DNA of 64,000 nucleotides from NCBI RefSeq assembly GCF_002019695.1, contig NZ_KV917376.1, positions 3,314,040-3,378,039 of the forward strand. The letters are read 5' to 3'. A program made the position numbers and the translations under genes. Shown here piece by piece: positions 1-64,000 of the stretch. Within the stretch, counting starts at the first letter, position 1. Each line of letters starts with the position of its first letter. The notes below the pieces were generated by a model. That model searched no databases. It saw nothing but the letters and a program-made list of their open reading frames with translations, and was not told the origin of the DNA. The stretch comes from Evansella clarkii. GTDB taxonomy: Bacteria; Bacillota; Bacilli; Bacillales; Salisediminibacteriaceae.

Positions 1-1
1 G

Positions 2-295
2 ATGGATGTTTTTTTATTTCCTTCCCTTCATGAAGGCCTGCCCGTAACTTTAATCGAGGCGCAGGGCTCGGGACTGCCATGTATTATATCAGACACGATC
101 ACTGAGGAAGTGGATATGGGTATAAATCTCGTGGATTTTTGTCCATTAGATGAGATTCATCCATGGATTGAGGCAGTGAAGGCTATTTCACAGACTGCTT
201 CCCCACGGAGAATTTCCTCTGAAACTCTCGCAGAAAAAGGCTATGATATAAAAGCTTCTGCCCAATGGAGCGAAGGGTTTTATTCAGCCATTTAG
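2..295 (+). CDS. epsF: EpsF-like GT4 glycosyltransferase, C-terminal part
   Basis: The gene is cut by the left edge of the window, so only the last 97 or so residues are visible. They carry the nucleotide-sugar binding end of a GT-B fold transferase: the E-x7-E motif lies in FPSLHEGLPVTLIEAQ and is followed by SGLPCIISDTITEEVD. That run closely resembles the C-terminus of B. subtilis EpsF as I remember it. The enzyme should add a sugar to the lipid-linked EPS repeat unit on the cytosolic face of the membrane. The next gene starts 15 bp after the stop, so it is part of the eps operon. The family is secure; the exact EpsF assignment is inferred from the short tail and from the neighbouring epsG. 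Confidence 0.8.
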   Translation: MDVFLFPSLHEGLPVTLIEAQGSGLPCIISDTITEEVDMGINLVDFCPLDEIHPWIEAVKAISQTASPRRISSETLAEKGYDIKASAQWSEGFYSAI

Positions 296-310
296 AAAAG
301 AGGTGGTAAA

Positions 311-1189
311 TTGGCTAAATTATTAACGGTTTTTACTCCTGCATACAATCGTGCTTACTGCCTGCATGAATGCTATGAAAGCCTCGTCCGGCAGACTTGT
401 CAAGACTTTGTCTGGATGGTTATTGACGATGGCTCTACCGATAATACAAGGGAGCTTGTTGCAGGCTGGATAGCGGAAAAAAAAATAGAAATTCAATACT
501 ACTGGCAGGAGAATCATGGGATGCACGGTGCCCATAATAGCGCTTATGAGCTAATCGAAACAGAATTAAATGTATGCATCGACTCTGATGATTCTATGCC
601 GGAAGATGCGGTGGAAAAGATAATTTCTTTCTGGAGAAAACATGGTTCTGAGAAAGTCAGCGGCATTGTTGGCCTGGATGTTTATAAAAATGGAGAAGTA
701 ATTGGAACGATATTGCCTGAAACAGTGGAGACTTCCACCCTATTTGATTTGTACAGTAAGCATGGTGTAACAGGAGATAAGAAGCTCGTTTACCGGACAG
801 AGCTGACAAAATACTACCCTTACCCGGTTTTTGAGAACGAGAAGTACGTTGGCCTCGCCTATAAGTATTATAAGCTGGACGAAGATTTTGAATTGCTGCT
901 TTTGAACGAGCCCCTTTGTATCGTTGAATACCTTCCTGACGGATCGTCGTTAAATATGCTGAGGCAGTACAGAAAAAACCCAAGAGGTTTTGCTTTTTAC
1001 AGAGTGGAACTAATGAAGCTTCCATTTGTTTCAACAAGCTATAAGTTCCGGCAGGCAATACATTATGTTTCCAGCAGCATTCTTATGAGAAACCGGAGTT
1101 TTCTTAAAGAAGCACCAAGTAAACTATTAACACTCCTGGCAATGCCGCTTGGAATGATACTGTATGTATATGTTTTAGTGAAGTCGTAG
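311..1189 (+). CDS. GT2 family glycosyltransferase
   Basis: This 292-aa protein is a GT-A fold family 2 glycosyltransferase. The N-terminal half shows LLTVFTPAYNRA, the nucleotide-binding IDDGSTDNT near residue 40, and a DxD-type metal site in CIDSDDS near residue 95. The C-terminal 90 residues are hydrophobic and basic and could sit against the membrane. Translation starts at TTG 311, preceded by AGAGGTGG at a good distance. It sits between an epsF-like gene and epsG, so it should add one sugar of the EPS repeat. Donor and linkage cannot be read from sequence. Confidence 0.85.
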   Translation: MAKLLTVFTPAYNRAYCLHECYESLVRQTCQDFVWMVIDDGSTDNTRELVAGWIAEKKIEIQYYWQENHGMHGAHNSAYELIETELNVCIDSDDSMPEDAVEKIISFWRKHGSEKVSGIVGLDVYKNGEVIGTILPETVETSTLFDLYSKHGVTGDKKLVYRTELTKYYPYPVFENEKYVGLAYKYYKLDEDFELLLLNEPLCIVEYLPDGSSLNMLRQYRKNPRGFAFYRVELMKLPFVSTSYKFRQAIHYVSSSILMRNRSFLKEAPSKLLTLLAMPLGMILYVYVLVKS

Positions 1190-1229
1190 ATTTATATATT
1201 GTATGGCAGCTGCAGAAAGGATAAGAGCA

Positions 1230-2312
1230 ATGTCAATTTTGTACGCTAACCTGGCCCTTGTGTTCAGTTTCTCTTTATTTGCAAGGTATATATCATTGCC
1301 GGCTCCTCCTTCTCTGGCTGATCCGGTGCCTGTAAAACCTAATAAACTATTCGCTTTCGGGGCGATGGTTATTCTTGTGATAATTTCCGGGCTCCGCAGA
1401 AATATAGGAGACACTTATTACTACAGACACGCCTATGAAACAACAACTTTCACCTGGGAGATTGTATGGGAAGGAAAGGATATGGGGTTTGGTTTGCTGC
1501 AAATGCTGCTTCAGGAAATTAGCAGAGATCCCCAGATTCTTATTTTTACAACGGCACTTATTACAAACGTTTTAATAGTAATTATCCTTTATAAATATTC
1601 CCGGATGTTTGAGCTGGCATTATATGTTTACATAACTGGCGGCTTATTCCTTGTGTCTATGAACGGAATACGTCAGTTTTTAGCAGCTGCAATTATATTT
1701 GCAGCTACAAAATTTATTATTGATGGAAGCTGGAAAAAGTTCACTCTTGTTGTACTGCTGGCATCAACATTTCATCAAAGTGCCCTAATTTTGATCCCAA
1801 TTTATTTCTTAATCAGGAGAAAAGCCTGGACTAAAACAACGGCATGGCTGCTGGCACTCGCTGTTGTCATTGTAATCGGCTATGAACAGTTTTCAGACTT
1901 ATTGTTTTCTTCCATAAGTAACACACAATATGGAGGTTACAGTGAATTTTCAGAGGGCGGAGCAAGCATTCTCAGAATAGCAGTCACCGCTGCACCATTA
2001 ATTCTTGCTTATTTAGGACGGGATAAATTGCGGGAAATATTCCCAAGCAGCGACTACTTTTTGAATCTTTGTTTATTAAATCTGGTATTCATGATTATTT
2101 CTTTACAAAACTGGATATTTGCAAGGTTTACTATTTATTTTGGTCTTTATCAGCTCATTATAATGGCCTGGATAGTAAAGCTGTTTCATGAAAAAGATCA
2201 GAAGTTTGTATACTATGCCATCCTGGTACTTTACTTTATCTATTTTTATTACGAGCATGTGATTTCCTTAAACATCGACTACAGAAGTGACTTTGATTTT
2301 CTTAATTTTTAA
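1230..2312 (+). CDS. epsG: EpsG-family polysaccharide polymerase (Wzy-like)
   Basis: This is a 360-aa multi-spanning membrane protein of the EpsG family, the putative polymerase that joins lipid-linked repeat units outside the membrane. Family marks are the loop SGLRRNIGDTYYYRHAYE near residue 55 and NGIRQFLAAAIIFAA near residue 150, with about ten hydrophobic segments. I prefer ATG 1230 to ATG 1203 because AAAGGA lies 8 bp upstream of it and nothing like a ribosome site precedes 1203. The length matches B. subtilis EpsG. Only one polymerase of this kind is visible in the locus. Confidence 0.85.
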   Translation: MSILYANLALVFSFSLFARYISLPAPPSLADPVPVKPNKLFAFGAMVILVIISGLRRNIGDTYYYRHAYETTTFTWEIVWEGKDMGFGLLQMLLQEISRDPQILIFTTALITNVLIVIILYKYSRMFELALYVYITGGLFLVSMNGIRQFLAAAIIFAATKFIIDGSWKKFTLVVLLASTFHQSALILIPIYFLIRRKAWTKTTAWLLALAVVIVIGYEQFSDLLFSSISNTQYGGYSEFSEGGASILRIAVTAAPLILAYLGRDKLREIFPSSDYFLNLCLLNLVFMIISLQNWIFARFTIYFGLYQLIIMAWIVKLFHEKDQKFVYYAILVLYFIYFYYEHVISLNIDYRSDFDFLNF

Positions 2313-2333
2313 TTTAAAACCGAGGTGTTTATA

Positions 2334-2483
2334 ATGCAAATTTCCTCAAAACTTACCGAGGATAACCTGAAAGATATATTGTTGAAAATTTATAACAAAG
2401 GGGAGAAGACAGAAAAGATAAAAGCACCCGAAATTGTTGATGAAATAAGAAAAGAAATCTTATCAGCTATGAAGGAAAGTTAG
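2334..2483 (+). CDS. Small acidic/basic helical protein of unknown function
   Basis: A 49-aa reading frame starts at ATG 2334 behind a good ribosome site (CGAGGTG at 2321-2327) and ends 33 bp before epsL. The product begins MQISSKLTEDNLKDILLKI and continues with a highly charged stretch rich in Lys, Glu and Ile, predicted to be mostly helical, without Cys, signal peptide or membrane segment. It is co-transcribed with epsG and epsL by position. I recognise no family. It could be a small regulator or a partner of the glycosyltransferase complex; the good start signal and in-operon position are the evidence that it is real. Confidence 0.6.
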   Translation: MQISSKLTEDNLKDILLKIYNKGEKTEKIKAPEIVDEIRKEILSAMKES

Positions 2484-2516
2484 TTTTTCCGTTAATTCCG
2501 CAAAGAGAGGGAAATC

Positions 2517-3101
2517 ATGAAAAGAGCATTTGATTTGTTTGTGAGTGGTGTCTTAATAATGGGCCTGCTCCCCGTGATCTTATTTATTGCTTTGCTGGTA
2601 AAGATAAAACTAGGTTCGCCAGTATTATTTAAGCAGCAACGCCCTGGTTTACAAGGCAAACCTTTCAGTTTCTATAAGTTCAGAACTATGACTGGCGACA
2701 GAGACGAGGATGGTAATTTACTTTCCGATGAAGAAAGATTAACGCCGTTCGGCGCCTTTCTCAGAAAGTACAGTCTGGACGAACTTCCCCAGCTTATCAA
2801 TGTAATTAAAGGGGATATCAGCCTTGTGGGTCCCCGGCCGTTGCTTATGGAATATATGCCTCTATACAGTGAAAAGCATGCTCGGCGACATGAGGTAAGG
2901 CCTGGTATTACAGGCTGGGCTCAGGTTAACGGCCGTAACTCTGTATCCTGGAAGGAAAAACTGGATATGGATGTCTGGTATGTAGAAAACCAGTCATTTT
3001 TATTAGATCTTAAAATATTATTTTTAACTGTAGTAAAGGTTGCCAAAACAGAAGGAATCAATCAGGACGGGAAGGCTACGGTTGAAAAATACAGAGGATA
3101 A
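2517..3101 (+). CDS. epsL: Undecaprenyl-phosphate sugar-1-phosphate transferase EpsL
   Basis: This 194-aa protein is a short-form bacterial sugar transferase (the C-terminal catalytic part of WbaP/WcaJ). It starts EPS assembly by moving a sugar-1-phosphate from a UDP-sugar to undecaprenyl phosphate. It has one N-terminal membrane helix (residues 8-30), then the catalytic marks LGSPVLFKQQRPG, FYKFRTM, RKYSLDELPQL, GDISLVGPRPL and RPGITGWAQVNGR. The length is close to B. subtilis EpsL. It is followed 24 bp later by epsM, and with epsM and epsN it would make and load a diacetamido-sugar (bacillosamine-type) as the first residue. Confidence 0.92.
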   Translation: MKRAFDLFVSGVLIMGLLPVILFIALLVKIKLGSPVLFKQQRPGLQGKPFSFYKFRTMTGDRDEDGNLLSDEERLTPFGAFLRKYSLDELPQLINVIKGDISLVGPRPLLMEYMPLYSEKHARRHEVRPGITGWAQVNGRNSVSWKEKLDMDVWYVENQSFLLDLKILFLTVVKVAKTEGINQDGKATVEKYRG

Positions 3102-3125
3102 TATTCTTAAAGGCGGTGATCTTGA

Positions 3126-3821
3126 GTGAAGATAGTGCTGATCGGCCAGGGGGGGCACAGTAAAGTCATTAAAGATATTATTCTCTCTGCAGAGGAAAAT
3201 GAGATAGCCGCATATCTCGATGATAAATTCAGTGAGCTGAAGACAGTGGAGCAATCCATTACAGGCCCAACAGAAGCAGCAGCCGATTTGATCAGTTACT
3301 GGGGAGACGTAAAATTTATTATCGCGATTGGCAGTAATAGTGTAAGGAAAAAAATGAAGGAAAGGCTGAATCTTCCTGATGAGTATTATGCCACAGTGAT
3401 TCACCGGACTGCCTGTATTAGTTACAGCGCCATAATCGGAAGAGGTACTGTTATTATGCCAAATGCGGTGGTTAATGCAGACAGTCAGATTGGTAACCAT
3501 GCGATTATCAATAGCTGCGCTGTAGTTGAGCATGACAATTGTATTGGTAATTATACCCATATCTCTCCGAATGCCACACTTGCTGGAAACGTAACTGTTG
3601 AGGAAGGAGTTCATATTGGCTCAGGGGCAACAGTGATACCGGGAAAAACCATCAGACAGTGGGCTGTCATTGGGGCAGGTGCTACTGTTATAAATGATGT
3701 TCCTCAATACCGTACAGCAGTTGGAGTACCAGCTAAAGTACTGCGAAAGGAAGGTGAGGTCCTTGTTAACATCAGTACAAAAAAGAATTTACCTCTCGCC
3801 GCCTCATATGAGCGGAAATGA
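3126..3821 (+). CDS. epsM: NeuD/EpsM-family sugar O/N-acetyltransferase
   Basis: This 231-aa protein has an N-terminal Rossmann-like UDP-sugar domain (MKIVLIGQGGHSKVIKDII, residues 1-80) and a C-terminal left-handed beta helix of hexapeptide repeats (residues 95-210) with the catalytic-type His in VEHDNCIGNYTHISP. This is the PglD/NeuD/EpsM family that N-acetylates the 4-amino group of UDP-4-amino sugars using acetyl-CoA. Translation starts at GTG 3126; an in-frame TGA directly precedes it and AAAGGCGGTGAT lies upstream. Its 3' end overlaps epsN by about 59 bp, implying translational coupling. Confidence 0.9.
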   Translation: MKIVLIGQGGHSKVIKDIILSAEENEIAAYLDDKFSELKTVEQSITGPTEAAADLISYWGDVKFIIAIGSNSVRKKMKERLNLPDEYYATVIHRTACISYSAIIGRGTVIMPNAVVNADSQIGNHAIINSCAVVEHDNCIGNYTHISPNATLAGNVTVEEGVHIGSGATVIPGKTIRQWAVIGAGATVINDVPQYRTAVGVPAKVLRKEGEVLVNISTKKNLPLAASYERK

Positions 3822-4923
3822 AGTAAACTTCATTAATGAAGCGTTCATGACCAACTGGATTGCACCGCTTGGGCCAAATGTGGATGGATTTGAAAAAGAA
3901 ATAGCTGAATATGCAGGAGTCAGTGATGCTGTAGCCGTAAATTCCGGTACTTCAGCAATTCATCTGGCTCTTATTTTATTAGGGGTAGAAAAAGGAGATA
4001 CGGTGTTTTGTTCCAGTCTTACTTTTGTAGCGAGCGCTAATCCAATCCTTTACCAGGGAGCCGTGCCGGTATTTATAGATTCAGAACGTGATACGTGGAA
4101 CATGTCGCCGGACGCACTTGAGAGAGCTTTGATCGAAGCTGGCTTAAGAGGAAAGCTTCCAAAAGCGGTTATCGTCGTCAATCTGTACGGACAAAGCGCA
4201 AAGATGAAAGAAATAATTACTCTTTGTAATATGTTCGGTGTGCCGGTGGTAGAGGATGCAGCGGAATCTCTTGGCTCCAAATACTATGGAAAGAAGAGCG
4301 GGTCATTTGGAGAGTTTGCAATTTATTCTTTTAACGGCAATAAAATCATCACCACTTCCGGTGGCGGGATGCTCATTTCTAATAATACAGAAGCATTAAA
4401 GAAAGCAAGGTTTTTTGCAACACAGGCTAGAGATCAGGCAGTCCACTATCAGCACAGCAGGCGGGGGTATAACTACCGGCTAAGCAACATTCTCGCTGGT
4501 GTAGGAAGAGCCCAGTTGCAGGTTCTCGATGAAAGAGTTGCTTTGAGAAGAGCCGTTTTTGAACGATATGTAAAAGAACTCAGATATGTTCCAGGTCTTT
4601 CGTTCATGCCTGAGCTGGAAGGGACACATTCCAATCGCTGGCTTACAGCTCTAATTGTCGCTGAAGAAGAGGCAGGAATTACATCAGAAGCTCTTCTCGA
4701 ATCACTTGCATCTGAAAATATTGAAGCCCGGCCGGTATGGAAGCCCCTTCATCTCCAGCCATTGTTCCGTTCCAGTTTATATTACCCCCACAACGAGCTG
4801 GAGAATGTCTCGGAAGATTTATTCAGGCAGGGGATCTGCCTCCCGTCAGGTTCTAATCTGACGGAAGAGGATCAGATGAGGATCGTTAACTGTATAAAAA
4901 GGTCCTTAAGTATTAAAGTTTAA
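3763..4923 (+). CDS. epsN: PLP-dependent UDP-sugar aminotransferase EpsN
   Basis: This is a DegT/DnrJ/EryC1/StrS aminotransferase that makes the 4-amino sugar acetylated by EpsM. Visible marks are RIYLSPPHMSG at the N-terminus (as in EpsN), NSGTSAIHLAL, the pyridoxal region VEDAAESLGSKY, and the Schiff-base Lys in SFNGNKIITTSGGG. I place the start at TTG 3763, giving 386 aa, because AAGGAAGGTGAGG lies just upstream and the protein then begins where EpsN does. A longer frame upstream would only translate the end of epsM. The start lies inside epsM, so the two are probably coupled. Confidence 0.92.
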   Translation: MLTSVQKRIYLSPPHMSGNEVNFINEAFMTNWIAPLGPNVDGFEKEIAEYAGVSDAVAVNSGTSAIHLALILLGVEKGDTVFCSSLTFVASANPILYQGAVPVFIDSERDTWNMSPDALERALIEAGLRGKLPKAVIVVNLYGQSAKMKEIITLCNMFGVPVVEDAAESLGSKYYGKKSGSFGEFAIYSFNGNKIITTSGGGMLISNNTEALKKARFFATQARDQAVHYQHSRRGYNYRLSNILAGVGRAQLQVLDERVALRRAVFERYVKELRYVPGLSFMPELEGTHSNRWLTALIVAEEEAGITSEALLESLASENIEARPVWKPLHLQPLFRSSLYYPHNELENVSEDLFRQGICLPSGSNLTEEDQMRIVNCIKRSLSIKV

Positions 4924-4935
4924 AGGAGAATTACG

Positions 4936-6027
4936 TTGCGTGTACTTCATATAACAGGAGCTATGAACAGGGCTGGTACTGAAACAATGTTAATGAATAT
5001 TTACAGAAACATTGACCGGGAAAGGATACAATTCGACTTCGTAACTTACAGTAAGCAGGAAGCTCACTATGATGAAGAAATAAGACAGCTTGGTGGGAGA
5101 ATCATTCGTATTGAGAGACCGCAGTCAATAAAAGAACATACTAGTGTCATGAAACAATATGGCCCGTATGATGTGGTGCATGCACACACACTATTTCACT
5201 GTGGATTTGCGTTGATTGCTGCAAAAATTTCAGGTGTGCCAGTAAGGATTGCCCATGCACATACGACAGAAGATAACGAAAGCTCATTAGTAAGAAAAAT
5301 ATATTTACAGACAATGAGAGAAGTCATAAATAAGTTTTCCACAAACCTACTGGCTTGCAGCAGTAATGCGGGTAGTTATTTATTTGGTGAAAAAGGGGTG
5401 AGTGGCAGCAAGTATGCTTACTTCCCTAACTTAATCGAACATAAGAAGTTTATGAGTTATCAAGAGGACGATGTTGTTGCATTTAAGAGTGATGCAGGGT
5501 TAACGAATCAATTAGTTATTGGTCATGTAGGAAGATTTATTGAACCAAAAAATCATCACTTTCTTCTGGAGATATTAGGATCTCTTAAAAAGAAACAGGA
5601 AAACTGTAAATTACTTCTTGTCGGCGATGGAGACCTGAGAAAACAGATTGAAGAATCAGCAAAAGAGCAAGGGTTATCGGAAAATGTTGTTTTTGCAGGT
5701 GTAAGGGAGGATGTCCATACAATGTTCCGATGTATGGATATTTTTGTTTTTCCATCAAAGTATGAAGGTCTCGGGCTTGTTCTGCTTGAGGCTCAGGCAA
5801 GCGGATTGCCATGTGCAGTATCAGAGGCTATTCAGCCTGAGGCAGACTTGAATATCGGATTAATGACTCGTATATCTTTAAGAGACAGTCCTGAAAACTG
5901 GGCGGAAATTATAATCCAGAAAACCAGAAAGAATGAAGTGGACCAGAAAAAGATTAGGAATGCATTTATAAAAGAGGGTTATTCCATGGATACAGGGATA
6001 AGAAAACTATTGAGCATATACAACTAA
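4936..6027 (+). CDS. EpsF-like GT4 glycosyltransferase
   Basis: This 363-aa GT-B transferase opens with MRVLHITGAMNRAGTETMLMNIYRNI, typical of EpsF and its relatives, and has the binding motif SKYEGLGLVLLEAQASGLPC near residue 285. It starts at TTG 4936 with AAAGGAGAA upstream, 12 bp after epsN. It is a second EpsF-type enzyme beside the partial one at the window edge, so the two probably add different residues or are an old duplication. Acceptor and donor are not predictable. Confidence 0.88.
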   Translation: MRVLHITGAMNRAGTETMLMNIYRNIDRERIQFDFVTYSKQEAHYDEEIRQLGGRIIRIERPQSIKEHTSVMKQYGPYDVVHAHTLFHCGFALIAAKISGVPVRIAHAHTTEDNESSLVRKIYLQTMREVINKFSTNLLACSSNAGSYLFGEKGVSGSKYAYFPNLIEHKKFMSYQEDDVVAFKSDAGLTNQLVIGHVGRFIEPKNHHFLLEILGSLKKKQENCKLLLVGDGDLRKQIEESAKEQGLSENVVFAGVREDVHTMFRCMDIFVFPSKYEGLGLVLLEAQASGLPCAVSEAIQPEADLNIGLMTRISLRDSPENWAEIIIQKTRKNEVDQKKIRNAFIKEGYSMDTGIRKLLSIYN

Positions 6028-6045
6028 GCAAGTATGGAGGCAATA

Positions 6046-7248
6046 ATGAAGAACATTCTGTTTTCCACATTTGACCTGGAGGTCGGCGGAGTTGAGAGAA
6101 GCCTGATTAATCTGCTGAAGAATTTCGACTACGAGAATTATCAGGCAGATCTTTTGCTGTACAGCCATACTGGCGAGTTTATGAGGGAACTTCCTGAAAA
6201 ACCAAGCTTGCTTCCGGAAGTAGATGAATATAAAACATTCAGGCAGCCAATAAAAGACATCTTCAAATCAGGGCATATAGCTCTTGGATGTACTCGGTTA
6301 TTTGCCAAAGTAAAGGCTGGCCGCAGCAATTCATCAGAAACAGGGTATAAGCAAATGCAGTACATGTGGAAGTATGCCCTACCGTTTCTGCCTTCTATTA
6401 AAAAAGAGTATGATATTGCTGTAAGTTATTTATGGCCACATTACCTTGTTGCAGAGAAAGTGAAAGCGAAAACGAAGATTGCCTGGATACACACCGATTA
6501 CTCAACAGTAGATACGGATATACAGGCAGATTTGGTAATGTGGAATAAGTTCGATTATATTGCCGCTGTATCAGAAGACTGTAAGACTTCTTTTTTATAC
6601 AAATATCCTAGCTTGAAAGATAAAGTGATCGTTATTGAAAATATCACATCACCTAATTTCGTTAGAGAGCTGGCTGCTTCCCCTGTAAAGAACCCTATGG
6701 CAGAGGACAGCCGGTTTAAAATCATTACTGTTGCAAGACTTTCACACGCAAAAGGAATTGATAATGCAGTCAGAGCTTTAAGACTGCTGAAAGACAAGGG
6801 GTATGAAAATATAGCCTGGTATGTGGTGGGCTACGGAGGTGATGAAGTACTTATTAGGGATTTAATTGACAAGTATCAACTGCATAGCAGCTTTATCCTC
6901 CTTGGAAAACAAACGAACCCATATCCCTTTATTAAAGCAGCTGATTTATACGTACAACCCTCAAGGTATGAAGGGAAGGCTGTCACAGTAGGAGAAGCAC
7001 AAATCCTTGGCAAGACTGTATTAGTCACTAATTACCCTACTGCAGCAAGCCAGGTCAGAAATAATTATGATGGGCTGATATGTGACTTATCAGTTGAAGG
7101 GATTACTGTTGGAATTGAACAGCTATATAAAGACAGGAAACTGAGAGAGACAATCGCAGCAAATTGTAACAATACGGATTACAGCAATAACGAGGAAATC
7201 CGGAAGTTATATGCGATAGAGAAGGGAGGGATCAATTATGCTACCTAA
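6046..7248 (+). CDS. GT4 glycosyltransferase
   Basis: This 400-aa GT-B enzyme begins MKNILFSTFDLEVGGVERSL and ends with the donor site VQPSRYEGKAVTVGEAQILGK. ATG 6046 is preferred to ATG 6034, since GGAGG within 6036-6040 then serves as its ribosome site. Together with the genes at 10915, 12105 and 13358 it forms a set of four paralogues sharing N-termini of the type I/V-GG-x-E-(K/R)-(S/A)-L and the motif NPYPFIK/M before the donor site. Its 3' end overlaps the next gene by 11 bp. Confidence 0.87.
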   Translation: MKNILFSTFDLEVGGVERSLINLLKNFDYENYQADLLLYSHTGEFMRELPEKPSLLPEVDEYKTFRQPIKDIFKSGHIALGCTRLFAKVKAGRSNSSETGYKQMQYMWKYALPFLPSIKKEYDIAVSYLWPHYLVAEKVKAKTKIAWIHTDYSTVDTDIQADLVMWNKFDYIAAVSEDCKTSFLYKYPSLKDKVIVIENITSPNFVRELAASPVKNPMAEDSRFKIITVARLSHAKGIDNAVRALRLLKDKGYENIAWYVVGYGGDEVLIRDLIDKYQLHSSFILLGKQTNPYPFIKAADLYVQPSRYEGKAVTVGEAQILGKTVLVTNYPTAASQVRNNYDGLICDLSVEGITVGIEQLYKDRKLRETIAANCNNTDYSNNEEIRKLYAIEKGGINYAT

Positions 7249-8302
7249 AGTCAGCATCATAGTGCCTGTTTACAAGGTGGAAAAATATTTGAGACGCTGT
7301 ATTGACAGTATATTGAGCCAAACTTACAGGAATCTGGATGTCATTCTTGTAAACGATGGCTCTCCGGACAATTGCGGCCGAATAGCTGAAGAATATACCA
7401 CCATAGATAAAAGAGTTCGAGCTTTCCATAAGGAAAATGGTGGCTTGTCAGATGCAAGAAATTTCGGCATGAAATACGCAGCAGGGGTATACACTATGTT
7501 TGTTGACAGTGACGATTGGCTAGAACCGGAAATGGTAGAGCAAATGGTAAAAACGATAGAGAAATACGCTGCCGACATAGTACAGTCGGCTTTTTATTAT
7601 GCCAACGAGGATTTTCTGCTGCTGGAAAAGAGCTCTGCTACTGATAAGCCTCAAGTACAGGTTATCGGTAAAGAAGCACTTATGAAAGAGCTGGTCATCA
7701 ACCAAAAAGTTAAAAACTTTGCGTGGGGAAAGCTATATAAAACTGCTTTGATAGAAGACATACCGTTCAAAAAAGGAGTCCTTTTTGAAGATGTCTTCTG
7801 GGCCCATCAAGTTATGCACCGTGCAGATAAATATGTCCTGCTGAACCAGCCCTTTTATAACTACTTCCAGCGGGAAGACAGTATCGTTGCTGACTACAGT
7901 CCGAGAAACCTGGACATAATTAAGGGTTTAAAAGAAAGGCATAAATTTATCCAGCAGCACTACCCAGACCTATCGCTGAAATCCAGCAAACTACTTTTAA
8001 AAACATGCCTGGAGCACTATAACTTATTGTTCTTAAACAGAAAGAAAGATCCAGGGGGAAAAAACAGAAAAGAGATCCAATCTTACATTAAAACTAATAT
8101 AAAACAGTTTAAACAAGCCGGTAAGGAGGACCGCCAGTTATACAGGCAACTGGTGTTTTTTCATGTACACCCGTGGGTGAATATTGCCTATTTAGGAGGA
8201 AGGAAATATCTAAGAAGATTGAAGTTGGTTCCAGTACCCGTCACTACTCAGCGTATAAATTATTCTAAGGAGGCAAGGAGGAATGAAAAAGCTTATAGCT
8301 AA
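7238..8302 (+). CDS. GT2 glycosyltransferase (EpsH/EpsJ type)
   Basis: This 354-aa GT-A enzyme shows PKVSIIVPVYKVEKYLRRCI, VNDGSPDNCGRIAEEY near residue 40 and the DxD-type SDDWLEPEM near residue 91, followed by KLYKTALI and EDVFWAHQ, as in EpsH and EpsJ. ATG 7238 has GAGGGAGGGATC upstream. The start lies inside the preceding gene and the stop inside the next one, so translation through this part of the operon looks coupled. Confidence 0.88.
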   Translation: MLPKVSIIVPVYKVEKYLRRCIDSILSQTYRNLDVILVNDGSPDNCGRIAEEYTTIDKRVRAFHKENGGLSDARNFGMKYAAGVYTMFVDSDDWLEPEMVEQMVKTIEKYAADIVQSAFYYANEDFLLLEKSSATDKPQVQVIGKEALMKELVINQKVKNFAWGKLYKTALIEDIPFKKGVLFEDVFWAHQVMHRADKYVLLNQPFYNYFQREDSIVADYSPRNLDIIKGLKERHKFIQQHYPDLSLKSSKLLLKTCLEHYNLLFLNRKKDPGGKNRKEIQSYIKTNIKQFKQAGKEDRQLYRQLVFFHVHPWVNIAYLGGRKYLRRLKLVPVPVTTQRINYSKEARRNEKAYS

Positions 8303-9473
8303 ACTACAAAACTTTATTATCATAGTAATCATTCATTTATTCAACTGCCTCCCGATTAAAAACAATAAAATATTTTTTTTTAGCTATTATGGCAGCCAAT
8401 ATGGATGCAACCCGAAATACATAACTGAATACATCTTAGATAATTACCCTGAAAACACCTTTGATATTGTCTGGGCTTTTACTGAGTCGGAAAGGAAGAA
8501 TGTACCTGAAGATATTAGGAAAGTAAGAGTAATGACGCTCAAATACTTCTACGAATTATGCACTTCTAAGGTCATTGTGACTAATTTCCGGACAACTGAT
8601 TATTTCATTAAAAGGAAGAATCAATATTATATCCAGACTTGGCATAGCTCCTTAAGGCTGAAACAAATTGAAAAAGATGCAGAAGAATCTTTGCCTGCTC
8701 ACTATTTGGAAATGGCCAAAAATGATTCAAAGAAATGTGATTTGCTTCTGTCAGGCTGTAAGTTTAGTTCCGATATTTTCAAGAGAGCATTCTGGTATAA
8801 TGGCGAAATTTTCGAAAGCGGAACTCCACGGAATGATGTACTGGTGAACAGCAATCCGGAGCTGCGGAAGCAAATTTTCAAGAGATTAAATGTTAATGGG
8901 GATAAAAAAATAATATTGTATGCTCCAACTTTCCGAAACAGCAGTAATTTAGATATTTATAAAATGGATTATTCTTCAATTATTAAAGAGCTTCATTCTC
9001 GCTTCGGCGGCGAATGGCTCTTTTTTATTAAACTGCACCCTCATTTAGCTTCGAGATCAAAGGAAATCTTACAAGGAGAAAACAATGTCATTGATGCAAG
9101 TAGTTACGATGATATCCAGGAACTTCTAAGTATTGCAGATGTACTTCTTACTGATTATTCATCATTAATGTTTGACTATGCAATAACGAAACGGCCTTGC
9201 TTTCTTTATGTACCTGATATAAAAGAATACACAGCAAAAGAAAGAGGACTTTACTTCAATATTACTGGTCTTCCGTTCTTTCATTCCACAGATCAAAGTA
9301 ATTTAAGAGATCAAATTCGTAAATTTAACGAAGAAAAATACCAGTTGGGTCTTGATAGATTTTCACTTCAAACAGGCAGTTTTGAAAACGGGAAAGCTTG
9401 TGAAAGGTTGGTAAAACGCATTGAGGTACAATGCTATCCCGAAAAAGAGGAGGATGTTTATGAAGCAGTATAA
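8283..9473 (+). CDS. CDP-glycerol:poly(glycerophosphate) glycerophosphotransferase-like protein
   Basis: This 396-aa protein belongs to the TagB/TagF family, which moves glycerol phosphate (or ribitol phosphate) from a CDP-alditol onto a lipid-linked acceptor. Marks are an N-terminal hydrophobic membrane-binding stretch, YYIQTWHSSLRLKQIEKDAEE, KIILYAPTFRNSS, FIKLHPHL and DVLLTDYSSLMFDYA. The length matches TagB better than the longer TagF polymerase, which suggests that one or a few units are transferred. The gene overlaps the previous CDS by 20 bp and tagD by 14 bp, so donor synthesis and transfer are encoded together. Confidence 0.87.
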   Translation: MKKLIAKLQNFIIIVIIHLFNCLPIKNNKIFFFSYYGSQYGCNPKYITEYILDNYPENTFDIVWAFTESERKNVPEDIRKVRVMTLKYFYELCTSKVIVTNFRTTDYFIKRKNQYYIQTWHSSLRLKQIEKDAEESLPAHYLEMAKNDSKKCDLLLSGCKFSSDIFKRAFWYNGEIFESGTPRNDVLVNSNPELRKQIFKRLNVNGDKKIILYAPTFRNSSNLDIYKMDYSSIIKELHSRFGGEWLFFIKLHPHLASRSKEILQGENNVIDASSYDDIQELLSIADVLLTDYSSLMFDYAITKRPCFLYVPDIKEYTAKERGLYFNITGLPFFHSTDQSNLRDQIRKFNEEKYQLGLDRFSLQTGSFENGKACERLVKRIEVQCYPEKEEDVYEAV

Positions 9474-9876
9474 AGTAGGCTACACAACAGGAGTTTTTGA
9501 TTTATTTCACGTCGGCCATCTGAATATTTTAAAAAGGGCGAAGGAAGAATGTGATTACCTAATTGTGGGCGTCAGTACGGATGAACTTGTGCTGGAATAT
9601 AAAAATAAACAGCCGGTGACCTCATTCGAAGACAGAAAGGCTATTGTAGAAGGGATAAAATATGTTGATCAAGTAGTTCCTCAGTTTAACAGAGATAAAT
9701 ATTCAGCCTGGGAACATTTACTTTTCGATGTCATGTTTGTTGGTGACGACTGGAAAGGAAGTCCTCTTTTTGCTGAATTAGAAATGCGTTTCAGCCAGGC
9801 AGGAGTTGAAATCGTTTATTTCCCTTATACAAAGGGAGTTTCTACCACCTTGGTGAAAGAGAAAATAAGATCCTGA
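9460..9876 (+). CDS. tagD: Glycerol-3-phosphate cytidylyltransferase
   Basis: This 138-aa enzyme makes CDP-glycerol from CTP and sn-glycerol 3-phosphate. It has the cytidylyltransferase HxGH site in GVFDLFHVGHLNIL, the sugar-side stretch KNKQPVTSFEDRKAIVEGIKYVD and a C-terminal STTLVKEKI corresponding to the ISTT motif. I use ATG 9460, which has AGAGGAGG 6 bp upstream; an earlier in-frame start would lie within the preceding gene. CDP-glycerol made here most likely feeds the transferase directly upstream. It could also be a second copy supplementing a wall teichoic acid locus elsewhere. Confidence 0.9.
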   Translation: MKQYKVGYTTGVFDLFHVGHLNILKRAKEECDYLIVGVSTDELVLEYKNKQPVTSFEDRKAIVEGIKYVDQVVPQFNRDKYSAWEHLLFDVMFVGDDWKGSPLFAELEMRFSQAGVEIVYFPYTKGVSTTLVKEKIRS

Positions 9877-9888
9877 GGAAGGGATAGG

Positions 9889-10875
9889 ATGATTATGCCA
9901 CCTGAAATAAGTGTGATTGTACCGGTTCATAATGCAGGTCCTTACCTTAGGGATTGTGTGGACAGCATCCTGGCGCAGACCTTTACAAATCTGGAAATAA
10001 TACTTGTAAACGACGGCTCATCAGATAACAGCGCAAGCATTTGTGAGGAATACAGGGAAAAAGATAACAGAGTTACCGTCATCCATCAAAATTATGAGGG
10101 GGTCAGTTCTGCGAGAAACACAGGTGTTGCTGCCGCCCGGGGAAATTACATTGGTTTTGTTGACGGTGATGACTATATTGTCCCTCATATGTATGAAGAA
10201 TTGCACAGCTTATGTGAAAACACAGACAGTGATATTGCGGTTTGCCGGCTGGCCAGAGAAATAGACGAAAAGATCATCAATACTGCATTTAATGAGTTTA
10301 CGAAAGAAATGGATCACATAGAAGCCTTAAGGGAGCTTTTCAAAGGGAAGCTATACAGGTTTTCGTTATGTAATAAGCTTTTTAAAAAATCGTGCTTTCA
10401 TAATATCCAGTTTCCGGAAGGACGTTTACATGAGGATCTATCGACCACATACAGGTTATTTACCAATTCTTCAAAAACGGTTTTCAAAGAGTTTATTGGT
10501 TATATATACGTAAAGAGGAGCAACAGCATACTAACCTCGACTTTCTCAGAAAAGAGACTGGATGCTTTTACTGGGTGGGAAGAAATCGTAGATTATATGA
10601 CGGCAGAATATCCTCAGTTGTCAGATGAAGTATTAGCAGCCTTTACTTACGGCTGTATTGATAATATGTACTATATTATGAACCAGGTGGAAGACAGGAA
10701 TAAACAACAGTATTTTTTATCCGCCATCCAGCAGCCTGTCAGAAAATATTATAAAGAAATTATTACCAGCTCAATATTAAACCAAAAATATAAATACTTA
10801 ATTAGAGCAATCAATTATGATTTCAGACTGCTACTTTATTTTAACCAAATCAAAAGGCAATTGGCCAGAGCATAA
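9889..10875 (+). CDS. GT2 glycosyltransferase
   Basis: This 328-aa GT-A enzyme contains ISVIVPVHNAGPYLRDCVDSI, LVNDGSSDNSASICEEY and the metal site VDGDDYIVP near residue 95, then LCNKLFKKS and HEDLSTTYRLF, common to the EpsJ-like group. It follows tagD by 12 bp with GGAAGGGATAGG upstream. It should add one EPS sugar; specificity is unknown. Confidence 0.87.
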   Translation: MIMPPEISVIVPVHNAGPYLRDCVDSILAQTFTNLEIILVNDGSSDNSASICEEYREKDNRVTVIHQNYEGVSSARNTGVAAARGNYIGFVDGDDYIVPHMYEELHSLCENTDSDIAVCRLAREIDEKIINTAFNEFTKEMDHIEALRELFKGKLYRFSLCNKLFKKSCFHNIQFPEGRLHEDLSTTYRLFTNSSKTVFKEFIGYIYVKRSNSILTSTFSEKRLDAFTGWEEIVDYMTAEYPQLSDEVLAAFTYGCIDNMYYIMNQVEDRNKQQYFLSAIQQPVRKYYKEIITSSILNQKYKYLIRAINYDFRLLLYFNQIKRQLARA

Positions 10876-10914
10876 TCCTGCTAAACTCTAATATAAAAGG
10901 TGATGTCTTATAAT

Positions 10915-12108
10915 ATGAAAAAGAAACTACTTTTTGTGATTGATTCATTAGATGTAGCTGGTGCGGAAAAAAGTCTTGTCACATTATTATCGATGTTGGA
11001 TTATTCCAGTTTTTCAGTGGATTTAATGCTATTTTCTCATGGGAAAACCCTTGAAAAATTACTTCCTGAAGAAGTAAATATACTGCCACCGCTAAAATAT
11101 ACTGTTTTCTCAGGGTTAAGTCTTTCTAAGTCTGTCCTATACTCTGTGAAAGGTAAAAGTTTTAAGATGCTTAATTCCAGAATCAAATATTCGGTAAATA
11201 TAAGGAGAAAAACATACAGTAATCCCCAAAAAGCAAGGATCTTCTGGGAGTCAGCTGCTGATGTGATAGAAGTAAACCCTGAAACTTATGATATTGCCAT
11301 CGCGTATGCCCAGTGCATTCCTACTTTTTATGTGGCGGATAAAGTTAAAGCGAAAAAGAAGTTAGCCTGGGTAAATGTCAGCTACAGACTGGAGGACGAG
11401 GATAGAATTTTCCAGAAGGAGTTCTATGATAAGTGCGACAGAATAGTTGCTGTATCAAATAAAACAAAAGAAATATTTACAGAGACTTTTCCGGAATATA
11501 AAGATCAAACTGAGGTGATCTTCGATATTACTAACCCGGAGTTCATCTCCAGGATGGCTGATTTAGGAAAAGGATATAATGATAAGTTTGAAGGGACTAA
11601 AATTCTTACAATTGGCAGGCTCGCCAATCAAAAAGGCTACGATATCGCATTAAAAGCCTGTAAAATGCTGAAAGAACAGGGAAATATTAATTTTAGATGG
11701 TATGCATTAGGTAAAGGGCCTTTAGAGAGGAAGATAAGAGCGTCCATTGATGAGAATGGGCTGTCTGACCACTTTATTTTGCTTGGAGTCGAGGCAAATC
11801 CATACCCATACATTAAGAACTCGGATATATACGTTCAAACTTCAAGGTTTGAAGGCTTTGGAATAGCAATCGCAGAAGCGAGAATGCTTAATATTCCGGT
11901 TGTTACAACCAGATTTGATGCTGTTTTTTCCCAGATGGTAAACGAAAAAAATGGTTTAGTTGTAGATATGACCCCAGAAGCTGTGTATGAAGGAATTTTA
12001 AAGCTCCATAAAGACAAAGAGCTCAGGAGCAGTATTAGGGATTACTTAAAGACAGAGAAAAAAGGAAACGTAGAAGAGATCCAGAAGTTTTATAAATTAA
12101 TTGGATGA
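10915..12108 (+). CDS. GT4 glycosyltransferase (tandem paralogue)
   Basis: This 397-aa GT-B enzyme starts MKKKLLFVIDSLDVAGAEKSL and has donor site QTSRFEGFGIAIAEARMLNIPV. ATG 10915 is chosen because its paralogues begin at the same place; AAAGGTGAT lies about 10 bp upstream, and GTG 10900 would be inside that ribosome site. It is a paralogue of the genes at 6046, 12105 and 13358. The stop overlaps the next start (ATGA). Confidence 0.86.
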   Translation: MKKKLLFVIDSLDVAGAEKSLVTLLSMLDYSSFSVDLMLFSHGKTLEKLLPEEVNILPPLKYTVFSGLSLSKSVLYSVKGKSFKMLNSRIKYSVNIRRKTYSNPQKARIFWESAADVIEVNPETYDIAIAYAQCIPTFYVADKVKAKKKLAWVNVSYRLEDEDRIFQKEFYDKCDRIVAVSNKTKEIFTETFPEYKDQTEVIFDITNPEFISRMADLGKGYNDKFEGTKILTIGRLANQKGYDIALKACKMLKEQGNINFRWYALGKGPLERKIRASIDENGLSDHFILLGVEANPYPYIKNSDIYVQTSRFEGFGIAIAEARMLNIPVVTTRFDAVFSQMVNEKNGLVVDMTPEAVYEGILKLHKDKELRSSIRDYLKTEKKGNVEEIQKFYKLIG

Positions 12109-13322
12109 GAGTGTGTATTCTTATGAAGAAAAAAATCCTTTTCATGGTTATTAACATGAACGTAGGCGGCACCGAAAAAGCTTTGTTAAATATGATAAAT
12201 GAAATACCTGAAAGCGACTACGAGATTACTATATTGATGCTGGAAAAGTACGGCGGCTTCCTGGATTCCATACCAGGTAATGTAAAGGTTGAGTATGTGG
12301 ATGGGTACAAGGAGATAAAGGATCTGTTAAATCCTCCTCCTCTTAAGGTTGTAAAAGGCTTTTTACGTACAGGGCGGTTATTTAAAGCAGCTGGATTTTT
12401 TACTGTCAGCCTCCTTTCAAAATTATTAAACGATAAAATCCTACTAATGAAATATGCCCTGAGAAGTACTAGTACTCCCGTACTAAAAGATAAATATGAT
12501 ATAGCTGTCGCTTATGCTGGTCCAATGGACCTCATAAGCTTTTTTGTTGCAAAAAAAATAAAGGCTGACAGGAAGATACAGTGGATTCATTTTGATGTTA
12601 CAAAGATAGGGTTCGATAAAAACTATGCGGAAAAATTATATAAGTGTTTCGATCAAATTCATGTTGTCTCCAGGGAAGGGAAAGAGAAGTTTTTGAGCCT
12701 GCTTCCACAAATGGACCGAAAACTAGCAGTATACCCTAACTTTGTCTCTCGTAAGTCAGTGACAGCTATGGCAGAACAGGGAAGAGGCTTTGAGGATGCC
12801 TTTGAAGGATACAGAATCCTGACGGTAGGCCGTTTAAGTAAAGAAAAAGGGCAGGACCTTGCTATTCAGGTGATATCAAAGTTAAAGGAAAAAGGTTTTA
12901 ATGTAAAATGGTACTGCATTGGTGAAGGCAACGCCAGGAAAGAATATGAACAGCTAATCAGGGATTACGGAGTTGAAAAAGAATTTATCCTATTAGGATC
13001 CAACTCTAACCCATATCCTTTTATGAAACAATGCGATATTTACGTTCAGCCGTCCAGGCATGAAGGATTTTGCATTACTCTGGCCGAGGCAAAATGCTTT
13101 AATAAACTGATAGTATGTACAGACTTTACGGGGGCAAGAGAACAAATAATTAATAATGAGACAGGGCTGATCGTCGACTTTGATGCAGAACAAACAGCCG
13201 ATGCGCTCGTAAAATTGTTAAAGGACGAAAAACTTAGAGATAAGATACAGCGTAACAGAAACACAAGGAGTGAAACGGAAAATACAGCCGATATAATTCT
13301 TTTTAGTTCGCCTAGTGCATAA
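12105..13322 (+). CDS. GT4 glycosyltransferase (tandem paralogue)
   Basis: This GT-B enzyme of up to 405 aa contains KKKILFMVINMNVGGTEKALLNM, IQWIHFDVTK, RWYC-type WYCIGEGNARKEYEQ, SNSNPYPFMKQ and the donor site QPSRHEGFCITLAEAKC. ATG 12105 overlaps the preceding stop; ATG 12123 would give 399 aa and matches the paralogue starts better, but neither has a strong ribosome site. It is most like the next gene, so the pair looks like a fairly recent duplication. The last 20 residues are unlike the other paralogues. Confidence 0.85.
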   Translation: MRVCILMKKKILFMVINMNVGGTEKALLNMINEIPESDYEITILMLEKYGGFLDSIPGNVKVEYVDGYKEIKDLLNPPPLKVVKGFLRTGRLFKAAGFFTVSLLSKLLNDKILLMKYALRSTSTPVLKDKYDIAVAYAGPMDLISFFVAKKIKADRKIQWIHFDVTKIGFDKNYAEKLYKCFDQIHVVSREGKEKFLSLLPQMDRKLAVYPNFVSRKSVTAMAEQGRGFEDAFEGYRILTVGRLSKEKGQDLAIQVISKLKEKGFNVKWYCIGEGNARKEYEQLIRDYGVEKEFILLGSNSNPYPFMKQCDIYVQPSRHEGFCITLAEAKCFNKLIVCTDFTGAREQIINNETGLIVDFDAEQTADALVKLLKDEKLRDKIQRNRNTRSETENTADIILFSSPSA

Positions 13323-13357
13323 GAAGAGATAATTTACTGGAGGAAGGGGGTTAAAAA

Positions 13358-14518
13358 ATGAACAAGAAAAAAGTATTATTCATGCTTACTAGTATGAATA
13401 TAGGTGGAGTAGAGAAATCACTTTTATCTTTACTTTCTGTCATTCCGAAAGAGAAATATGAAATTACTATCCTGCTCTTAGAAAAAAAAGGAGGATTTTT
13501 AAATGATATCCCTGACTGGGTTAAAGTAGAGGAAGCCGCCTGGTTTAAGAAAATAAAGCCGGTAATCATGCAGCCACCGCAGAAAACGATTGCTGATCAA
13601 CTGAAAAAAAAAGAGTTTCTCAGTGTTCCTGCATTTGCAGCCACTTATTTTTTATCAAAAAAAATGGATAACAGGTATCTTTACTATTCCTATGTTCTTA
13701 AGAATGTCCCTGAAAATTCATATGAATACGATGCTGCTATTTCATATCAGGGGCCGACAGATGTAATTGATTTTTATGTAGCAAATAAAGTAAAAGCAGC
13801 TAAGAAAATTTCCTGGGTGCATTTTGATGTTTCAAAACATAGGGTTAACGAGAAATTATATACAACTTTATATAAAAGGTTTGACAAAATTTTTGTGGTT
13901 TCGAAAACTGCGAAAGAAAAAATTTGTGAGAAATTTTCTGAAACTAGACCCAAAATTGAAGTTTTTAAAAATATGATTTCTCATGAACTAGTTAACGAAT
14001 TATCGAAAGAAGAGGTAGACTTTGATAATAATTTTTCTGGATTACGAATAGTAACAGTTGGAAGGCTTTCTTTTGAGAAAGGCCAGATGTTAGCGATTGA
14101 AGTGTTAAAGAAACTTAAAAGTGAAGGTCACAATGTAAGATGGTATTGCATCGGTGAAGGAAATAACCGAAGTGAGTATGAAAAGCTAATCGTACAATAT
14201 GATCTCATAAATGACTTTAAATTATTAGGTGCAAAAAAAAATCCTTACCCGTTTATTTCAAAAGCTGATATCTATGTCCAACCATCTATGCATGAGGGCT
14301 ATTGTATGACATTGATGGAGGCTAAAATGTTAAAAAAACCAATTATTACTACTAATTTCACAGGGGCAAAGGAACAAATAAAGGATGAGTATAATGGTTA
14401 TATTATAAATTATAATAGGGTTGAATTATATGAAAAGATTAAATATCTAATCGAAAATCCAGAAATCAGGAAAAACCTAACGATAAACCTTAATAAATCA
14501 GTTAACAGCCAGGAGTAA
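13358..14518 (+). CDS. GT4 glycosyltransferase (tandem paralogue)
   Basis: This 386-aa GT-B enzyme begins MNKKKVLFMLTSMNIGGVEKSL. It shares with the preceding gene YEITILLLEKKGGFLNDIP, ISWVHFDVSK, RWYCIGEGNNRSEYEKL, KKNPYPFISKADIYVQPS and donor site MHEGYCMTLMEAKMLKKP. The start is well supported by GGAGGAAGGGGG upstream. The gene is visibly AT-richer than its partner and begins an AT-rich stretch reaching to about 18.9 kb, which suggests a different origin or faster drift. Confidence 0.87.
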   Translation: MNKKKVLFMLTSMNIGGVEKSLLSLLSVIPKEKYEITILLLEKKGGFLNDIPDWVKVEEAAWFKKIKPVIMQPPQKTIADQLKKKEFLSVPAFAATYFLSKKMDNRYLYYSYVLKNVPENSYEYDAAISYQGPTDVIDFYVANKVKAAKKISWVHFDVSKHRVNEKLYTTLYKRFDKIFVVSKTAKEKICEKFSETRPKIEVFKNMISHELVNELSKEEVDFDNNFSGLRIVTVGRLSFEKGQMLAIEVLKKLKSEGHNVRWYCIGEGNNRSEYEKLIVQYDLINDFKLLGAKKNPYPFISKADIYVQPSMHEGYCMTLMEAKMLKKPIITTNFTGAKEQIKDEYNGYIINYNRVELYEKIKYLIENPEIRKNLTINLNKSVNSQE

Positions 14519-14573
14519 TTAAATATTTTCTATCAGTTTACTCTAAAGTGAATGTTTAAAGCATGATAGTTAA

Positions 14574-14798
14574 TCATTATTGTTAATTACTCTAACTCTA
14601 GTGCAAACAGGCACAATTCTGTCATACGATTTATCATCTTAAGGATCTCAAGCTATAGATATAGGGTATAATGACATAGAATATGAATGGTTCTTACAAA
14701 ACGCTACAGAAAAGGTGTCAGTTAAATATAGATACATTGGTGAAATAGAGGGTGGTGCTTCTGTTAGAGAGTTAAAGGACCCAAATAATAAGAAATAG
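14574..14798 (+). pseudogene. Remnant of a GT-D fold (SP_1767/DUF1792-type) glycosyltransferase
   Basis: The frame through 14574-14798 has no proper start and is broken by TAA at 14640-14642. On both sides it reads as the C-terminal part of a GT-D glycosyltransferase: LTLVQTGTILSYDLSS before the stop and SQAIDIGYNDIEYEWFLQ, then ATEKVSVKYRYIGE, after it. From memory, intact family members read close to GPTATVLAYDLxxxGYQALDIGHIDIEYEW. The N-terminal 150 or more residues are gone. It is a decayed gene that once sat at the end of the upstream glycosyltransferase run. Confidence 0.72.
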
Positions 14799-14826
14799 TA
14801 AGAATTATAAATTAAAGGGTGAAATT

Positions 14827-16599
14827 ATGAGGGACACAGTAAAAAAACTTTTTAATCTTTTTAGTAAAAAGGAAAAGAAAAATCTACTTTTTTTATTGTT
14901 TATGATGATTTTAGCAGCCTTGTTTGAAACAATAGGAATAGGATTAATTGTTCCTTTAGTAGGAGTTATTACAAACCCTTCGGTAATTCACGAACAAGCT
15001 ATCCTTGCTTATGTATACAATGCATTTAAATTTCAATCAACCAGTTCATTTATGTTTTTCTCCGTCATATTTTTACTAATAGTCTTTCTACTAAAAAATT
15101 GTTATTTACTTCTGTTTCACTATTTTCAATATAAATTAATCTTTAATCAGCAAGTGAATCTTTCACGAATGCTTTTTAAGGAATACTTAACAAAACCTTA
15201 TACTTTTCATCTCCAAAGGAATTCTGCTGACTTACTAAGAAATGTAAACAACGAAGTATCAAGAGTATTTCAGGGAATTATAATGTCTTCTTTTCAGCTA
15301 TTCACAGAGTTCCTTGTGATTCTTTGCATAACCACATTACTTTTTATAACAGCACCAGTAGCAACATTAACTGCCTCTATACTATTAGGAGTTAGTGTTT
15401 TTTTATTTTTTAAGTTTTTTCGAAAAAAAATCAGTTATCTTGGTAAAGAACAACAGAAAGTTAGCGGTGAAACGATTAAATGGGTTAATCAAGGATTAGG
15501 GGCAAGTAAAGAAGTGAAAGTATCAGGAAAAGAAAGCTTCTTTGTGAATGCCTATGCTGCTAAAAGTCAGATTAAAGCAAATAATAGTCGTTACATGATG
15601 ATGTTAGACCAGGTGCCCAGATATTTTATTGAAACATTACTAGTATCAGTAGTACTGGTAACAATGTTAATCATTATATTGCAGGGAACAGACACGACAC
15701 AGCTAGTAGCAACCATGGCTTTATTTGCAATGGCAGCATTCCGATTAATGCCATCTATTAATAGAGTTGTTGCTATGATAAATTCAATAAGGTATAGCTA
15801 TCCAGCATTAGAGGTTGTCTACAATGATATTTTTAATATAAAAGAAGATACTTTTAAAACTTCAAATCAAATATTAAAATCAGTTAACTTTGGCGAAAAA
15901 ACTTTTAAGGATTCAATTAATGTTAGTGATCTCTCTTTTCGTTATCCAAACCAGAAGGATTATTCGGTAAAGGATGTATCCTTATCAATTCCAATAGGTA
16001 GTTCTGTTGCGTTTATAGGTGAATCAGGGGCTGGAAAAACAACGATTGTGGATATTATACTCGGGCTTTTTAAACCTGAAAAAGGAAAGGTAACTGTTGA
16101 TAATATTGACCTGTTTGAACAAAAAGAACTATGGCAGCAAAAGATTGGGTATATCCCTCAATTTATCTTTTTGTCGGATGATACTATCCGGGGAAATATT
16201 GCCTTTGGATTAGATAATAAGGATATAAATGATACAGAAGTTTGGAGATCCTTGGAGCAAGCACAACTTAAGGAATTTGTGGAATCTTTGCCTGAAGGCC
16301 TTGATACAGAAGTAGGTGAAAGAGGAGTTAGACTTTCTGGAGGTCAAAGACAACGAATCGGAATAGCTCGTGCATTGTATCATAATCCTGAAATATTATT
16401 TATGGACGAAGCAACCTCGGCATTGGATAATAATACTGAAAAAGAAATCATGAAGTCGGTAGATGGGCTCAAGGGAGAAAAGACTCTAATCATAATTGCC
16501 CACAGACTAAGCACTATCGAAAATTGTGATATCGTTTTTAAGTTAAATAAGGGAAGACTTATATCTATTGAAAACAAAAAGGAACGTTCAATAATGTAA
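14827..16599 (+). CDS. ABC exporter, PglK/MsbA-like candidate flippase
   Basis: This 590-aa half-transporter has an N-terminal six-helix exporter domain (about residues 1-330) and a C-terminal ATPase with Walker A GESGAGKTT, Q-loop YIPQFIFL, signature LSGGQRQR and Walker B ILFMDEATSALD. This layout is used by PglK and MsbA, which flip lipid-linked oligosaccharides, and by peptide or lipid exporters. No MATE-type Wzx/EpsK flippase is visible in the locus, so this protein is the best candidate for moving the EPS repeat across the membrane. ATG 14827 has AAAGGGTGAAATT upstream. Confidence 0.82.
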   Translation: MRDTVKKLFNLFSKKEKKNLLFLLFMMILAALFETIGIGLIVPLVGVITNPSVIHEQAILAYVYNAFKFQSTSSFMFFSVIFLLIVFLLKNCYLLLFHYFQYKLIFNQQVNLSRMLFKEYLTKPYTFHLQRNSADLLRNVNNEVSRVFQGIIMSSFQLFTEFLVILCITTLLFITAPVATLTASILLGVSVFLFFKFFRKKISYLGKEQQKVSGETIKWVNQGLGASKEVKVSGKESFFVNAYAAKSQIKANNSRYMMMLDQVPRYFIETLLVSVVLVTMLIIILQGTDTTQLVATMALFAMAAFRLMPSINRVVAMINSIRYSYPALEVVYNDIFNIKEDTFKTSNQILKSVNFGEKTFKDSINVSDLSFRYPNQKDYSVKDVSLSIPIGSSVAFIGESGAGKTTIVDIILGLFKPEKGKVTVDNIDLFEQKELWQQKIGYIPQFIFLSDDTIRGNIAFGLDNKDINDTEVWRSLEQAQLKEFVESLPEGLDTEVGERGVRLSGGQRQRIGIARALYHNPEILFMDEATSALDNNTEKEIMKSVDGLKGEKTLIIIAHRLSTIENCDIVFKLNKGRLISIENKKERSIM

Positions 16600-16605
16600 G
16601 TATTA

Positions 16606-16639
16606 AAAACCATTGATCAAAAACTTGATCAATGGTTTT
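16606..16639 (+). terminator. Intrinsic terminator after the ABC exporter
   Basis: A perfect 15-bp inverted repeat (AAAACCATTGATCAA, 4-base loop, TTGATCAATGGTTTT) starts 7 bp after the stop. Its right arm ends in a T run. It probably ends, or partly ends, the upstream EPS transcript. Confidence 0.85.
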
Positions 16640-16729
16640 CCTATATCCTTTAGGGACAATTTAAATGTGCTTCACCACTTACGTTTTAAGTAAATTGATC
16701 TTTGAGTAAATTGAGGGTGAGTGTTTTTT

Positions 16730-17827
16730 ATGAAAGATTTACACTTGATAAAAGATATTTTCTGGTTGAGGTGCTACGCTTGCTTAGCTGTAACGTTACT
16801 ACATGCTATATACCATGGTCAGCAAATATATGAAGATCCTAACATGATTCATACTGTAAGTTACCTAATATACATGTCTACCCTGTTTGGTGTCCCGGTA
16901 TTCGTATATATTACAGAATTTTTATTGTCAAAAAACTACCCAAATAGAGTACCTCAGGACTTCCTGAAAAAAAGAGCTAAAATATTATTATTCCCTTATT
17001 TATTTATGAGTATTGTCTATGCATTTTTAAACTTAGAATCATGGACATTACAAAGCTTCTCTATAAGAATTTTAGAAAATGTATTTCTTGGAAAGTCCCC
17101 TCTTTATTTTATTTTAATAATTTTTCAATTTTATTTGTTGCATATGCTGTTTAGTAAGTATCTATATCGTTTTTCTGCAAGGAGGGTTTTAACTGTTGCG
17201 TTTTTAGTTAACTTTCTTTATTTGTCAATTTTTAATTTCGTGGGTATTTCAGATAGTTCTCTTGCAAACTATATTTGGAATACAGGATACTGGTTACCGT
17301 TTATAGGATGGATTTTTTACTTTGTATTGGGGTTTTACAGTGCAAAAAATTATAAATATATTGAGAAGGTTATGCGTTCTAACAGACTTCTTTTATTAAT
17401 AGGCTTGTTGTTGCTTACCATCATTTCATTAGGTGTTATGTTGCTTATGAACAGATTATTTTTGCTTGATTATAATTCCAAGAGGGTCGGTATGCTTTTA
17501 TATGCTCCATCAATTATATTTCTAATAACTTTCTTTTCCACACGTTTTAATAAAGTACCTAAACTAGTGATGATTATAAGTGATTATTCATTCAGTATAT
17601 TCCTTCTAAACTGGTTTTACCTTACGCTATTAAGTTACATAAAACCACCACCAGTTCTAAATATTTTATCGTACTCTATTTTAATGTTTATTTTCACCAT
17701 ATTTTTATGTATAGGAACTGGTTATATATTTAATCAAATATCTTTTGGCAAATATTTTGTGGGGCAAGTGAGGAAATACAGGAAAAATATTACTCTTAGA
17801 AAAGATAAGTCAGAGCGAGCTATATAG
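16730..17827 (+). CDS. Membrane acyltransferase (acyltransferase 3 family)
   Basis: This 365-aa integral membrane protein has about ten hydrophobic segments. It opens with IFWLRCYACLAVTLLHAIYH, the Arg-x10-His arrangement of acyltransferase-3 proteins (OafA, WcaH-like, IcaC), and keeps the family's KKRAKILLFPYLF loop. Such proteins O-acetylate or otherwise acylate surface polysaccharides. ATG 16730 is preferred over GTG 16721 because TTGAGGGTGAG lies 8 bp upstream. The gene stands behind its own terminator-bounded gap and before a GT2 gene, consistent with decoration of the EPS. Confidence 0.82.
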   Translation: MKDLHLIKDIFWLRCYACLAVTLLHAIYHGQQIYEDPNMIHTVSYLIYMSTLFGVPVFVYITEFLLSKNYPNRVPQDFLKKRAKILLFPYLFMSIVYAFLNLESWTLQSFSIRILENVFLGKSPLYFILIIFQFYLLHMLFSKYLYRFSARRVLTVAFLVNFLYLSIFNFVGISDSSLANYIWNTGYWLPFIGWIFYFVLGFYSAKNYKYIEKVMRSNRLLLLIGLLLLTIISLGVMLLMNRLFLLDYNSKRVGMLLYAPSIIFLITFFSTRFNKVPKLVMIISDYSFSIFLLNWFYLTLLSYIKPPPVLNILSYSILMFIFTIFLCIGTGYIFNQISFGKYFVGQVRKYRKNITLRKDKSERAI

Positions 17828-17873
17828 TGTGCTTTTGATAATTTCGCAGACTTAGTAAGGAGAGAATTATTTT

Positions 17874-18863
17874 ATGGCAGAAATAAGTATTATCGTACCT
17901 GTCTATAACTTAGAAAATTATTTAAAAAAATGCATAGATTCAATCTTATCTCAAACATTTACCGACTTTGAGCTTATATTAGTCAATGATGGTTCTACAG
18001 ATAGCAGCGGGATATTATGTGACAGTTATGCTGCAATTGACAATAGAGTTAAAGTGATTCATAAAAAAAATGGCGGTGTTGCTTCTTCTAGAAATGCTGG
18101 CTTAACAGCATCTGAAGGTAAATATATTGGATTCGTAGATAATGATGATTATATACACCAATCGATGTATGAAATTTTATATAATACTGCATGTAAGTAT
18201 TCATCTGATATAGTAGTTTGTGATTTCAAAAAGGTTAAGGGAGGTCAGTTAACAGATATAAACGGTTTAAAAAGACCATTTCCCATCCGCCATATGAATA
18301 ACGTAGATGCCCTTCACCAGTTGTATACAGAGAATGGGATTACCTTTGTTTGTCCTTGGAATAAGATTTATAAAAGAGAGTTGTTTAATGATATTAGATA
18401 TGAAGAGGGAGTTATCAATGATGATGAAAGCATTGCACATAAACTTTTATATCAGAGCCAGAAAATGACGTATATTAACGCTCAACTTTATTACTACATA
18501 CAAAGAGAAGGCAGTCAGATCAATTCCCCTTTCCATATAAAGAGATTGGATGCGGTGTATATTTTGAAAAATAGAACGAAATTTTTTAAGGAAATAAACG
18601 AAAAAGAATTACAACAGAAAGCATTAAAGCATTTTATAGAGAAATTCTTCTGGTATTATTCCCTTGCCGGAATACACATAAACGATAATAAAGAAATGAA
18701 AAAGTTGAAAAATACTTTCAACAGTAGTTTTTTTGATTTGATAAAACATAGAGAAATTGGCTGGAAACAAAAGATATTTTTAATCTTATTCCGTATTAGT
18801 CCCTCTATGTATGAACTAATTAAGAATCTTCGGGAAAGACCGAAAAAGGAAATGAACAAGTAA
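17874..18863 (+). CDS. GT2 glycosyltransferase
   Basis: This 329-aa GT-A enzyme shows ISIIVPVYNLENYLKKCIDSI, LVNDGSTDSSGILCD, the metal site VDNDDYIHQ near residue 94 and WNKIYKRELF. It resembles the EpsJ-like enzymes at 7238 and 9889. It starts at ATG 17874 behind AAGGAGAGAAT. Its DNA is AT-rich like the two genes before it. Confidence 0.87.
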   Translation: MAEISIIVPVYNLENYLKKCIDSILSQTFTDFELILVNDGSTDSSGILCDSYAAIDNRVKVIHKKNGGVASSRNAGLTASEGKYIGFVDNDDYIHQSMYEILYNTACKYSSDIVVCDFKKVKGGQLTDINGLKRPFPIRHMNNVDALHQLYTENGITFVCPWNKIYKRELFNDIRYEEGVINDDESIAHKLLYQSQKMTYINAQLYYYIQREGSQINSPFHIKRLDAVYILKNRTKFFKEINEKELQQKALKHFIEKFFWYYSLAGIHINDNKEMKKLKNTFNSSFFDLIKHREIGWKQKIFLILFRISPSMYELIKNLRERPKKEMNK

Positions 18864-18906
18864 AACAATAGTTTAACAAATTACGCTGCAGAAGGAGGAT
18901 AAGGCA

Positions 18907-19944
18907 TTGAAAATACTTGTTACCGGTGGAGCTGGATACATTGGTACTCACACTTGTATACAGTTGCTTAATGGAGGCTATAAAATTGTCGTAATCGATA
19001 ATTTTTCTAACAGTAATCCAGAGGCATTGAGAAGAGTTGAGCAAATAACCGAAAAAAAAATTAAGTTATACAGAACTGACCTCCTTGACCAGGAAGCCCT
19101 AATAAAAGTATTCGAGGAAAATTCGATCGAAGCTGTCATACACTTCGCCGGCTTAAAAGCAGTGGGAGAATCTGTTACAAAGCCTCTAAAATATTACCAG
19201 AACAACATAGCAGGTACTCTTGTTCTCCTGGAAGTAATGGAGACTTTTGAAGTAGAAAAGCTGGTTTTCAGTTCTTCTGCGACTGTTTACGGTAATCAGC
19301 AATGTGTTCCGTTAAACGAATCCCTCCCTCTCCAGGCAACTAATCCATACGGTAGAACGAAATTAATGATAGAACAGATAATGGAAGACGTTTATCAGTC
19401 AAACAAAAACTGGAGTATAGCCCTGCTGAGGTATTTTAACCCAGTGGGAGCACATGAGAGTGGGTTGATTGGAGAAGATCCAAGCGGTCTTCCAAATAAT
19501 CTTGTTCCTTACATAACCCAGGTTGCTGTAGGGAAATTAGCTAAACTTAGTGTGTTTGGAAACGACTATCCAACTTATGACGGTACAGGGATAAGAGATT
19601 ACATCCATGTAATGGACCTTGCTGATGGGCATATAAAAGCGCTTGAAAAAGTTTTAAGCACCAGGGGAGTTGAAGCGTATAACCTTGGTACTGGCAGAGG
19701 TTTTAGTGTGCTTGAGATGGTACAGGCATTTGAAGAGGAAATTGGTAAACCAATCCCTTATGAGATAAAAGCCAGGCGGCCAGGTGATATCGCAGTTAGC
19801 TATGCAGATCCTAGTAAAGCAGAGACGGAACTTAATTGGAGAGCGGAAAGAGGTTTAGCTGAAATGTGCAGAGACTCATGGAACTGGCAGAAGCTAAATC
19901 CAAATGGTTACGAAAAAACAACTGAAAAACAAGTAACTTCATAA
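18907..19944 (+). CDS. galE: UDP-glucose 4-epimerase
   Basis: This 345-aa short-chain epimerase interconverts UDP-glucose and UDP-galactose (or the N-acetyl forms). It has the NAD site GGAGYIGTHTCIQL, the catalytic region SSSATVYG, and the Tyr-x3-Lys pair in NPYGRTKLMIEQ. It starts at TTG 18907 with AAGGAGGATAAGG upstream. It supplies galactose-type precursors for the surrounding glycosyltransferases. Confidence 0.92.
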   Translation: MKILVTGGAGYIGTHTCIQLLNGGYKIVVIDNFSNSNPEALRRVEQITEKKIKLYRTDLLDQEALIKVFEENSIEAVIHFAGLKAVGESVTKPLKYYQNNIAGTLVLLEVMETFEVEKLVFSSSATVYGNQQCVPLNESLPLQATNPYGRTKLMIEQIMEDVYQSNKNWSIALLRYFNPVGAHESGLIGEDPSGLPNNLVPYITQVAVGKLAKLSVFGNDYPTYDGTGIRDYIHVMDLADGHIKALEKVLSTRGVEAYNLGTGRGFSVLEMVQAFEEEIGKPIPYEIKARRPGDIAVSYADPSKAETELNWRAERGLAEMCRDSWNWQKLNPNGYEKTTEKQVTS

Positions 19945-19954
19945 GCTAATGGAT

Positions 19955-19986
19955 CCTTCTCAAAAAAAGAGAAGGCTTTTTTATTT
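19955..19986 (+). terminator. Intrinsic terminator after galE
   Basis: A 7-bp stem CCTTCTC / GAGAAGG with an A7 loop is followed by CTTTTTTATTTT. It lies just after galE and before rfbA, so the rfb genes probably have their own promoter or depend on read-through. Confidence 0.8.
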
Positions 19987-20010
19987 TATAAAACAAAGGG
20001 TGGGGTATAA

Positions 20011-20910
20011 ATGAAAGGAATTATTTTAGCAGGCGGAAGTGGGACTCGTCTTTATCCATTAACTCGTTCGATTTCTAAACAGCTGCTCCCCGTGTATGAT
20101 AAACCGATGATTTATTATCCAATTTCCGTTTTAATGCTGGCAGGAATTAAAGAAATCCTTATTATATCTACACCTGAAGATACACCGCTTTTTAAGCAGC
20201 TCCTTGGGGATGGAAAAGAGTTTGGCATAAGCCTAGCTTACTCTGTTCAGACAGAACCCAAAGGTCTGGCGGAAGCTTTTATAATTGGTGAAAGCTTCAT
20301 AGGGATGGATAATGTCGCTCTTATACTTGGTGACAATATTTTTTATGGCCATGAATTCACAAGGCAGCTGGAAAGGGTCGCCTCTAAACCGGCAGGTGCC
20401 ACAATTTTTGGTTATAATGTAAAAGATCCCGAAAGGTTTGGAGTAGTAGAATTTGATGGAGATGGCCGCGTATTATCAATTGAAGAGAAGCCTGAAAATC
20501 CGAGATCCAACTATGCTATTACGGGGCTTTACTTTTTTGATAACAAGGTTATTAACTATGCTAAAAATGTCCAGCCTTCGGCAAGAGGAGAATTAGAAAT
20601 AACTGATATATTAAATGCTTATCTGCTAAATGGCCAGCTTACTGTTGAGCTGCTTGGACGGGGTTTCGCGTGGCTTGATACTGGTACTCACGAATCCCTT
20701 CTTGAAGCATCCCAGTTTATTGAAATTATTGAGAAACGGCAGCGTCAAAAAGTTGCCTGCCTCGAGGAAATTTCTTTTAACAAAGGGTATATTACTACCT
20801 CACAGTTACTTGAATTAGCAGAGCCTTTAAAGAAAAGCGAATACGGCCAATACCTGCTTTGGTTAGCAGATGAAAAACTGAAAACAGTAACGATGGCAGT
20901 AAATAGATAA
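20011..20910 (+). CDS. rfbA: Glucose-1-phosphate thymidylyltransferase
   Basis: This 299-aa nucleotidyltransferase makes dTDP-glucose from dTTP and glucose 1-phosphate. It contains [18 protein letters not shown] (the G-x-G-T-R nucleotide motif), [26 protein letters not shown] (metal site) and [12 protein letters not shown]. Length and order match RmlA. It begins the rfbA-rfbB-rfbC run, with a 20-bp gap to rfbB. Confidence 0.95.
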
Positions 20911-20930
20911 AAAGTCCGGAGGTCAGATAG

Positions 20931-21908
20931 ATGGAAATTTTGATTACTGGCGGAGCAGGCTTTATTGGCAGTAATTTCGTAAAATACATGCTAAATAAAT
21001 ATTCTGCATATAAAATAATAAATCTTGATAAATTGACTTACGCAGGAAACCTTGAAAATTTAGAGGGTGTAATAGATAACCCCAATCACTGCTTTGTCCA
21101 GGGGGACATATCAGACAGAGATCTTATTAGCTCCTTACTTAATGAGCATTCTCCGGATGCAGTAATTAATTTTGCGGCTGAATCTCATGTTGACAAAAGC
21201 ATAGAGGAACCAGATGTTTTTGTAAAAACAAATATAGTAGGAACTCATACGCTGCTTAATGCTTCACTGCAAAACAATGTAAAAAGGTTTGTGCAAATAT
21301 CAACGGATGAAGTATACGGCAGTCTGGGTGAGGACGGCTACTTTACTGAGGAAACCCCATTGGCCCCTAATAGTCCATATTCAGCCAGTAAAGCATCTGC
21401 TGATTTATTAGTAAAGTCTTATTTTGAAACATATAATATGCATGTTAATATTACCCGCTGTTCAAACAACTACGGCCCTTTTCATTTTCCCGAGAAACTG
21501 ATTCCTTTAATGGTCACCAATGCACTGGAAGATAGAGAACTTCCTGTTTATGGCGATGGCCTGCATGTAAGAGACTGGCTCCATGTAGAAGATCATTGCC
21601 GTGCCATTGATTTGGTGCTTCATAAGGGAGGACCTGGCGAAGTATACAATATAGGCGGGCATAACGAGAAGAAAAATATTGACATTGTAAAGGAAATATT
21701 GAACTATCTTAACAAACCAGAAACTCTAATAAAATATGTAGAAGACAGAAAAGGACATGACCGCAGATATGCGATCGATGCGGAGAAAATAAAAAGCGAA
21801 TTAGGCTGGAATCCCCGCTTCAGTTTTAACGAGGGACTTATAAAAACTATTGAGTGGTATATGAACAACAGGCAGTGGTGGGAAAGATTAAAGACAGTCA
21901 AACTATAA
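20931..21908 (+). CDS. rfbB: dTDP-glucose 4,6-dehydratase
   Basis: This 325-aa enzyme converts dTDP-glucose to dTDP-4-dehydro-6-deoxyglucose. Marks are ILITGGAGFIGSNFVKYM, the active-site STDEVYGSLGEDG (Asp-Glu pair), and YSASKASADLL with the Tyr-x3-Lys pair. It has CCGGAGG upstream. It lies between rfbA and rfbC. Confidence 0.95.
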   Translation: MEILITGGAGFIGSNFVKYMLNKYSAYKIINLDKLTYAGNLENLEGVIDNPNHCFVQGDISDRDLISSLLNEHSPDAVINFAAESHVDKSIEEPDVFVKTNIVGTHTLLNASLQNNVKRFVQISTDEVYGSLGEDGYFTEETPLAPNSPYSASKASADLLVKSYFETYNMHVNITRCSNNYGPFHFPEKLIPLMVTNALEDRELPVYGDGLHVRDWLHVEDHCRAIDLVLHKGGPGEVYNIGGHNEKKNIDIVKEILNYLNKPETLIKYVEDRKGHDRRYAIDAEKIKSELGWNPRFSFNEGLIKTIEWYMNNRQWWERLKTVKL

Positions 21909-21936
21909 AAAATTCGAAATTGTGAAGGTGATAGAT

Positions 21937-22485
21937 TTGAACGTTATTAACACAATATTTGAAGAAGTAAAAGTGATTACCCCAAGAGTCTTTGAGGACG
22001 AACGGGGTTTTTTTATGGAAACTTACAATTATATAAATATAAAAAGCTATGGAATAGAAAATACTTTTGTACAGGATAACCATTCTTTATCTGTTGAGAA
22101 AGGAACAATCCGTGGTCTGCATTACCAGTTACACCCCATGTCCCAGGCTAAATTAGTAAGGGTAATAAGAGGAGCGGTTTTCGATGTGGTAGTTGATATT
22201 AGAATAGAATCTCCTTACTTCGGCAAGTGGTTTGGAATTGAACTAGATGAAAATAATAAGAAGCAGCTTCTTGTACCAAAAGGCTTTGCTCACGGTTTTT
22301 GTACTCTTGAACCAAACACCGAGGTTGTATATAAGGTTGATGAATACTATTCCCCAGAGGCAGACAGAGGAATTATGTGGAATGACCCGGAGATCGGGAT
22401 TGCCTGGCCGACGACAGATCCGGTTTTATCAGAAAAAGATAAGAGTCACCCTGCTCTTAGCAGTGCAGAGGTCTTTCAAGTATAG
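21937..22485 (+). CDS. rfbC: dTDP-4-dehydrorhamnose 3,5-epimerase
   Basis: This cupin enzyme epimerises C3 and C5 of the dTDP-4-keto sugar. It has PRVFEDERGFFMETYN, GTIRGLHYQ with the catalytic His, KLVRVIRGAVFDVVVDIR and PKGFAHGFCTLE. I choose TTG 21937 (182 aa) because GAAGGTGAT lies 4-5 bp upstream; GTG 21922 would add five residues. No rfbD reductase follows, so the end product cannot be fixed from this window. Confidence 0.9.
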   Translation: MNVINTIFEEVKVITPRVFEDERGFFMETYNYINIKSYGIENTFVQDNHSLSVEKGTIRGLHYQLHPMSQAKLVRVIRGAVFDVVVDIRIESPYFGKWFGIELDENNKKQLLVPKGFAHGFCTLEPNTEVVYKVDEYYSPEADRGIMWNDPEIGIAWPTTDPVLSEKDKSHPALSSAEVFQV

Positions 22486-22665
22486 AAAATATTCCTTATT
22501 GCATCAATTAATTAGATCGGAAGTAGTTTTTTTATATGGAAGAAATAGCGGTTTAAAAATTATACTGATGAAGCTGAAAGCCTTCTTACAATAATGTAAA
22601 TAAGTCTATTTTTTTACCCTCGTCGTTCGCTATTTAGAATAAAATCTATCCGGGAGGTTTAACAG

Positions 22666-23817
22666 ATGAACCAAAACATTACCAGAATAGGTATCGCAGG
22701 AACTGGTTTAATCGGTAAAGGTATAGCAATCGAAGTGAAAAAGCAAGCAGATTTAGAACTTACTAAAGTGCTAACTCGCCGGGAAATTAATACTATGAAT
22801 GATTATCCTTTTTCTGAAGTTCTGACAAATTCCATAGAGGAGTTTATCGTAAGCTGCGATTTGATTGTCGAATGCAGCGGTGACGTTTTATATGGAACGG
22901 AAGTAATCGACAGAGCAATAAAAGCATCCTTGCCAGTTGTTACTATGAACGCCGAGCTGCAAGTTTCCACAGGTTCTTATTTTGCTAAAAGAGGGTTTAT
23001 CACTGAGGCTGAAGGGGATCAGCCAGGCTGTTTGGCCACTTTACACAAAAATGTTATTCAAATGGGCTTTAAACCACTCGTTTATGGAAATATAAAAGGT
23101 TTTCTAAACCTGGATCCTACACAGGAAGACATGGAATTTTGGTCGAATAAAAATGGATTACGGATCGATATGACTACTTCTTTTACAGATGGAACTAAAG
23201 TACAAATAGAGCAAGCATTAGTTGCCAATGGACTAGGAGCTGGAATCGCTGTCGATGGTCTTTTATCACCAAGCTCTGACGATTTAAATGCAATTGGGGA
23301 TGAATTGGCGGAAGAGGCAGCCCGTTTAGGTTATCCTATTTGTGAATATATAGTTGCACCAAAAGCCCCTCCAGGAGTCTTTATAACAGCAACTCATGAT
23401 CCACGGCAGAAGGAAGCTTTACGTTACTTTAAAATGGGAGAAGGTCCTTATTATACGATTTTGCAAAACTATCATTTTTGCCATTTAGAAGTTGTAAAAA
23501 CGATTAGAAGAGTCATTAACGGAGGAGGAGTACTTTTAAATAATGGAGAAAATCCTTCTGTAAGTGTAGCAGCAATTGCTAAAAGAACGCTAAAACCGGG
23601 AGAGGAGATTAAAAAGGGGATAGGGAGTTTCCAGGTAAGAGGGGAAGCAGTTAAATTAACTACAGATAACAACCATGTACCTATTGGCATACTTGTTAAT
23701 ACCGTTATGAAGAGACAAGTCCAAGAAGGGGAAATAATCACTTTTGACGATGTGGAAATTCCAGAAAGCCTTGCTTTAACTGCATGTCTGGAGATGCTCA
23801 ATTTGCAATCGGTTTAA
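22666..23817 (+). CDS. COG4091-type NAD(P)-dependent dehydrogenase with SAF domain
   Basis: This 383-aa protein has a homoserine-dehydrogenase-like Rossmann domain (RIGIAGTGLIGKGIAIEV at the N-terminus, IVECSGDVLYG near residue 70) and a central part with TDGTKVQIEQALVANGLG. It ends in a SAF domain (about residues 305-378, ending RQVQEGEIITFDDVEIP), the fold found also in sialic acid synthases. COG4091 proteins are mostly uncharacterised. Here the gene follows rfbC by 180 bp and precedes a glycosyltransferase, so it may modify a sugar or 2-keto precursor for the EPS. ATG 22666 is preceded by CCGGGAGG. Confidence 0.75.
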   Translation: MNQNITRIGIAGTGLIGKGIAIEVKKQADLELTKVLTRREINTMNDYPFSEVLTNSIEEFIVSCDLIVECSGDVLYGTEVIDRAIKASLPVVTMNAELQVSTGSYFAKRGFITEAEGDQPGCLATLHKNVIQMGFKPLVYGNIKGFLNLDPTQEDMEFWSNKNGLRIDMTTSFTDGTKVQIEQALVANGLGAGIAVDGLLSPSSDDLNAIGDELAEEAARLGYPICEYIVAPKAPPGVFITATHDPRQKEALRYFKMGEGPYYTILQNYHFCHLEVVKTIRRVINGGGVLLNNGENPSVSVAAIAKRTLKPGEEIKKGIGSFQVRGEAVKLTTDNNHVPIGILVNTVMKRQVQEGEIITFDDVEIPESLALTACLEMLNLQSV

Positions 23818-23911
23818 GTTTATTAAAAAGCTATATTATATTTAATTAATTTTCCCACGCTTCAATTATGTTTTATAACCTGATGTGAGTATGCGGTAAT
23901 GGAGTGATCAT

Positions 23912-25096
23912 ATGACGAATAAAAGAATCTGCTTTGTTACAACAACATCAGTGACAATTAAAAGCTTTTTAATTGGGCAGCTGGAGTACTTTTATATGCG
24001 TGGTTACGAGGTAACTGTTATCTGCAATAATGATCTGCAGCTGGCAAAATCGCTGCCCAGTTATATTAATTATAAACCTGTTGAAATGGTTCGCGGAGTA
24101 AATTCAGCAAATGCCATAAGATGTATCTATCAGCTTTATAAAATCTTTAAAAAAGAGAACTTTGATATAGTGCAATACTCAACCCCAAATGCGGCTCTGT
24201 ATACTTCTGTAGCAGCGTGGCTTGCAAGGGTTCCAGTACGCCTCTATTGCCAGTGGGGGATAAGGTACGTAGGGTTTGAAGGTTGGAAACGACAATTTTT
24301 CAAGCTTTTGGAAAAAGCAGTATGTACATTATCTACTTATATTGAACCTGACAGTTTAGGAAATCTTAATTTCAGTTTCAGAGAAAAACTCTATAAACCA
24401 AGGAAGAGTAGAGTAATATGGAACGGAAGCGCTAATGGTGTTGATTTGGTCAAATTTGATATTTCGAAAAAATGTTACTGGAATAAATTAATACGGAAAC
24501 AATACAACATACAGCCTGATGAGCTGGTAATTGGTTTTATTGGAAGGCTGGACAAAGATAAAGGAATAAATGAGCTGCTGCAGGCATTTAAAAAGATATC
24601 AGATGAATATCAAAATTGTAAACTCCTTATAATTGGGCCAGATGATAAGGTTGAGGGACTTGAGCCAGAGATTTATAAATGGTCAAAGAGTTTTGATTCT
24701 GTGATTTACACTGGGTTTACGACTCAGGTAGAAAAATTCATCGCCGCTATGGATCTTTTTGTCCTTCCAAGTTACCGGGAAGGTTTTGGTTCAGTTGTAA
24801 TTGAAGCAGAAGCAATGGGTGTGCCGGTAATTGTAACTGACATTCCCGGTCCGGTTGACGCGATGCAGCCTGGAATAACCGGACTTACAGTACCAAAAGG
24901 TTCTGTACAGCCATTAGTCGACGCTATGGAACAGATGATACTTAATCCAAAGGAAAGAGAAGAAATGGGCAAAAATGCATTTAACTTTGCCAGGACAAAT
25001 TTTGCTCAGGAGAAACTGTGGGACTATATACTTGAGGACCGGGACAGACTTTGCAACACACTCATCCTTTCGCAAAGGGAGAAGTTGGATGCTTAA
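23912..25096 (+). CDS. GT4 glycosyltransferase
   Basis: This 394-aa GT-B enzyme opens with KRICFVTTTSVTIKSFLIGQLEYF, typical of capsule and O-antigen GT4 enzymes such as CapM-like proteins. It has VIGFIGRLDKDKGINELLQAF and the donor site PSYREGFGSVVIEAEAMGVPV. It overlaps the next gene by 8 bp. The substrate is unknown. Confidence 0.87.
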   Translation: MTNKRICFVTTTSVTIKSFLIGQLEYFYMRGYEVTVICNNDLQLAKSLPSYINYKPVEMVRGVNSANAIRCIYQLYKIFKKENFDIVQYSTPNAALYTSVAAWLARVPVRLYCQWGIRYVGFEGWKRQFFKLLEKAVCTLSTYIEPDSLGNLNFSFREKLYKPRKSRVIWNGSANGVDLVKFDISKKCYWNKLIRKQYNIQPDELVIGFIGRLDKDKGINELLQAFKKISDEYQNCKLLIIGPDDKVEGLEPEIYKWSKSFDSVIYTGFTTQVEKFIAAMDLFVLPSYREGFGSVVIEAEAMGVPVIVTDIPGPVDAMQPGITGLTVPKGSVQPLVDAMEQMILNPKEREEMGKNAFNFARTNFAQEKLWDYILEDRDRLCNTLILSQREKLDA

Positions 25097-25901
25097 TACT
25101 AAGGGAAAGATTTCAATAATTATGGGAGTATACAACTGTGAGGCTACTTTGAGTGAAAGTATTGAATCACTTCTAAACCAGACATACACAAATTGGGAGC
25201 TGATTTTGTGTGAAGATGGATCGAGTGACAATACTTATTATATTGCAAAAAAGTATGCTGATATGTATGACAACATTGTTTTAATAAGGAATAAGCAGAA
25301 TGTGGGACTTGCTCATTCCCTTAACAAGTGCCTGGAACATACTACAGGAGAATATATTGCCCGCCAGGATGGGGATGACCGGTCACTTCCTGAAAGGCTG
25401 GAACGGGAAGCAGCAGTTCTTAATAACTTACCGGAATTCGACATCGTCAGTACAGGGATGTCTTTTTTTGATGAGAAAGGTTTTTGGGGTCAGGTTATAC
25501 CTGTTAAAGTACCAACAGCAGAGGACTTTGTCTTACAAAGTCCTTTTTGCCATGCACCCAGTATGTTCAGAAAAGAGGCGATAATGCATGTTAACGGCTA
25601 CGACACCGATAAAAGGACATACCGAGCTGAAGATTATGACCTTTGGTTCCGCATGTATGCAAATGGTTCTAAAGGATGCAACATTCAGGAGGCTTTATAT
25701 GAAGTCAGGGATGATAGAAATGCGATAAAAAGAAGGAAGTATAAGTACAGAATTAATGAAGCATATGTTCGTTATAAGGGCTACAGACTGCTAAAGCTTC
25801 CTCTTAAATCCCATATTTATGCCTTTAGAGCCTTGATTGTTGGGCTGGTTCCAGGGGGAGTGTATAAAATAATACGCAGAAAAAAATATTCCTATTCTTG
25901 A
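25089..25901 (+). CDS. epsE: EpsE-like GT2 glycosyltransferase
   Basis: This 270-aa protein resembles B. subtilis EpsE along its length as I remember it: ISIIMGVYNCEATLSESIES, NWELILCEDGSSDNT, GEYIARQDGDDRSLPERLER, SPFCHAPSMFRKEA and EDYDLWFRMYANG. EpsE is a GT2 enzyme needed for EPS synthesis and also acts as a flagellar clutch by binding FliG. ATG 25089 lies 13 bp after AAGGGAGAAG and inside the end of the preceding gene. It is the last EPS gene, and a FliB-type flagellin methylase follows 300 bp later. Enzyme class is firm; clutch activity is inferred. Confidence 0.8.
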   Translation: MLNTKGKISIIMGVYNCEATLSESIESLLNQTYTNWELILCEDGSSDNTYYIAKKYADMYDNIVLIRNKQNVGLAHSLNKCLEHTTGEYIARQDGDDRSLPERLEREAAVLNNLPEFDIVSTGMSFFDEKGFWGQVIPVKVPTAEDFVLQSPFCHAPSMFRKEAIMHVNGYDTDKRTYRAEDYDLWFRMYANGSKGCNIQEALYEVRDDRNAIKRRKYKYRINEAYVRYKGYRLLKLPLKSHIYAFRALIVGLVPGGVYKIIRRKKYSYS

Positions 25902-25954
25902 ATTATTAGGCTCGAAGCTGTTTGGCAAAATTGTGCATCTGTGGAGGTAGATAG

Positions 25955-26002
25955 ATGAAACAGAATTTATCCAAAAGACTGCGTCCTATATCGGGGGAGT
26001 AA
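25955..26002 (+). other. Very short reading frame, possible gene remnant
   Basis: GTGGAGG stands in front of ATG 25955, which opens a 15-aa frame (MKQNLSKRLRPISGE) and stops at 26002. The start signal is too good for random sequence, but the product is too short for a recognisable protein. It may be the surviving 5' end of a deleted EPS gene. The rest of the gap 25902-26199 is AT-rich and shows nothing else. Confidence 0.3.
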
Positions 26003-26199
26003 ACATTCATATTTGATTGACACTTTCTTAAAAAAGTGATAATTTTTTTAAAAGAAGATATTCATTATAACGAACTAATACCGATGGGAAATCTTTATGA
26101 TTTACATGTTTTTTACCTGGTTAATTCTTTATTATGAATAAGCTGTTCCGTATGAACAAATATTTATGTCCATTGGGACCATGAAAGGACAGTTATTAA

Positions 26200-27426
26200 A
26201 TGCCAATCAGAAAACTACTTGAACCTGATTATTTACAAAAATTTAAATGTCTTGGATCTGAATGTGAAGACACGTGCTGTCATGGTTGGAGAATAAACAT
26301 TGATCAGGAAACTTATTATAAACATGAAAATACAGATAACACTCTGCTCACCAAACATTTAAAAAAACTAGACGTCAAAAGTAATAAAGAAAACTATGCA
26401 GTATTAATGTTAGATAGTGAGTTATATTGCCCGCTTCTTAATAAAGATAAGTTATGTAAGGTTCATACGGAAATGGGAGAGGACTACCTGCCTAATATAT
26501 GCTCAACGTACCCTCGTCAAACTAATATTATCGATGGAGTGTACGAAAGATCTGCTACTTTATCCTGTCCTGAGGCAGCCCGTCTTATTTTACTTAACCC
26601 AGAGGGCATAACTTTTAATGAAGTGGTTGAACCAACTGATAATCGTCACCTAATTTCCATAAATATAAATCCAAGCAAAACTACTCCTAAACGTGGAGAA
26701 TTTGTTTACTTTAATGAATTACAACAATTTTCAATTAGTATAATAAAAAATAGAAGCTATTATCTATTTGACAGGTTATTAATATTAGGAATGTTTTTAA
26801 ATGAAATTCAGAGATTAATCGACGAACAAACTATTGATGAAATACCAAACTGTATAACTCATTTTAATTTATTGATAGATAACAGAGAAATTCTGAATAA
26901 AAAAAATAATGTGACGGTATCTGTTAAAAAACAAATGAAGATCAACAGGCATTTACTGGATATGAGAATATTCAGTGGTGTAAGAGACAGCAGATATTTG
27001 AATTGCTTGTTTGAAGGATTAAAAGGTCTGAAATATACTGGTTCTTTAATAAATGAACAAAGTTTAATGGAATATAATAAAGCATATCACCAATATTTCC
27101 TGCCTTTCTTATCTGAGCATGAATATATTTTTGAAAATTACTTAGTTAATTATATATTTAGAAATGTTTTTCCGTATCATATAACAAGAAATGTTTTTGA
27201 GGAATACATTGTTATGGTTATACATGTTTCCTTAATTAAATTTCAATCAATTGGATTAATGAATTACCATAAAGAAAGTTTTACCCACAATCATTTAATA
27301 ACTTTAATCCAAAGCTATTCAAGAAATGTTGAGCATGCACCCACAGAGATCAGTAGATTTTTAGATTATTTAAAGGAAAATAATTATACATCACTTAATA
27401 ATTTAGGGGTATTAATAAAGCATTGA
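26200..27426 (+). CDS. fliB: FliB-family (flagellin) lysine N-methylase
   Basis: This 408-aa protein belongs to the FliB family, which methylates surface lysines of flagellin in Salmonella and relatives. The N-terminal 130 residues hold the family's Cys-rich signature: FKCLGSECEDTCCHGW, LYCPLLNKDKLCKVH, DYLPNICSTYPR and TLSCPEAARL, a pattern compatible with metal or Fe-S binding. The remaining 270 residues are helical and AT-rich in DNA. No flagellin gene is in the window. It stands alone between the EPS locus and the lasso cluster, in the same direction as both. The family call is firm; the substrate is inferred. Confidence 0.85.
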   Translation: MPIRKLLEPDYLQKFKCLGSECEDTCCHGWRINIDQETYYKHENTDNTLLTKHLKKLDVKSNKENYAVLMLDSELYCPLLNKDKLCKVHTEMGEDYLPNICSTYPRQTNIIDGVYERSATLSCPEAARLILLNPEGITFNEVVEPTDNRHLISININPSKTTPKRGEFVYFNELQQFSISIIKNRSYYLFDRLLILGMFLNEIQRLIDEQTIDEIPNCITHFNLLIDNREILNKKNNVTVSVKKQMKINRHLLDMRIFSGVRDSRYLNCLFEGLKGLKYTGSLINEQSLMEYNKAYHQYFLPFLSEHEYIFENYLVNYIFRNVFPYHITRNVFEEYIVMVIHVSLIKFQSIGLMNYHKESFTHNHLITLIQSYSRNVEHAPTEISRFLDYLKENNYTSLNNLGVLIKH

Positions 27427-27519
27427 AGAAATAATATACAGGAAATTGACTTTAAAATTTACACAAGTTTAATTGCACATTAAGTAAAAAGAACATAAAA
27501 ATTTATTTTTCAAGAGTAA

Positions 27520-27548
27520 TTGACATTAATAATAAAGGGTGATAAATT
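27520..27548 (+). promoter_or_regulatory. Candidate sigma-A promoter for the lasso cluster
   Basis: TTGACA at 27520-27525 is followed after 17 bp by TAAATT, giving a perfect -35 and a partial -10. It lies about 185 bp upstream of the cyclase gene in an otherwise gene-free 306-bp gap. The long leader that would result holds no recognisable riboswitch. Confidence 0.4.
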
Positions 27549-27732
27549 TAGCTAAAGGATAGTTCTTTATTACGAACACAAGAGCAATGACTGGAATGGT
27601 CTATAGGTATATATTATTTTTTTTGATCTTTGCATTCGTTATTTAGAACGGGGTTGAGAATCTTAAAAAATCATAATAATTCCGGTGGTATTGTTCTATT
27701 CATTTAACATTGTTGTTAACAGGAGGATTACT

Positions 27733-29682
27733 ATGAGCGCGATTGCCGGCCTAGTCCATTTTAATAATGAAGCAGTTTTACCTAAACAAGCGAGAGCTTT
27801 AATGGCGGGTTTTGAGCAATTTCCTGCCGATGACATTCAAACCTGGCAAATGCGCAACATATTTTTAGGCTGCCATGCTCAGTGGATTACTCCGGAATCA
27901 GTAGGGGAACAATTGCCATACTATGACTACAATAGAAAGTTAGCTATAACGTGTGACGCTATTATAGATAATAGAAAAGAGTTATTTGAAAAGCTGCATA
28001 TAAAAGATCCACTGATCAAAAGATCTATGCCAGACAGCCAGATTATTTTACTGGCTTATGATAAATGGGGGGAGCAATGTCCGAAATATCTAATTGGTGA
28101 CTTTTCCTTTATGATATGGGATCAAAACAACCAAAAGCTTTTTGGTGCCAGAGACTTCTCAGGAGCCAGAACGCTATACTTTTATAATGACCAAAGCCGC
28201 TTTATTTTTTCTACTATAATGGAGACCTTCTTTCGATTTCCTTACATAAAAAAGGAATTAAATGAAAGCTGGCTGGCGGAATTTATTTCAATTTCCGGAA
28301 TGGAAGAAGCTATAAATATGACTGAAACTGTCTATAAATCAATATACCAGGTGCCTCCGGGACACAGCATATCTGCAAAGAATGGAAATGTGAAGTTGGC
28401 CAGGTATATAAAGTTGGATGTTAATGAGACTATTAAATTCAAATCTGACGAAGAATATGAAGAAGCTTTCCGCTACGAATTAGATCAGGCTGTGTCAGAC
28501 AGGCTTAGAACACATGGAGGAGTGGGGGCTCAATTAAGCGGAGGCCTTGACTCGAGCTCTGTAGTTAGTATAGCTGCAAAGCAGTTACAAAAAGATTATA
28601 AGAAACTTTACACATACAGTTATGTACCGGAAGTAACATTTAATGACTGGACATCGAATTTTTATGTGCCTAATGAGTCGCCGTATATTAAAGAAACAGT
28701 AAATTTTGTTGGAAATATTAATGATAATTATCTTGATTTTGATGGGAGAAGCTCTTTGGACGAGATTGACCATTTCCTTGACATTATGGAAATGCCTTAT
28801 AAGTTCTTTAATAATTCTTTATGGCTGAAAGGAATAAATGAAACAGTAAGCCAGCAGGGAATAAAAATTTTATTAAATGGTGCCAGAGGAAATCATTCCA
28901 TTTCTTTCGGTTCGAAAAACCTTACGATTACCTACTACAGTGATTTATTAAAAAGGCTCCGTTGGATTGCTTTAAACAAAGAGTTAAACCTATTCTGTCA
29001 ACAACTTAATACTGGAAAACGAGTTATTCTTCCATTAGTAATGGAAAAAACATTTCCAATAATCTATTCCTTTTTTAATAAAGAGGAAACAGCTAACACA
29101 GAAACTAATTGGATGAAGTTAATAAACCCTGACCTTGCCAAAAATACACAGCTAGAAGAAAGATTAATGGAATATAATAGAGTTATTAATGATGAAACAT
29201 CAATAAGAAACAATCACTTCCAGCAGCCCTATACATGGAATAAAACAGGAACAGCAACTACCAAACTTTCATTACGGTATTCAACTTGGGATCGTGACCC
29301 TACAAATGATTTACGTTTAATAAAGTTTTGTCTTGCTGTACCTCAAGAGCAGTATGCTAAAGGAGGAATGGAACGAGCGTTAATAAGAAGAGCTATGAAA
29401 GGGTTGCTTCCGGATAAAGTAAGGTTAAATCAGCATAGCAGGGGTTTACAAGCTGCAGACGTGGTTCATCGATTGACACCAAAATGGCCCGCGTTTATTG
29501 AGGAAATAACAAATATGACTTCTGACCCGGTAACTTCTCATTATATAAATATGGACTATGTAAAGAATGCTATAGCTATGTTAGGTGACACTCCCAACCC
29601 CGAATACGTTTTTTATGACGAGTTTAAAGTTTTAACCCGCAGTCTTATCCTGCACAGGTTTCTTAAGAGACATACATCATGA
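27733..29682 (+). CDS. Lasso peptide cyclase (C protein, asparagine synthase-like)
   Basis: This 649-aa protein is an asparagine-synthetase homologue that, in lasso clusters, adenylates an Asp or Glu side chain and closes the macrolactam ring with the N-terminal amine of the core. It has an N-terminal glutaminase-like domain beginning MSAIAGLVHF, so the nucleophilic Cys2 of true glutaminases is absent, as expected for C proteins. The synthetase domain has the PP-loop LSGGLDSSSVVS near residue 270. ATG 27733 follows AGGAGGATT; longer upstream frames lack a ribosome site. The precursor gene starts 15 bp after the stop. Confidence 0.92.
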   Translation: MSAIAGLVHFNNEAVLPKQARALMAGFEQFPADDIQTWQMRNIFLGCHAQWITPESVGEQLPYYDYNRKLAITCDAIIDNRKELFEKLHIKDPLIKRSMPDSQIILLAYDKWGEQCPKYLIGDFSFMIWDQNNQKLFGARDFSGARTLYFYNDQSRFIFSTIMETFFRFPYIKKELNESWLAEFISISGMEEAINMTETVYKSIYQVPPGHSISAKNGNVKLARYIKLDVNETIKFKSDEEYEEAFRYELDQAVSDRLRTHGGVGAQLSGGLDSSSVVSIAAKQLQKDYKKLYTYSYVPEVTFNDWTSNFYVPNESPYIKETVNFVGNINDNYLDFDGRSSLDEIDHFLDIMEMPYKFFNNSLWLKGINETVSQQGIKILLNGARGNHSISFGSKNLTITYYSDLLKRLRWIALNKELNLFCQQLNTGKRVILPLVMEKTFPIIYSFFNKEETANTETNWMKLINPDLAKNTQLEERLMEYNRVINDETSIRNNHFQQPYTWNKTGTATTKLSLRYSTWDRDPTNDLRLIKFCLAVPQEQYAKGGMERALIRRAMKGLLPDKVRLNQHSRGLQAADVVHRLTPKWPAFIEEITNMTSDPVTSHYINMDYVKNAIAMLGDTPNPEYVFYDEFKVLTRSLILHRFLKRHTS

Positions 29683-29697
29683 AAGGGGGTGAGAAAA

Positions 29698-29871
29698 ATG
29701 AAAAAAGTATGGAAACAACCAATCTTAGATTTATTAGATGTAAATAGAACTATGGGTGGAGCTGGTGATGCACAAGATGATAGCTATTGTACTAATGCAA
29801 ATTTTGACGGAAAAATTAATAAAGCGTGTGCAAATCCAGACCCAGGCCCAGGCCCAGGGCTAGGTAGTTAA
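29698..29871 (+). CDS. Paeninodin-class lasso peptide precursor (A)
   Basis: This 57-aa peptide starts at ATG 29698 with GGGGGTGA 5 bp upstream. The leader (residues 1-19) is MKKVWKQPILDLLDVNRTM. It has the W/Y-x-x-P plus Leu pattern read by B1 proteins and Thr at -2. The predicted core (residues 20-57) opens with GGAGDAQDD, so an 8- or 9-residue ring from Gly1 to Asp8 or Asp9 is possible; Asp9 matches paeninodin. Cys12 and Cys25 of the core could form a disulfide. The tail is Pro/Gly-rich (PDPGPGPG) and ends in Ser, the residue phosphorylated in paeninodin-type peptides. A 38-residue core is unusually long for this class. Confidence 0.9.
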   Translation: MKKVWKQPILDLLDVNRTMGGAGDAQDDSYCTNANFDGKINKACANPDPGPGPGLGS

Positions 29872-29887
29872 TTTTTAGGCATTTTTG

Positions 29888-29922
29888 ACCCTTATACCTA
29901 ACTTAAACAGTATAAGGGTTTT
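29888..29922 (+). terminator. Attenuator-type hairpin after the precursor gene
   Basis: A perfect 10-bp stem (ACCCTTATAC / GTATAAGGGT, 12-base loop) followed by TTT lies 16 bp after the precursor stop and before the kinase gene. Such partial terminators raise precursor mRNA above that of the tailoring genes by termination or by 3'-end protection. The T run is short, so read-through is expected. Confidence 0.75.
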
Positions 29923-29957
29923 CCCATATTGAATGACCTCGGGGGTAATGAATTATT

Positions 29958-30887
29958 ATGAATACTAGAGAATGTTTTTATTACTCTGCTTTTGGATTCA
30001 AGTTATTGAGTCCTATTAGACTGCCAGAGTTAACAGTAATTAACCAGTGTAATATAACACCTGATATTACCATCGTCTTTAATAACCTGCAGGAAACATG
30101 GGATTCACATACTAAGGATAATGATTATTTTTATATAGAAAAGGATTTTATATTAGTAAATATTCCAAAGGTAGGGATATTCTCAATCCACGGTGGAAAG
30201 GAAATTGTTGTTTCACCTTTTAAAGATGTACAGGAAGACCAGCTTCGCCTCTACATGTTAGGGACATGTATGGGAGCTGTATTGATGCAAAGGAGAATAC
30301 TCCCGTTGCACGGGAGCGCGATAGAAATTAATGGGAAGGCTTATGCTATTGTCGGAGAATCTGGAGCAGGCAAGTCTACTACTGCTTCCGCCTTATTGAA
30401 CAAAGGATACAAGCTTATTAGTGACGATGTAATTCCTGTGACTTTAAACGAAGAAAATATACCTGTTGTAACACCTGCATACCCCCAGCAAAAACTATGG
30501 CAGGAAAGCCTTGATAAATTTGGAATGGACTCCTCCAGCTACCGGCCTGTTGTTGACCGGGAAACAAAGTTTGCGATACCGGTACATAAACATTTTTCCA
30601 GTACCAGGCTGCCACTAGCAGGTGTTTTTGAATTAATAAAAACTAATAATGAGGAAGTTGAAATCAGGGAGATCCAGCAGCTGGAACGGTTTCATAGCTT
30701 GTACCTTCATACGTACCGTAATTTCTTTCTTAAGCCTGCCGGATTAATGGAATGGCATTTCAAAGTTTGTGCGGATATGGTAAATAAGCTGGATTTATAT
30801 CAAATACAGCGCCCAAGTTCGCGATTTACTACAGAGGAATTAACAGCACTTATACTATCATCGATAAATAAGGAGGTTGTTGTATGA
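29958..30887 (+). CDS. Lasso peptide tailoring kinase (HPr kinase-like, K)
   Basis: This 309-aa protein carries an HPr kinase/phosphorylase-type ATPase core with PLHGSAIEINGKAYAIVGES, Walker A GESGAGKST (residues 133-141), His118 just before it, and ISDDVIPV downstream. In paeninodin-type clusters such kinases phosphorylate the side chain of the C-terminal Ser of the precursor, and the precursor here does end in Ser. It lacks the N-terminal HPr-K domain of the carbon-catabolite enzyme. Its stop overlaps the B1 start (ATGA), so translation is coupled. Confidence 0.88.
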   Translation: MNTRECFYYSAFGFKLLSPIRLPELTVINQCNITPDITIVFNNLQETWDSHTKDNDYFYIEKDFILVNIPKVGIFSIHGGKEIVVSPFKDVQEDQLRLYMLGTCMGAVLMQRRILPLHGSAIEINGKAYAIVGESGAGKSTTASALLNKGYKLISDDVIPVTLNEENIPVVTPAYPQQKLWQESLDKFGMDSSSYRPVVDRETKFAIPVHKHFSSTRLPLAGVFELIKTNNEEVEIREIQQLERFHSLYLHTYRNFFLKPAGLMEWHFKVCADMVNKLDLYQIQRPSSRFTTEELTALILSSINKEVVV

Positions 30888-31177
30888 TTGGAAGTCAAAA
30901 TATTTATACAAATACACTGGTAAGTCAATTCCCAGGAAGCATTGTCAGTGACATGGACGGAGAAAAGGTAATGTTAAGTATTAGTAAAGGGAAATATTAT
31001 AACCTTGGTGAAATTGGAGGACGAATCTGGGAACTGATCGAACAGCCAATCTCTATTGAAGAAATTGTTATTAGACTGCTTGAAGAATATGACGTTAAAA
31101 AAACAGAATGTGAAGAACAAGTTATCAATTTTATCGATATGCTGAGGAAGGAAGAATTAGTTGAGTTAAAAAATTAA
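30884..31177 (+). CDS. Lasso peptide PqqD-like leader-binding protein (B1)
   Basis: This 97-aa protein is a stand-alone RiPP recognition element. It binds the precursor leader and brings it to the B2 protease. Typical PqqD features are the stretch MDGEKVMLSISKGKYYNL, the following GEIGGRIWELIEQPISIEEI and a C-terminal helix ending LRKEELVEL. RBS AAGGAGGTTG precedes ATG 30884. The split B1/B2 arrangement is the usual one in Firmicutes. Confidence 0.9.
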   Translation: MIGSQNIYTNTLVSQFPGSIVSDMDGEKVMLSISKGKYYNLGEIGGRIWELIEQPISIEEIVIRLLEEYDVKKTECEEQVINFIDMLRKEELVELKN

Positions 31178-31208
31178 CATTATCAGTGCAACAGAAAGGA
31201 AAAAGAAA

Positions 31209-31682
31209 ATGATTAACAAAGCCAGGTCTTTTTGGAGTTTAGATAGACAAGTGAAATCAATGCTATTTGAAGCATACGTTTATTTGGCCTGGGCCAGATT
31301 ATTAAAATTACTGCCTTTTTACAAAATTGCTCCTTCTCTCGGAGAGCACATGGAAGAAACAAACTATATACCGAAAGTAAATGAGCGTAAAACAATCTCA
31401 CAAGTTTCCCAAACAGTTCACATGATGAGCCGCTACACCTTCTGGGAAAGTGAGTGTCTTGTTAAGGCAATTGCCTCTCTGAAAATGCTTGAAAAACGAG
31501 GCATTGAAAGCACATTATATTTAGGAACCAGAAAGAGTGAGAATGGTGTATTCGCAGCACATGCATGGTTAAGAAGCGGCCCTTATTATATTACTGGTGC
31601 AGAAGGCATGGAGAAGTTCACGGTAGTTAGTAAATTTGCCAAAAGGCTTTCAGTCAAAAACGGAGGAGAAACATATGGATAA
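31209..31682 (+). CDS. Lasso peptide leader peptidase (B2, transglutaminase-like)
   Basis: This 157-aa protein is the transglutaminase-fold cysteine protease that cuts the leader after the residue following the conserved Thr. Cys83 in TFWESECLVKA and His118 in GVFAAHAWLRSGP are the expected catalytic pair, followed by FTVVSKF as in other B2 proteins. An N-terminal hydrophobic stretch (residues 20-38) may contact membrane or partners. It starts at ATG 31209 after AAAGGAAAAAG and overlaps the next gene by 8 bp. Confidence 0.9.
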   Translation: MINKARSFWSLDRQVKSMLFEAYVYLAWARLLKLLPFYKIAPSLGEHMEETNYIPKVNERKTISQVSQTVHMMSRYTFWESECLVKAIASLKMLEKRGIESTLYLGTRKSENGVFAAHAWLRSGPYYITGAEGMEKFTVVSKFAKRLSVKNGGETYG

Positions 31683-32838
31683 GGACGTTCTCAATTTGGA
31701 GCGGGTTCCAAAAGAGCTTAAGTTAATCCTGCAATTAATTAAGGGAGAAAAGGTTAGTCAAGGTACTTTTAAAGAAGTAAACTGGGAACGCTTTATTGAA
31801 CTTTCTGTCCATCACCGGCTGTATCCTGTTCTGTACACTATAACAAAGCAACTGCACTCATATATTCCTGAAACCGTTATAAATCAATTATTCCATTTAT
31901 ATCAAAGAAATACATTTAGTATGCTTCAGCTAACGGCTGAAATGGAGCAGGTTAGCAAATTGTTTAATAAACAAAACATACCTGTCATTTTTTTGAAAGG
32001 ACCAATGCTTGCTGACGAGCTGTATGGAGATATTTCAAAGCGAACGTGCAGCGACCTTGACTTTCTAATACCGATGGATGAGCTTGAAAAAGCAGAAGAT
32101 TTATTGGCTGAACATGGTTATGAAAAAAATGACTATATTAAAACCGTACTGAATGACTGGAAATGGAGACACCATCATGTTACGTATTTTCATCCACAGA
32201 AAGGAATAAAGCTGGAAGTTCATTGGCGGCTTCATCCGGGGCCTGGAAAGGAGCCTGTTTTCAGAGATTTGTGGGAGCGAAAATCTGCCTGTTCTTTAAC
32301 AAACTTTCCTGTCTATATGTTAGGAAGAGAGGATTTAATCTTATATTTATCTGCCCATGGTGCACGGCACGGCTGGTCGAGGCTCCGCTGGCTAATGGAT
32401 ATTCATCAGCTGTTAAGAGAGCAGAAAGAATTAACTAGTGTTATTAAACTGTCAAAGAGATATCAAATGTATCCTGTTTTAGGGCAGGCTATGGTTTTAT
32501 CTTCCACTTTATTGAACAGCAACCAGCCGGAAGGGATAAATGCCACTTTCGATAAACAGTCTCGTACACTGGCACAGAAAGCAGTGTATTATTTTGAAAA
32601 TATGGTCAATTTACATACGGACCCTGTACCAGCTGAAGTATCTGTATATCACGAAAGTTACCTCCTTACATTAATGCCGCTTCAGCAAAAACTTTTAATT
32701 TTAGCCAGTTTCTTTTTTCCATATCCAGAAGATGCGGAAACTTTGCCGCTGCCAAAATTTCTTCACTTTTTGTATTTCCCACTCCGCCCATTTATATGGG
32801 GATGGAGAAAATCGAGGAAGCAACATGCTGTATCCTAG
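31675..32838 (+). CDS. Nucleotidyltransferase-family protein of the lasso cluster
   Basis: This 387-aa protein matches the uncharacterised nucleotidyltransferase family (NTP_transf_5 type). VIFLKGPMLADELYGDISKRTCSDLDFLIP near residues 100-130 carries the Asp-x-Asp metal site, and LEVHWRLHPG gives the family's Glu-Val-His-Trp motif. Homologues recur in Firmicute lasso clusters that also have a kinase, but their role is unclear. It might attach a nucleotide to the peptide, regulate a cluster enzyme or act in self-protection. ATG 31675 is chosen for CGGAGGAG directly upstream. Confidence 0.82.
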   Translation: MDKDVLNLERVPKELKLILQLIKGEKVSQGTFKEVNWERFIELSVHHRLYPVLYTITKQLHSYIPETVINQLFHLYQRNTFSMLQLTAEMEQVSKLFNKQNIPVIFLKGPMLADELYGDISKRTCSDLDFLIPMDELEKAEDLLAEHGYEKNDYIKTVLNDWKWRHHHVTYFHPQKGIKLEVHWRLHPGPGKEPVFRDLWERKSACSLTNFPVYMLGREDLILYLSAHGARHGWSRLRWLMDIHQLLREQKELTSVIKLSKRYQMYPVLGQAMVLSSTLLNSNQPEGINATFDKQSRTLAQKAVYYFENMVNLHTDPVPAEVSVYHESYLLTLMPLQQKLLILASFFFPYPEDAETLPLPKFLHFLYFPLRPFIWGWRKSRKQHAVS

Positions 32839-32850
32839 GAGGAACCATCT

Positions 32851-34644
32851 ATGTTAAAGCCTGTTTTTTATTTTGTGAAACAAATACACGCATATGCCGG
32901 TAAAATACTGTATATTAACCTTTTTGCTATGATACTAATCAGTTTGCTCGACGGAATTGGCATTTTGCTTTTAATACCAATGATCAGCATGACTGGAATA
33001 GTAAATATCGATGCAGGGGGGACTCCCGTAGCTGGACTATTTGAATATTTACAAGGCATACCTGCCTCTATTGGACTGCCTGTAATCCTGGCTATTTTTG
33101 TTGTAATCAGCATTATACAGAACCTGCTTCAACGGCATATTACTATAAGGGAAACTAAAATACAGCATGGATTTTTCAGGCACATGAGGGTGAAAACATA
33201 TGAATCACTCCTTCACGCCGACTGGCGTTTTTATATCAAAAATAGAAAAACAGACTTAATTAATATTCTTACTTCTGAAATAGCTCGTGCCAGTGCAGGG
33301 ACACATTCATTTTTACAGTTTATGGCTTCACTAATATTTACATCAATACAGATTGCTATCGCGTTTTGGCTGTCACCGGTTATAACAGTATTTTTACTCT
33401 TAAGTGGACTTTTACTTATTATTTTTAACAGAAAATTTTTGAGACGGTCATTGGAACTTGGAGGCCGAAATTATGAGCTTGGAAGGAATTACCTTGGAGG
33501 CATAACAGATCAAATTAACGGTATAAAAGATATTAAGAGTAATACTCTGGAAGACTCGCGTTTGGACTGGTATCGCTCCATTACTAAAAAAATGGAACAC
33601 GAACAAGTAGAATATACAAAGTTAAAAACAAAATCTCAGCTCTATTATAAAATTGCTTCTGCAGTATTAATTGCTACTTTTATATTTATTTCATTTAGCA
33701 TGTTTCAAGCGCAGGCCGCACAATTAATGCTTATTATCCTGATTTTTTCAAGACTATGGCCAAGAGTAGCAGGTATCCAGGCTTCAATGGAACATATTGC
33801 AGCCATGCTGCCGGCTTTCAAAGCGGTTATAGCTATGCAGGAAGAAAGTAAGTCAGCTAAAGAGTTCGACCTTTCTGAAAAGAAAGATATTAAGCCGCTG
33901 CATGTAAAAAGAGACATCACCTGCTGGAATGTTTCATTTAAATATAAGAAAGAGTCTTATGCTTTGAAGGATATTAATATAACGCTTCCTGCAAACCAGA
34001 TGACTGCCGTTGTTGGAAAGTCCGGTGCAGGGAAAAGTACGCTGATTGATTTGTTAATGGGGCTAAATAAACCTGCAAAGGGGCAGGTGCTCATTGATGG
34101 TGTGCCTCTTTCCAGTGAGAATTTGATTTCTTTAAGAAGGGCGATAAGTTATGTTCCACAGGATCCTTTCTTATTTAACGATAGTATCAGGGAGAACCTG
34201 CTGCTTGTGAAGCCTGATGCAACAGAGGAAGAGATTTGGGAAGCATTGGAGTTTTCTTCAGCCGCTGAGTTTGTCAGGAAACTGCCTGAGAACCTTGATT
34301 CCTTAATCGGTGACCGGGGGATAAAGCTATCCGGCGGTGAAAGACAACGGTTAGTGCTGGCAAGGGCAATTCTAAGAAAACCTTCGATTCTAGTTTTAGA
34401 CGAAGCAACGAGCTCTCTTGATACGGAAAATGAGGCTAAGATCCAGGAAGCCCTGGAAAGATTAAAAGGGAAGATGACGATCATTGTTATTGCACACAGG
34501 CTGTCTACAATCAGGAATGCAGACCAGGTAATCGTACTGGATGAAGGATCGGTAATTCAGAGAGGTGAGTTTGGCCAGCTTGCAAATGATAAAAGAAGTG
34601 TTTTTGGCTCATTGCTCAGAAGACAGATGGAAGCCACTTATTGA
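32851..34644 (+). CDS. Lasso peptide ABC exporter (D)
   Basis: This 597-aa half-transporter has an exporter-type six-helix domain (about 1-320) and an ATPase domain with Walker A VGKSGAGKST, Q-loop YVPQDPFLF, signature LSGGERQRL and Walker B ILVLDEATSSLD. As the last gene of the lasso operon it should export the mature peptide and give immunity to it. It lacks an N-terminal C39 peptidase domain, as expected where leader removal is done by B2. TAGGAGGAACC precedes ATG 32851. Confidence 0.9.
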   Translation: MLKPVFYFVKQIHAYAGKILYINLFAMILISLLDGIGILLLIPMISMTGIVNIDAGGTPVAGLFEYLQGIPASIGLPVILAIFVVISIIQNLLQRHITIRETKIQHGFFRHMRVKTYESLLHADWRFYIKNRKTDLINILTSEIARASAGTHSFLQFMASLIFTSIQIAIAFWLSPVITVFLLLSGLLLIIFNRKFLRRSLELGGRNYELGRNYLGGITDQINGIKDIKSNTLEDSRLDWYRSITKKMEHEQVEYTKLKTKSQLYYKIASAVLIATFIFISFSMFQAQAAQLMLIILIFSRLWPRVAGIQASMEHIAAMLPAFKAVIAMQEESKSAKEFDLSEKKDIKPLHVKRDITCWNVSFKYKKESYALKDINITLPANQMTAVVGKSGAGKSTLIDLLMGLNKPAKGQVLIDGVPLSSENLISLRRAISYVPQDPFLFNDSIRENLLLVKPDATEEEIWEALEFSSAAEFVRKLPENLDSLIGDRGIKLSGGERQRLVLARAILRKPSILVLDEATSSLDTENEAKIQEALERLKGKMTIIVIAHRLSTIRNADQVIVLDEGSVIQRGEFGQLANDKRSVFGSLLRRQMEATY

Positions 34645-34677
34645 CACCCGGCTCGCGAGGGTGTTTTTGTTTTGTGA
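34644..34677 (+). terminator. Terminator of the lasso operon
   Basis: ACACCC / GGGTGT arms around GGCTCGCGA are followed by TTTTTGTTTTG. It begins at the exporter stop codon. Confidence 0.82.
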
Positions 34678-34725
34678 TTTTACAATGCCAGCAAAGTAGT
34701 ATTTGCGGAGGCTTAAGCATCACCT

Positions 34726-35748
34726 ATGCAACAAAGCAGGGAGAGGACAAAATTGACCATAAATAGGGGAAAGTTCATCCTGTTACTGTTTGTGTGTTTT
34801 CTATTTATATTGGCAGTATACACGTTTTGGGACAATAACCGCATCAAAGTAGTAAGTGAGGACATCTTCATTGAAGGCCTTCCGGCAGAGTTTGAAGGTT
34901 ATAAGATTTTACAGATAACAGACTTACATGATAAGGAGTTTGGGAAGGATCAGCGCCGGCTTTTAAACGTCGTTAACAGCCTGGAATACGACGCTGTTGT
35001 CTTTACTGGAGATATGCTGGATGAGTACAGTGACTCTCCTGATTATGAGAATTTCTATGCATTGATAGAGGGGATGGACAACAAAGATGTAGCGTTGTAT
35101 GTATCAGGAAATTCTGATACAGCCAATTATGTAATAAACGAGAATAGGGTGCCGGAAAAACACGAGTTCATTCAGGGGATGGAGGAGAGAGGGGTGGAGC
35201 TTCTGGAATCTGTCTACACTGTGGACAAAGGGCCATCACGCCTACATTTTACAGACTTCGAATTATCCTATATGCAGGAAGAGCTTTCCGTGGTGGAAGG
35301 CAGATATCAGCTTAGAGAAGTATACGAAAAGTACGATAAGGTTTATTTAAAACAGTTAATGGAGGAGTTTTCGCACATCGAATCAAAAAGTGATTCTGAT
35401 ATATTAATCGGGCTGACACATTATCCTGTGGTAGATTCGTTAATTGACAGATTAGATGAAGACCCTCAGTATAATTTGATGGATTATGACCTTATTTTAG
35501 CCGGCCATTATCACGGTGGGCAGTTCCGGTTTCCTTTTTACGGAGCGGTTTTTATCCCTGAACCGATGTACGAAAATTCCGGGTTGTTTCCGCCACAAGA
35601 CAAAGTGAAAGGACTATGGGAGCACCGGGGAGTTCAGCAATATGTGAGCACCGGCCTGGGCAGCAGTGGCCCAATACCTTTATTACGTTTCAGGTTCTTA
35701 AATACTCCGGAAATAAATTTTCTTACTTTAAGAAATAAAGAGGATTAG
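34726..35748 (+). CDS. Membrane-anchored metallophosphoesterase (YaeI/YkuE type)
   Basis: This 340-aa protein has one N-terminal membrane anchor (residues 16-37) and a calcineurin-like metallophosphoesterase domain outside. Metal motifs are ILQITDLHDKEFG (D-x-H), VVFTGDMLDEY (GD), SGNSDT (GN-type) and LILAGHYHGGQFRFP (GHxHGG). The His that often follows GN is replaced, giving GNSD. Relatives hydrolyse lipid or nucleotide phosphates; the substrate here is unknown. It stands as a single gene between terminators. Confidence 0.85.
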   Translation: MQQSRERTKLTINRGKFILLLFVCFLFILAVYTFWDNNRIKVVSEDIFIEGLPAEFEGYKILQITDLHDKEFGKDQRRLLNVVNSLEYDAVVFTGDMLDEYSDSPDYENFYALIEGMDNKDVALYVSGNSDTANYVINENRVPEKHEFIQGMEERGVELLESVYTVDKGPSRLHFTDFELSYMQEELSVVEGRYQLREVYEKYDKVYLKQLMEEFSHIESKSDSDILIGLTHYPVVDSLIDRLDEDPQYNLMDYDLILAGHYHGGQFRFPFYGAVFIPEPMYENSGLFPPQDKVKGLWEHRGVQQYVSTGLGSSGPIPLLRFRFLNTPEINFLTLRNKED

Positions 35749-35781
35749 CCCTCCATTTAGGTGGAGGGCTGTTTATTTTTG
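35747..35781 (+). terminator. Terminator after the metallophosphoesterase
   Basis: A perfect 9-bp stem AGCCCTCCA / TGGAGGGCT with a 6-base loop, followed by GTTTATTTTTG. It overlaps the stop codon. The gap beyond it to 36036 is AT-rich, and TTTGTCGTA at about 35778 has one mismatch to a Spo0A box; I see no gene there. Confidence 0.88.
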
Positions 35782-36036
35782 TCGTAAATTCACTATATAG
35801 CACAAAATATCACTTTGAAAAGTAAAAATATTAAGAAAACACCAGTAATAACCCAAAAACAGAAGATATTATATGTTTAATACTAGATTTTTAACGAAAA
35901 CAGTAGTTTATGGCAATAAAAATTAGTTATATAATATTTATATTCAATATAAAGAACAAAAAGGGCAGGGATTATCTCATATCAGACAGTACAAGACTAC
36001 GGAAAAGTATAGATTAGTAAATAGGGGGAGTTACAA

Positions 36037-36168
36037 ATGGAAGATCAGGTTTTAGCATTAGATCCTGAATGGAAAGAGTTACTGGCTGAGGCATATGAAA
36101 TAGGATTGAGCCCGGAAGAGGTTCGCTTATTTCTAAGGACTGCTGCAGAAACAAGTAATTCTGTTTAA
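36037..36168 (+). CDS. sinI: SinI-like antirepressor
   Basis: A 43-aa frame starts at ATG 36037 behind TAGGGGGAG. Its product has the SinI helix-turn-helix dimer pattern, ALDPEWKELLAEAYEIGLS then PEEVRLFLR, which matches B. subtilis SinI (LDQEWVELMVEA...SPEEIRKYL) at most key positions. SinI binds SinR and so frees the eps and tapA operons from repression during biofilm formation. No sinR lies beside it. The gene is monocistronic with a terminator, and it stands 10 kb after an EPS locus. Confidence 0.85.
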   Translation: MEDQVLALDPEWKELLAEAYEIGLSPEEVRLFLRTAAETSNSV

Positions 36169-36208
36169 TATCAGAAATTGCAATGCGCAATTAACTGAAA
36201 ATAATTAA

Positions 36209-36252
36209 AGACTTGCCGATTCAGTGCTGACTCGGGTAAGTCTTATTTTATT
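36209..36252 (+). terminator. Terminator after the sinI-like gene
   Basis: AGACTTGCCGA and TCGGGTAAGTCT form an 11-bp stem with one bulge, followed by TATTTTATTTG. The rest of the gap up to 36509 shows no convincing gene on either strand. Confidence 0.72.
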
Positions 36253-36509
36253 TGCTTCTCACAGTTCCTCCGCATGAAATAGATTTAATATCAGCCACGA
36301 AAAAATAGAGAACGGTCTCCATAACATCAGCTTGGTGGCGCTCACACCAAAATCTCTGTTTCCTCCTTATGTTCCCTTATTTCAGCAGTCAAAGGGTCGT
36401 TGTCGTTAGCTCGTCTGCCGGAAGTATTTAAAGGATAATAAAAAAGGTATTTTTCCTTAAAGGGAGAAATAGTTTTAAACAGATACTTGCTGCAGAAGGA
36501 GTAATTTAT

Positions 36510-36944
36510 ATGGAAAGAACAGTGAGAGGGCATCATTTGCTCTGTGTCCACGGATTTCAGGGAATGGGTTACAGCCCGGGCTTTATTAAAAAAATGGAAA
36601 CGATCGTAGATGAAATAAGGGATGAAGAGAAGGACTTTCCTATCCGTGTAGTGGCTGACCTGGATGATGCTTGCGGGGCTTGCCCACATAATGGAGGCAC
36701 TGTTTGTATGGCGAGTGAAAATGCTGATGAACGGATTAAATCTATGGATATAAGAGTAATCGAACATCTGAAACTGGAGCCAGGCAAGCTTTACCGTAAA
36801 AGCAAGCTTGTTCATTGGACCGCGAAAAATGTTAAGCCGGATGACTTAGACACACTTTGTAAGAACTGCAGCTGGCTTTCCTATGGAGTATGCAAAGCTG
36901 GGATTGAAAAGTTAAGAGAGGAAAAAAGTTCAGCGAATAGTTAA
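36510..36944 (+). CDS. DUF1284 protein, probable metal-binding
   Basis: This 144-aa protein belongs to the DUF1284 family. It begins RTVRGHHLLCVHGFQGMGYSP, has DDACGACPHN and CMAS in the middle, and LCKNCSWLSYGVCKAG at the end. The conserved His-His-Cys, C-x2-C and C-x2-C...C sites suggest an Fe-S cluster or zinc; function is unknown. Its start follows GCAGAAGGAG. It stands alone and meets the protease gene tail to tail. Confidence 0.82.
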   Translation: MERTVRGHHLLCVHGFQGMGYSPGFIKKMETIVDEIRDEEKDFPIRVVADLDDACGACPHNGGTVCMASENADERIKSMDIRVIEHLKLEPGKLYRKSKLVHWTAKNVKPDDLDTLCKNCSWLSYGVCKAGIEKLREEKSSANS

Positions 36945-36968
36945 GGATAAGTTTCACTGAAAAACAAA

Positions 36969-37006
36969 TAAAAGATGAGGCTCCTCAAGGGGCCTCATCT
37001 TTTATT
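36969..37006. terminator. Bidirectional terminator
   Basis: AAAAGATGAGGC and GCCTCATCTTTT arms of about 11 bp lie between the convergent DUF1284 and subtilase genes, with A and T runs on both sides, so it can serve either strand. Confidence 0.85.
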
Positions 37007-37007
37007 A

Positions 37008-38489
37008 TTATCTGCGGATGCCGTTGAGCGCACGGTTTGCGTTTACAATTCCGTGGCCGAATATTGGATCATAACCGCGTTTTCCAGCGTCTACAGCTGT
37101 TTGCTGAAGAGCGTTTTGTACTTGTCTTGGGTTAGGCTTGTTGCCAGTTTCAGCATATACTTTAGCGATGTATGCTGCAGCTGCACCTGAAACCTGTGGT
37201 GCTGCCATGGAAGTTCCGCCTTTCCAGCCATAGCCTTTGCCGAATAATGCTTCAGCTTCAGGACCGCGTCCGCCGTACTCAAGATAAGTAGGGACAGCAC
37301 TTAGGACAAGGTATTTGCTTCCTTCAGTTCTTGTTGGTCCAAGGTCTCCACCAGGAGCGCCAAGGTCAATTGCGCCGTTTCCGTAGTTAGAGTAAAATGC
37401 GAGACGGTCTTCTGTTCCAAATCCGCCTCCAGTAGCTGAGACAGTGATAGCGCCAGGCATTTGTGCTGGTACATAAACTGTAGCGCCTTTAGCTTCCCAT
37501 CCGTCGTTTCTTCCAGCGTTAAGCTGGTCTGTAACTTTAGCAGGGTTGCTTAAATCCATTTCAGAGTTACCTGCAGAAGCAACAATTGTAACTCCTTTGT
37601 TGATCGCATAACGAATTGCTCTGTTATATGCTACATAATCTGCAGCACTGTTTCCGCCGCGTACTCTTTCGCCTGTTTCAGGATCAGTAAAGAACCACTG
37701 CCCAAGAAGACGGGTACCGCCAAGGCTCATGTTGATTACGTCAGCTCCGTCATCAGCAGCTGCGATAATCGCATCTGTAATCCAGATTTGCTGTGCTCCG
37801 CCAGTTGCACCGAATACACGGTAAGAACGAAGAGTAGTACCAGGAGCAACACCCTTCATGCTTCCGTCAGCACCGATAGTTCCGGCAACGTGAGTTCCGT
37901 GGCTGTTGAAGTCCCAGGAGTCTTCAGTACCAGGAACGAAAGTACGGGAACCTTCTTCGTCAACAACGTGAGCGAGGTCAGGGTGATCAAAATCGAAACC
38001 ACTGTCGATTACTGCTACAACTACATCTTCGCGCGCCTCACGATATAGATCGTGGCTTGCACCGTTGTCAGTTACCATTTCAATGTCCCACTGATAACCA
38101 GACTCCCAGATGTTTGTTACTGGTGGTTCATTAGTAACTTCAGCTTCTTCAGCAACCTCCAGTTCAGGAAGATCGAGAGTTACTTCAAGTGATGGTCCAA
38201 CCGATAAAACTTCGCGGTTGTTCATCATTTCCTTAATAAATGATGCTGGTTCATCCGTAGTTACTTCGATAGTTCCGATTTCAGGAACCGAGTATGTAAC
38301 TTCTCCTCCGGCTTGTGCAACCAGGTCTTCAGCATTTTGCGGAATGCTATCCGAACGGAAAACTACTAACAGTTGTTCTTCGTCGTTCTGCACATCTGCA
38401 TTTGAAGCGGCAGCTCCAGATACGAAGGTTGACATTACGAGTAGAACTGCAAGCATAAACGTCATAAAGATTTTTGCTTTTCCTCTCAT
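37008..38489 (-). CDS. Secreted subtilisin-like serine protease
   Basis: This 493-aa preproprotein has a Sec signal peptide (residues 1-28, basic start then a long hydrophobic core ending SGAAA), an inhibitor-type propeptide to about residue 125, and an S8 catalytic domain. The triad is Asp162 (VVAVIDSGFDFDHPDL), His197 (SHGTHVAGTIG) and Ser427 (GGTSMAAPQVSG), with the oxyanion Asn308 in ASAGNSE. The protein is acidic, fitting a salt or alkaline habitat. AAGGAG lies 8 bp upstream of the start, and a 15-bp palindrome stands between promoter region and gene. It is monocistronic. Confidence 0.93.
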   Translation of the reverse strand: MRGKAKIFMTFMLAVLLVMSTFVSGAAASNADVQNDEEQLLVVFRSDSIPQNAEDLVAQAGGEVTYSVPEIGTIEVTTDEPASFIKEMMNNREVLSVGPSLEVTLDLPELEVAEEAEVTNEPPVTNIWESGYQWDIEMVTDNGASHDLYREAREDVVVAVIDSGFDFDHPDLAHVVDEEGSRTFVPGTEDSWDFNSHGTHVAGTIGADGSMKGVAPGTTLRSYRVFGATGGAQQIWITDAIIAAADDGADVINMSLGGTRLLGQWFFTDPETGERVRGGNSAADYVAYNRAIRYAINKGVTIVASAGNSEMDLSNPAKVTDQLNAGRNDGWEAKGATVYVPAQMPGAITVSATGGGFGTEDRLAFYSNYGNGAIDLGAPGGDLGPTRTEGSKYLVLSAVPTYLEYGGRGPEAEALFGKGYGWKGGTSMAAPQVSGAAAAYIAKVYAETGNKPNPRQVQNALQQTAVDAGKRGYDPIFGHGIVNANRALNGIRR

Positions 38490-38516
38490 TTAAACAGCTC
38501 CTTCTTTGTTGTTTTT

Positions 38517-38531
38517 GAGAATGACATTCTC
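38517..38531. promoter_or_regulatory. Candidate operator upstream of the subtilase gene
   Basis: A perfect palindrome GAGAATG-A-CATTCTC ends 28 bp before the subtilase start. The 7-1-7 geometry recalls Fur/PerR-class boxes, but the sequence is not the standard one, so the regulator is unknown. The remaining gap to 38873 shows nothing further. Confidence 0.45.
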
Positions 38532-38873
38532 TTAGAATAATTTTAACAGCAAAATACACAAAAGTATGAATTATCTGTTAAATTTTTTATGTTCGTAGAA
38601 AGGTACTAGGCGGAACGAGTTAGGAAAAAGAGGGAGGAAAGTGAAAGCAAAAAGTATTTCTTTCGAATGTAGGAAAAAAGTTTCACTACACCGCTATTTC
38701 GAATGGTAAAAATCTAGTTGTGGGCGCTTTTAATAATGATTCAAAATCTTAATTTGATTAAATTCCTGTCTTTAATAGCCTCTTAAAGAAGGTTACAGAA
38801 GATTTAATAGAGAAGTATATTAATCAATGTTTTCTCAGATAACTCTATTTTTTCCAAACAGGAGGGGTGCTGG

Positions 38874-39884
38874 ATGGATAACTTGCCAAAGGCAGAGATT
38901 GCAAAAGTAAAAAAGGTGAAAAATCAGAAAAATGAAGATGAGATATTAAGAAAAGAAAACGTTGTGGCTGTGGGGATTGGCAGAAAAATCGTAGATGGGA
39001 AATTAACTGACAGACCGGCTTTGATTACTTTTGTGAAATGTAAAAAAGATGAATGTGATCTGGCGGAGAAAGATATCGTACCTGCAACAGTTGACGGCAT
39101 AGAAACAGATGTGGTGGAAATAGGTGAACCAGTCATTGAAAATGCAGAAAATAAACTTGTTGAAGAAGATGCGGATACAATGCAGCGCACCTTACCGGGG
39201 AACGAACTTACCTCAAGAATCAGGCCGTTAAAAGGGGGATGGAGTATCGGACATCCGGACATTACAGCGGGCACAGCAGGTGCTGTAGTTTTTAATAATG
39301 ACGAAACACTTCCAGGCAGATATTATATTTTATCAAACAATCATGTGATTGCTAACAGTAACGCTGCAAAAGAAGGTGACCCTATTTTACAGCCGGGAGC
39401 TGTGGACGGTGGAAAAAGGGGCGATGACCAGGTAGCGGTGCTCAGCAAGTTTATTCCTATTGATTTAACACCTGACGTCCCGCTGGAAGAGCAGAATAAT
39501 ATCGTTGATGCAGCGATAGCAGAAGGGTCGCTTCAGGAGCTTGACCGGGAAATTTACTGGAACGGCTACGTGAAAGGCTGGGTGAAAAAAGAGGATGTAG
39601 AAGTGGGGACCAGGGTCAAAAAAACTGGCAGGACCACTGGCTATACCGCGGGTACTATTATTTCTGTTGATACGACTGTTGATGTCAATTTTGGCCGGGG
39701 ACGGACTGCCCGGTTCAGAGATCAGATCTTTACCACGAATATGTCGGAAGGCGGTGACAGCGGCTCTCTCGTCACCGATATGGAAAACCGCGCTGTCGGG
39801 CTCTTATTTGCAGGAAGCAGTGAGATCACAATTTTAAACCAGATAGAAAATGTACGAGAGTTACTGAAAATTGAGTTTGTGTAA
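38874..39884 (+). CDS. Trypsin-fold serine protease without signal peptide
   Basis: This 336-aa protein has an N-terminal domain of about 100 residues (KENVVAVGIGRKIVDGKLTD, ALITFVKCKKDE) and then a chymotrypsin-like domain. The likely triad is His157 (YILSNNHVIAN), Asp212 (NNIVDAAIAEG) and Ser296 (SEGGDSGSLV). There is no signal peptide or membrane segment, so it is either cytosolic, spore-associated or exported by another route. ATG 38874 follows AGGAGGGGTGCTGG. The N-terminal domain with a VAVGIGxK motif is typical of bacterial S1-like proteins annotated only by fold. Confidence 0.8.
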   Translation: MDNLPKAEIAKVKKVKNQKNEDEILRKENVVAVGIGRKIVDGKLTDRPALITFVKCKKDECDLAEKDIVPATVDGIETDVVEIGEPVIENAENKLVEEDADTMQRTLPGNELTSRIRPLKGGWSIGHPDITAGTAGAVVFNNDETLPGRYYILSNNHVIANSNAAKEGDPILQPGAVDGGKRGDDQVAVLSKFIPIDLTPDVPLEEQNNIVDAAIAEGSLQELDREIYWNGYVKGWVKKEDVEVGTRVKKTGRTTGYTAGTIISVDTTVDVNFGRGRTARFRDQIFTTNMSEGGDSGSLVTDMENRAVGLLFAGSSEITILNQIENVRELLKIEFV

Positions 39885-39942
39885 ATTTGAGTAGGATGAT
39901 TGGTGCGGGGGAATAGAAAGCCAGAAGTTTAATACGTATAGA

Positions 39943-39975
39943 GGGGGCACCAGGTGAGTGGTGTTCCCTTTTTTA
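39943..39975 (+). terminator. Terminator after the trypsin-fold protease
   Basis: GGGGGCACCA and TGGTGTTCCC pair over 10 bp (two G-U pairs) around GGTGAG and are followed by TTTTTT. Confidence 0.8.
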
Positions 39976-40034
39976 TGTTAGAGGCATGAGGGTTTACAGG
40001 GGGTTACTCTTTTAGTTGCAGGGAGATTACTCTT

Positions 40035-40185
40035 GCATACCCGCTAGCTTGATTTTTTCATCAGAGCGGGTATGTGAGAGCGTCTTGCGTACCGGCTAGC
40101 TTAAATTATTCATCAGAGCGGGTATGCGAGAACGTCTAGCATCCCCACTTGCTTCAAAGTTCCGTCAGAGTGGGTATGCAAGACC
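40035..40185. repeat. Three tandem copies of a 52-53-bp hairpin repeat
   Basis: Copies start near 40035, 40088 and 40140. Each opens with a form of CATACCCGCTAGCTT and ends with CATCAGAGCGGGTATG, so each unit can fold on itself (CATACCCGCT with AGCGGGTATG). The middle (about 15 bases) varies. The stretch lies in the 420-bp gap between a convergent pair of genes and has no reading frame of its own. Confidence 0.75.
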
Positions 40186-40242
40186 AGTTCCCGAGACATA
40201 CTTACTTCAATTTCCTTTCCAATCGCCACAGCCAAAGCAAAG

Positions 40243-40273
40243 AAAAACCGGGCAAAGGAGATGCCCGGTTTTC
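40243..40273 (-). terminator. Terminator of the yraE-yraD-like pair
   Basis: AAAACCGGGCA / TGCCCGGTTTT arms of 11 bp with a 7-base loop; on the minus strand the hairpin is followed by a T run. It ends the leftward coat operon. Confidence 0.82.
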
Positions 40274-40304
40274 CTCTATTTGCGTCTGTTAAACATAAAT
40301 CATT

Positions 40305-40601
40305 TTAGTCTGCCAGTTTTAATGCTGCTTTGGATGCTTTCAGATCGACGCTTATTTGCTCTTTTATATCATTTGGATGGTAGTAACCTTTTTCTATCAT
40401 ATAATTGGTGATCAGCTCGTGGGTAACGATAGCATCTTTCAGCTGGGTGCGCAGAACTGACCTTAACTCAGGAGTGGCGGCTTCAGTTACCGCAAAAGAA
40501 AGGTCTTTCACTGTAGCTTTGGAAGATATTAAAAAATCAGTTGCGATTACCTGGTCTGTCATGCCGGCCATGCCGGCTAGATTCTGCAGTAAGTTAGTCA
40601 T
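40305..40601 (-). CDS. yraD: CotF-family spore coat-like protein (YraD type)
   Basis: This 98-aa helical protein belongs to the CotF family: ATDFLISSKATVKDLSFAVTEAATPELR, then HELITNYMIEKGYYHPND. In B. subtilis, yraD, yraE, yraF and yraG encode such CotF-like proteins around adhB, and the size here matches YraD. These proteins are made in the mother cell and go to the spore coat. It overlaps the upstream small coat gene by 4 bp. Confidence 0.8.
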   Translation of the reverse strand: MTNLLQNLAGMAGMTDQVIATDFLISSKATVKDLSFAVTEAATPELRSVLRTQLKDAIVTHELITNYMIEKGYYHPNDIKEQISVDLKASKAALKLAD

Positions 40602-40813
40602 GATTTTTTCCCCTCCTCCTGAGAACCACTCGTAAGCAGTTCCTGAAGCTGTAGTATATGCTGCTTTCCTTTATCTGCTTCTGCTTTTAGGATTGCCTTC
40701 AATTCCTTACATTGCACAAGTCCGCTCATGGTTGCTGCTTTTGTCACACTTAAATTTTTCGCAGTAAGTATTTCTCTTGCATCCAGTGTTTCATGAAGAC
40801 CTAACTGAGGCAT
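40598..40813 (-). CDS. yraE: Small CotF-like coat protein (YraE type)
   Basis: This 71-aa protein (MPQLGLHETLDAREILTAK and onward) is the short partner found next to CotF-like proteins; it matches YraE in size and order. ATG 40813 is chosen over GTG 40822 because CAGGAGTGACG lies about 8 bp upstream. It and yraD form an operon opposite to the yraG-yraF-adhB genes, sharing a 300-bp intergenic region that holds a structured repeat. Confidence 0.75.
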   Translation of the reverse strand: MPQLGLHETLDAREILTAKNLSVTKAATMSGLVQCKELKAILKAEADKGKQHILQLQELLTSGSQEEGKKS

Positions 40814-40836
40814 TATCGTCACTCCTGTTGAACATA

Positions 40837-40995
40837 TTTATCCCGATGCAACCGCCCGTAAAAACTCCCACGCTGCCCGCCCGTGAGTAAAAACGGAGAC
40901 ATTTTGGTGGGAGATTACGTCCACTAACATCCCGATTGGTCCAGCTAACAATCAGTGAGAGATGATAAACCTCCACTGATTGAAGTTTCACTTTA
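40837..40995. repeat. Structured dispersed element, copy A
   Basis: About 155 bp that match, in inverted orientation, the element at 54757-54909. Shared landmarks in order are TTTATCCCGATG, AACC, CCGT, ACTCCC, GGGAGAT, ACATCCCGATTGGT, CTAACAATCAGTG and CCACTGATTGAAG. Two nested fold-back regions are visible: ACTCCCAC... with GTGGGAGA..., and AATCAGTG with CACTGATT. It fills the gap between the divergent coat operons. Confidence 0.8.
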
Positions 40996-41121
40996 TGCCT
41001 TTATAGTTTGTACAGAATAAGGAAATATACATTAACCCTTGACTGAAACTTTACGTGTATAAAAGGATTACAAATTCGGGGACAATAAACCTGCTATTTT
41101 AACCAGGAGGTGACAGACCGG

Positions 41122-41346
41122 ATGGATAAGCGCCTGGCCTACCATGAGACAATGGAAACTCACGAAATTCTTAACTTTAAAACTGTCTGCTTACTAAAAT
41201 CGAAATTACTGCAGGGGCTCGTTTTTGATAATACGCTTAAGTCTCTTATGGAAAAAGACGTTCAGCAGACGTTAAAGGATGTGGCTGAACTGCAGAGGTT
41301 TTACAAAAAAGAAAATTTAAGACACGAGGAGGCGGACACACCGTGA
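41122..41346 (+). CDS. yraG: Small CotF-like coat protein (YraG type)
   Basis: This 74-aa protein begins MDKRLAYHETMETHEILNF and continues with charged helices, as in YraG. ATG 41122 has AGGAGGTGA 9 bp upstream, so the in-frame GTG inside that site is not the start. Its stop overlaps the GTG start of the next gene, which gives tight coupling. Confidence 0.78.
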   Translation: MDKRLAYHETMETHEILNFKTVCLLKSKLLQGLVFDNTLKSLMEKDVQQTLKDVAELQRFYKKENLRHEEADTP

Positions 41347-41702
41347 ACGATTATTTAGATCCGCAAAACGCCATTGATATGCCTGACAAAGCAGACTCCG
41401 CGTTTGCGATGGACTTTCTTATTTCTGTCAAAACAGGAATCAGAACGTACGGTGCTGCTATTACGGAAACCACTGACCCTGAACTCAGAACAGTTTTACA
41501 GCGGCAGATGGACAAAGCGCTGGACCTTCACGGTGAACTATCAGATTTTATGATTGAAAAGGGCTGGCTGCATCCCCACGACCTGGGAAATCAATACGAA
41601 GTGGATATTAAATCCCTTGAGGAAGCTGTGTCGATTGCCAACTTAAATATTTACCCGAAAGACACTGACCGTCTTGGCACTTTCGCCACACCGAATAATT
41701 AG
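41343..41702 (+). CDS. yraF: CotF-family spore coat-like protein (YraF type)
   Basis: This 119-aa protein has the CotF pattern AMDFLISVKTGIRTYGAAITE, TDPELRTVLQRQMDKALDLH and SDFMIEKGWLHPHD. It starts at GTG 41343 with GAGGAGGCGG upstream and precedes adhB by 18 bp, the same order as yraG-yraF-adhB in B. subtilis. It is probably a forespore-surrounding coat component. Confidence 0.82.
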   Translation: MNDYLDPQNAIDMPDKADSAFAMDFLISVKTGIRTYGAAITETTDPELRTVLQRQMDKALDLHGELSDFMIEKGWLHPHDLGNQYEVDIKSLEEAVSIANLNIYPKDTDRLGTFATPNN

Positions 41703-41720
41703 AGAGAGGGAGGTACGTAA

Positions 41721-42857
41721 ATGAAAGCTGTTACATACCAGGGTATTAAGGATGTAAGAGTAAAAGAGGTGAAGGATCCGGAAATTGAAAAGGCTGATGA
41801 CATTATTATAAAGGTAACTTCCTCCGCGATTTGCGGGTCTGATTTGCACTTAATCCATGGCATGGTAGCCAACTTTCCTGAAGACTATATCATCGGCCAT
41901 GAACCTATTGGTGTAGTGGAAGAAACCGGCCCGGATGTGACAAAAGTAAAGAAGGGTGACCGTGTCATTATTCCTTTCAATGTAAGCTGCGGCAAGTGCT
42001 GGTACTGCAGCAATGATTTAACGAGCCAGTGTGATGACTCCAATCCTCATGGAGATGCCGGCGCCTATTTTGGTTATTCTGAAACATTTGGCGGCTACGC
42101 TGGGGGCCAGGCAGAATACATGCGTGTTCCTTATGGTAATTTCACCCCCTTCCGCATCCCGGAAGAGAATGAAGTGGAGGAAGAGAAGCTCGTATTAATT
42201 GCAGATGCCATGTCTACAGCATATTGGTCTGTTGACCGGGCTGGTGTGAAAAATGATGATACTGTTATCGTCCTTGGCTGCGGGCCAGTCGGGCTCCTGG
42301 CACAGAAATTTGCGTGGCTGAAGGGGGCCAAACGAGTAATCGCTGTTGATTATGTTGGATATCGGCTTGAACACGCCAAAAGGACAAACCATGTAGAAAC
42401 GATAAACTTTGAGCAGGAAACGAATATAGGAGCCCATTTAAAAGAAATTACAAAAGGCGGCGCGGATGTAGTTATTGATGCGGTAGGCATGGACGCGAAA
42501 ATGACCCCTGCAGAATTTCTGTCCTCAGGAATGAAACTCCAGGGAGGGGCATTAAATCCTGTAATAACTGCAGCACAGGCTGTGAGGAAAGCCGGTGTAA
42601 TTCAGCTGACAGGAGCATATGGTGCAAGGTATAACGGATTTCCTCTCGGAGATTTATTTAACAGAAATGTGGAGCTAAGGATGGGACAGGCACCTGTTAT
42701 TCCGTACATGCAGTACTTGTATGATTTAGTTGCAGATGGAAAAGTGGATCCTGGCGACATTATTACACATGTTCTTCCTCTGAGCGATGCAAAACAGGGA
42801 TATGAAAAATTTGATACGAAAACAGACAACTGTATTAAAGTGATTTTGAAACCTTAA
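41721..42857 (+). CDS. adhB: Zinc-dependent alcohol dehydrogenase AdhB
   Basis: This 378-aa medium-chain dehydrogenase has catalytic-zinc ligands in SAICGSDLHLIHG and IIGHEPIGVVEETG, the structural zinc loop CGKCWYCSNDLTSQC and the NAD site VIVLGCGPVGLLAQ. It resembles glutathione-independent formaldehyde dehydrogenase-like AdhB, an NAD-dependent oxidation of an alcohol or aldehyde hydrate; the physiological substrate is not known. Its place after yraG-yraF suggests expression during sporulation. AGAGAGGGAGG precedes ATG 41721. Confidence 0.88.
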   Translation: MKAVTYQGIKDVRVKEVKDPEIEKADDIIIKVTSSAICGSDLHLIHGMVANFPEDYIIGHEPIGVVEETGPDVTKVKKGDRVIIPFNVSCGKCWYCSNDLTSQCDDSNPHGDAGAYFGYSETFGGYAGGQAEYMRVPYGNFTPFRIPEENEVEEEKLVLIADAMSTAYWSVDRAGVKNDDTVIVLGCGPVGLLAQKFAWLKGAKRVIAVDYVGYRLEHAKRTNHVETINFEQETNIGAHLKEITKGGADVVIDAVGMDAKMTPAEFLSSGMKLQGGALNPVITAAQAVRKAGVIQLTGAYGARYNGFPLGDLFNRNVELRMGQAPVIPYMQYLYDLVADGKVDPGDIITHVLPLSDAKQGYEKFDTKTDNCIKVILKP

Positions 42858-42867
42858 ATATCTTTTA

Positions 42868-42902
42868 TCCGGCATTTTTAATTGCCGGATTTTCTTTTTT
42901 TC
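42868..42902 (+). terminator. Terminator after adhB
   Basis: ATCCGGCA / TGCCGGAT arms with a 9-base A/T loop, followed by TTTCTTTTTT. The gap from here to 43143 is AT-rich; no gene is visible. Confidence 0.87.
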
Positions 42903-43143
42903 TGGTAAAAAAAAGGGTGTTTCAGCTATGAAATAGGAGTATTTATTTTCCAATTGAGGGCTAGGTGCGAGCATTCGACAGTTTTTGCAACGAATACAGA
43001 GGAATTTTACATAATTTCCTGTTGATTAAAAATTAAACTTATAAAATAACGAAGTATCTAAATATATAAAGAAGTACCGGGTTTTCAAAAACCTGCTGTG
43101 ACATGTTTTAATATAAAACTATAGTTATAAAAAATAAAAGGAA

Positions 43144-44685
43144 GTGTTGAACATCAATAGTGATAGAAACAGGATAGTTTTAAAAGTATCTGTGGCTTTA
43201 TCTGTTATATTCGTGCTGGTCGGAGTATTGATTCCGGAACAGTTAGGAACAGCTATGTCCACAGCGCAAGGATTTATTCTTGAATCATTCGGCTGGTTTT
43301 ACCAGCTCGTTGCAACATTCTTTCTTATATTCGCAGTGTTTATGATTTTTAGTAAATATGGAAAAATAAAGCTGGGCAAGCCGGATTCCAAGCCGGAATA
43401 CAGCCGCCCTACGTGGTTTGCGATGTTATTCTCTGCAGGTATGGGGATCGGTCTTTTGTTTTACGGTGTATCCGAGCCGGTATCCCACTTTTCGACACCG
43501 CCTATGGGTGAAGGAGGAACAGAACAGTCAGCTATAACAGGAATGAGATATACATGGCTGCACTGGGGGCTTCACGCCTGGGCTATTTATGCCATTGTGG
43601 CGATGGCACTGGCATACCAGAAATTCAGAAAAGGGGCGCCAGGGTTAATGAGTGCTACACTTTACCCTGTACTTGGTGACAAGGTGAAAGGTCCTGTCGG
43701 TCAGACGATCGATATTGTCGCAGTATTTGCGACTTTGTTTGGGGTTTGTGCTTCTTTAGGATTAGGAGCGCAGCAAATTAATGCCGGCCTTGAGTATCTT
43801 ATCGGCATACCGAACAACTTTACGGTGCAAATGATCATTATGGGTATAATCACCGTGCTTTTCATCATCTCAGCAAATACAGGTATTTCAAAAGGGATCA
43901 AATATTTAAGTAATACAAACATGTCCATTGCAGTATTGCTTTTCGCCGTGATGCTGATTCTTGGTCCTACACTATTTTTACTGAATATGTTTACGACAAC
44001 TCTGGGGAGTTACGGACAGAACCTTCTTCAGATGGGACTGCGCCTGTCTCCGTTTGATGCGGCAGAAGCTGCCTGGACACAGGGATGGACAGTGTTTTAC
44101 TGGGCATGGTGGATATCGTGGACCCCGTTTGTTGGTATGTTTATTGCCCGAGTTTCCAAAGGGCGCACCATTCGTGAATTTACGGTAGCAGTCCTGCTTG
44201 TGCCGTCATTAGTATGCGGCCTCTGGTTTACGGTCTTTGGAGGAACTGGAATCTTCCTTGAATTGACGCAGGGGCTGAACATTTCCGGCCACAGTCTTGA
44301 GACAGCAATCTTTTTCGTATTTGAACAGCTGCCTCTTGGAGCACTTCTCTCAGTACTGACGATAGCGTTAATTACTACTTTCTTTGTTACTTCAGCTGAC
44401 TCAGCCACATTTGTTCTTGGAATGCTCACTACAGGGGGAAGATTAAATCCTTCCAGCAGAATTAAAGTGATGTGGGGCATCATCCTCGCCGCTTCTACTC
44501 TCGTGCTAATGTATTCAGGAGGTTTGGCCGGGCTGCAGACAGCGATCATCGTCAGCGCACTGCCGTTAACATTTATCGTACTCGTTATGTGTTATGGCCT
44601 TGTCAAAGCACTAAATTCCGAACTTATGGAGATAGAGAACTCAGGGGAAAAACAGAAGTCTATAAAACAAAAGAAGGCAAGCTGA
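43144..44685 (+). CDS. BCCT-family transporter (glycine betaine/choline type)
   Basis: This 513-aa carrier has about twelve membrane segments and BCCT marks: FSAGMGIGLLFYGVSEPVSH in helix 3 and WAWWISWTPFVGMFIARVSKGRTIREF in helix 8 and its following loop. Such carriers import betaine-type osmolytes with Na+ or H+. The lack of a long charged C-terminal tail fits OpuD-like members. The start is GTG 43144 or TTG 43147, with AAAGGA just upstream. It stands alone, ended by its own terminator. Confidence 0.9.
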   Translation: MLNINSDRNRIVLKVSVALSVIFVLVGVLIPEQLGTAMSTAQGFILESFGWFYQLVATFFLIFAVFMIFSKYGKIKLGKPDSKPEYSRPTWFAMLFSAGMGIGLLFYGVSEPVSHFSTPPMGEGGTEQSAITGMRYTWLHWGLHAWAIYAIVAMALAYQKFRKGAPGLMSATLYPVLGDKVKGPVGQTIDIVAVFATLFGVCASLGLGAQQINAGLEYLIGIPNNFTVQMIIMGIITVLFIISANTGISKGIKYLSNTNMSIAVLLFAVMLILGPTLFLLNMFTTTLGSYGQNLLQMGLRLSPFDAAEAAWTQGWTVFYWAWWISWTPFVGMFIARVSKGRTIREFTVAVLLVPSLVCGLWFTVFGGTGIFLELTQGLNISGHSLETAIFFVFEQLPLGALLSVLTIALITTFFVTSADSATFVLGMLTTGGRLNPSSRIKVMWGIILAASTLVLMYSGGLAGLQTAIIVSALPLTFIVLVMCYGLVKALNSELMEIENSGEKQKSIKQKKAS

Positions 44686-44695
44686 TTAATTTAAA

Positions 44696-44735
44696 GGATG
44701 TTTCGCATTTAGGGGCGAAATGTCCTTTTCTTTTT
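44696..44735 (+). terminator. Terminator after the BCCT gene
   Basis: GGATGTTTCGC pairs with GCGAAATGTCC (two G-U pairs) and is followed by TTTTCTTTTT. Confidence 0.75.
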
Positions 44736-44925
44736 GACTGTCGGGATGAAAAGTGTGGCAATTTTATGAAAGCTATATGATTTTCTTTCCTTTCGACAAT
44801 ATTCATATTCATTCGCTGTAGATGAAAAATTACCTGCTGGGTATAATGAAAATGCACTTAATTCAGTGACTGGCTTAAGAACAAAATTTCTGATGCGCCA
44901 TGTCATACAAGGGGAGATATATTAA

Positions 44926-45669
44926 ATGAGACTTGAAGGAAAAGTTGCAGTAATTACCGGAGGAGCAAGCGGAATTGGAGAGTACACTGCGAGAGCAATG
45001 ATTGAGGAAGGGGCAAAGGTTGTTGTTTCCGATATGAACGATGATCTCGGGAACACTCTGGTGGAAGACCTCAATACAAATGGCCAGAATGCAGTATACG
45101 TCCATGCTGATGTAACGAGCGAAGCAGATGCTGAAAAAATGATCAACACAGCAGTAACTGAATTTGGAAAAATTGATATCCTCTTTAACAATGCCGGTAT
45201 TGGAGCACTTGGAGCTTCAGAAGATCTGCCTCTTGATGAGTGGAGAAAAGTGATTTCCGTAAATTTAGACGGTGTATTTTTAACTGCAAAGCATGCAATT
45301 AAGGCGATGCAGAAAAACGGTGGGGGAAATATCGTTAACAACGCTTCCATCTTAGGGCATGTTGGCCAGGCGCAGACAGCTGCTTATACTGCAGCTAAAG
45401 GCGGTGTAGTAAACATGACAAGGGCACTCGCTGTGGAATATGCACAGCAGAACATCCGGGTAAATGCAGTATGCCCTGGTTACATTGAGACACCTCTTTT
45501 AAGCCAGCTTGACGAAGATATGAAAAACCATTTAGTTTCACTCCATCCAATCGGCCGTCTCGGCAGACCTGAGGAAGTTGCTAAAGCAGTTGTTTTCCTG
45601 GCTTCCAATGACGCAAGCTTTGTCACTGGCGCTAACCTTCTTGTTGACGGAGGCTATACAGCACAGTAA
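44926..45669 (+). CDS. Short-chain dehydrogenase/reductase
   Basis: This 247-aa classical SDR has the cofactor motif TGGASGIGEYTARA, NNAGIG, the catalytic Ser in NNASILGHVGQ, Tyr-x3-Lys in AAYTAAKGG and the C-terminal VTGANLLVDGGYTAQ. Asp at the end of beta-2 (VVSDMND) favours NAD. It might be a 2,5-diketo-gluconate or 3-oxoacyl-type reductase; the substrate is not predictable. Confidence 0.88.
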   Translation: MRLEGKVAVITGGASGIGEYTARAMIEEGAKVVVSDMNDDLGNTLVEDLNTNGQNAVYVHADVTSEADAEKMINTAVTEFGKIDILFNNAGIGALGASEDLPLDEWRKVISVNLDGVFLTAKHAIKAMQKNGGGNIVNNASILGHVGQAQTAAYTAAKGGVVNMTRALAVEYAQQNIRVNAVCPGYIETPLLSQLDEDMKNHLVSLHPIGRLGRPEEVAKAVVFLASNDASFVTGANLLVDGGYTAQ

Positions 45670-45708
45670 TTTACACGGGTAAAATTATTTTAAGAAAGGG
45701 TGACTGAT

Positions 45709-45969
45709 ATGAAGGAAAAAACTATTATTATCCCTGAACCTGGGCTCCATCCTGAAGCGGTTTCAAATCTCGTTCAGCTGGCTGGTACTTATGTTTCGTC
45801 ACTCACTATATCTTATCATGGAAAAACAGTGGACCTGAAATCTATTCTCGGTGTGCTGTCTCTTGGAATTCCTGCTGGTACTGAAATCAAAATAATCGCA
45901 GATGGAGAAGACGAGACAGATGCCCTGGAAAATATCGCAGACTACTTTAACAAGCAAAAAAGCGCATAA
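45709..45969 (+). CDS. Divergent HPr-like protein
   Basis: This 86-aa protein has the HPr/Crh fold signature: GLHPEAVSNLVQLA at the N-terminus and VDLKSILGVLSLGIPAGTEIKI in the middle. The phospho-acceptor His (residue 14 here) and regulatory Ser (residue 45) are present. However, the Arg two residues after the His, important for phosphotransfer in PTS HPr, is replaced by Glu. It may therefore act like Crh, as a regulator phosphorylated by HPr kinase on Ser, rather than as a PTS carrier. ATG 45709 has AAAGGGTGA 5 bp upstream. It is 39 bp after the SDR gene. Confidence 0.8.
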   Translation: MKEKTIIIPEPGLHPEAVSNLVQLAGTYVSSLTISYHGKTVDLKSILGVLSLGIPAGTEIKIIADGEDETDALENIADYFNKQKSA

Positions 45970-46056
45970 AGAAAAACTTTGCAAGCCAAGCCTTCAAAGG
46001 CGAAGAAATGCCTTAGTTATACTAAATCCTAAAAATTTTATATTTTCATATAGAGT

Positions 46057-46087
46057 AAAAAAAGGCGGGAACCCCCGCCTTTTTTCT
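46057..46087. terminator. Bidirectional terminator
   Basis: AAAAAAAGGCGGG and CCCGCCTTTTTT arms around GAAC separate the convergent HPr-like and monooxygenase genes. Confidence 0.9.
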
Positions 46088-46091
46088 GGCC

Positions 46092-47087
46092 TTACCGGAA
46101 AGCTTCCGCTGTGATCTCAAAGGACCTTAGACGTGCCTGATGGTCGAAAATCTGAGCGGTTACCATCATTTCATCCACTCTTGTTTCATCGAGAAACTTC
46201 TGCAGCTTTTCTTTTACTGTTTCTGGCGAGCCGATAATTGTGGAGCCAAGCTGCTGTTTTAAGGCTGCTTTTTCATACGGTGTCCAGATCTCGTCCATAT
46301 CGTCAACTGGCGGCTGGAGTTTGCCAGGTTTATTGCGGATGAGATTAATAAACTGCATTTGCAGGGAGGTGGCAAGCCGTTCTGCTTCCTCTTCTGTATC
46401 AGCGGCAATCACATTAACAGCGACCATGGAATATGGCTTATCAAGTGTATCGGACGGCTGGAAATGACTGTCGTACAGTCTTAGTGCCGGAATTGTATTA
46501 TCCGGAGAGAAGTGGCTTGCAAATGCGAACGGCAGCCCTTTTTGTGCTGCGAGCTGAGCGCTGAAGCCGCTTGAACCGAGGAGCCAGATTGGGATATCCA
46601 GTCCTTCTCCCGGGACAGCGCGGACCTGGCTTACCTCACCGGCAAAATATGCTTCCAGTTCCTCCAGCTTCTGCGGGAATTCCTGCCCGTCTGTTCTGCT
46701 GCTTCTTCTTAATGCCTGGGCTGTGAGCTGGTCAGTACCAGGTGCACGTCCAAGGCCAAGGTCGATCCGTCCGGGATAGAGGGATTCCAATGTCCCGAAT
46801 TGTTCCGCAATCACAAGTGAGGAGTGGTTCGGAAGCATAATACCTCCGGAGCCTACTTTGATTTTCTTTGTAGCACCGGCGACGTGCCCGATTAAAACAG
46901 AAGTTGCAGAACTGGCGATACCTGGCATGTTATGATGCTCTGCCAGCCAGAATCTGTGGTAACCTAATTGTTCTGTATGCTGTGCAAGCTCCACTGTATT
47001 TTTGAAGGACTCCTGGACAGTACCGCCTTCCACAACAGGTGCAAGGTCAAGCACTGAAAACTTTATATCGTTTAGCTGTTTACTCAT
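46092..47087 (-). CDS. LLM-class flavin-dependent oxidoreductase
   Basis: This 331-aa bacterial-luciferase-like protein is of the MsnO8/YceB type: [64 protein letters not shown] and [16 protein letters not shown]. It should use reduced flavin. The start at 47087 (MSKQLND) aligns with its family; longer in-frame starts lie in AT-rich upstream DNA. A paralogue is encoded at 59778. Confidence 0.88.
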
Positions 47088-47297
47088 ATTTTTCAACTGC
47101 CTTTTTATAAAATAATTTGTTTGCCCGAAGCGAATCACGCAAATTTAAATAGCTTACTTTTTTATAATAACAAGTTTATTTCGGGTGACAAAATATATTG
47201 CCTGTGAGATTTCATCTGGTCCATTTCCTTGCAATAGTTTTTCCACTTCGTTAACATATATTGCAACGAAAACAGGAAGCTGGGAAGGGTGTCTGCA

Positions 47298-47888
47298 ATG
47301 GAAAACAAGTTGCCGCCAGGGCAGTTTGAAACAGAAAGCTGGCCGATTCTACATCAGGGAGATGTATATCAGTTTGACGAAGAAACATGGCGATTTAAAT
47401 TATTCGGCGAGGTGGAAGAAGAGAAAGTCCTGACATATCAGGAGATTATGGATCTTCCTAAAACTGTTTCAACCGTAGATATGCACTGTGTGACTACATG
47501 GTCAAAATTCGCTACGAGTTTTGAAGGAGTACGGCTTATGGACCTGGTCGATCTCGTGAAGTTAAAAGAAGACGTTAAGTATGTGATGGTATATGGCTAC
47601 TATAACGGAGATCCATTTGGCTACTCCGCTAATATGCCTCTGGAGGAACTGCTCGGTGATGATGCTTTGTTCGTCTACCGCTGGAAAGACCGTAAGAATG
47701 AATGGCAGGATATCACTCCTAAGCATGGATACCCACTAAGATTAATTCCGCCGGCATCTTTCTATTTATGGAAAGGGTCAAAGTGGGCTACCGGCATTAA
47801 GTTCATGAAAGGAGATGTCCCTGGATTCTGGGAAGAGCTCGGATATTCCATGAGCGCGAATCCGTATAAGGAAGAACGCTACAGGTAA
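47298..47888 (+). CDS. yuiH: Sulfite-oxidase-like molybdopterin oxidoreductase (YuiH type)
   Basis: This 196-aa single-domain enzyme holds the molybdopterin domain of the sulfite oxidase family. Cys64 in DMHCVTTWSKF is the molybdenum ligand, and YSANMPLEELLGDDAL, PKHGYPLRLIPP and WATGIKFMK are conserved. It lacks heme, a dimerisation domain and a Tat signal, matching the cytosolic YuiH. ATG 47298 is preferred because GGGAAGGGTG lies 7 bp upstream. The natural substrate is unknown. Confidence 0.88.
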   Translation: MENKLPPGQFETESWPILHQGDVYQFDEETWRFKLFGEVEEEKVLTYQEIMDLPKTVSTVDMHCVTTWSKFATSFEGVRLMDLVDLVKLKEDVKYVMVYGYYNGDPFGYSANMPLEELLGDDALFVYRWKDRKNEWQDITPKHGYPLRLIPPASFYLWKGSKWATGIKFMKGDVPGFWEELGYSMSANPYKEERYR

Positions 47889-47931
47889 TAAAAGTTAGGT
47901 TGGGAGCTCGAGCTCTGATAAAAGTGAAGCA

Positions 47932-47986
47932 AAAAACGAGGCTGTCCTGCAAGGTTGTTTGATTGACCCTGTTTTGGACAGCCTCT
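47932..47986 (-). terminator. Terminator of uvsE
   Basis: GAGGCTGTCC and GGACAGCCTC are a perfect 10-bp inverted repeat with a 28-base loop; read on the minus strand it is followed by GTTTTTTG. Confidence 0.65.
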
Positions 47987-47993
47987 CTTACAC

Positions 47994-48884
47994 TTACTTT
48001 TCCTTTTCTTTTTCAAGAAAATCAATTATCCGTAATACTGCCTTTTCCTTCAGCTTAGCTTCCAGCATAATATCTGCTTCTCTTCCGTCCAGCACTTCGA
48101 GAAGCTCCTTAAAATCTTCTTCAAATACATATTCATGGTGGCTTCTATCTTCTGGATGTGTTTTACCCGAGCTGATATGCATTTTAGGGATACCGGTTTT
48201 TTCCCAGGAAGCGAAAACCTTATCAAGCATGGGAGCTAACGAAGTGCCAATATTACAGCATCGGTAGTGATGAATGTCAAAACATATCGGGACACCTGTT
48301 TCTTCAGAGATGTCCAGCACATCATTAAGATTGTATGTTTTATCATCGTTTTCCAGCCTGAGCTTGTTTTTTATACTTTCAGGAAGAAGTTTATAATTCT
48401 TAATAAAACGTATTTTTGCCGACTCCATGTCCCCGTATTTTCCTCCGCCGTGAATAATCATATCTGTGCCGCCAGTGAGGTTAAGTAACTTATCATGATA
48501 CTCCAGATCGAGAAAAGAACGTTCAAGCACCTGTTCGTGGGGGGTGCTGAGTACCGTATACTGCCCTGGGTGCATGGATAAGCGGATGTCATGTTCTTCC
48601 TTGAACTGTTTAATAGTGTCCGTCAGCTGAAGGATATCTTTGTCTTCCCACCAGTCCCAGTCCATTTCCTGGTGGCTGCCAAGGGGCACGATCTCCGTGC
48701 TCATCCGGTAAAAACGGATGTTATGCTGAACATTCCATTCCAGGGCTGCGAGGACATTCTTCAGATTATTTATCGTAAGCTCCTTGATATGCTGGGCACC
48801 TTTTGAATGGTAAGTGGCCAGGCGGCATGTCTTAAACTTTGTAGGTAAAGTAGTATTAATACAGGCATAACCTAATCGCATCAT
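47994..48884 (-). CDS. uvsE: UV damage endonuclease UvsE
   Basis: This 296-aa TIM-barrel enzyme nicks DNA 5' of UV photoproducts. Family marks are RLGYACINTTLP, RFYRMSTEIVPLGSH, LSMHPGQYTVLSTP, IIHGGGKYGDME, RLENDDKTYN and CFDIHHYRCC, containing the His, Glu and Asp metal ligands. It is usual in Bacillus, where it backs up excision repair. It stands alone on the minus strand. Confidence 0.93.
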   Translation of the reverse strand: MMRLGYACINTTLPTKFKTCRLATYHSKGAQHIKELTINNLKNVLAALEWNVQHNIRFYRMSTEIVPLGSHQEMDWDWWEDKDILQLTDTIKQFKEEHDIRLSMHPGQYTVLSTPHEQVLERSFLDLEYHDKLLNLTGGTDMIIHGGGKYGDMESAKIRFIKNYKLLPESIKNKLRLENDDKTYNLNDVLDISEETGVPICFDIHHYRCCNIGTSLAPMLDKVFASWEKTGIPKMHISSGKTHPEDRSHHEYVFEEDFKELLEVLDGREADIMLEAKLKEKAVLRIIDFLEKEKEK

Positions 48885-49091
48885 TTATCTCCTTAAAATT
48901 AGTAATACAACCTCATATACCCGAATTATTCCCTAATTAGCAGTCCTTATAGGAAACAAATAGTTTATTCAGTATCGATGCAGACATTTTTTGTAAATAA
49001 TGTGGTTATTTTCTTTATTTTTATCAAGCTGGTTCGTTAGGATATAGCTTTTAAATTGAATTTTTAAGTAACTTCTATTAATCTTTTAACC

Positions 49092-49119
49092 ACTTAATAT
49101 ATATTTTGGTATATTAAGT
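49092..49119. promoter_or_regulatory. Candidate operator upstream of the FMN reductase gene
   Basis: ACTTAATATA and TATATTAAGT are a perfect 10-bp inverted repeat with an 8-base spacer, ending 52 bp before the reductase start. Its position and size suit a dimeric repressor of the MarR or HxlR kind. The rest of the gap 48885-49170 shows nothing else. Confidence 0.5.
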
Positions 49120-49170
49120 AATTTTTATACTGGCATAATGGAATTCACTTGTTAGAAAGGAGCATGGCAA

Positions 49171-49722
49171 ATGAAGATAGCGGCACTTGTTGGTAGTGTA
49201 AGAAGGGATTCCTTCAACCAGAGAATTGCTGATTATATGGCAGAGAGGTATGCAGCTTCCATGCAAATTGAAACTTTGGATTTAAAAAGCCTTCCTTATT
49301 TTGACCAGGACGAAGAAGAGAATCCTCCCGAAACAGTTAAGGGGTTTAAGCGAAAAATATCCGAAGCAGACGGAGTACTAATTGTTACACCTGAATATAA
49401 CCACTCCGTGCCTGGGGTATTGAAAAACGCGCTGGACTGGGTTTCAAGAGTGGATAAAGTTATGACAGGAAAACCGGTTTTTATTGTTGGTGCTAGTCCC
49501 GGGATGCTTGGTACAGTAAGATGCCAGATTCATCTGCGGCAAATCCTTGCTTCTCCTGGAGTAAAGGCAAATGTGCTGACAGGAAACGAAGTTTTTATAG
49601 GGGCAGTACACGAAAAAATCGATGAAAACGGCAGACTGACAGACGAAGATACTATCCAATACTTAGACAAAGTAGTGGAGAATTATCTGAGTTTTTCCGA
49701 AAAACACGAAGAACAGGAATAA
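49171..49722 (+). CDS. NAD(P)H-dependent FMN reductase
   Basis: This 183-aa flavodoxin-fold enzyme has the FMN phosphate loop GSVRRDSFNQRIA, VIVTPEYNHSVPGVLKNALDWVSR as in chromate and azo reductases, and GASPGMLGTVRCQIHLRQ. It probably reduces quinones, azo compounds or chromate with NAD(P)H. GAAAGGAGCATGG precedes ATG 49171. It is 13 bp upstream of the amidohydrolase gene, so both are likely induced together. Confidence 0.88.
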   Translation: MKIAALVGSVRRDSFNQRIADYMAERYAASMQIETLDLKSLPYFDQDEEENPPETVKGFKRKISEADGVLIVTPEYNHSVPGVLKNALDWVSRVDKVMTGKPVFIVGASPGMLGTVRCQIHLRQILASPGVKANVLTGNEVFIGAVHEKIDENGRLTDEDTIQYLDKVVENYLSFSEKHEEQE

Positions 49723-49735
49723 TGGAGGGGTTACA

Positions 49736-51100
49736 ATGGAAAGGAAACTTTTTAAGGGCGGGATTGTCCTTACGCTGGATAAAACAATCGGTGATTTTAA
49801 AAAGGCGGATGTTCTTGTAGAAGGAAGTAAGATAGTTGAAGTGAAGCCGGAAATTGAGGCTTCTGATTGTGAAGTAATTGACGCCGCGGATATGATCGTA
49901 ATGCCAGGTCTCGTTGACACTCACCGACACACCTGGGAATCAGTCATTAGAAATGTTGGAGCAGACTGGTCGCTGCAAAAATATCTCGGCAGTATTTATT
50001 ACGGAAATATAGGATCTAAGCGTACGCCTCAGGATGACTACGCGGGAAATCTCCTCGGTGCTCTGGAAGCTCTTGACTCCGGAGTCACTACAATTTACGA
50101 CTGGTCGATGATTATTTCCCGTGATCATACAGAAGAAATGATCCGGGGGCTGCGGGAATCCGGTATCAGAGCTGTATTCGGTCACGGGTCTCCTGGAGAG
50201 GGGGAATACTGGAACAGGGAAAGTACCACCTTTGACGGGGATGATGTGAGGTATATCAAGGAAAAGCATTTTTCCTCTAAAGACCAGCTGCTCACCATGG
50301 GACTTGCCATCAGGGGACCAGAGTTCTGTTCCTGGGATACTTCCGTGGAAGAAATTAAGCTGGCTCGTGAATTAGATGCTGTCTGCAGTATGCATCTTGG
50401 CTTTGGAACATGGGGGAGCCAGGACCGTTCCATCGAGAAATTACATAATGCCGGTCTCCTTGGGGACGATCTGAATTTTGTCCATGCGAATGCAGTCAGC
50501 CCGGAAGAAATGAAAATGATCTCGGCAAATGGCGGTTCTGTTTCTGTAACGCCTGAAGTAGAAATGATGATGGGCCATGGTTACCCGGCGACAGGACTGT
50601 GTCTGGAAAACGGCGTTCGACCTGTGTTAGGAGTGGATGTAGTGACTTCCACAGGGGGAGATATGTTTGCCCAGATGAAGTTCGCGCTTCAGGCAGAAAG
50701 AGCGAGAGTGAATCAGCAGATCCTTGATAACGGGGAAATGCCTGGTCCGCCGCTGCATCTTTCTGCAAGGGATATCCTTGAATTCTCAACAATTGACGGT
50801 GCAAAGGCGCTGAAGCTTGATGATAAGGCGGGGAGTTTAACACCAGGAAAAGAGGCAGATATTATTATGATCCGGACAACAGATTTAAATCTTTTCCCTG
50901 TTAACGACCCTGTCGGAGCGGTTGTGCAGTGTACTCATTCGGGCAACGTGGATTCTGTTTTTGTCGCTGGAAAAGCAGTTAAGCGTGACGGAAAACTTGT
51001 GGATGTGGATCTCAAACGTGTACGGGAAATGGCTGTTGAGGCACGAGATTCGATTTTTGAAAAGTACGGAACACCCGAGGAAGCATGGTTCGTAAAATAA
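49736..51100 (+). CDS. Amidohydrolase-family metal-dependent hydrolase
   Basis: This 454-aa enzyme of the AtzF/TrzA/SsnA-like amidohydrolase group has the metal site GLVDTHRHTWESV (H-x-H), further ligands in VCSMHLGFG and LNFVHANAVS, and the Asp in PVLGVDVVTS. Such enzymes deaminate or dechlorinate ring amines or open cyclic amides. The substrate is unknown; the linked FMN reductase hints at xenobiotic or nucleobase-like metabolism. ATG 49736 follows GGAGGGGTT. Confidence 0.85.
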   Translation: MERKLFKGGIVLTLDKTIGDFKKADVLVEGSKIVEVKPEIEASDCEVIDAADMIVMPGLVDTHRHTWESVIRNVGADWSLQKYLGSIYYGNIGSKRTPQDDYAGNLLGALEALDSGVTTIYDWSMIISRDHTEEMIRGLRESGIRAVFGHGSPGEGEYWNRESTTFDGDDVRYIKEKHFSSKDQLLTMGLAIRGPEFCSWDTSVEEIKLARELDAVCSMHLGFGTWGSQDRSIEKLHNAGLLGDDLNFVHANAVSPEEMKMISANGGSVSVTPEVEMMMGHGYPATGLCLENGVRPVLGVDVVTSTGGDMFAQMKFALQAERARVNQQILDNGEMPGPPLHLSARDILEFSTIDGAKALKLDDKAGSLTPGKEADIIMIRTTDLNLFPVNDPVGAVVQCTHSGNVDSVFVAGKAVKRDGKLVDVDLKRVREMAVEARDSIFEKYGTPEEAWFVK

Positions 51101-51108
51101 GAGGTTTT

Positions 51109-51156
51109 AAGCAGCTGCTGTCTGAACGAAAACCAGGCAGAGCTGCTTTTTGGTTA
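51109..51156 (+). terminator. Terminator after the amidohydrolase
   Basis: AAGCAGCTGCTGTCTG pairs imperfectly with CAGGCAGAGCTGCTT and is followed by TTTTGG. The stem is long with one bulge. Confidence 0.7.
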
Positions 51157-51223
51157 AATAACCATTGAATGGATCGGCTGGTATATAATAATAGCGTACG
51201 AAATAATTCAAGCAGGAGTGTTC

Positions 51224-51661
51224 ATGGTGAAAAAAGAATTAGATCATACAGGAATCGCTGTAAGGAATATGGAAAGAAGTATTGAGTTCTACGAGAAGGT
51301 GCTTGGAGCTGTTCTGATTGACAGATATATTAGTGAAGCACCAGGTGTGGAAAGTGAAATCGCCGTGATGGAAGTTAATGGGGCGAGGACGGAACTTCTG
51401 GCGCCTGTGAATAATACCACTTCTCCAATTGCCCGGTTCATTAAGCAAAAAGGAAAGGGGGTTCACCATATTGCATACCGGGTGGATAATCTGGAAGAGG
51501 CTCTTGCGGAACTGGAGCAGCAAGGTATTCGGGTTATGCCTGAAACTTTGCGGACAAATAAGCATGGCAGAAGGCTCATTTACCTGAATCCCGCGGATAC
51601 GGAAGGGACGATAATTGAGTTTTGTGATTATCCAGGGAATAGGGAGGCACAGCCTGAATAA
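51224..51661 (+). CDS. VOC-family protein, methylmalonyl-CoA epimerase type
   Basis: This 145-aa protein has two VOC repeats: ELDHTGIAVRNMERSIEFYEKVLG, the metal Glu in ARTELLAP, then GVHHIAYRVDNLEEALAEL and a terminal Glu in TIIEFCDY. The His, Gln/Glu and length fit methylmalonyl-CoA epimerase. No mutase gene is adjacent, so glyoxalase-like or other epimerase roles remain possible. ATG 51224 has GCAGGAG 6 bp upstream. Confidence 0.8.
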   Translation: MVKKELDHTGIAVRNMERSIEFYEKVLGAVLIDRYISEAPGVESEIAVMEVNGARTELLAPVNNTTSPIARFIKQKGKGVHHIAYRVDNLEEALAELEQQGIRVMPETLRTNKHGRRLIYLNPADTEGTIIEFCDYPGNREAQPE

Positions 51662-51685
51662 TACATTTAGAAAGGTAATGGAAAA

Positions 51686-52291
51686 ATGACGGAAGCATTT
51701 ATTCACGGTTTTTTATTATCTGCAGGTTTAATTTTGCCGCTTGGAGTGCAAAACCTGTTCATTTTTAACCAGGGAGTAACACAGCCAAGTGTTTATAAAG
51801 CATTTCCAGCCGTGTTAACAGCGGCTGTTTGTGATACGTTTTTAATTTTGCTGGCGGTTCTTGGTACTGCTTTTCTCGTTGAACAGTTTGAATGGCTGCA
51901 TAATGTCATTTATATCGCAGGGATTGTTTTTCTTCTTTACATAGCATGGGCAATCTGGCGGGAGGAGCCTCAGGGAGATGGAGGAAACGGGCCGATCACA
52001 GCGAAAAAACAGATTGTATTTGCTCTGTCTGTTTCCCTGTTGAACCCCCATGCGTTTCTCGATACTTTCGGAGTCATCGGCACGAACTCCCTACTTTATG
52101 ACGGAGACGCTCTGTGGATGTTTACTTTAGCTGCGATTTTGGTTTCCTGGCTGTATTTCTTTCTTCTCGCGTTTGCCGGAGGCTTTATCAGGAGAATAGA
52201 CAAAGATTACAGATTTCGAAAACTGATTAATAAAATATCAGCGGCTACCATCTTTGGGATAGCCGTATATATGATTCTGCAGCTTATTTAA
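51686..52291 (+). CDS. LysE/ArgO-family amino acid exporter
   Basis: This 201-aa inner-membrane protein has six hydrophobic segments and the LysE pattern FLLSAGLILPLGVQNLFIFNQG at the start, CDTFLILLAVLGT, and SLLNPHAFLDTFGVIG in the middle. It exports basic or other amino acids. AGAAAGGTAATGG precedes ATG 51686. Confidence 0.9.
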   Translation: MTEAFIHGFLLSAGLILPLGVQNLFIFNQGVTQPSVYKAFPAVLTAAVCDTFLILLAVLGTAFLVEQFEWLHNVIYIAGIVFLLYIAWAIWREEPQGDGGNGPITAKKQIVFALSVSLLNPHAFLDTFGVIGTNSLLYDGDALWMFTLAAILVSWLYFFLLAFAGGFIRRIDKDYRFRKLINKISAATIFGIAVYMILQLI

Positions 52292-52298
52292 GTTAAAC

Positions 52299-52387
52299 GC
52301 AGCCGAGCATGGAGGCTGCCCGGAAGAAGGTGCCGGGCAAAAAAAGTTCACAAAACCGTGCGGGGCCAGACCCCGTAACTGGTCTGG
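52299..52387. repeat. Cluster of small palindromes
   Basis: Three short fold-backs lie in the gap before the sulfurtransferase gene: GCAGCC...GGCTGC, GCCCGG...CCGGGC followed by A7, and CGGGGCCAGACCCCG followed by ACTGGTCTGG. They are GC-rich compared with the surroundings and resemble small mobile palindromes rather than gene-specific sites. The A7 after the second makes it a possible minus-strand structure only. Confidence 0.45.
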
Positions 52388-52431
52388 AAATTGCATAAAA
52401 AATGCCTACTGAATATGGAGGAGGAATTGAG

Positions 52432-53271
52432 ATGAGCAATGTTACATCTTTAAGCTGGCTGAAGGAAAATTTAGGAGACCCTGATATTGTTATTGCTGAC
52501 TGCCGTTTTCAGCTTGGAGAGCCGAAGAAAGGATACAGTGAGTATAAAGAGGGTCATATTCCCGGAGCTGTTTATTTTGATCTGGAAAAAGAGCTTTCGG
52601 CTCCAATAAGCACACATGGAGGAAGACATCCTCTGCCAGAACCTGAACAAATGGCTGCATTATTCAGCCGGAAAGGGATAGATCATTCGAAACAGGTGAT
52701 CATTTATGACGACCAGGGCGGGGCCATGGCTTCCAGGCTCTGGTGGATGCTCAAATATACGGGCCATAACAAAGCAGCAATCCTGGAGGAAGGGTTCTCC
52801 GCCTGGAAGAAAAAAGATCATCCGGTTACAACGGAAATTCCGGAGGCTGAAATTACTCAGTACATCCCTGAACTTAACAGCGGGATGCTTGTTACTGCAG
52901 AGGATGTAAAGGAGTCCATCCAGAACAACGATGTCCTGATCATTGATTCCCGGGCGGAACAACGATACACAGGAGAAACAGAACCTATTGATCCTGTGGC
53001 AGGCCATATTCCTGGCGCTGTGAATGAAGACTGGCAGAACCGGATTGATAAAAACGGGAAGTGGAAACCTGCCAAAGAACAGGCGAAAGAACTTAGCAAA
53101 TATAATACTGATAATAAAAATGTAATTGTTTATTGCGGTTCAGGTGTCACTGCATGTGCTAACGTTCTGGCCATGGAGGAAACAGGAATAAAACCTAAGC
53201 TTTATGCCGGAAGCTGGAGCGACTGGATCACTTACAAAGATGCCCCAGTGGAAACTGGCCATAAGAGCTAA
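52432..53271 (+). CDS. Thiosulfate/3-mercaptopyruvate sulfurtransferase
   Basis: This 279-aa protein has two rhodanese domains. The N-terminal one is inactive in type (GHIPGAVYFDLEKEL, IIYDDQGGAMASRLWW) and the C-terminal one carries Cys235 in VYCGSGVTAC. That CGSGVT loop is typical of mercaptopyruvate sulfurtransferases. ATG 52432 is chosen for GGAGGAGGAATTGAG upstream; an earlier ATG would add ten residues. It moves sulfur to thiophilic acceptors such as cyanide or thiols. Confidence 0.9.
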   Translation: MSNVTSLSWLKENLGDPDIVIADCRFQLGEPKKGYSEYKEGHIPGAVYFDLEKELSAPISTHGGRHPLPEPEQMAALFSRKGIDHSKQVIIYDDQGGAMASRLWWMLKYTGHNKAAILEEGFSAWKKKDHPVTTEIPEAEITQYIPELNSGMLVTAEDVKESIQNNDVLIIDSRAEQRYTGETEPIDPVAGHIPGAVNEDWQNRIDKNGKWKPAKEQAKELSKYNTDNKNVIVYCGSGVTACANVLAMEETGIKPKLYAGSWSDWITYKDAPVETGHKS

Positions 53272-53367
53272 TAGAAAAGGCTGGATTTCGAAAAACTGAT
53301 TGGACAGGTATGGCTGCCAAGAGTATTTGCATTTATTCTGCTGATCGGAGTTGTCTGGCTGTACAGG

Positions 53368-54756
53368 ATGGGGGTTGACGAAGGGTACATTACCGAGCCA
53401 TTACGGGTTTTAGCAGGCTTCAGTGCCAGCGGTCTGCTGATTTTTTACGGAAGCATGCAGGTTAAAAAAGACCGGGAAAAGCTTGGGCTTGTTCTGCTTG
53501 GAAGCGCGGTGGGGCTTCTCATACTGACCACATTCTCGATGAATGTTCTATATGGAATGATTCCGCCACCTGCAGCTTTTATTATGAATACAGGCTGGGT
53601 GCTCCTCGTTTTTTATTTTGCGCACCGCTGGCAATCGGAGCTATTGCTTATCTTTGTAGGTCTGGCTGGCTATCTCGTCCCGTTTCTGACTGCCAGTGAA
53701 CAGGGTAGTTTACTTATATTTGCGGCTTATGAGTTTACCCTGTACATTGCTTTGCTGGCATACGCATATTATAAAAAATACAGCAAGTTGTTTTACAGCG
53801 CCTTTGCACTGTTTCACTTAACCTACCTTGCTTATAGTGTACTTGCCGGGGAAGCTGCAGCGTTAATTTACCCAGTGCTGCTGCAGTTCGGGATATTTCT
53901 GGCTGTATTTTTGCTGGAAAAACAACGGTTTCTTCCGTTATCAGCTTTATTATACGCTAATATACTGATCATGACAGGCTGGATACATGGAGTTAGAGGC
54001 AGTGTAAATTACGGATGGGCTGAAAATCTGCTGTGGTTCCTGCCGGTTCTACTAGCAGGATTGGCAGTTTATGAGTTTTCCAAAAAAGCTGCCGGAAGCT
54101 TTGTTACTATGTTCTCCCTTGCTATGCTGGCTGGTGCTTTCGCAGTGCTTCATTATTCCGGCGATCAGGGACTCACATTATCTGTACTGCTCATCCAGGC
54201 GGCTTCTGTTATATTTGTCGGCTACAGATTTAAAAGCGATTTGCGAATTATTGCTGGCTTTATTTTGTATTTCATATTTGCCCTCATTCTTGTTAATGAC
54301 ACTTTTGCAACGAGCGGCATACAGCAGGTGGCATGGCTTGTTTATCTCCTTCTGACCCTCATGCTTTATCTGCTGGCACGAACATACGAGCCGGAGAAAA
54401 AACAAGTATATAAAGCAAATGCAATCGTTTTTGTCAGCTCATTTCTCATATATGTAACGTATCAGACAGTAGAAATCGGGACAGCTCTTGCCTGGCAGTC
54501 ACACATTCAGCAGGCAGCTATCTCGTTTGTGTGGATGGTCTTCGCCATTGCTATGACTTGTCTCGGTTTCTTCTGGAAAAATAAAGCTTTCCGGACTGCA
54601 GGGGTTATATTTATTTTCGTGGTCCTTGCGAAAGTAATTGTTGTGGACCTTCCGGAAGCCTCTTTATTTATACGCTCCCTTTTGTTTATTATTCTCGGGG
54701 TTGTCGGCATACTTGTATCAAGGCTGACCTATACAAAAAAAGAAAATGCTGCATAA
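53368..54756 (+). CDS. DUF2339-type membrane protein, N-terminally shortened
   Basis: From ATG 53368 this encodes 462 aa with about fourteen hydrophobic segments, of the DUF2339 membrane family (GYITEPLRVLAGFSASGLLIF near the start). In-frame coding continues upstream to 53275, reading LDFEKLIGQVWLPRVFAFIL, a typical DUF2339 lead-in, but contains no ATG, GTG or TTG. The usual N-terminal coiled-coil and first helices are missing. It is either a truncated gene using a poor start or a decaying one. Function of the family is unknown. Confidence 0.7.
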   Translation: MGVDEGYITEPLRVLAGFSASGLLIFYGSMQVKKDREKLGLVLLGSAVGLLILTTFSMNVLYGMIPPPAAFIMNTGWVLLVFYFAHRWQSELLLIFVGLAGYLVPFLTASEQGSLLIFAAYEFTLYIALLAYAYYKKYSKLFYSAFALFHLTYLAYSVLAGEAAALIYPVLLQFGIFLAVFLLEKQRFLPLSALLYANILIMTGWIHGVRGSVNYGWAENLLWFLPVLLAGLAVYEFSKKAAGSFVTMFSLAMLAGAFAVLHYSGDQGLTLSVLLIQAASVIFVGYRFKSDLRIIAGFILYFIFALILVNDTFATSGIQQVAWLVYLLLTLMLYLLARTYEPEKKQVYKANAIVFVSSFLIYVTYQTVEIGTALAWQSHIQQAAISFVWMVFAIAMTCLGFFWKNKAFRTAGVIFIFVVLAKVIVVDLPEASLFIRSLLFIILGVVGILVSRLTYTKKENAA

Positions 54757-54909
54757 AGTGAACCTTCAATCAGTGGGGATTTTATTCATCCCCACTGATT
54801 GTTAGTTGAACCAATCGGGATGTTATCGTCCGTTATCTCCCGCCTGAACATCTTCGCTTCCACTCCTGTTTTGAGGCGGGAGTTATACGGACGGTTACAT
54901 CGGGATAAA
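54757..54909. repeat. Structured dispersed element, copy B (inverted)
   Basis: This is the reverse-complement match of the element at 40837-40995. Here the pairing is near perfect: TCAATCAGTGGGGAT with ATCCCCACTGATTG (7-base A/T loop region) and CGTCCGTTATCTCCCGCCT with AGGCGGGAGTTATACGGACG around a 30-base loop. It lies directly after the DUF2339 stop codon. Confidence 0.82.
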
Positions 54910-54915
54910 AAAGAT

Positions 54916-54960
54916 AAGGCTTGGGATGTCATCAGGACAATCACCAAGCCTTCTTTTTTA
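54916..54960. terminator. Terminator-like hairpin between convergent genes
   Basis: AAGGCTTGG and CCAAGCCTT arms with a loop of about 18 bases are followed by CTTTTTTA. An A-run on the other side makes it usable from both directions. Confidence 0.72.
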
Positions 54961-54968
54961 TACTGACA

Positions 54969-56375
54969 CTAAAATAAAAACGAGACTCCTGTGTATGCAG
55001 CGGTAGTAATGATCGCTGCTATTAAAGCAGGTTTTAATTTGAATCTCACATAGTCCATTACTGGTATTCCAAGGATTTTTGCGATGGTGTTCGTGTCATC
55101 GCTTAGCGGGGAGGCAAAAGCACCGAATGAGCCGCTTGCAAACACCGCGCCAATAATAACAGGAAGGGACACGTCTGTTACCGCACTCAAGGATATACCT
55201 AAAGGCATCAAAATCCCCCAAGTCCCCCACGCTGAACCGATAAAATAGGAGATCGCCGCCCCAAATACGAACAACAGCGGAGTGATGAACGGGGCAGGTA
55301 TCCAGTCAGTGTGCGCTGTCACAAAGGCGGAGAACCCTAAATCATCTGTGACCGAAGAGAGCCCCCAGACAACTGACAGCAGTACTATGACAGACATGAG
55401 TTCATTCCCGCCAATGATAAAACTTTCAATCATACCCGACAATGTAAATCCTTTTTGAAATAAAAAAAACACTAATGATAAAAATACAGTAACGATAAGG
55501 GCGATTACCATCGCCTGCAGAACATCTGCCTGGATAAATGCTTCAAAGAAGTTGTCTGCCTGTTCATTGCCGTCCCACCACGTGAAAAATAATGTGAGGC
55601 TGATGACAAGGAAAATAGGGACAAGGAGGTTGAGCGGTTTGTCAGGAAGCTCCCTTGAAACAACCGGGTGACATTCGTGCCAGTCTTCTTCGTCCTGCCC
55701 TTGTTCCATATCTGCAGAGCCACTCGATTTGGAATGATGAAAGAAACTTAAATATATACCTACTGCGATGATCGTAAAAGCGAAAAAGTTAAACGGAATG
55801 CTCTGGAGAAAAAGTGAATACGGATCCACAGTTCCGCCAACGTTCTGAAGGGAAATCTGGATTACTGAAACCATGTAGCCGACAAAGGCAGTCGCCACTG
55901 GAATAAGGACGATGACGGGGGTGGCCGTCGTTTCTATAACAAATCCAAGTTCCTTCGTGGACATCTCTACTTTTCTGAGGAGCGCCTTCATAATTGGTGT
56001 AATCGTGACAAACCGGAATGTTGGAGCGCTGAACGTACCTATTGTGGAAACATAAGTTAAAATCAGTGCCTGTTTTTTTGTAGTGATTTTCTCTGCAGCT
56101 TTTTCCACAAACCCTTTAATCCCGCCAGTGACTTTAATCATCCCCACAAGCCCTGAAAAGGCATAAAGAAAGACAATAATCTTAATATTATTTTCATCTA
56201 TGAGTGCCTGAACTACATAATTTAGAAATGTCTGAACTCCGCCGATGAGTTCAGGTGTCCGTATGTATGCACCAACAAGAAGCCCGGCAATCAGCCCTGG
56301 CAGCACCTGTTTCGTAAAAATAGCAATCGGAATCACAACTAAAAAGGGCAGTATAGACAGCCAGCCAGCTTCCAT
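54969..56375 (-). CDS. NhaC-family Na+/H+ antiporter
   Basis: This 468-aa carrier has about eleven to twelve membrane segments: a start ILPFLVVIPIAIFTKQVLPGLIAGLLVG, the middle TIGTFSAPTFRFVTITPIM, and GSAWGTWGILMPLGISL plus FGAFASPLSDDTNTIAKILG near the end, characteristic of NhaC-type exchangers. A long acidic and His-containing cytosolic loop lies near residues 215-240. It should exchange Na+ for H+ in alkaline surroundings, though some relatives carry malate/lactate or amino acids. Confidence 0.83.
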   Translation of the reverse strand: MEAGWLSILPFLVVIPIAIFTKQVLPGLIAGLLVGAYIRTPELIGGVQTFLNYVVQALIDENNIKIIVFLYAFSGLVGMIKVTGGIKGFVEKAAEKITTKKQALILTYVSTIGTFSAPTFRFVTITPIMKALLRKVEMSTKELGFVIETTATPVIVLIPVATAFVGYMVSVIQISLQNVGGTVDPYSLFLQSIPFNFFAFTIIAVGIYLSFFHHSKSSGSADMEQGQDEEDWHECHPVVSRELPDKPLNLLVPIFLVISLTLFFTWWDGNEQADNFFEAFIQADVLQAMVIALIVTVFLSLVFFLFQKGFTLSGMIESFIIGGNELMSVIVLLSVVWGLSSVTDDLGFSAFVTAHTDWIPAPFITPLLFVFGAAISYFIGSAWGTWGILMPLGISLSAVTDVSLPVIIGAVFASGSFGAFASPLSDDTNTIAKILGIPVMDYVRFKLKPALIAAIITTAAYTGVSFLF

Positions 56376-56491
56376 AAAGTATCACCTGTTTCCTGAGTTT
56401 TGCAATACTGCCTATTAGCCTTTGTTATCGAGTGAAAAATATGTAATAAAAGTTTGGGTGGTTTTGAGGGAGGAGGCTGGCTAGTTTGTAG

Positions 56492-56905
56492 TCAACCTGG
56501 CACCGATGTACCCGGAACCAAGGTGCCAGGTTGGGAGAAGGAGAAAACGGGAGTATAAGTGAGCATGAGGGAGGTGGGGGCCGGACATGAAATCAACCTG
56601 GCACCGGCGTACCTGGAACCAAAGTGCCAGGTTGGGAGAAGGAGAAAACGGGAGTATAAGTGAGCATGAGGGAGGTGTGGGCCGGTCATGCATTCAACCT
56701 GGCACCATCGTACCTGGAACCGAGGTGCCAGGTTGGGAGAACGTGAATTTGGGAGTATAGGTGAGCATGAGGGAGGTTCCGGCCGTGCATGCAGTCAACC
56801 TGGTACCGATGTACCCGGAACCAAAGTGCCAGGTTGGGAGAAGGAGAAAACGGGAGTATATGTGAGCATGAGGGAGGTGCCAGCCGCACCTGAAATCAAC
56901 CCAGC
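56492..56905. repeat. 101-bp palindromic tandem repeat, four full copies plus a start of a fifth
   Basis: Units begin at 56492, 56593, 56694 and 56795, and a decayed fifth at 56896, an exact period of 101 bp. Each unit starts TCAACCTGGCACC, passes through a variable 17-base loop containing GTACC.GGAACC, and returns GGTGCCAGGTTG, an arm pair of 11-12 bp. The remainder is GGAGAAGGAGAAAACGGGAG and TATAAGTGAGCATGAGGGAGG plus a variable 17 bases. Reading frames across it are broken by the period (not a multiple of three) and are not coding. It fills most of the 580-bp gap between convergently flanking genes. Confidence 0.9.
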
Positions 56906-56956
56906 ACCTCTCCCGCCAAATCCTCCCCCCTCCGCACTTAACCCGCATAAACTTAC

Positions 56957-57244
56957 TCAGGCACGTTTTTCATCAGGCCCGTTTTTCTTAATGAAATCCA
57001 TTGTTTTTCGTTTAACTTTCCGCATTGATTTCATAACGGCTGTCTTTGCGCTCATTCTTGCTTTGTATGGTTCGAATTCACTGGTGAAGATTTCTGCTGC
57101 CAGAGGGTACTGCTCCCCTGAGGCTTCGGTTATTAAATAGTCGCCGGGGTTTCCGGTAATCGAGCCTTCTGCGGTATCAATTGTTATCGGCCTTGTAATT
57201 TTTACTGCTTCAACGATTACCGGAATTCTTCGGAATTTAGGCAT
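56957..57244 (-). CDS. Small protein with phage-like PGDYLIT motif
   Basis: This 95-aa protein begins MPKFRRIPVIVEAVKITRP and contains GSITGNPGDYLITEASGEQY and FTSEFEPY, a pattern common in small phage-encoded and cryptic-prophage proteins of unknown role. The C-terminal third is strongly basic. The start at 57244 has AAGGAGGGACAAAG upstream. No other phage gene is near, so it looks like a stray or domesticated gene. Confidence 0.65.
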   Translation of the reverse strand: MPKFRRIPVIVEAVKITRPITIDTAEGSITGNPGDYLITEASGEQYPLAAEIFTSEFEPYKARMSAKTAVMKSMRKVKRKTMDFIKKNGPDEKRA

Positions 57245-57427
57245 TCTTTGTCCCTCCTTTTCAAAACCAAATTCTTTAAAATGCCAGAACATTTCCTGAT
57301 ACATCGCTCCCTAAAAAAACCTGAGACATCGGCTTTGACCTCTGCAATATAATAAAGGTTATGAATAATAATTGAATGAAACATGTGTCTGTTTGCATTT
57401 TATTCATGCTCGTTTTTTTGTGTGACA

Positions 57428-57506
57428 GCCCTTATTCAACGTGTGGCTGAATGATTCACCTGTCAGTTGTCCGCCTGCCAAAATGGGCTGGCGTATAAGG
57501 GCTTTT
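57428..57506 (+). other. Gap with a large inverted repeat
   Basis: The 330-bp gap between 57245 and 57574 has no gene. It holds AGCCCTTAT near 57428 and ATAAGGGCTTTT near 57496, complementary arms about 60 bases apart, which could form a leader structure or a terminator before the next gene. Confidence 0.35.
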
Positions 57507-57574
57507 GACCATAAGATGTATGGAATTGGCGATAAAATTTAAAGCGGAAAAATTATTAGAGCGGGGTGGGGCAG

Positions 57575-58009
57575 TTGAGTAATCAGGATTTCTACAGAGG
57601 GGCTCTGACCAGGAAATCTGAATTAAAGCAAGCAGATAAAACTGCAATAGCTTCGGTAAAAAAAGAGGCAGCGCAGGGAAGCGAAAAGGGAAATGGCAAA
57701 AAATCAGAAAAAACGGCTAATAACAAAGGCTCGTATGGCAGCGGTAAGTTTAAAGCTATGCTCGGTCAAAAGGTAATGCTGATTATGGAAGGGGGAAAGC
57801 TGTTCTTTAAGGACGAACATTTTGAACCTGTGTTCAGCGGGAAACTGGTAGAAGCGGCTAATGGTTATATCACCTTGTCAGATGCCAAAATTAAGCGTGG
57901 TGATAACACCGTTTATAAATTTCCTTCCCCGGTGAGTTTCTCTGTTGAAAAGATCTTGAGATTTCTTCCCCTTGAGAAGAAGTCTTCCGGCAGAAGAGTG
58001 AAACGATAG
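57575..58009 (+). CDS. Hypothetical basic protein
   Basis: This 144-aa protein has a low-complexity Lys/Glu/Ser-rich N-terminal half (residues 1-60) and a small beta-rich C-terminal domain with FKAMLGQKVMLIMEGGKLFF, VFSGKLVEAANGYITLSDAKI and PSPVSFSVEKILRFLPLEK. The second half resembles small SH3/Sm-like barrels that bind a partner or nucleic acid, without a named family that I can recognise. TTG 57575 is preferred over GTG 57566 since GGGGTGG then serves as ribosome site. Confidence 0.65.
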   Translation: MSNQDFYRGALTRKSELKQADKTAIASVKKEAAQGSEKGNGKKSEKTANNKGSYGSGKFKAMLGQKVMLIMEGGKLFFKDEHFEPVFSGKLVEAANGYITLSDAKIKRGDNTVYKFPSPVSFSVEKILRFLPLEKKSSGRRVKR

Positions 58010-58085
58010 CCAAACCAAACAATAAGACAAAATTTCAGGCCATGGTAAAAGCAACCTTAAAAATACAAATACCTTTTGGCGCAAC

Positions 58086-58118
58086 AAAAAAGTTAAGGGA
58101 GAGTCCCTTAACTTTTTC
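58086..58118. terminator. Bidirectional terminator
   Basis: AAAAAGTTAAGGGA and TCCCTTAACTTTTT arms with a GAG loop lie between the convergent genes. Confidence 0.9.
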
Positions 58119-58120
58119 AT

Positions 58121-59326
58121 TTACCTGACAACAGAATTGAGTGCGTCGTTCAAATCATTAATGAGGGACTGTGGGCTCTCCAGACCCGGGGAAATCCGGA
58201 TCAGTCCAGGGTCGATCCCCTTCCGTCTCAGTTCTTCTTTGTTACTGCCGTTGTTTTCTGATAAAACTAAGCTTTCGTAGGAACCAAAGGAGAAGCCAAT
58301 CTGAAAGAAGCTTAATGTGTTTATGATTTGTTTTACGTTCTCATAGCTGCCGTCCAGCAGCTCAAAACTAAATACTCCTGCATAGCCGGTTAACTGTTTT
58401 TTACCAAGCTTGTAGCTTTCATTTTCTAAAAGGCCTGGATGGTTCACTTTCTTTACAGCCGGGTGATGCTGGAGAAAACGAGCTATCGATAAGCCAGAGT
58501 CTTCATGCTGTTTCATTCTGACAGGCAGGGTGCGGAGGCCGCGGATTAAAAGCCAGGCTTCATGAGGCGGCAGAGCGGCTCCGAATAAAGTAAATTCATT
58601 ATCAAAAATCTGCTTCATTGTTTCAGTATCAGATATAACAGCTCCGGCAAGAATATCGCTGTGGCCGCTCAAATATTTTGCGGCCGAATGGACGACTACA
58701 TCTATCCCCGCCAAAAGTGGTTTTTGAAAAAGGGGAGTCGCCCACGTATTATCGATGATCGTTTTTATATTGTTCTCCCGGGCAATCTTAGCAACAGCAG
58801 ACAAATCAACAAGCTTAAAGGTAACTGAGGAGGGGCTCTCCAGCAGAATAATTTTCGTATTCTCCTGAATTGAAGCTTGTAAAGATTCCGGTGAAAAATC
58901 GTCCAGTGCTGTATGTTCCACCTGCCACTTTTCTTTTAAATAATCTAGCAGCTTAAAAGAAGTGCCATAAACATTTCCGAGAGTAATAATGTGGCTGCCG
59001 GAATGAAGAAAAGCCAGGACAGCTGCTGATATTGCCGCCATACCGGAGGCAAAGCATTTGCAGCTTTCGCCTCTTTCCAGAGCAGCAAGCTTTTTCTCCG
59101 CTATTTCTACTGTTGGATTAGTGCCTCTCCAGTACAGGTAGTTTTTCTGCTCATCTTTCTGCGCCTCTACAAAGTCCTCGTATTTTTCAAAAACATGGAG
59201 GGAGCTTTCATAGACTGGAGGGACAACGGCTCCGTGATGGTCAGCGGGGTTTTCCCCGTAATGGGTACAAATATAAATATCTTTGTCCAGTTCCGTATCG
59301 AAAGCAGGGAGATCGAGTCTGTCCAT
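58121..59326 (-). CDS. Trans-sulfuration family PLP enzyme (cystathionine gamma-synthase/lyase-like)
   Basis: This 401-aa fold-type I PLP enzyme has YWRGTNPTVEIAEKKLAALE, FASGMAAISAAVLAFL, IIDNTWATPLFQKPLLAGIDVVVHSAAKYLSGHSD with the Schiff-base Lys in HSAAKYLSGHSD, and RISPGLESPQSLINDL at the end. Members make or split cystathionine or methionine-type substrates; this one is not clearly MetB, MetC or MetI. No S-box leader is visible upstream. Confidence 0.87.
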   Translation of the reverse strand: MDRLDLPAFDTELDKDIYICTHYGENPADHHGAVVPPVYESSLHVFEKYEDFVEAQKDEQKNYLYWRGTNPTVEIAEKKLAALERGESCKCFASGMAAISAAVLAFLHSGSHIITLGNVYGTSFKLLDYLKEKWQVEHTALDDFSPESLQASIQENTKIILLESPSSVTFKLVDLSAVAKIARENNIKTIIDNTWATPLFQKPLLAGIDVVVHSAAKYLSGHSDILAGAVISDTETMKQIFDNEFTLFGAALPPHEAWLLIRGLRTLPVRMKQHEDSGLSIARFLQHHPAVKKVNHPGLLENESYKLGKKQLTGYAGVFSFELLDGSYENVKQIINTLSFFQIGFSFGSYESLVLSENNGSNKEELRRKGIDPGLIRISPGLESPQSLINDLNDALNSVVR

Positions 59327-59397
59327 ATTAAAATTCTCCTTTGTTTTTTAGCGGTCAGCAAAGGTTTCACAGTACATCATTTTCAGCCCGGCCGGAA

Positions 59398-59655
59398 CTA
59401 GTCTTCAGCGGATAGTTCCTGTTTCAGAAAGCCGGCTAGTCCAAGGTTACTTTCCAGTTCCACAATATATACAGGTTTGTCGTTTTTAACCCATGAAGTA
59501 TATGTCATAAAAAAGGGATGATCTTCAGTGAAATGCTCTTCGAGGTCTCCCTTGTCATTACATATATCGATGACGATGCCTTTCGCTGCATAACTGTTAT
59601 GCAGTTTGCTTACGTACACTTTATCGCCTTGAGCAGGTGCAGCCAATTTAATCAC
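59398..59655 (-). CDS. Small protein of unknown function
   Basis: This 85-aa acidic protein contains LAAPAQGDKVYVSKLHNSYAAKG, HPFFMTYTSWVKNDKPVYIVE and LAGFLKQELSAED. No membrane segment or Cys pair is seen. I do not recognise a family. It lies 71 bp upstream of the PLP-enzyme gene on the same strand, so the two may be transcribed together. Confidence 0.6.
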   Translation of the reverse strand: MIKLAAPAQGDKVYVSKLHNSYAAKGIVIDICNDKGDLEEHFTEDHPFFMTYTSWVKNDKPVYIVELESNLGLAGFLKQELSAED

Positions 59656-59777
59656 TCCAATACTTGGTTTACAATATTTGCTTCTAGTATGAATATATCA
59701 TATTTTATTATAAAATTCGTTTTACTACTAGCAGTATGGGACAATCCTGTAAAAATAACAGAAAGCAGGCTGATTAT

Positions 59778-60779
59778 ATGAAGCTTAGTATTTTAGACCA
59801 GTCTCCTGTTCCTGAAGGGAAAACAGCTGGGGAAGCTTTAATGGCTTCTGCAGAACTGGCGAAGGAAGGGGAGAAAGCAGGCTATACGAGATTCTGGGTC
59901 ACAGAGCATCATGACCTGCCGGGGCTTGCCTGTTCTTCTCCGGAAGTTCTCCTCAGCTATATCGGAGCACAGACGAACACGATTCGTATAGGTGCGGGAG
60001 CGGTGCTTCTGCCTCATTATAAACCTTATAAAACAGCGGAAAATTTTAATATGCTGGCAAATTTATTTCCCGGTCGCATTGATTTAGGGTTAGGAAGAGC
60101 CCCGGGAGGTTCTGCGGAAGTGACGATGGCTCTGTCAGATAATTATCTGGAACAAGTCAGGAAATTTCCTGATTCTGTTGATGAACTGACCCGTTTTATT
60201 TACAAAGGTTTTCCGCAAGACCATATGTTTTCAAAGGTAAGCGCCGCTCCTGTACCTGCTCACCCACCTGACGTTTGGCTGTTAGGCACGAGCGGTAAAA
60301 GCGCTGATCTTGCAGCAGAGCACGGCCTTGCTTATGCTTTCGGCCAGTTTATGAGTGAAAATGACGGAAGCGACATAATAGAAAGGTATAAAAATAATTT
60401 TCAAGGAACTTTTTATCGACCTGAACCTGAAACTATTTTAACTGTTTCAGCTATATGTGCTGCAACGGAGGAAAAAGCAGAAGAGCTTGCTTTGAGCAGT
60501 TTATTGTGGAAGTTGCAGAGCGACAATCCGGAAACGGCGGGAAGAGGAATTCCTTCATTAGAAGAAGCTCTGGCCCGCACATACTCAGAAAAAGAGAAGG
60601 AATCCATTGAAAATGGGAAAAAACGGATGATTATTGGTGATCCGCTCCAGGTAAGTGATAAGCTTAAGGAAATAAAAGAGACTACCGGGGCGGACGAAAT
60701 TATGGTTAATACGATTACACACAGCTTTGAAGACAGAATTAACTCCTACAGACTTATCGCAAAGGCGTTAATAGACTAA
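59778..60779 (+). CDS. LLM-class flavin-dependent oxidoreductase
   Basis: This 333-aa luciferase-like monooxygenase contains [76 protein letters not shown] and DVWLLGTSGKSADLAAEHG. It is a clear paralogue of the protein at 46092-47087. ATG 59778 begins at the conserved family start; a weak AGCAGGCTGAT lies upstream. The substrate is unknown. Confidence 0.88.
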   Translation: MKLSILDQSPVPEGKTAGEALMASAELAKEGEKAGYTRFWVTEHHDLPGLACSSPEVLLSYIGAQTNTIRIGAGAVLLPHYKPYKTAENFNMLANLFPGRIDLGLGRAPGGSAEVTMALSDNYLEQVRKFPDSVDELTRFIYKGFPQDHMFSKVSAAPVPAHPPDVWLLGTSGKSADLAAEHGLAYAFGQFMSENDGSDIIERYKNNFQGTFYRPEPETILTVSAICAATEEKAEELALSSLLWKLQSDNPETAGRGIPSLEEALARTYSEKEKESIENGKKRMIIGDPLQVSDKLKEIKETTGADEIMVNTITHSFEDRINSYRLIAKALID

Positions 60780-60788
60780 GAAAAGCAG

Positions 60789-61607
60789 TTAGTTTTCAAT
60801 AAAGTCAATGATGCTCTGCCAGTAATCCGGGGCCAGATGAATATCATTATGGCCCTTCCCCTCGTAAATGATTTGTTCAGTTGGGCCATTCCATGCTTCT
60901 GCCAGCCTTACAGAATGCTCGGGAGGAATAATTGTATCCTCAGAACCAATGAGTGTAAGTAAAGGAGTGCTAATCGACTCCCCTCGGCTTATATTGTCAA
61001 ATTGATGATTAAGAAGAATGCTGACTGGAACGAAGGGGTACCTGTCCCGGGCCACATACGTCAGGCTGTCGTATGGAGAAACAAGCACTATCTTTTCCGG
61101 ATTTCTCTGCTCTGCAACATAGACGGCAACCCCGGTGCCCATGCTTCTTCCCATAACTGCGATTCTGTTGTCATCAATCGTTTCTTTGCCGCTGATGTAA
61201 TCATAAATTTCCAGAGCATCACTAAACATTTCAGCCTCTCCAGGAGAACCCTCGCTGTTTCCGTAGCCCCGGTAATTCATTAATAATACAGAACGGTTTT
61301 CCAGCTTGTTCGCTTGTTCAATTAAATAAGAAACTTCTTCCGCATTCCCGCCATAATAAATGAGTAGCGGGGAGGGGGATTCCGTTTTACTTTCTGCGAG
61401 CCAGCCGTGTACAGCAGTACCATCCTCCATTTCAAGAATGATTTCCTGGACATCTTCATAATTTTTGTCAATATCATCAAGGCGCTCCTCTGTTAATGGC
61501 TGGGGATAAAATAATATACTGTCCTGGAAAATATAAAATAACAAATATATAATTAATGGAAGAAGCAGAATAATGCCTCCTGTTTTCAGCAAGAAGCCTT
61601 TCCTCAT
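60789..61607 (-). CDS. Membrane-anchored alpha/beta hydrolase
   Basis: This 272-aa protein has an N-terminal membrane helix (residues 9-27) and an alpha/beta hydrolase domain: LLIYYGGNAEE (oxyanion region), LMNYRGYGNSEGSP, nucleophile Ser in VMGRSMGTGVAVYVA, Asp in LIGSEDTIIPPEHS and His in GKGHNDIHL. It matches the YfhR/BEM46-like group of extracytosolic serine hydrolases. The substrate is unknown. Confidence 0.87.
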   Translation of the reverse strand: MRKGFLLKTGGIILLLPLIIYLLFYIFQDSILFYPQPLTEERLDDIDKNYEDVQEIILEMEDGTAVHGWLAESKTESPSPLLIYYGGNAEEVSYLIEQANKLENRSVLLMNYRGYGNSEGSPGEAEMFSDALEIYDYISGKETIDDNRIAVMGRSMGTGVAVYVAEQRNPEKIVLVSPYDSLTYVARDRYPFVPVSILLNHQFDNISRGESISTPLLTLIGSEDTIIPPEHSVRLAEAWNGPTEQIIYEGKGHNDIHLAPDYWQSIIDFIEN

Positions 61608-61824
61608 AAGAAATCAACCCTCCTTAACATGGTTTTCAGAAAAAAATTTAACATTAGATGATACAGCAGTCTCAGTTTCTTCTCCTTGAACAGAGGAATA
61701 TATAAATTTACCTGTTCAGTTTTATTTTTACATATTTCATCAATTAAACTGTTTTGATATAATTTTAATATATATTCATAGCACCTCATCATAATAGAAT
61801 TATAGAGGCAGGAGCTGAGTAAAA

Positions 61825-62877
61825 TTGAATAATTATACTGAAATTAATTTTAAAGATTTTTTGCCCCGGCGTAATGGCTTCGTCTTTAAATACAAAAAAG
61901 TGGACGGCCAATATATACATACATATGCAGAAGGCGAACTTATAAAAAAGATGGGGCAGAAGAAGGCTGACATACTGAATCACACTTTATTTAATTTTTT
62001 ACCCAAAAAAGAGGCCGCGCTAAAAGTCCACTATTACGAGCAGGCGTGGAATGGGGAGATTATTAATTACGAAGGCTGTATTAACGGGGTGTATTATCTG
62101 GCAACGCTGAATCCTAATAAAGAAGACGGCAATGTTAAGGAAGTGTTTGGCACCGCTATTGACATAACTGAGGAAAAAGAAAATGAAAAGAAAATTAAAG
62201 AGATGGAAAAACTCGCTCTTGCCGGGGAACTTGCTGCAGGAATTGCCCATGAGATCAGAAATCCTCTTACTTCCTTAAAAGGGTTTACTCAGCTGCTTCG
62301 TGCAAATATCTCTAATGATACAGCTGACAGACAGGAAATGGCTAAGTACATAGATATAATGCTTGATGAATTAGAACGGCTTAACAGTATTGTAGAGGAA
62401 TTCTTATTTATCGGAAAACCAAACCGCAAGCTTATTATGAAAGAAATTAATCTGGATAAGCTTCTTGACGATGTCATTCTGTTTATGGAACCTCAGTGTC
62501 AGATCAAAGGAATAACAATACAGACGGAGTTTGATGGGGCATTCAAGACAGTATGTGATCCGGATATGCTTAAACAGGTTTTTATAAATATTATCCGGAA
62601 TGCTATTGAAGCAACGAAAGAAGACACACCGATTATTAACATAGCCCTGACTGAAAACGATCAGAGATACATAATAACTATCAGAGATTATGGCTATGGA
62701 GTCAGTAAGGATAAACAGAAACGACTGTTTGAGCCGTTTTTCACAACGAAAGTACAAGGGACAGGTCTGGGGTTAATGGTATGTAAACGTATCGTCGAGC
62801 TGCATAACGGGGAAATTTCCCTTACAAGTAAAGAAGGGGAAGGAACGGACGTAACGATTGTCCTTCCGAAAGAATAG
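61825..62877 (+). CDS. PAS-containing sensor histidine kinase (sporulation kinase type)
   Basis: This 350-aa soluble kinase has an N-terminal PAS domain (residues 10-118), a short coiled coil (118-135), the HisKA dimer with phospho-acceptor His142 in AGIAHEIRNPLTSLKGF, and an ATPase domain (NIIRNAIEAT, GYGVSKDKQKRLFEPFFTTK, GTGLGLMVCKRIVE). This resembles KinA/KinE-type enzymes that feed the Spo0F phosphorelay. There is no adjacent response regulator. The start is TTG 61825 with GCAGGAGCTGAG upstream. kapB lies within 400 bp. Confidence 0.85.
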   Translation: MNNYTEINFKDFLPRRNGFVFKYKKVDGQYIHTYAEGELIKKMGQKKADILNHTLFNFLPKKEAALKVHYYEQAWNGEIINYEGCINGVYYLATLNPNKEDGNVKEVFGTAIDITEEKENEKKIKEMEKLALAGELAAGIAHEIRNPLTSLKGFTQLLRANISNDTADRQEMAKYIDIMLDELERLNSIVEEFLFIGKPNRKLIMKEINLDKLLDDVILFMEPQCQIKGITIQTEFDGAFKTVCDPDMLKQVFINIIRNAIEATKEDTPIINIALTENDQRYIITIRDYGYGVSKDKQKRLFEPFFTTKVQGTGLGLMVCKRIVELHNGEISLTSKEGEGTDVTIVLPKE

Positions 62878-62888
62878 ATAAGACAGTT

Positions 62889-62920
62889 TAAGGGCACAAA
62901 ATGAAATTGTGCCCTTTTCA
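62889..62920. terminator. Bidirectional terminator
   Basis: AAGGGCACAA / TTGTGCCCTT arms with a 7-base loop stand between the kinase gene and the convergent small gene; T runs follow on both sides. Confidence 0.85.
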
Positions 62921-62924
62921 TTAA

Positions 62925-63158
62925 TTAATTTTTCTGCAGAAGCTCCTGCATTTTTTTGTTTCTTTCCTGCTGTTCTTCTTCACTGGACAGATCGTATTTT
63001 TTCAGAAGATGAAAAGCTTCGTTAAGCTCGAGCTGCGGACGCTCCTTTTCAAGATAAGACGCAAAGCTGCGGTACATGTCCTCAGGTAAATGTTCCCGCT
63101 GCTGTTCCAGTTTGTTTAGTACATCCTGCCTGCTATGATCCAGTTTACATTCTCCCAT
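62925..63158 (-). CDS. Small charged helical protein, unknown
   Basis: This 77-aa protein begins MGECKLDHSRQDVLNKLEQQ and consists of three predicted charged helices (PEDMYRSFASYLEKERPQLEL, NEAFHLLKKYDLSSEEEQQE). The start at 63158 follows AAGGAGTGTTACAC; a longer start three residues up would fall in that site. It lies downstream of kapB on the same strand with a 52-bp gap. I recognise no domain. Confidence 0.65.
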   Translation of the reverse strand: MGECKLDHSRQDVLNKLEQQREHLPEDMYRSFASYLEKERPQLELNEAFHLLKKYDLSSEEEQQERNKKMQELLQKN

Positions 63159-63210
63159 GTGTAACACTCCTTATATAGCTTTTTCGATCTTACGAAAACC
63201 CGTGAATTGA

Positions 63211-63603
63211 TTATTCACTCTCCGGAAAATAATCTTCTTCTAACAAACGAAGAGACTCCATGGATTTTTTGGCCCACTCACTGTCATCCTTCTCAAGTTC
63301 TGCTTTTTGCTCATGTAAAGCTTTCCTCAGTGATTCCTTGTAATCAGGAATTTCCCCTTCATACTTTTTCACATAAACATCCGGAATGTTTGTTTTTTCC
63401 CTCAAACCAAGTGCTTTCCTTTTGTGAAACAAAGGCACATCCGCTGTCTTCGGCTGATGCAGATCCCCCTGCACCGGATGCTTCAGAACAGCAAGAACTT
63501 TCACTACATATCTTTCTTTCTTTTGTTCAGTTATTTCTCCAATATACTTTCCTGTTTTATAAATGCCTGTAACTATATCTCCTGGTTTGAACTGAAGAGC
63601 CAT
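63211..63603 (-). CDS. kapB: Kinase-associated protein KapB
   Basis: This 130-aa protein matches KapB: FKPGDIVTGIYKTGKYIGEITE, VVKVLAVLKHPVQGDLHQPK, PLFHKRKALGLREKTNIPD and a helical C-terminus. In B. subtilis KapB is needed for KinB to pass phosphate into the sporulation phosphorelay and sits beside kinB; here no kinB is adjacent. The start at 63603 is chosen because GGAGGAG lies about 9 bp upstream; no lipobox Cys is seen, so it is probably cytosolic here. Confidence 0.88.
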   Translation of the reverse strand: MALQFKPGDIVTGIYKTGKYIGEITEQKKERYVVKVLAVLKHPVQGDLHQPKTADVPLFHKRKALGLREKTNIPDVYVKKYEGEIPDYKESLRKALHEQKAELEKDDSEWAKKSMESLRLLEEDYFPESE

Positions 63604-63719
63604 AAAATCAATCTCCTCCACTTTTTGTTGATCATAACATATTCTTCAGGGTGGGGAAAATAAAGGTGATTCATTAACTTCATTTTAAAAAATGATCCTG
63701 ATCGATCCTTCTTTCACAA

Positions 63720-63758
63720 CAGTGGGGATGAACTAAATCCCGGTGATTGAAGTTTCAT
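63720..63758. repeat. Fragment of the structured dispersed element, copy C
   Basis: CAGTGGGGATGAACTAAATC then CCGGTGATTGAAGTTTCAT matches only the terminal hairpin module of the elements at 40837 and 54757. It lies upstream of the last gene. Confidence 0.6.
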
Positions 63759-63832
63759 ATTATGTATGTATAATTTCAGATGGAGAGATAATACATATAT
63801 AATCGCAGATTACTTCCAGGAGGTGGAATGAC

Positions 63833-64000
63833 ATGGACATTTATAAAGGAGCCGAATTCGATATCTCTGAAGACAATAAGCTTCATTTCAAAAGAGGGGA
63901 TACGTTGAAGATCAGCCAGAAAAAAGGTTCCTTCGTACAGTTTACTTTAGGTGATGGGAGAAGTTACGGAACGATGCCTCTGCAGCATCTGGAGTACTTA
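63833..64000 (+). CDS. Hypothetical protein, 3' end outside the window
   Basis: ATG 63833 opens a frame that is still open at the window edge (56 codons). It has AGGAGGTGG about 8 bp upstream. The visible product begins MDIYKGAEFDISEDNKLHF and continues with alternating strands (SFVQFTLGDGRSYGTMP), suggesting a small beta-rich protein. No family is recognised from this part. Confidence 0.6.
   Translation, partial: MDIYKGAEFDISEDNKLHFKRGDTLKISQKKGSFVQFTLGDGRSYGTMPLQHLEYL

What the first reader, a model, noticed from the sequence alone, without database searches (positions are those of the whole stretch)
29698..29871. Lasso precursor with an extremely long predicted core (38 residues), two Cys and a Pro-Gly tail
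The precursor sits in a complete C-A-K-B1-B2-nucleotidyltransferase-D cluster. The leader ends Thr-Met, so the core begins GGAGDAQDD, giving a Gly1-Asp8 or Gly1-Asp9 ring. After the ring about 29 residues remain, against roughly 10-15 in known lasso peptides. The tail has Cys12 and Cys25 and a PDPGPGPG run ending in Ser. This could be a lasso with a long rigid exocyclic tail, a disulfide-stapled lasso, or a peptide trimmed after export.
Basis: partly seen in the sequence, partly recalled or inferred. Interest (0 to 1): 0.78.

Follow-up and report, generated by a model that had tools for sequence, protein, structure and literature searches.

The report
Long two-cysteine lasso with dedicated cyclase
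The gene encodes a predicted lasso-shaped peptide with an unusually long, two-cysteine tail, and it belongs to a widespread but apparently undescribed Bacillales subfamily made by its own branch of ring-closing enzymes, here beside a methylating enzyme normally used on flagella.

Summary
Window 29698-29871 encodes a paeninodin-family lasso precursor (19-residue leader, 38-residue core GGAGDAQDDSYC...C...GLGS) in a full C-A-K-B1-B2-N-D cluster. The long two-Cys core is not a freak, a frameshift or a removed follower. It is one of 52 distinct two-Cys cores found behind cyclases in relatives: Asp9 in 52/52, C-terminal Ser in 52/52, never a third Cys, length 31-47. So the ring is Gly1-Asp9, and both Cys lie outside it (class IV-like). 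The Pro-Gly run is a variable spacer between Cys2 and the Ser that the kinase should modify. The 54 cyclases that precede such cores are separated from 103 others by one branch, and all 54, and none of the 103, carry a three-residue insertion beside the active-site motif. Most two-Cys loci (27 of 34 sampled) also hold a second cyclase-precursor pair for a short core; the window lacks it. New here: a FliB-type lysine N-methylase (26200-27426) directly upstream of C belongs to a three-member branch found only beside lasso cyclases, so methyl-lysine on the core is predicted. Disulfide, threading, phosphate or sugar and methylation are inferred. New variant of a known kind.

The parts
26200..27426 (+). 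FliB-type lysine N-methylase, candidate tailoring enzyme of the lasso
   Evidence: NF038110 317.7 bits, cut-off 85. CX4CX3CC motif C17/C22/C26/C27. Its two closest relatives found are also directly upstream of a lasso C; branch SH-aLRT 100. Modification of the core is inferred.
27733..29682 (+). Lasso cyclase C (ATG at 27733 behind AGGAGG; the longer ORF opens with GTG at 27685)
   Evidence: NF033535 391.5 bits, below its cut-off of 525; PF00733 80.2 bits, cut-off 21. On the two-Cys side of the cyclase tree.
28915..28923 (+). Three-residue insertion (C residues 395-397) that marks two-Cys cyclases
   Evidence: Present in 54 of 54 two-Cys cyclases, absent in 103 of 103 others (a sample of rows shown). 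It follows the stretch that hhalign matches to the SGE..DE.FGG-type motif of asparagine synthetase.
29698..29871 (+). Precursor A: leader 29698-29754 (WKQP motif, ends T-M), core 29755-29868, stop 29869-29871
   Evidence: NF033524 40.9 bits; sequence
29779..29781 (+). Asp9 codon, predicted macrolactam acceptor (Gly1-Asp9 ring)
   Evidence: D9 in 52 of 52 distinct two-Cys cores
29788..29829 (+). Cys12 (29788-29790) to Cys25 (29827-29829), the predicted disulfide loop; contains Lys20 and Lys23 in DGKINKAC
   Evidence: 52 of 52 distinct two-Cys cores have no third Cys. Among the 54 two-Cys rows DGKINKAC occurs in the window and L113 only. Disulfide and methylation are inferred.
29836..29858 (+). 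CCAGGC hexamer repeat that encodes the Pro-Gly spacer
   Evidence: Tandem Repeats Finder, 3.8 copies, 94% matches
29887..29920 (+). Stem-loop behind the precursor gene; its right arm runs into TTTT (perhaps a leaky terminator or a processing site)
   Evidence: RNA fold -14.6 kcal/mol, z -2.95, 1 of 200 shuffles as good. The terminator scan found none; the 12-base loop and the four T fall outside its limits.
29958..30887 (+). HPr-kinase-like K, predicted to phosphorylate the C-terminal Ser
   Evidence: PF07475 38.7 bits, cut-off 33.3. H120, K141, D158 and D159 invariant in 134 of 134 K ORFs of the loci, some of the same species twice.
30884..31177 (+). B1, leader-binding RRE (PqqD-like)
   Evidence: NF033536 135.2 bits, cut-off 80
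31209..31682 (+). B2 leader peptidase
   Evidence: NF033537 107.6 bits, cut-off 33
31636..32838 (+). N, nucleotidyltransferase-like protein (first ATG at 31675)
   Evidence: PF14907 208.9 bits, cut-off 31.2
32851..34644 (+). D, ABC exporter
   Evidence: PF00005 118.8 and PF00664 42.2 bits
34726..35748 (+). Metallophosphoesterase with a hydrophobic N-terminal stretch, probable further cluster member
   Evidence: PF00149 42.3 bits. Within 1.5 kb downstream of D in 22 of 70 loci with enough room, window included; homologues in 0 of 40 control stretches.

Best explanation
The cluster makes a long-tailed, class IV-like lasso peptide of the paeninodin type. B1 binds the WxxP leader. K phosphorylates the C-terminal Ser of the precursor and N elaborates that phosphate. 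B2 cuts after Thr-Met, and C, from a cyclase lineage specialised for these cores, closes Gly1 onto Asp9. D exports the product. Outside the cell Cys12 and Cys25 form a disulfide in the tail, which locks the threaded part in place of bulky plug residues. The Gly/Pro stretch is a spacer that holds the modified C-terminal Ser away from the disulfide-closed head. In this strain a FliB-type methylase probably also N-methylates Lys20 and/or Lys23. Shown here: gene content, family membership, subfamily conservation, cyclase lineage and insertion, FliB lineage and position. Carried over from characterised relatives: the roles of B1, B2, C, K, N and D. Inferred: disulfide, threading, spacer role and methylation.
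For: Precursor and enzymes hit curated families. The 52 distinct two-Cys cores all have D9 and a terminal Ser, length 31-47, against 19-34 in 100 other distinct cores, none with two Cys. Among 157 cyclases paired with the precursor behind them, 54 two-Cys and 103 others are split by one branch: FastTree 97, IQ-TREE on thinned rows SH-aLRT 99 (15 against 34), bootstrap/SH-aLRT 100/99 (14 against 34, L053 left out); with two asparagine synthetases as a remote outgroup the two-Cys side is a clade, 98. A three-residue insertion is in 54 of 54 and 0 of 103. FliB: 3 of 14 FliB genes in 397 genomes lie directly upstream of a lasso C, and these three form one branch, 100. Literature passages: PadeK modifies the C-terminal Ser, PsmN is needed for hexoses on it, and class IV disulfides are thought conceivably non-enzymatic (PMC9266682).
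Against: I know of no product seen for this or any two-Cys member. The position of Cys1 varies (10 in 46, 12 in 5, 8 in 1 of 52 distinct cores) and the gap between the Cys varies from 12 to 30, with 18 in 40 of 52, so one fixed disulfide geometry is not required. No oxidoreductase was recognised among the nine proteins examined. FliB occurs in only 3 of the 149 stretches examined, and Lys pairs between the Cys also occur in cores of loci where no FliB was found (L048, L109, L094). The window C scores below the curated cut-off of NF033535. The outgroup sits on very long branches; the midpoint root would instead place the other cyclases inside the two-Cys set, so the direction of change is unsure. 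The named loci were found with a core pattern and seven sample loci with the window precursor, so 54 is not a random sample.
Confidence: 0.72

Rival explanations
1. The 38-residue core is trimmed after export: the lasso proper ends near Cys25 and the Gly/Pro stretch is a disposable tail.
For: The stretch behind Cys2 varies from 1 to 18 residues and is in some members of low complexity, as a dispensable linker would be. A subtilisin-like ORF (recalled motifs, no family search) lies 1.3 kb beyond the phosphoesterase on the other strand, 37008-38489.
Against: The last residue is Ser in 52 of 52 distinct two-Cys cores whatever the spacer length, most often in LGS, GS or DS, as needed for K acting on the full-length end. 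Apart from B2 no protease was recognised among the nine proteins examined.
Confidence: 0.15
2. The two Cys serve another purpose than an intramolecular disulfide: metal binding, a dimer through intermolecular disulfides, or attachment to another thiol.
For: The segment between the Cys is rich in Asp/Glu, His and Gly in most members (often ETHDG), which could bind a metal; the window segment TNANFDGKIN resembles a calcium-loop spacing (recalled motif, not tested).
Against: Two Cys and never a third in the 52 cores. The characterised class IV lassos carry one tail-tail disulfide (PMC9266682 and PMC13352647, passages).
Confidence: 0.15
3. The peptide is a branched cyclic (unthreaded) or linear phosphopeptide, like the LPP family, rather than a threaded lasso.
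For: [quoted passage not shown]
Against: The locus has its own macrolactam cyclase and B2, none of the nine proteins was named a SipW-like peptidase, and the leader carries WxxP, the paeninodin mark, not the YxxP of LPPs.
Confidence: 0.12
4. The FliB-type gene is an ordinary flagellin methylase that happens to lie beside the cluster.
For: Ten of the other 11 FliB genes of the order sample lie near ORFs that I read as flagellin, fliD or fliS, and it is the only FliB of this genome.
Against: No flagellin-like ORF was found near the three lasso-linked copies by a sequence motif. All three lie directly upstream of C, in genomes of three different families (f1, f20, f28), and form one branch of their own. 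By my own rough estimate (about 6 kb of target in 4.5 Mb) three of 14 by chance is of the order of one in a million.
Confidence: 0.3

Closest known systems
Paeninodin-type lasso peptides (paeninodin, pseudomycoidin)
   Same: Leader with WxxP and T-M end, C-K-B1-B2-N-D genes, Asp9 ring position, C-terminal Ser (PMC9266682 and PMC8498205, passages)
   Different: Core 38 aa instead of 22-27 in the AGPG cores, two Cys, Gly/Pro spacer, a separate cyclase lineage with an insertion, FliB upstream
Pandonodin (class IV lasso, 33 aa, 18-aa tail)
   Same: Very long tail and one tail-tail disulfide (PMC13352647, passages); here the disulfide is predicted
   Different: Proteobacterial. A review reports no shared extra genes beyond A-D in class IV clusters (PMC9266682, passages). 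Here: split RRE and peptidase, kinase, nucleotidyltransferase, longer core
LP2006 and felipeptins (class IV lassos)
   Same: Single disulfide wholly in the tail (PMC9266682, passages)
   Different: Other leaders and enzyme sets, shorter peptides (recalled). The title of the felipeptin paper, seen only in a reference list, speaks of synergy; this is comparable in outline to the C1-A1/C2-A2 pairs
Linear polyphosphorylated peptides (LPP)
   Same: RRE, HprK-like kinase, NTP transferase, MsbA-like exporter; near polysaccharide loci (PMC13381572)
   Different: LPPs lack a cyclase, use a SipW-like peptidase and a YxxP leader; the window has C, B2 and WKQP
FliB flagellin lysine N-methylase
   Same: NF038110 hit over cut-off, CX4CX3CC motif
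   Different: Upstream of a lasso cyclase, in a separate branch from the other FliBs

Membership tests
Paeninodin-family lasso peptide | Precursor matches NF033524 | tested here: met
   40.9 bits, cut-off 27
Paeninodin-family lasso peptide | WxxP leader ending in Thr-X | tested here: met
   WKQP and T-M in the sequence; WxxP as the paeninodin mark (PMC13381572)
Paeninodin-family lasso peptide | C, K, B1 and B2 genes in one cluster | tested here: met
   C is below the NF033535 cut-off but aligns with the other C proteins of the set
Paeninodin-family lasso peptide | C-terminal Ser as kinase target | tested here: met
   Ser38 is the last residue; Ser in 52/52 two-Cys and 99/100 other distinct cores. 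Phosphorylation itself not testable here
Lasso peptide (any class) | Macrolactam ring threaded by the tail | not testable with these tools
   Ring acceptor D9 conserved; threading needs NMR, ion mobility or protease assays
Class IV lasso peptide | One disulfide wholly outside the ring | not testable with these tools
   Both Cys lie behind D9 (Cys12, Cys25); oxidation state unknown
LPP family | YxxP leader, SipW-like peptidase, no cyclase | tested here: not met
   WKQP leader, C present, B2 present; no separate search for a SipW-like gene was made
FliB lysine N-methylase | NF038110 and CX4CX3CC cluster motif | tested here: met
   317.7 bits, cut-off 85; C17, C22, C26, C27, each in 13 of 14 rows
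FliB lysine N-methylase | Methylates lysine (flagellin in the characterised case) | not testable with these tools
   Position beside C and separate branch suggest another substrate

The most novel reading that the evidence does not exclude
The product is a mechanically doubly locked lasso: the tail passes the Gly1-Asp9 ring and is then closed by Cys12-Cys25 into a second ring interlocked with the first. It is N-methylated on lysine by a FliB-type [4Fe-4S] enzyme recruited from flagella, and its C-terminal Ser, held out on a Gly/Pro spacer, carries a phosphate-linked sugar that may couple it to the surface polysaccharide encoded next door. In most relatives it is made together with a second, short lasso by two dedicated cyclases that share one leader peptidase, kinase and exporter.
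Probability: 0.15. Interest if true: 0.85.

Novelty: new variant of a known kind. Interest (0 to 1): 0.62.

Why it matters
If true, lasso cyclases of the paeninodin type have split into two lineages matched to short cores and to long two-Cys cores, marked by one small insertion beside the active site. That makes the open question of what sets core length and shape in lasso cyclases directly testable by swaps within one operon that carries both enzymes. A FliB-type methylase in a lasso cluster would be a new kind of tailoring for this peptide class. The subfamily is common: 34 of 97 cyclase-bearing sample loci, or 27 of 90 without the seven loci that were found through the window precursor itself. 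By the searches listed it seems undescribed in the open-access literature held.

Tried and rejected
Frameshift or follower peptide: rejected, as the last residue and the Cys pair are kept in relatives. Asp8 ring: rejected, Asp9 is invariant. LPP membership: rejected (leader, cyclase, peptidase). A remnant of C1-A1 in the window: the leader profile found one precursor only; the whole genome gave one precursor match, one lasso-type C among seven asparagine-synthase-like matches and one NTP_transf_5 protein. Promoter scan: 7 sites against 9.5 expected, so nothing to claim. PDB by sequence at E 1e-5: four matches, one hydroxyamidotransferase and three asparagine synthetases, no lasso cyclase, and the alignments shown do not cover the insertion. 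No structure prediction was run; I judged that an unmodified core would fold without meaning. Literature searches for a two-Cys paeninodin subfamily, its sequence words, two-cyclase clusters or FliB in lasso clusters gave no such report in the listings; the library lacks most subscription papers, and five papers I wanted (pandonodin, pseudomycoidin, paeninodin, Kretsch 2023, felipeptins) were not held.

Rows dropped before counts: of 161 unique C-precursor pairs four C fragments were dropped (one of L078, two of L141, one of L128), leaving 157; six C matches without a precursor behind them were not counted. Two-Cys was defined as two or more Cys in the core. Two short precursor-like ORFs with two Cys (L110, 18 aa; L126, 16 aa) are not behind a C and are not in the 54. 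L053 (long branch) was left out only. Of 35 FliB matches, 30 were given as loci and examined.

Full report
WHAT IS THERE. The ORF at 29698-29871 encodes MKKVWKQPILDLLDVNRTM / GGAGDAQDDSYCTNANFDGKINKACANPDPGPGPGLGS. It scores 40.9 bits against the paeninodin-family model NF033524 (cut-off 27). Around it lie C, K, B1, B2, N and D on the same strand. C scores below its curated lasso cut-off (391.5 against 525 bits), which turned out to be informative. The window is at 3.31-3.38 Mb of contig 1 in a 5.48-Mb genome with one match to this precursor.

RELATIVES. In 397 genomes of the order, 90 have a paeninodin-family precursor over the cut-off. I fetched the loci of these and of family relatives found with the window precursor, and 35 named loci by a two-Cys core pattern (e.g. 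Salipaludibacillus, Metabacillus, Lederbergia, Halobacillus, Neobacillus; some are the same species again). A leader profile and BLAST against the window enzymes gave the gene order of 149 stretches. After merging duplicates, 161 C-precursor pairs remained, 157 with a full-length C.

A TWO-CYS SUBFAMILY. 54 of the 157 pairs have a core with two Cys (52 distinct cores). All 52 have Asp9 and a final Ser and no third Cys; length is 31-47, median 35; 19 of 52 are 38 or longer. The 100 other distinct cores are 19-34 long, median 24, none with two Cys, 99 ending in Ser. The usual form is like NGPGNANADCFDVSDGKSETHDGRSNASC plus a short end. The window is a variant; by alignment score its nearest core is L113 (GGDGEAVSDSYCTSSHPNIDPDGKINKACVHPDLLGGS, score 92, next 63). 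Behind Cys2 stand 1-18 residues, in some members Gly/Pro-rich, most often ending LGS, GS or DS; in the window this is 13 residues, coded by a CCAGGC repeat, so its length may change by slippage (inference).

ITS OWN CYCLASES. All precursors with two Cys, except two short ORFs of another kind (L110, L126), stand directly behind a C gene (70 of 72, duplicates included). In the sample 34 of 97 cyclase-bearing loci have a two-Cys pair (27 of 90 without seven loci found through the window precursor). Of the 34, 27 also have a second pair for a core without two Cys (22 of 27 in the smaller set), in 25 of these 27 in the order C1-A1-C2-A2-K-B1-B2-N-D, and 7 have the two-Cys pair alone, as the window does (the window is not among the 97). 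On the cyclase tree the 54 two-Cys enzymes are one side of a single branch (FastTree 97; IQ-TREE 99 on 15 against 34 rows; 100/99 on 14 against 34, whose bootstrap had not settled). With two asparagine synthetases of the own genome as outgroup the two-Cys set is a clade (98), but the outgroup branches are very long, and the midpoint root would put the other cyclases inside the two-Cys set; which state came first is therefore unsure. All 54 carry a three-residue insertion at window C 395-397, and none of the 103 others do; Gly262, Lys378, His388 and Lys504 also mark the set (93-100% of it, at most 3% of the others). The insertion follows the stretch that hhalign matches to the SGE..DE.FGG-type motif of asparagine synthetase. 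I infer that it shapes the acceptor side of the active site.

A FLIB-TYPE METHYLASE. The gene at 26200-27426, 0.3 kb upstream of C, is a FliB lysine N-methylase by NF038110 (317.7 bits, cut-off 85). FliB is rare in the order (14 of 397 genomes, one copy each). In three genomes, the window's, G135 and G233, that copy is directly upstream of a lasso C; G233 is the genome of L113, the nearest core, and the two share DGKINKAC. Ten of the other 11 lie near ORFs that I read as flagellin, fliD or fliS from their sequence (no family search; L255 shows none). The three lasso-linked copies form one branch (100) among 14 and among 42 sequences, and none of the 39 others has a lasso C in the stretch held; the 28 added were seen with about 1.5 kb on each side only. 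The cluster-binding motif CX4CX3CC (PMC8598068, passages) is C17, C22, C26, C27 here. I predict N-methylation of Lys20 and/or Lys23. Against this: two-Cys cores with two or more Lys between the Cys also occur in loci where no FliB was found (L048, L109, L094), and only three cases are known.

SURROUNDINGS. Window 0.3-25.9 kb is a surface-polysaccharide locus (EpsG, sugar transferase, glycosyltransferases, CDP-glycerol glycerophosphotransferase, dTDP-sugar genes). Homologues of these genes occur in 44 of 97 sample lasso loci (18 of 34 with a two-Cys pair, 26 of 63 without) and in 0 of 40 control stretches of 13 kb that I chose at arbitrary places in the same genomes. So the link, if real, is with paeninodin-type clusters in general, not with the two-Cys kind. 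The Nat Commun paper on LPPs also reports such clusters inside capsule loci (PMC13381572). A metallophosphoesterase follows D here and in all in 15 of 28 two-Cys loci (window included) and 7 of 42 others with room to see it; homologues in 0 of 40 controls.

HOW IT MOST LIKELY WORKS. From characterised relatives (PMC9266682 and PMC8498205, passages): B1 and B2 remove the leader, C closes the ring, K phosphorylates the C-terminal Ser of the precursor, N is needed for hexose on the phosphate (a host enzyme is not excluded), D exports. The K residues His, Lys, Asp, Asp are invariant in 134 of 134 K ORFs (35 of them from the named loci). With Cys12 and Cys25 both behind the ring, a disulfide would make a class IV-like lasso; class IV clusters share no extra gene and oxidation may be spontaneous. 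Because Cys12 stands three residues behind Asp9, a disulfide closed after threading would link two rings mechanically. That is an inference from spacing. The stem-loop at 29887-29920 may limit transcription past the precursor gene.

NOVELTY. The longest-tailed lasso named in a 2026 review is pandonodin (33 aa, 18-aa tail; PMC13352647, passages). Searches for the subfamily, its sequence words, two-cyclase clusters and FliB in lasso clusters showed no such report in their listings; subscription papers are mostly not held, so this is weak evidence of absence. I file it as a new variant of a known kind.

Noticed in passing
L073, L137, L080, L129, L070, L088, L091, L098, L107, L131, L102, L114, L076, L099, L086, L110, L116, L117, L106, L126, L125: WxxP-leader precursors with Pro/Gly-rich or acidic cores, 15 of 22 starting KGW, KFF or KFH, adjoin a ~200-aa protein: it lies directly behind the precursor in 21 of 22 matches (L186 repeats L098; in L125 the precursor is on the other side), and 14 of the 22 stretches hold no cyclase. 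Of three such proteins tested, two gave GNAT/FeeM hits below cut-off and one none. A candidate acylated linear peptide family that borrows the lasso leader; no match in the window's genome.
   Followed up: partly
34726-35748: Metallophosphoesterase directly behind D, in about half of the two-Cys loci with room to see it; not mentioned in the passages on lasso clusters that I read.
   Followed up: partly
311-25901: Long surface-polysaccharide locus that ends just before the FliB-lasso segment.
   Followed up: partly
L098 (and L186), L110, L116, L126: Pro/Gly-type precursors inserted inside lasso clusters between N and D; in L110 and L126 with a further short two-Cys precursor-like ORF.
   Followed up: no
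L078, L141, L128: The C gene is split into two or three frames in these loci, so these clusters may be decaying or the assemblies hold errors.
   Followed up: no
L130:4990-5118: Core AGPLAKGKPDWTEEGGDES has no Asp or Glu at positions 7-9 although C is present; it is the third locus with FliB directly upstream of C.
   Followed up: no
L091, L111, L064 and others (ASTVxGPYTDEAYVPG, SNPHSG and similar cores): Seventeen of 100 distinct cores without two Cys lack Asp/Glu at positions 7-9 by my leader boundary; their ring size or leader end may differ from paeninodin.
   Followed up: no
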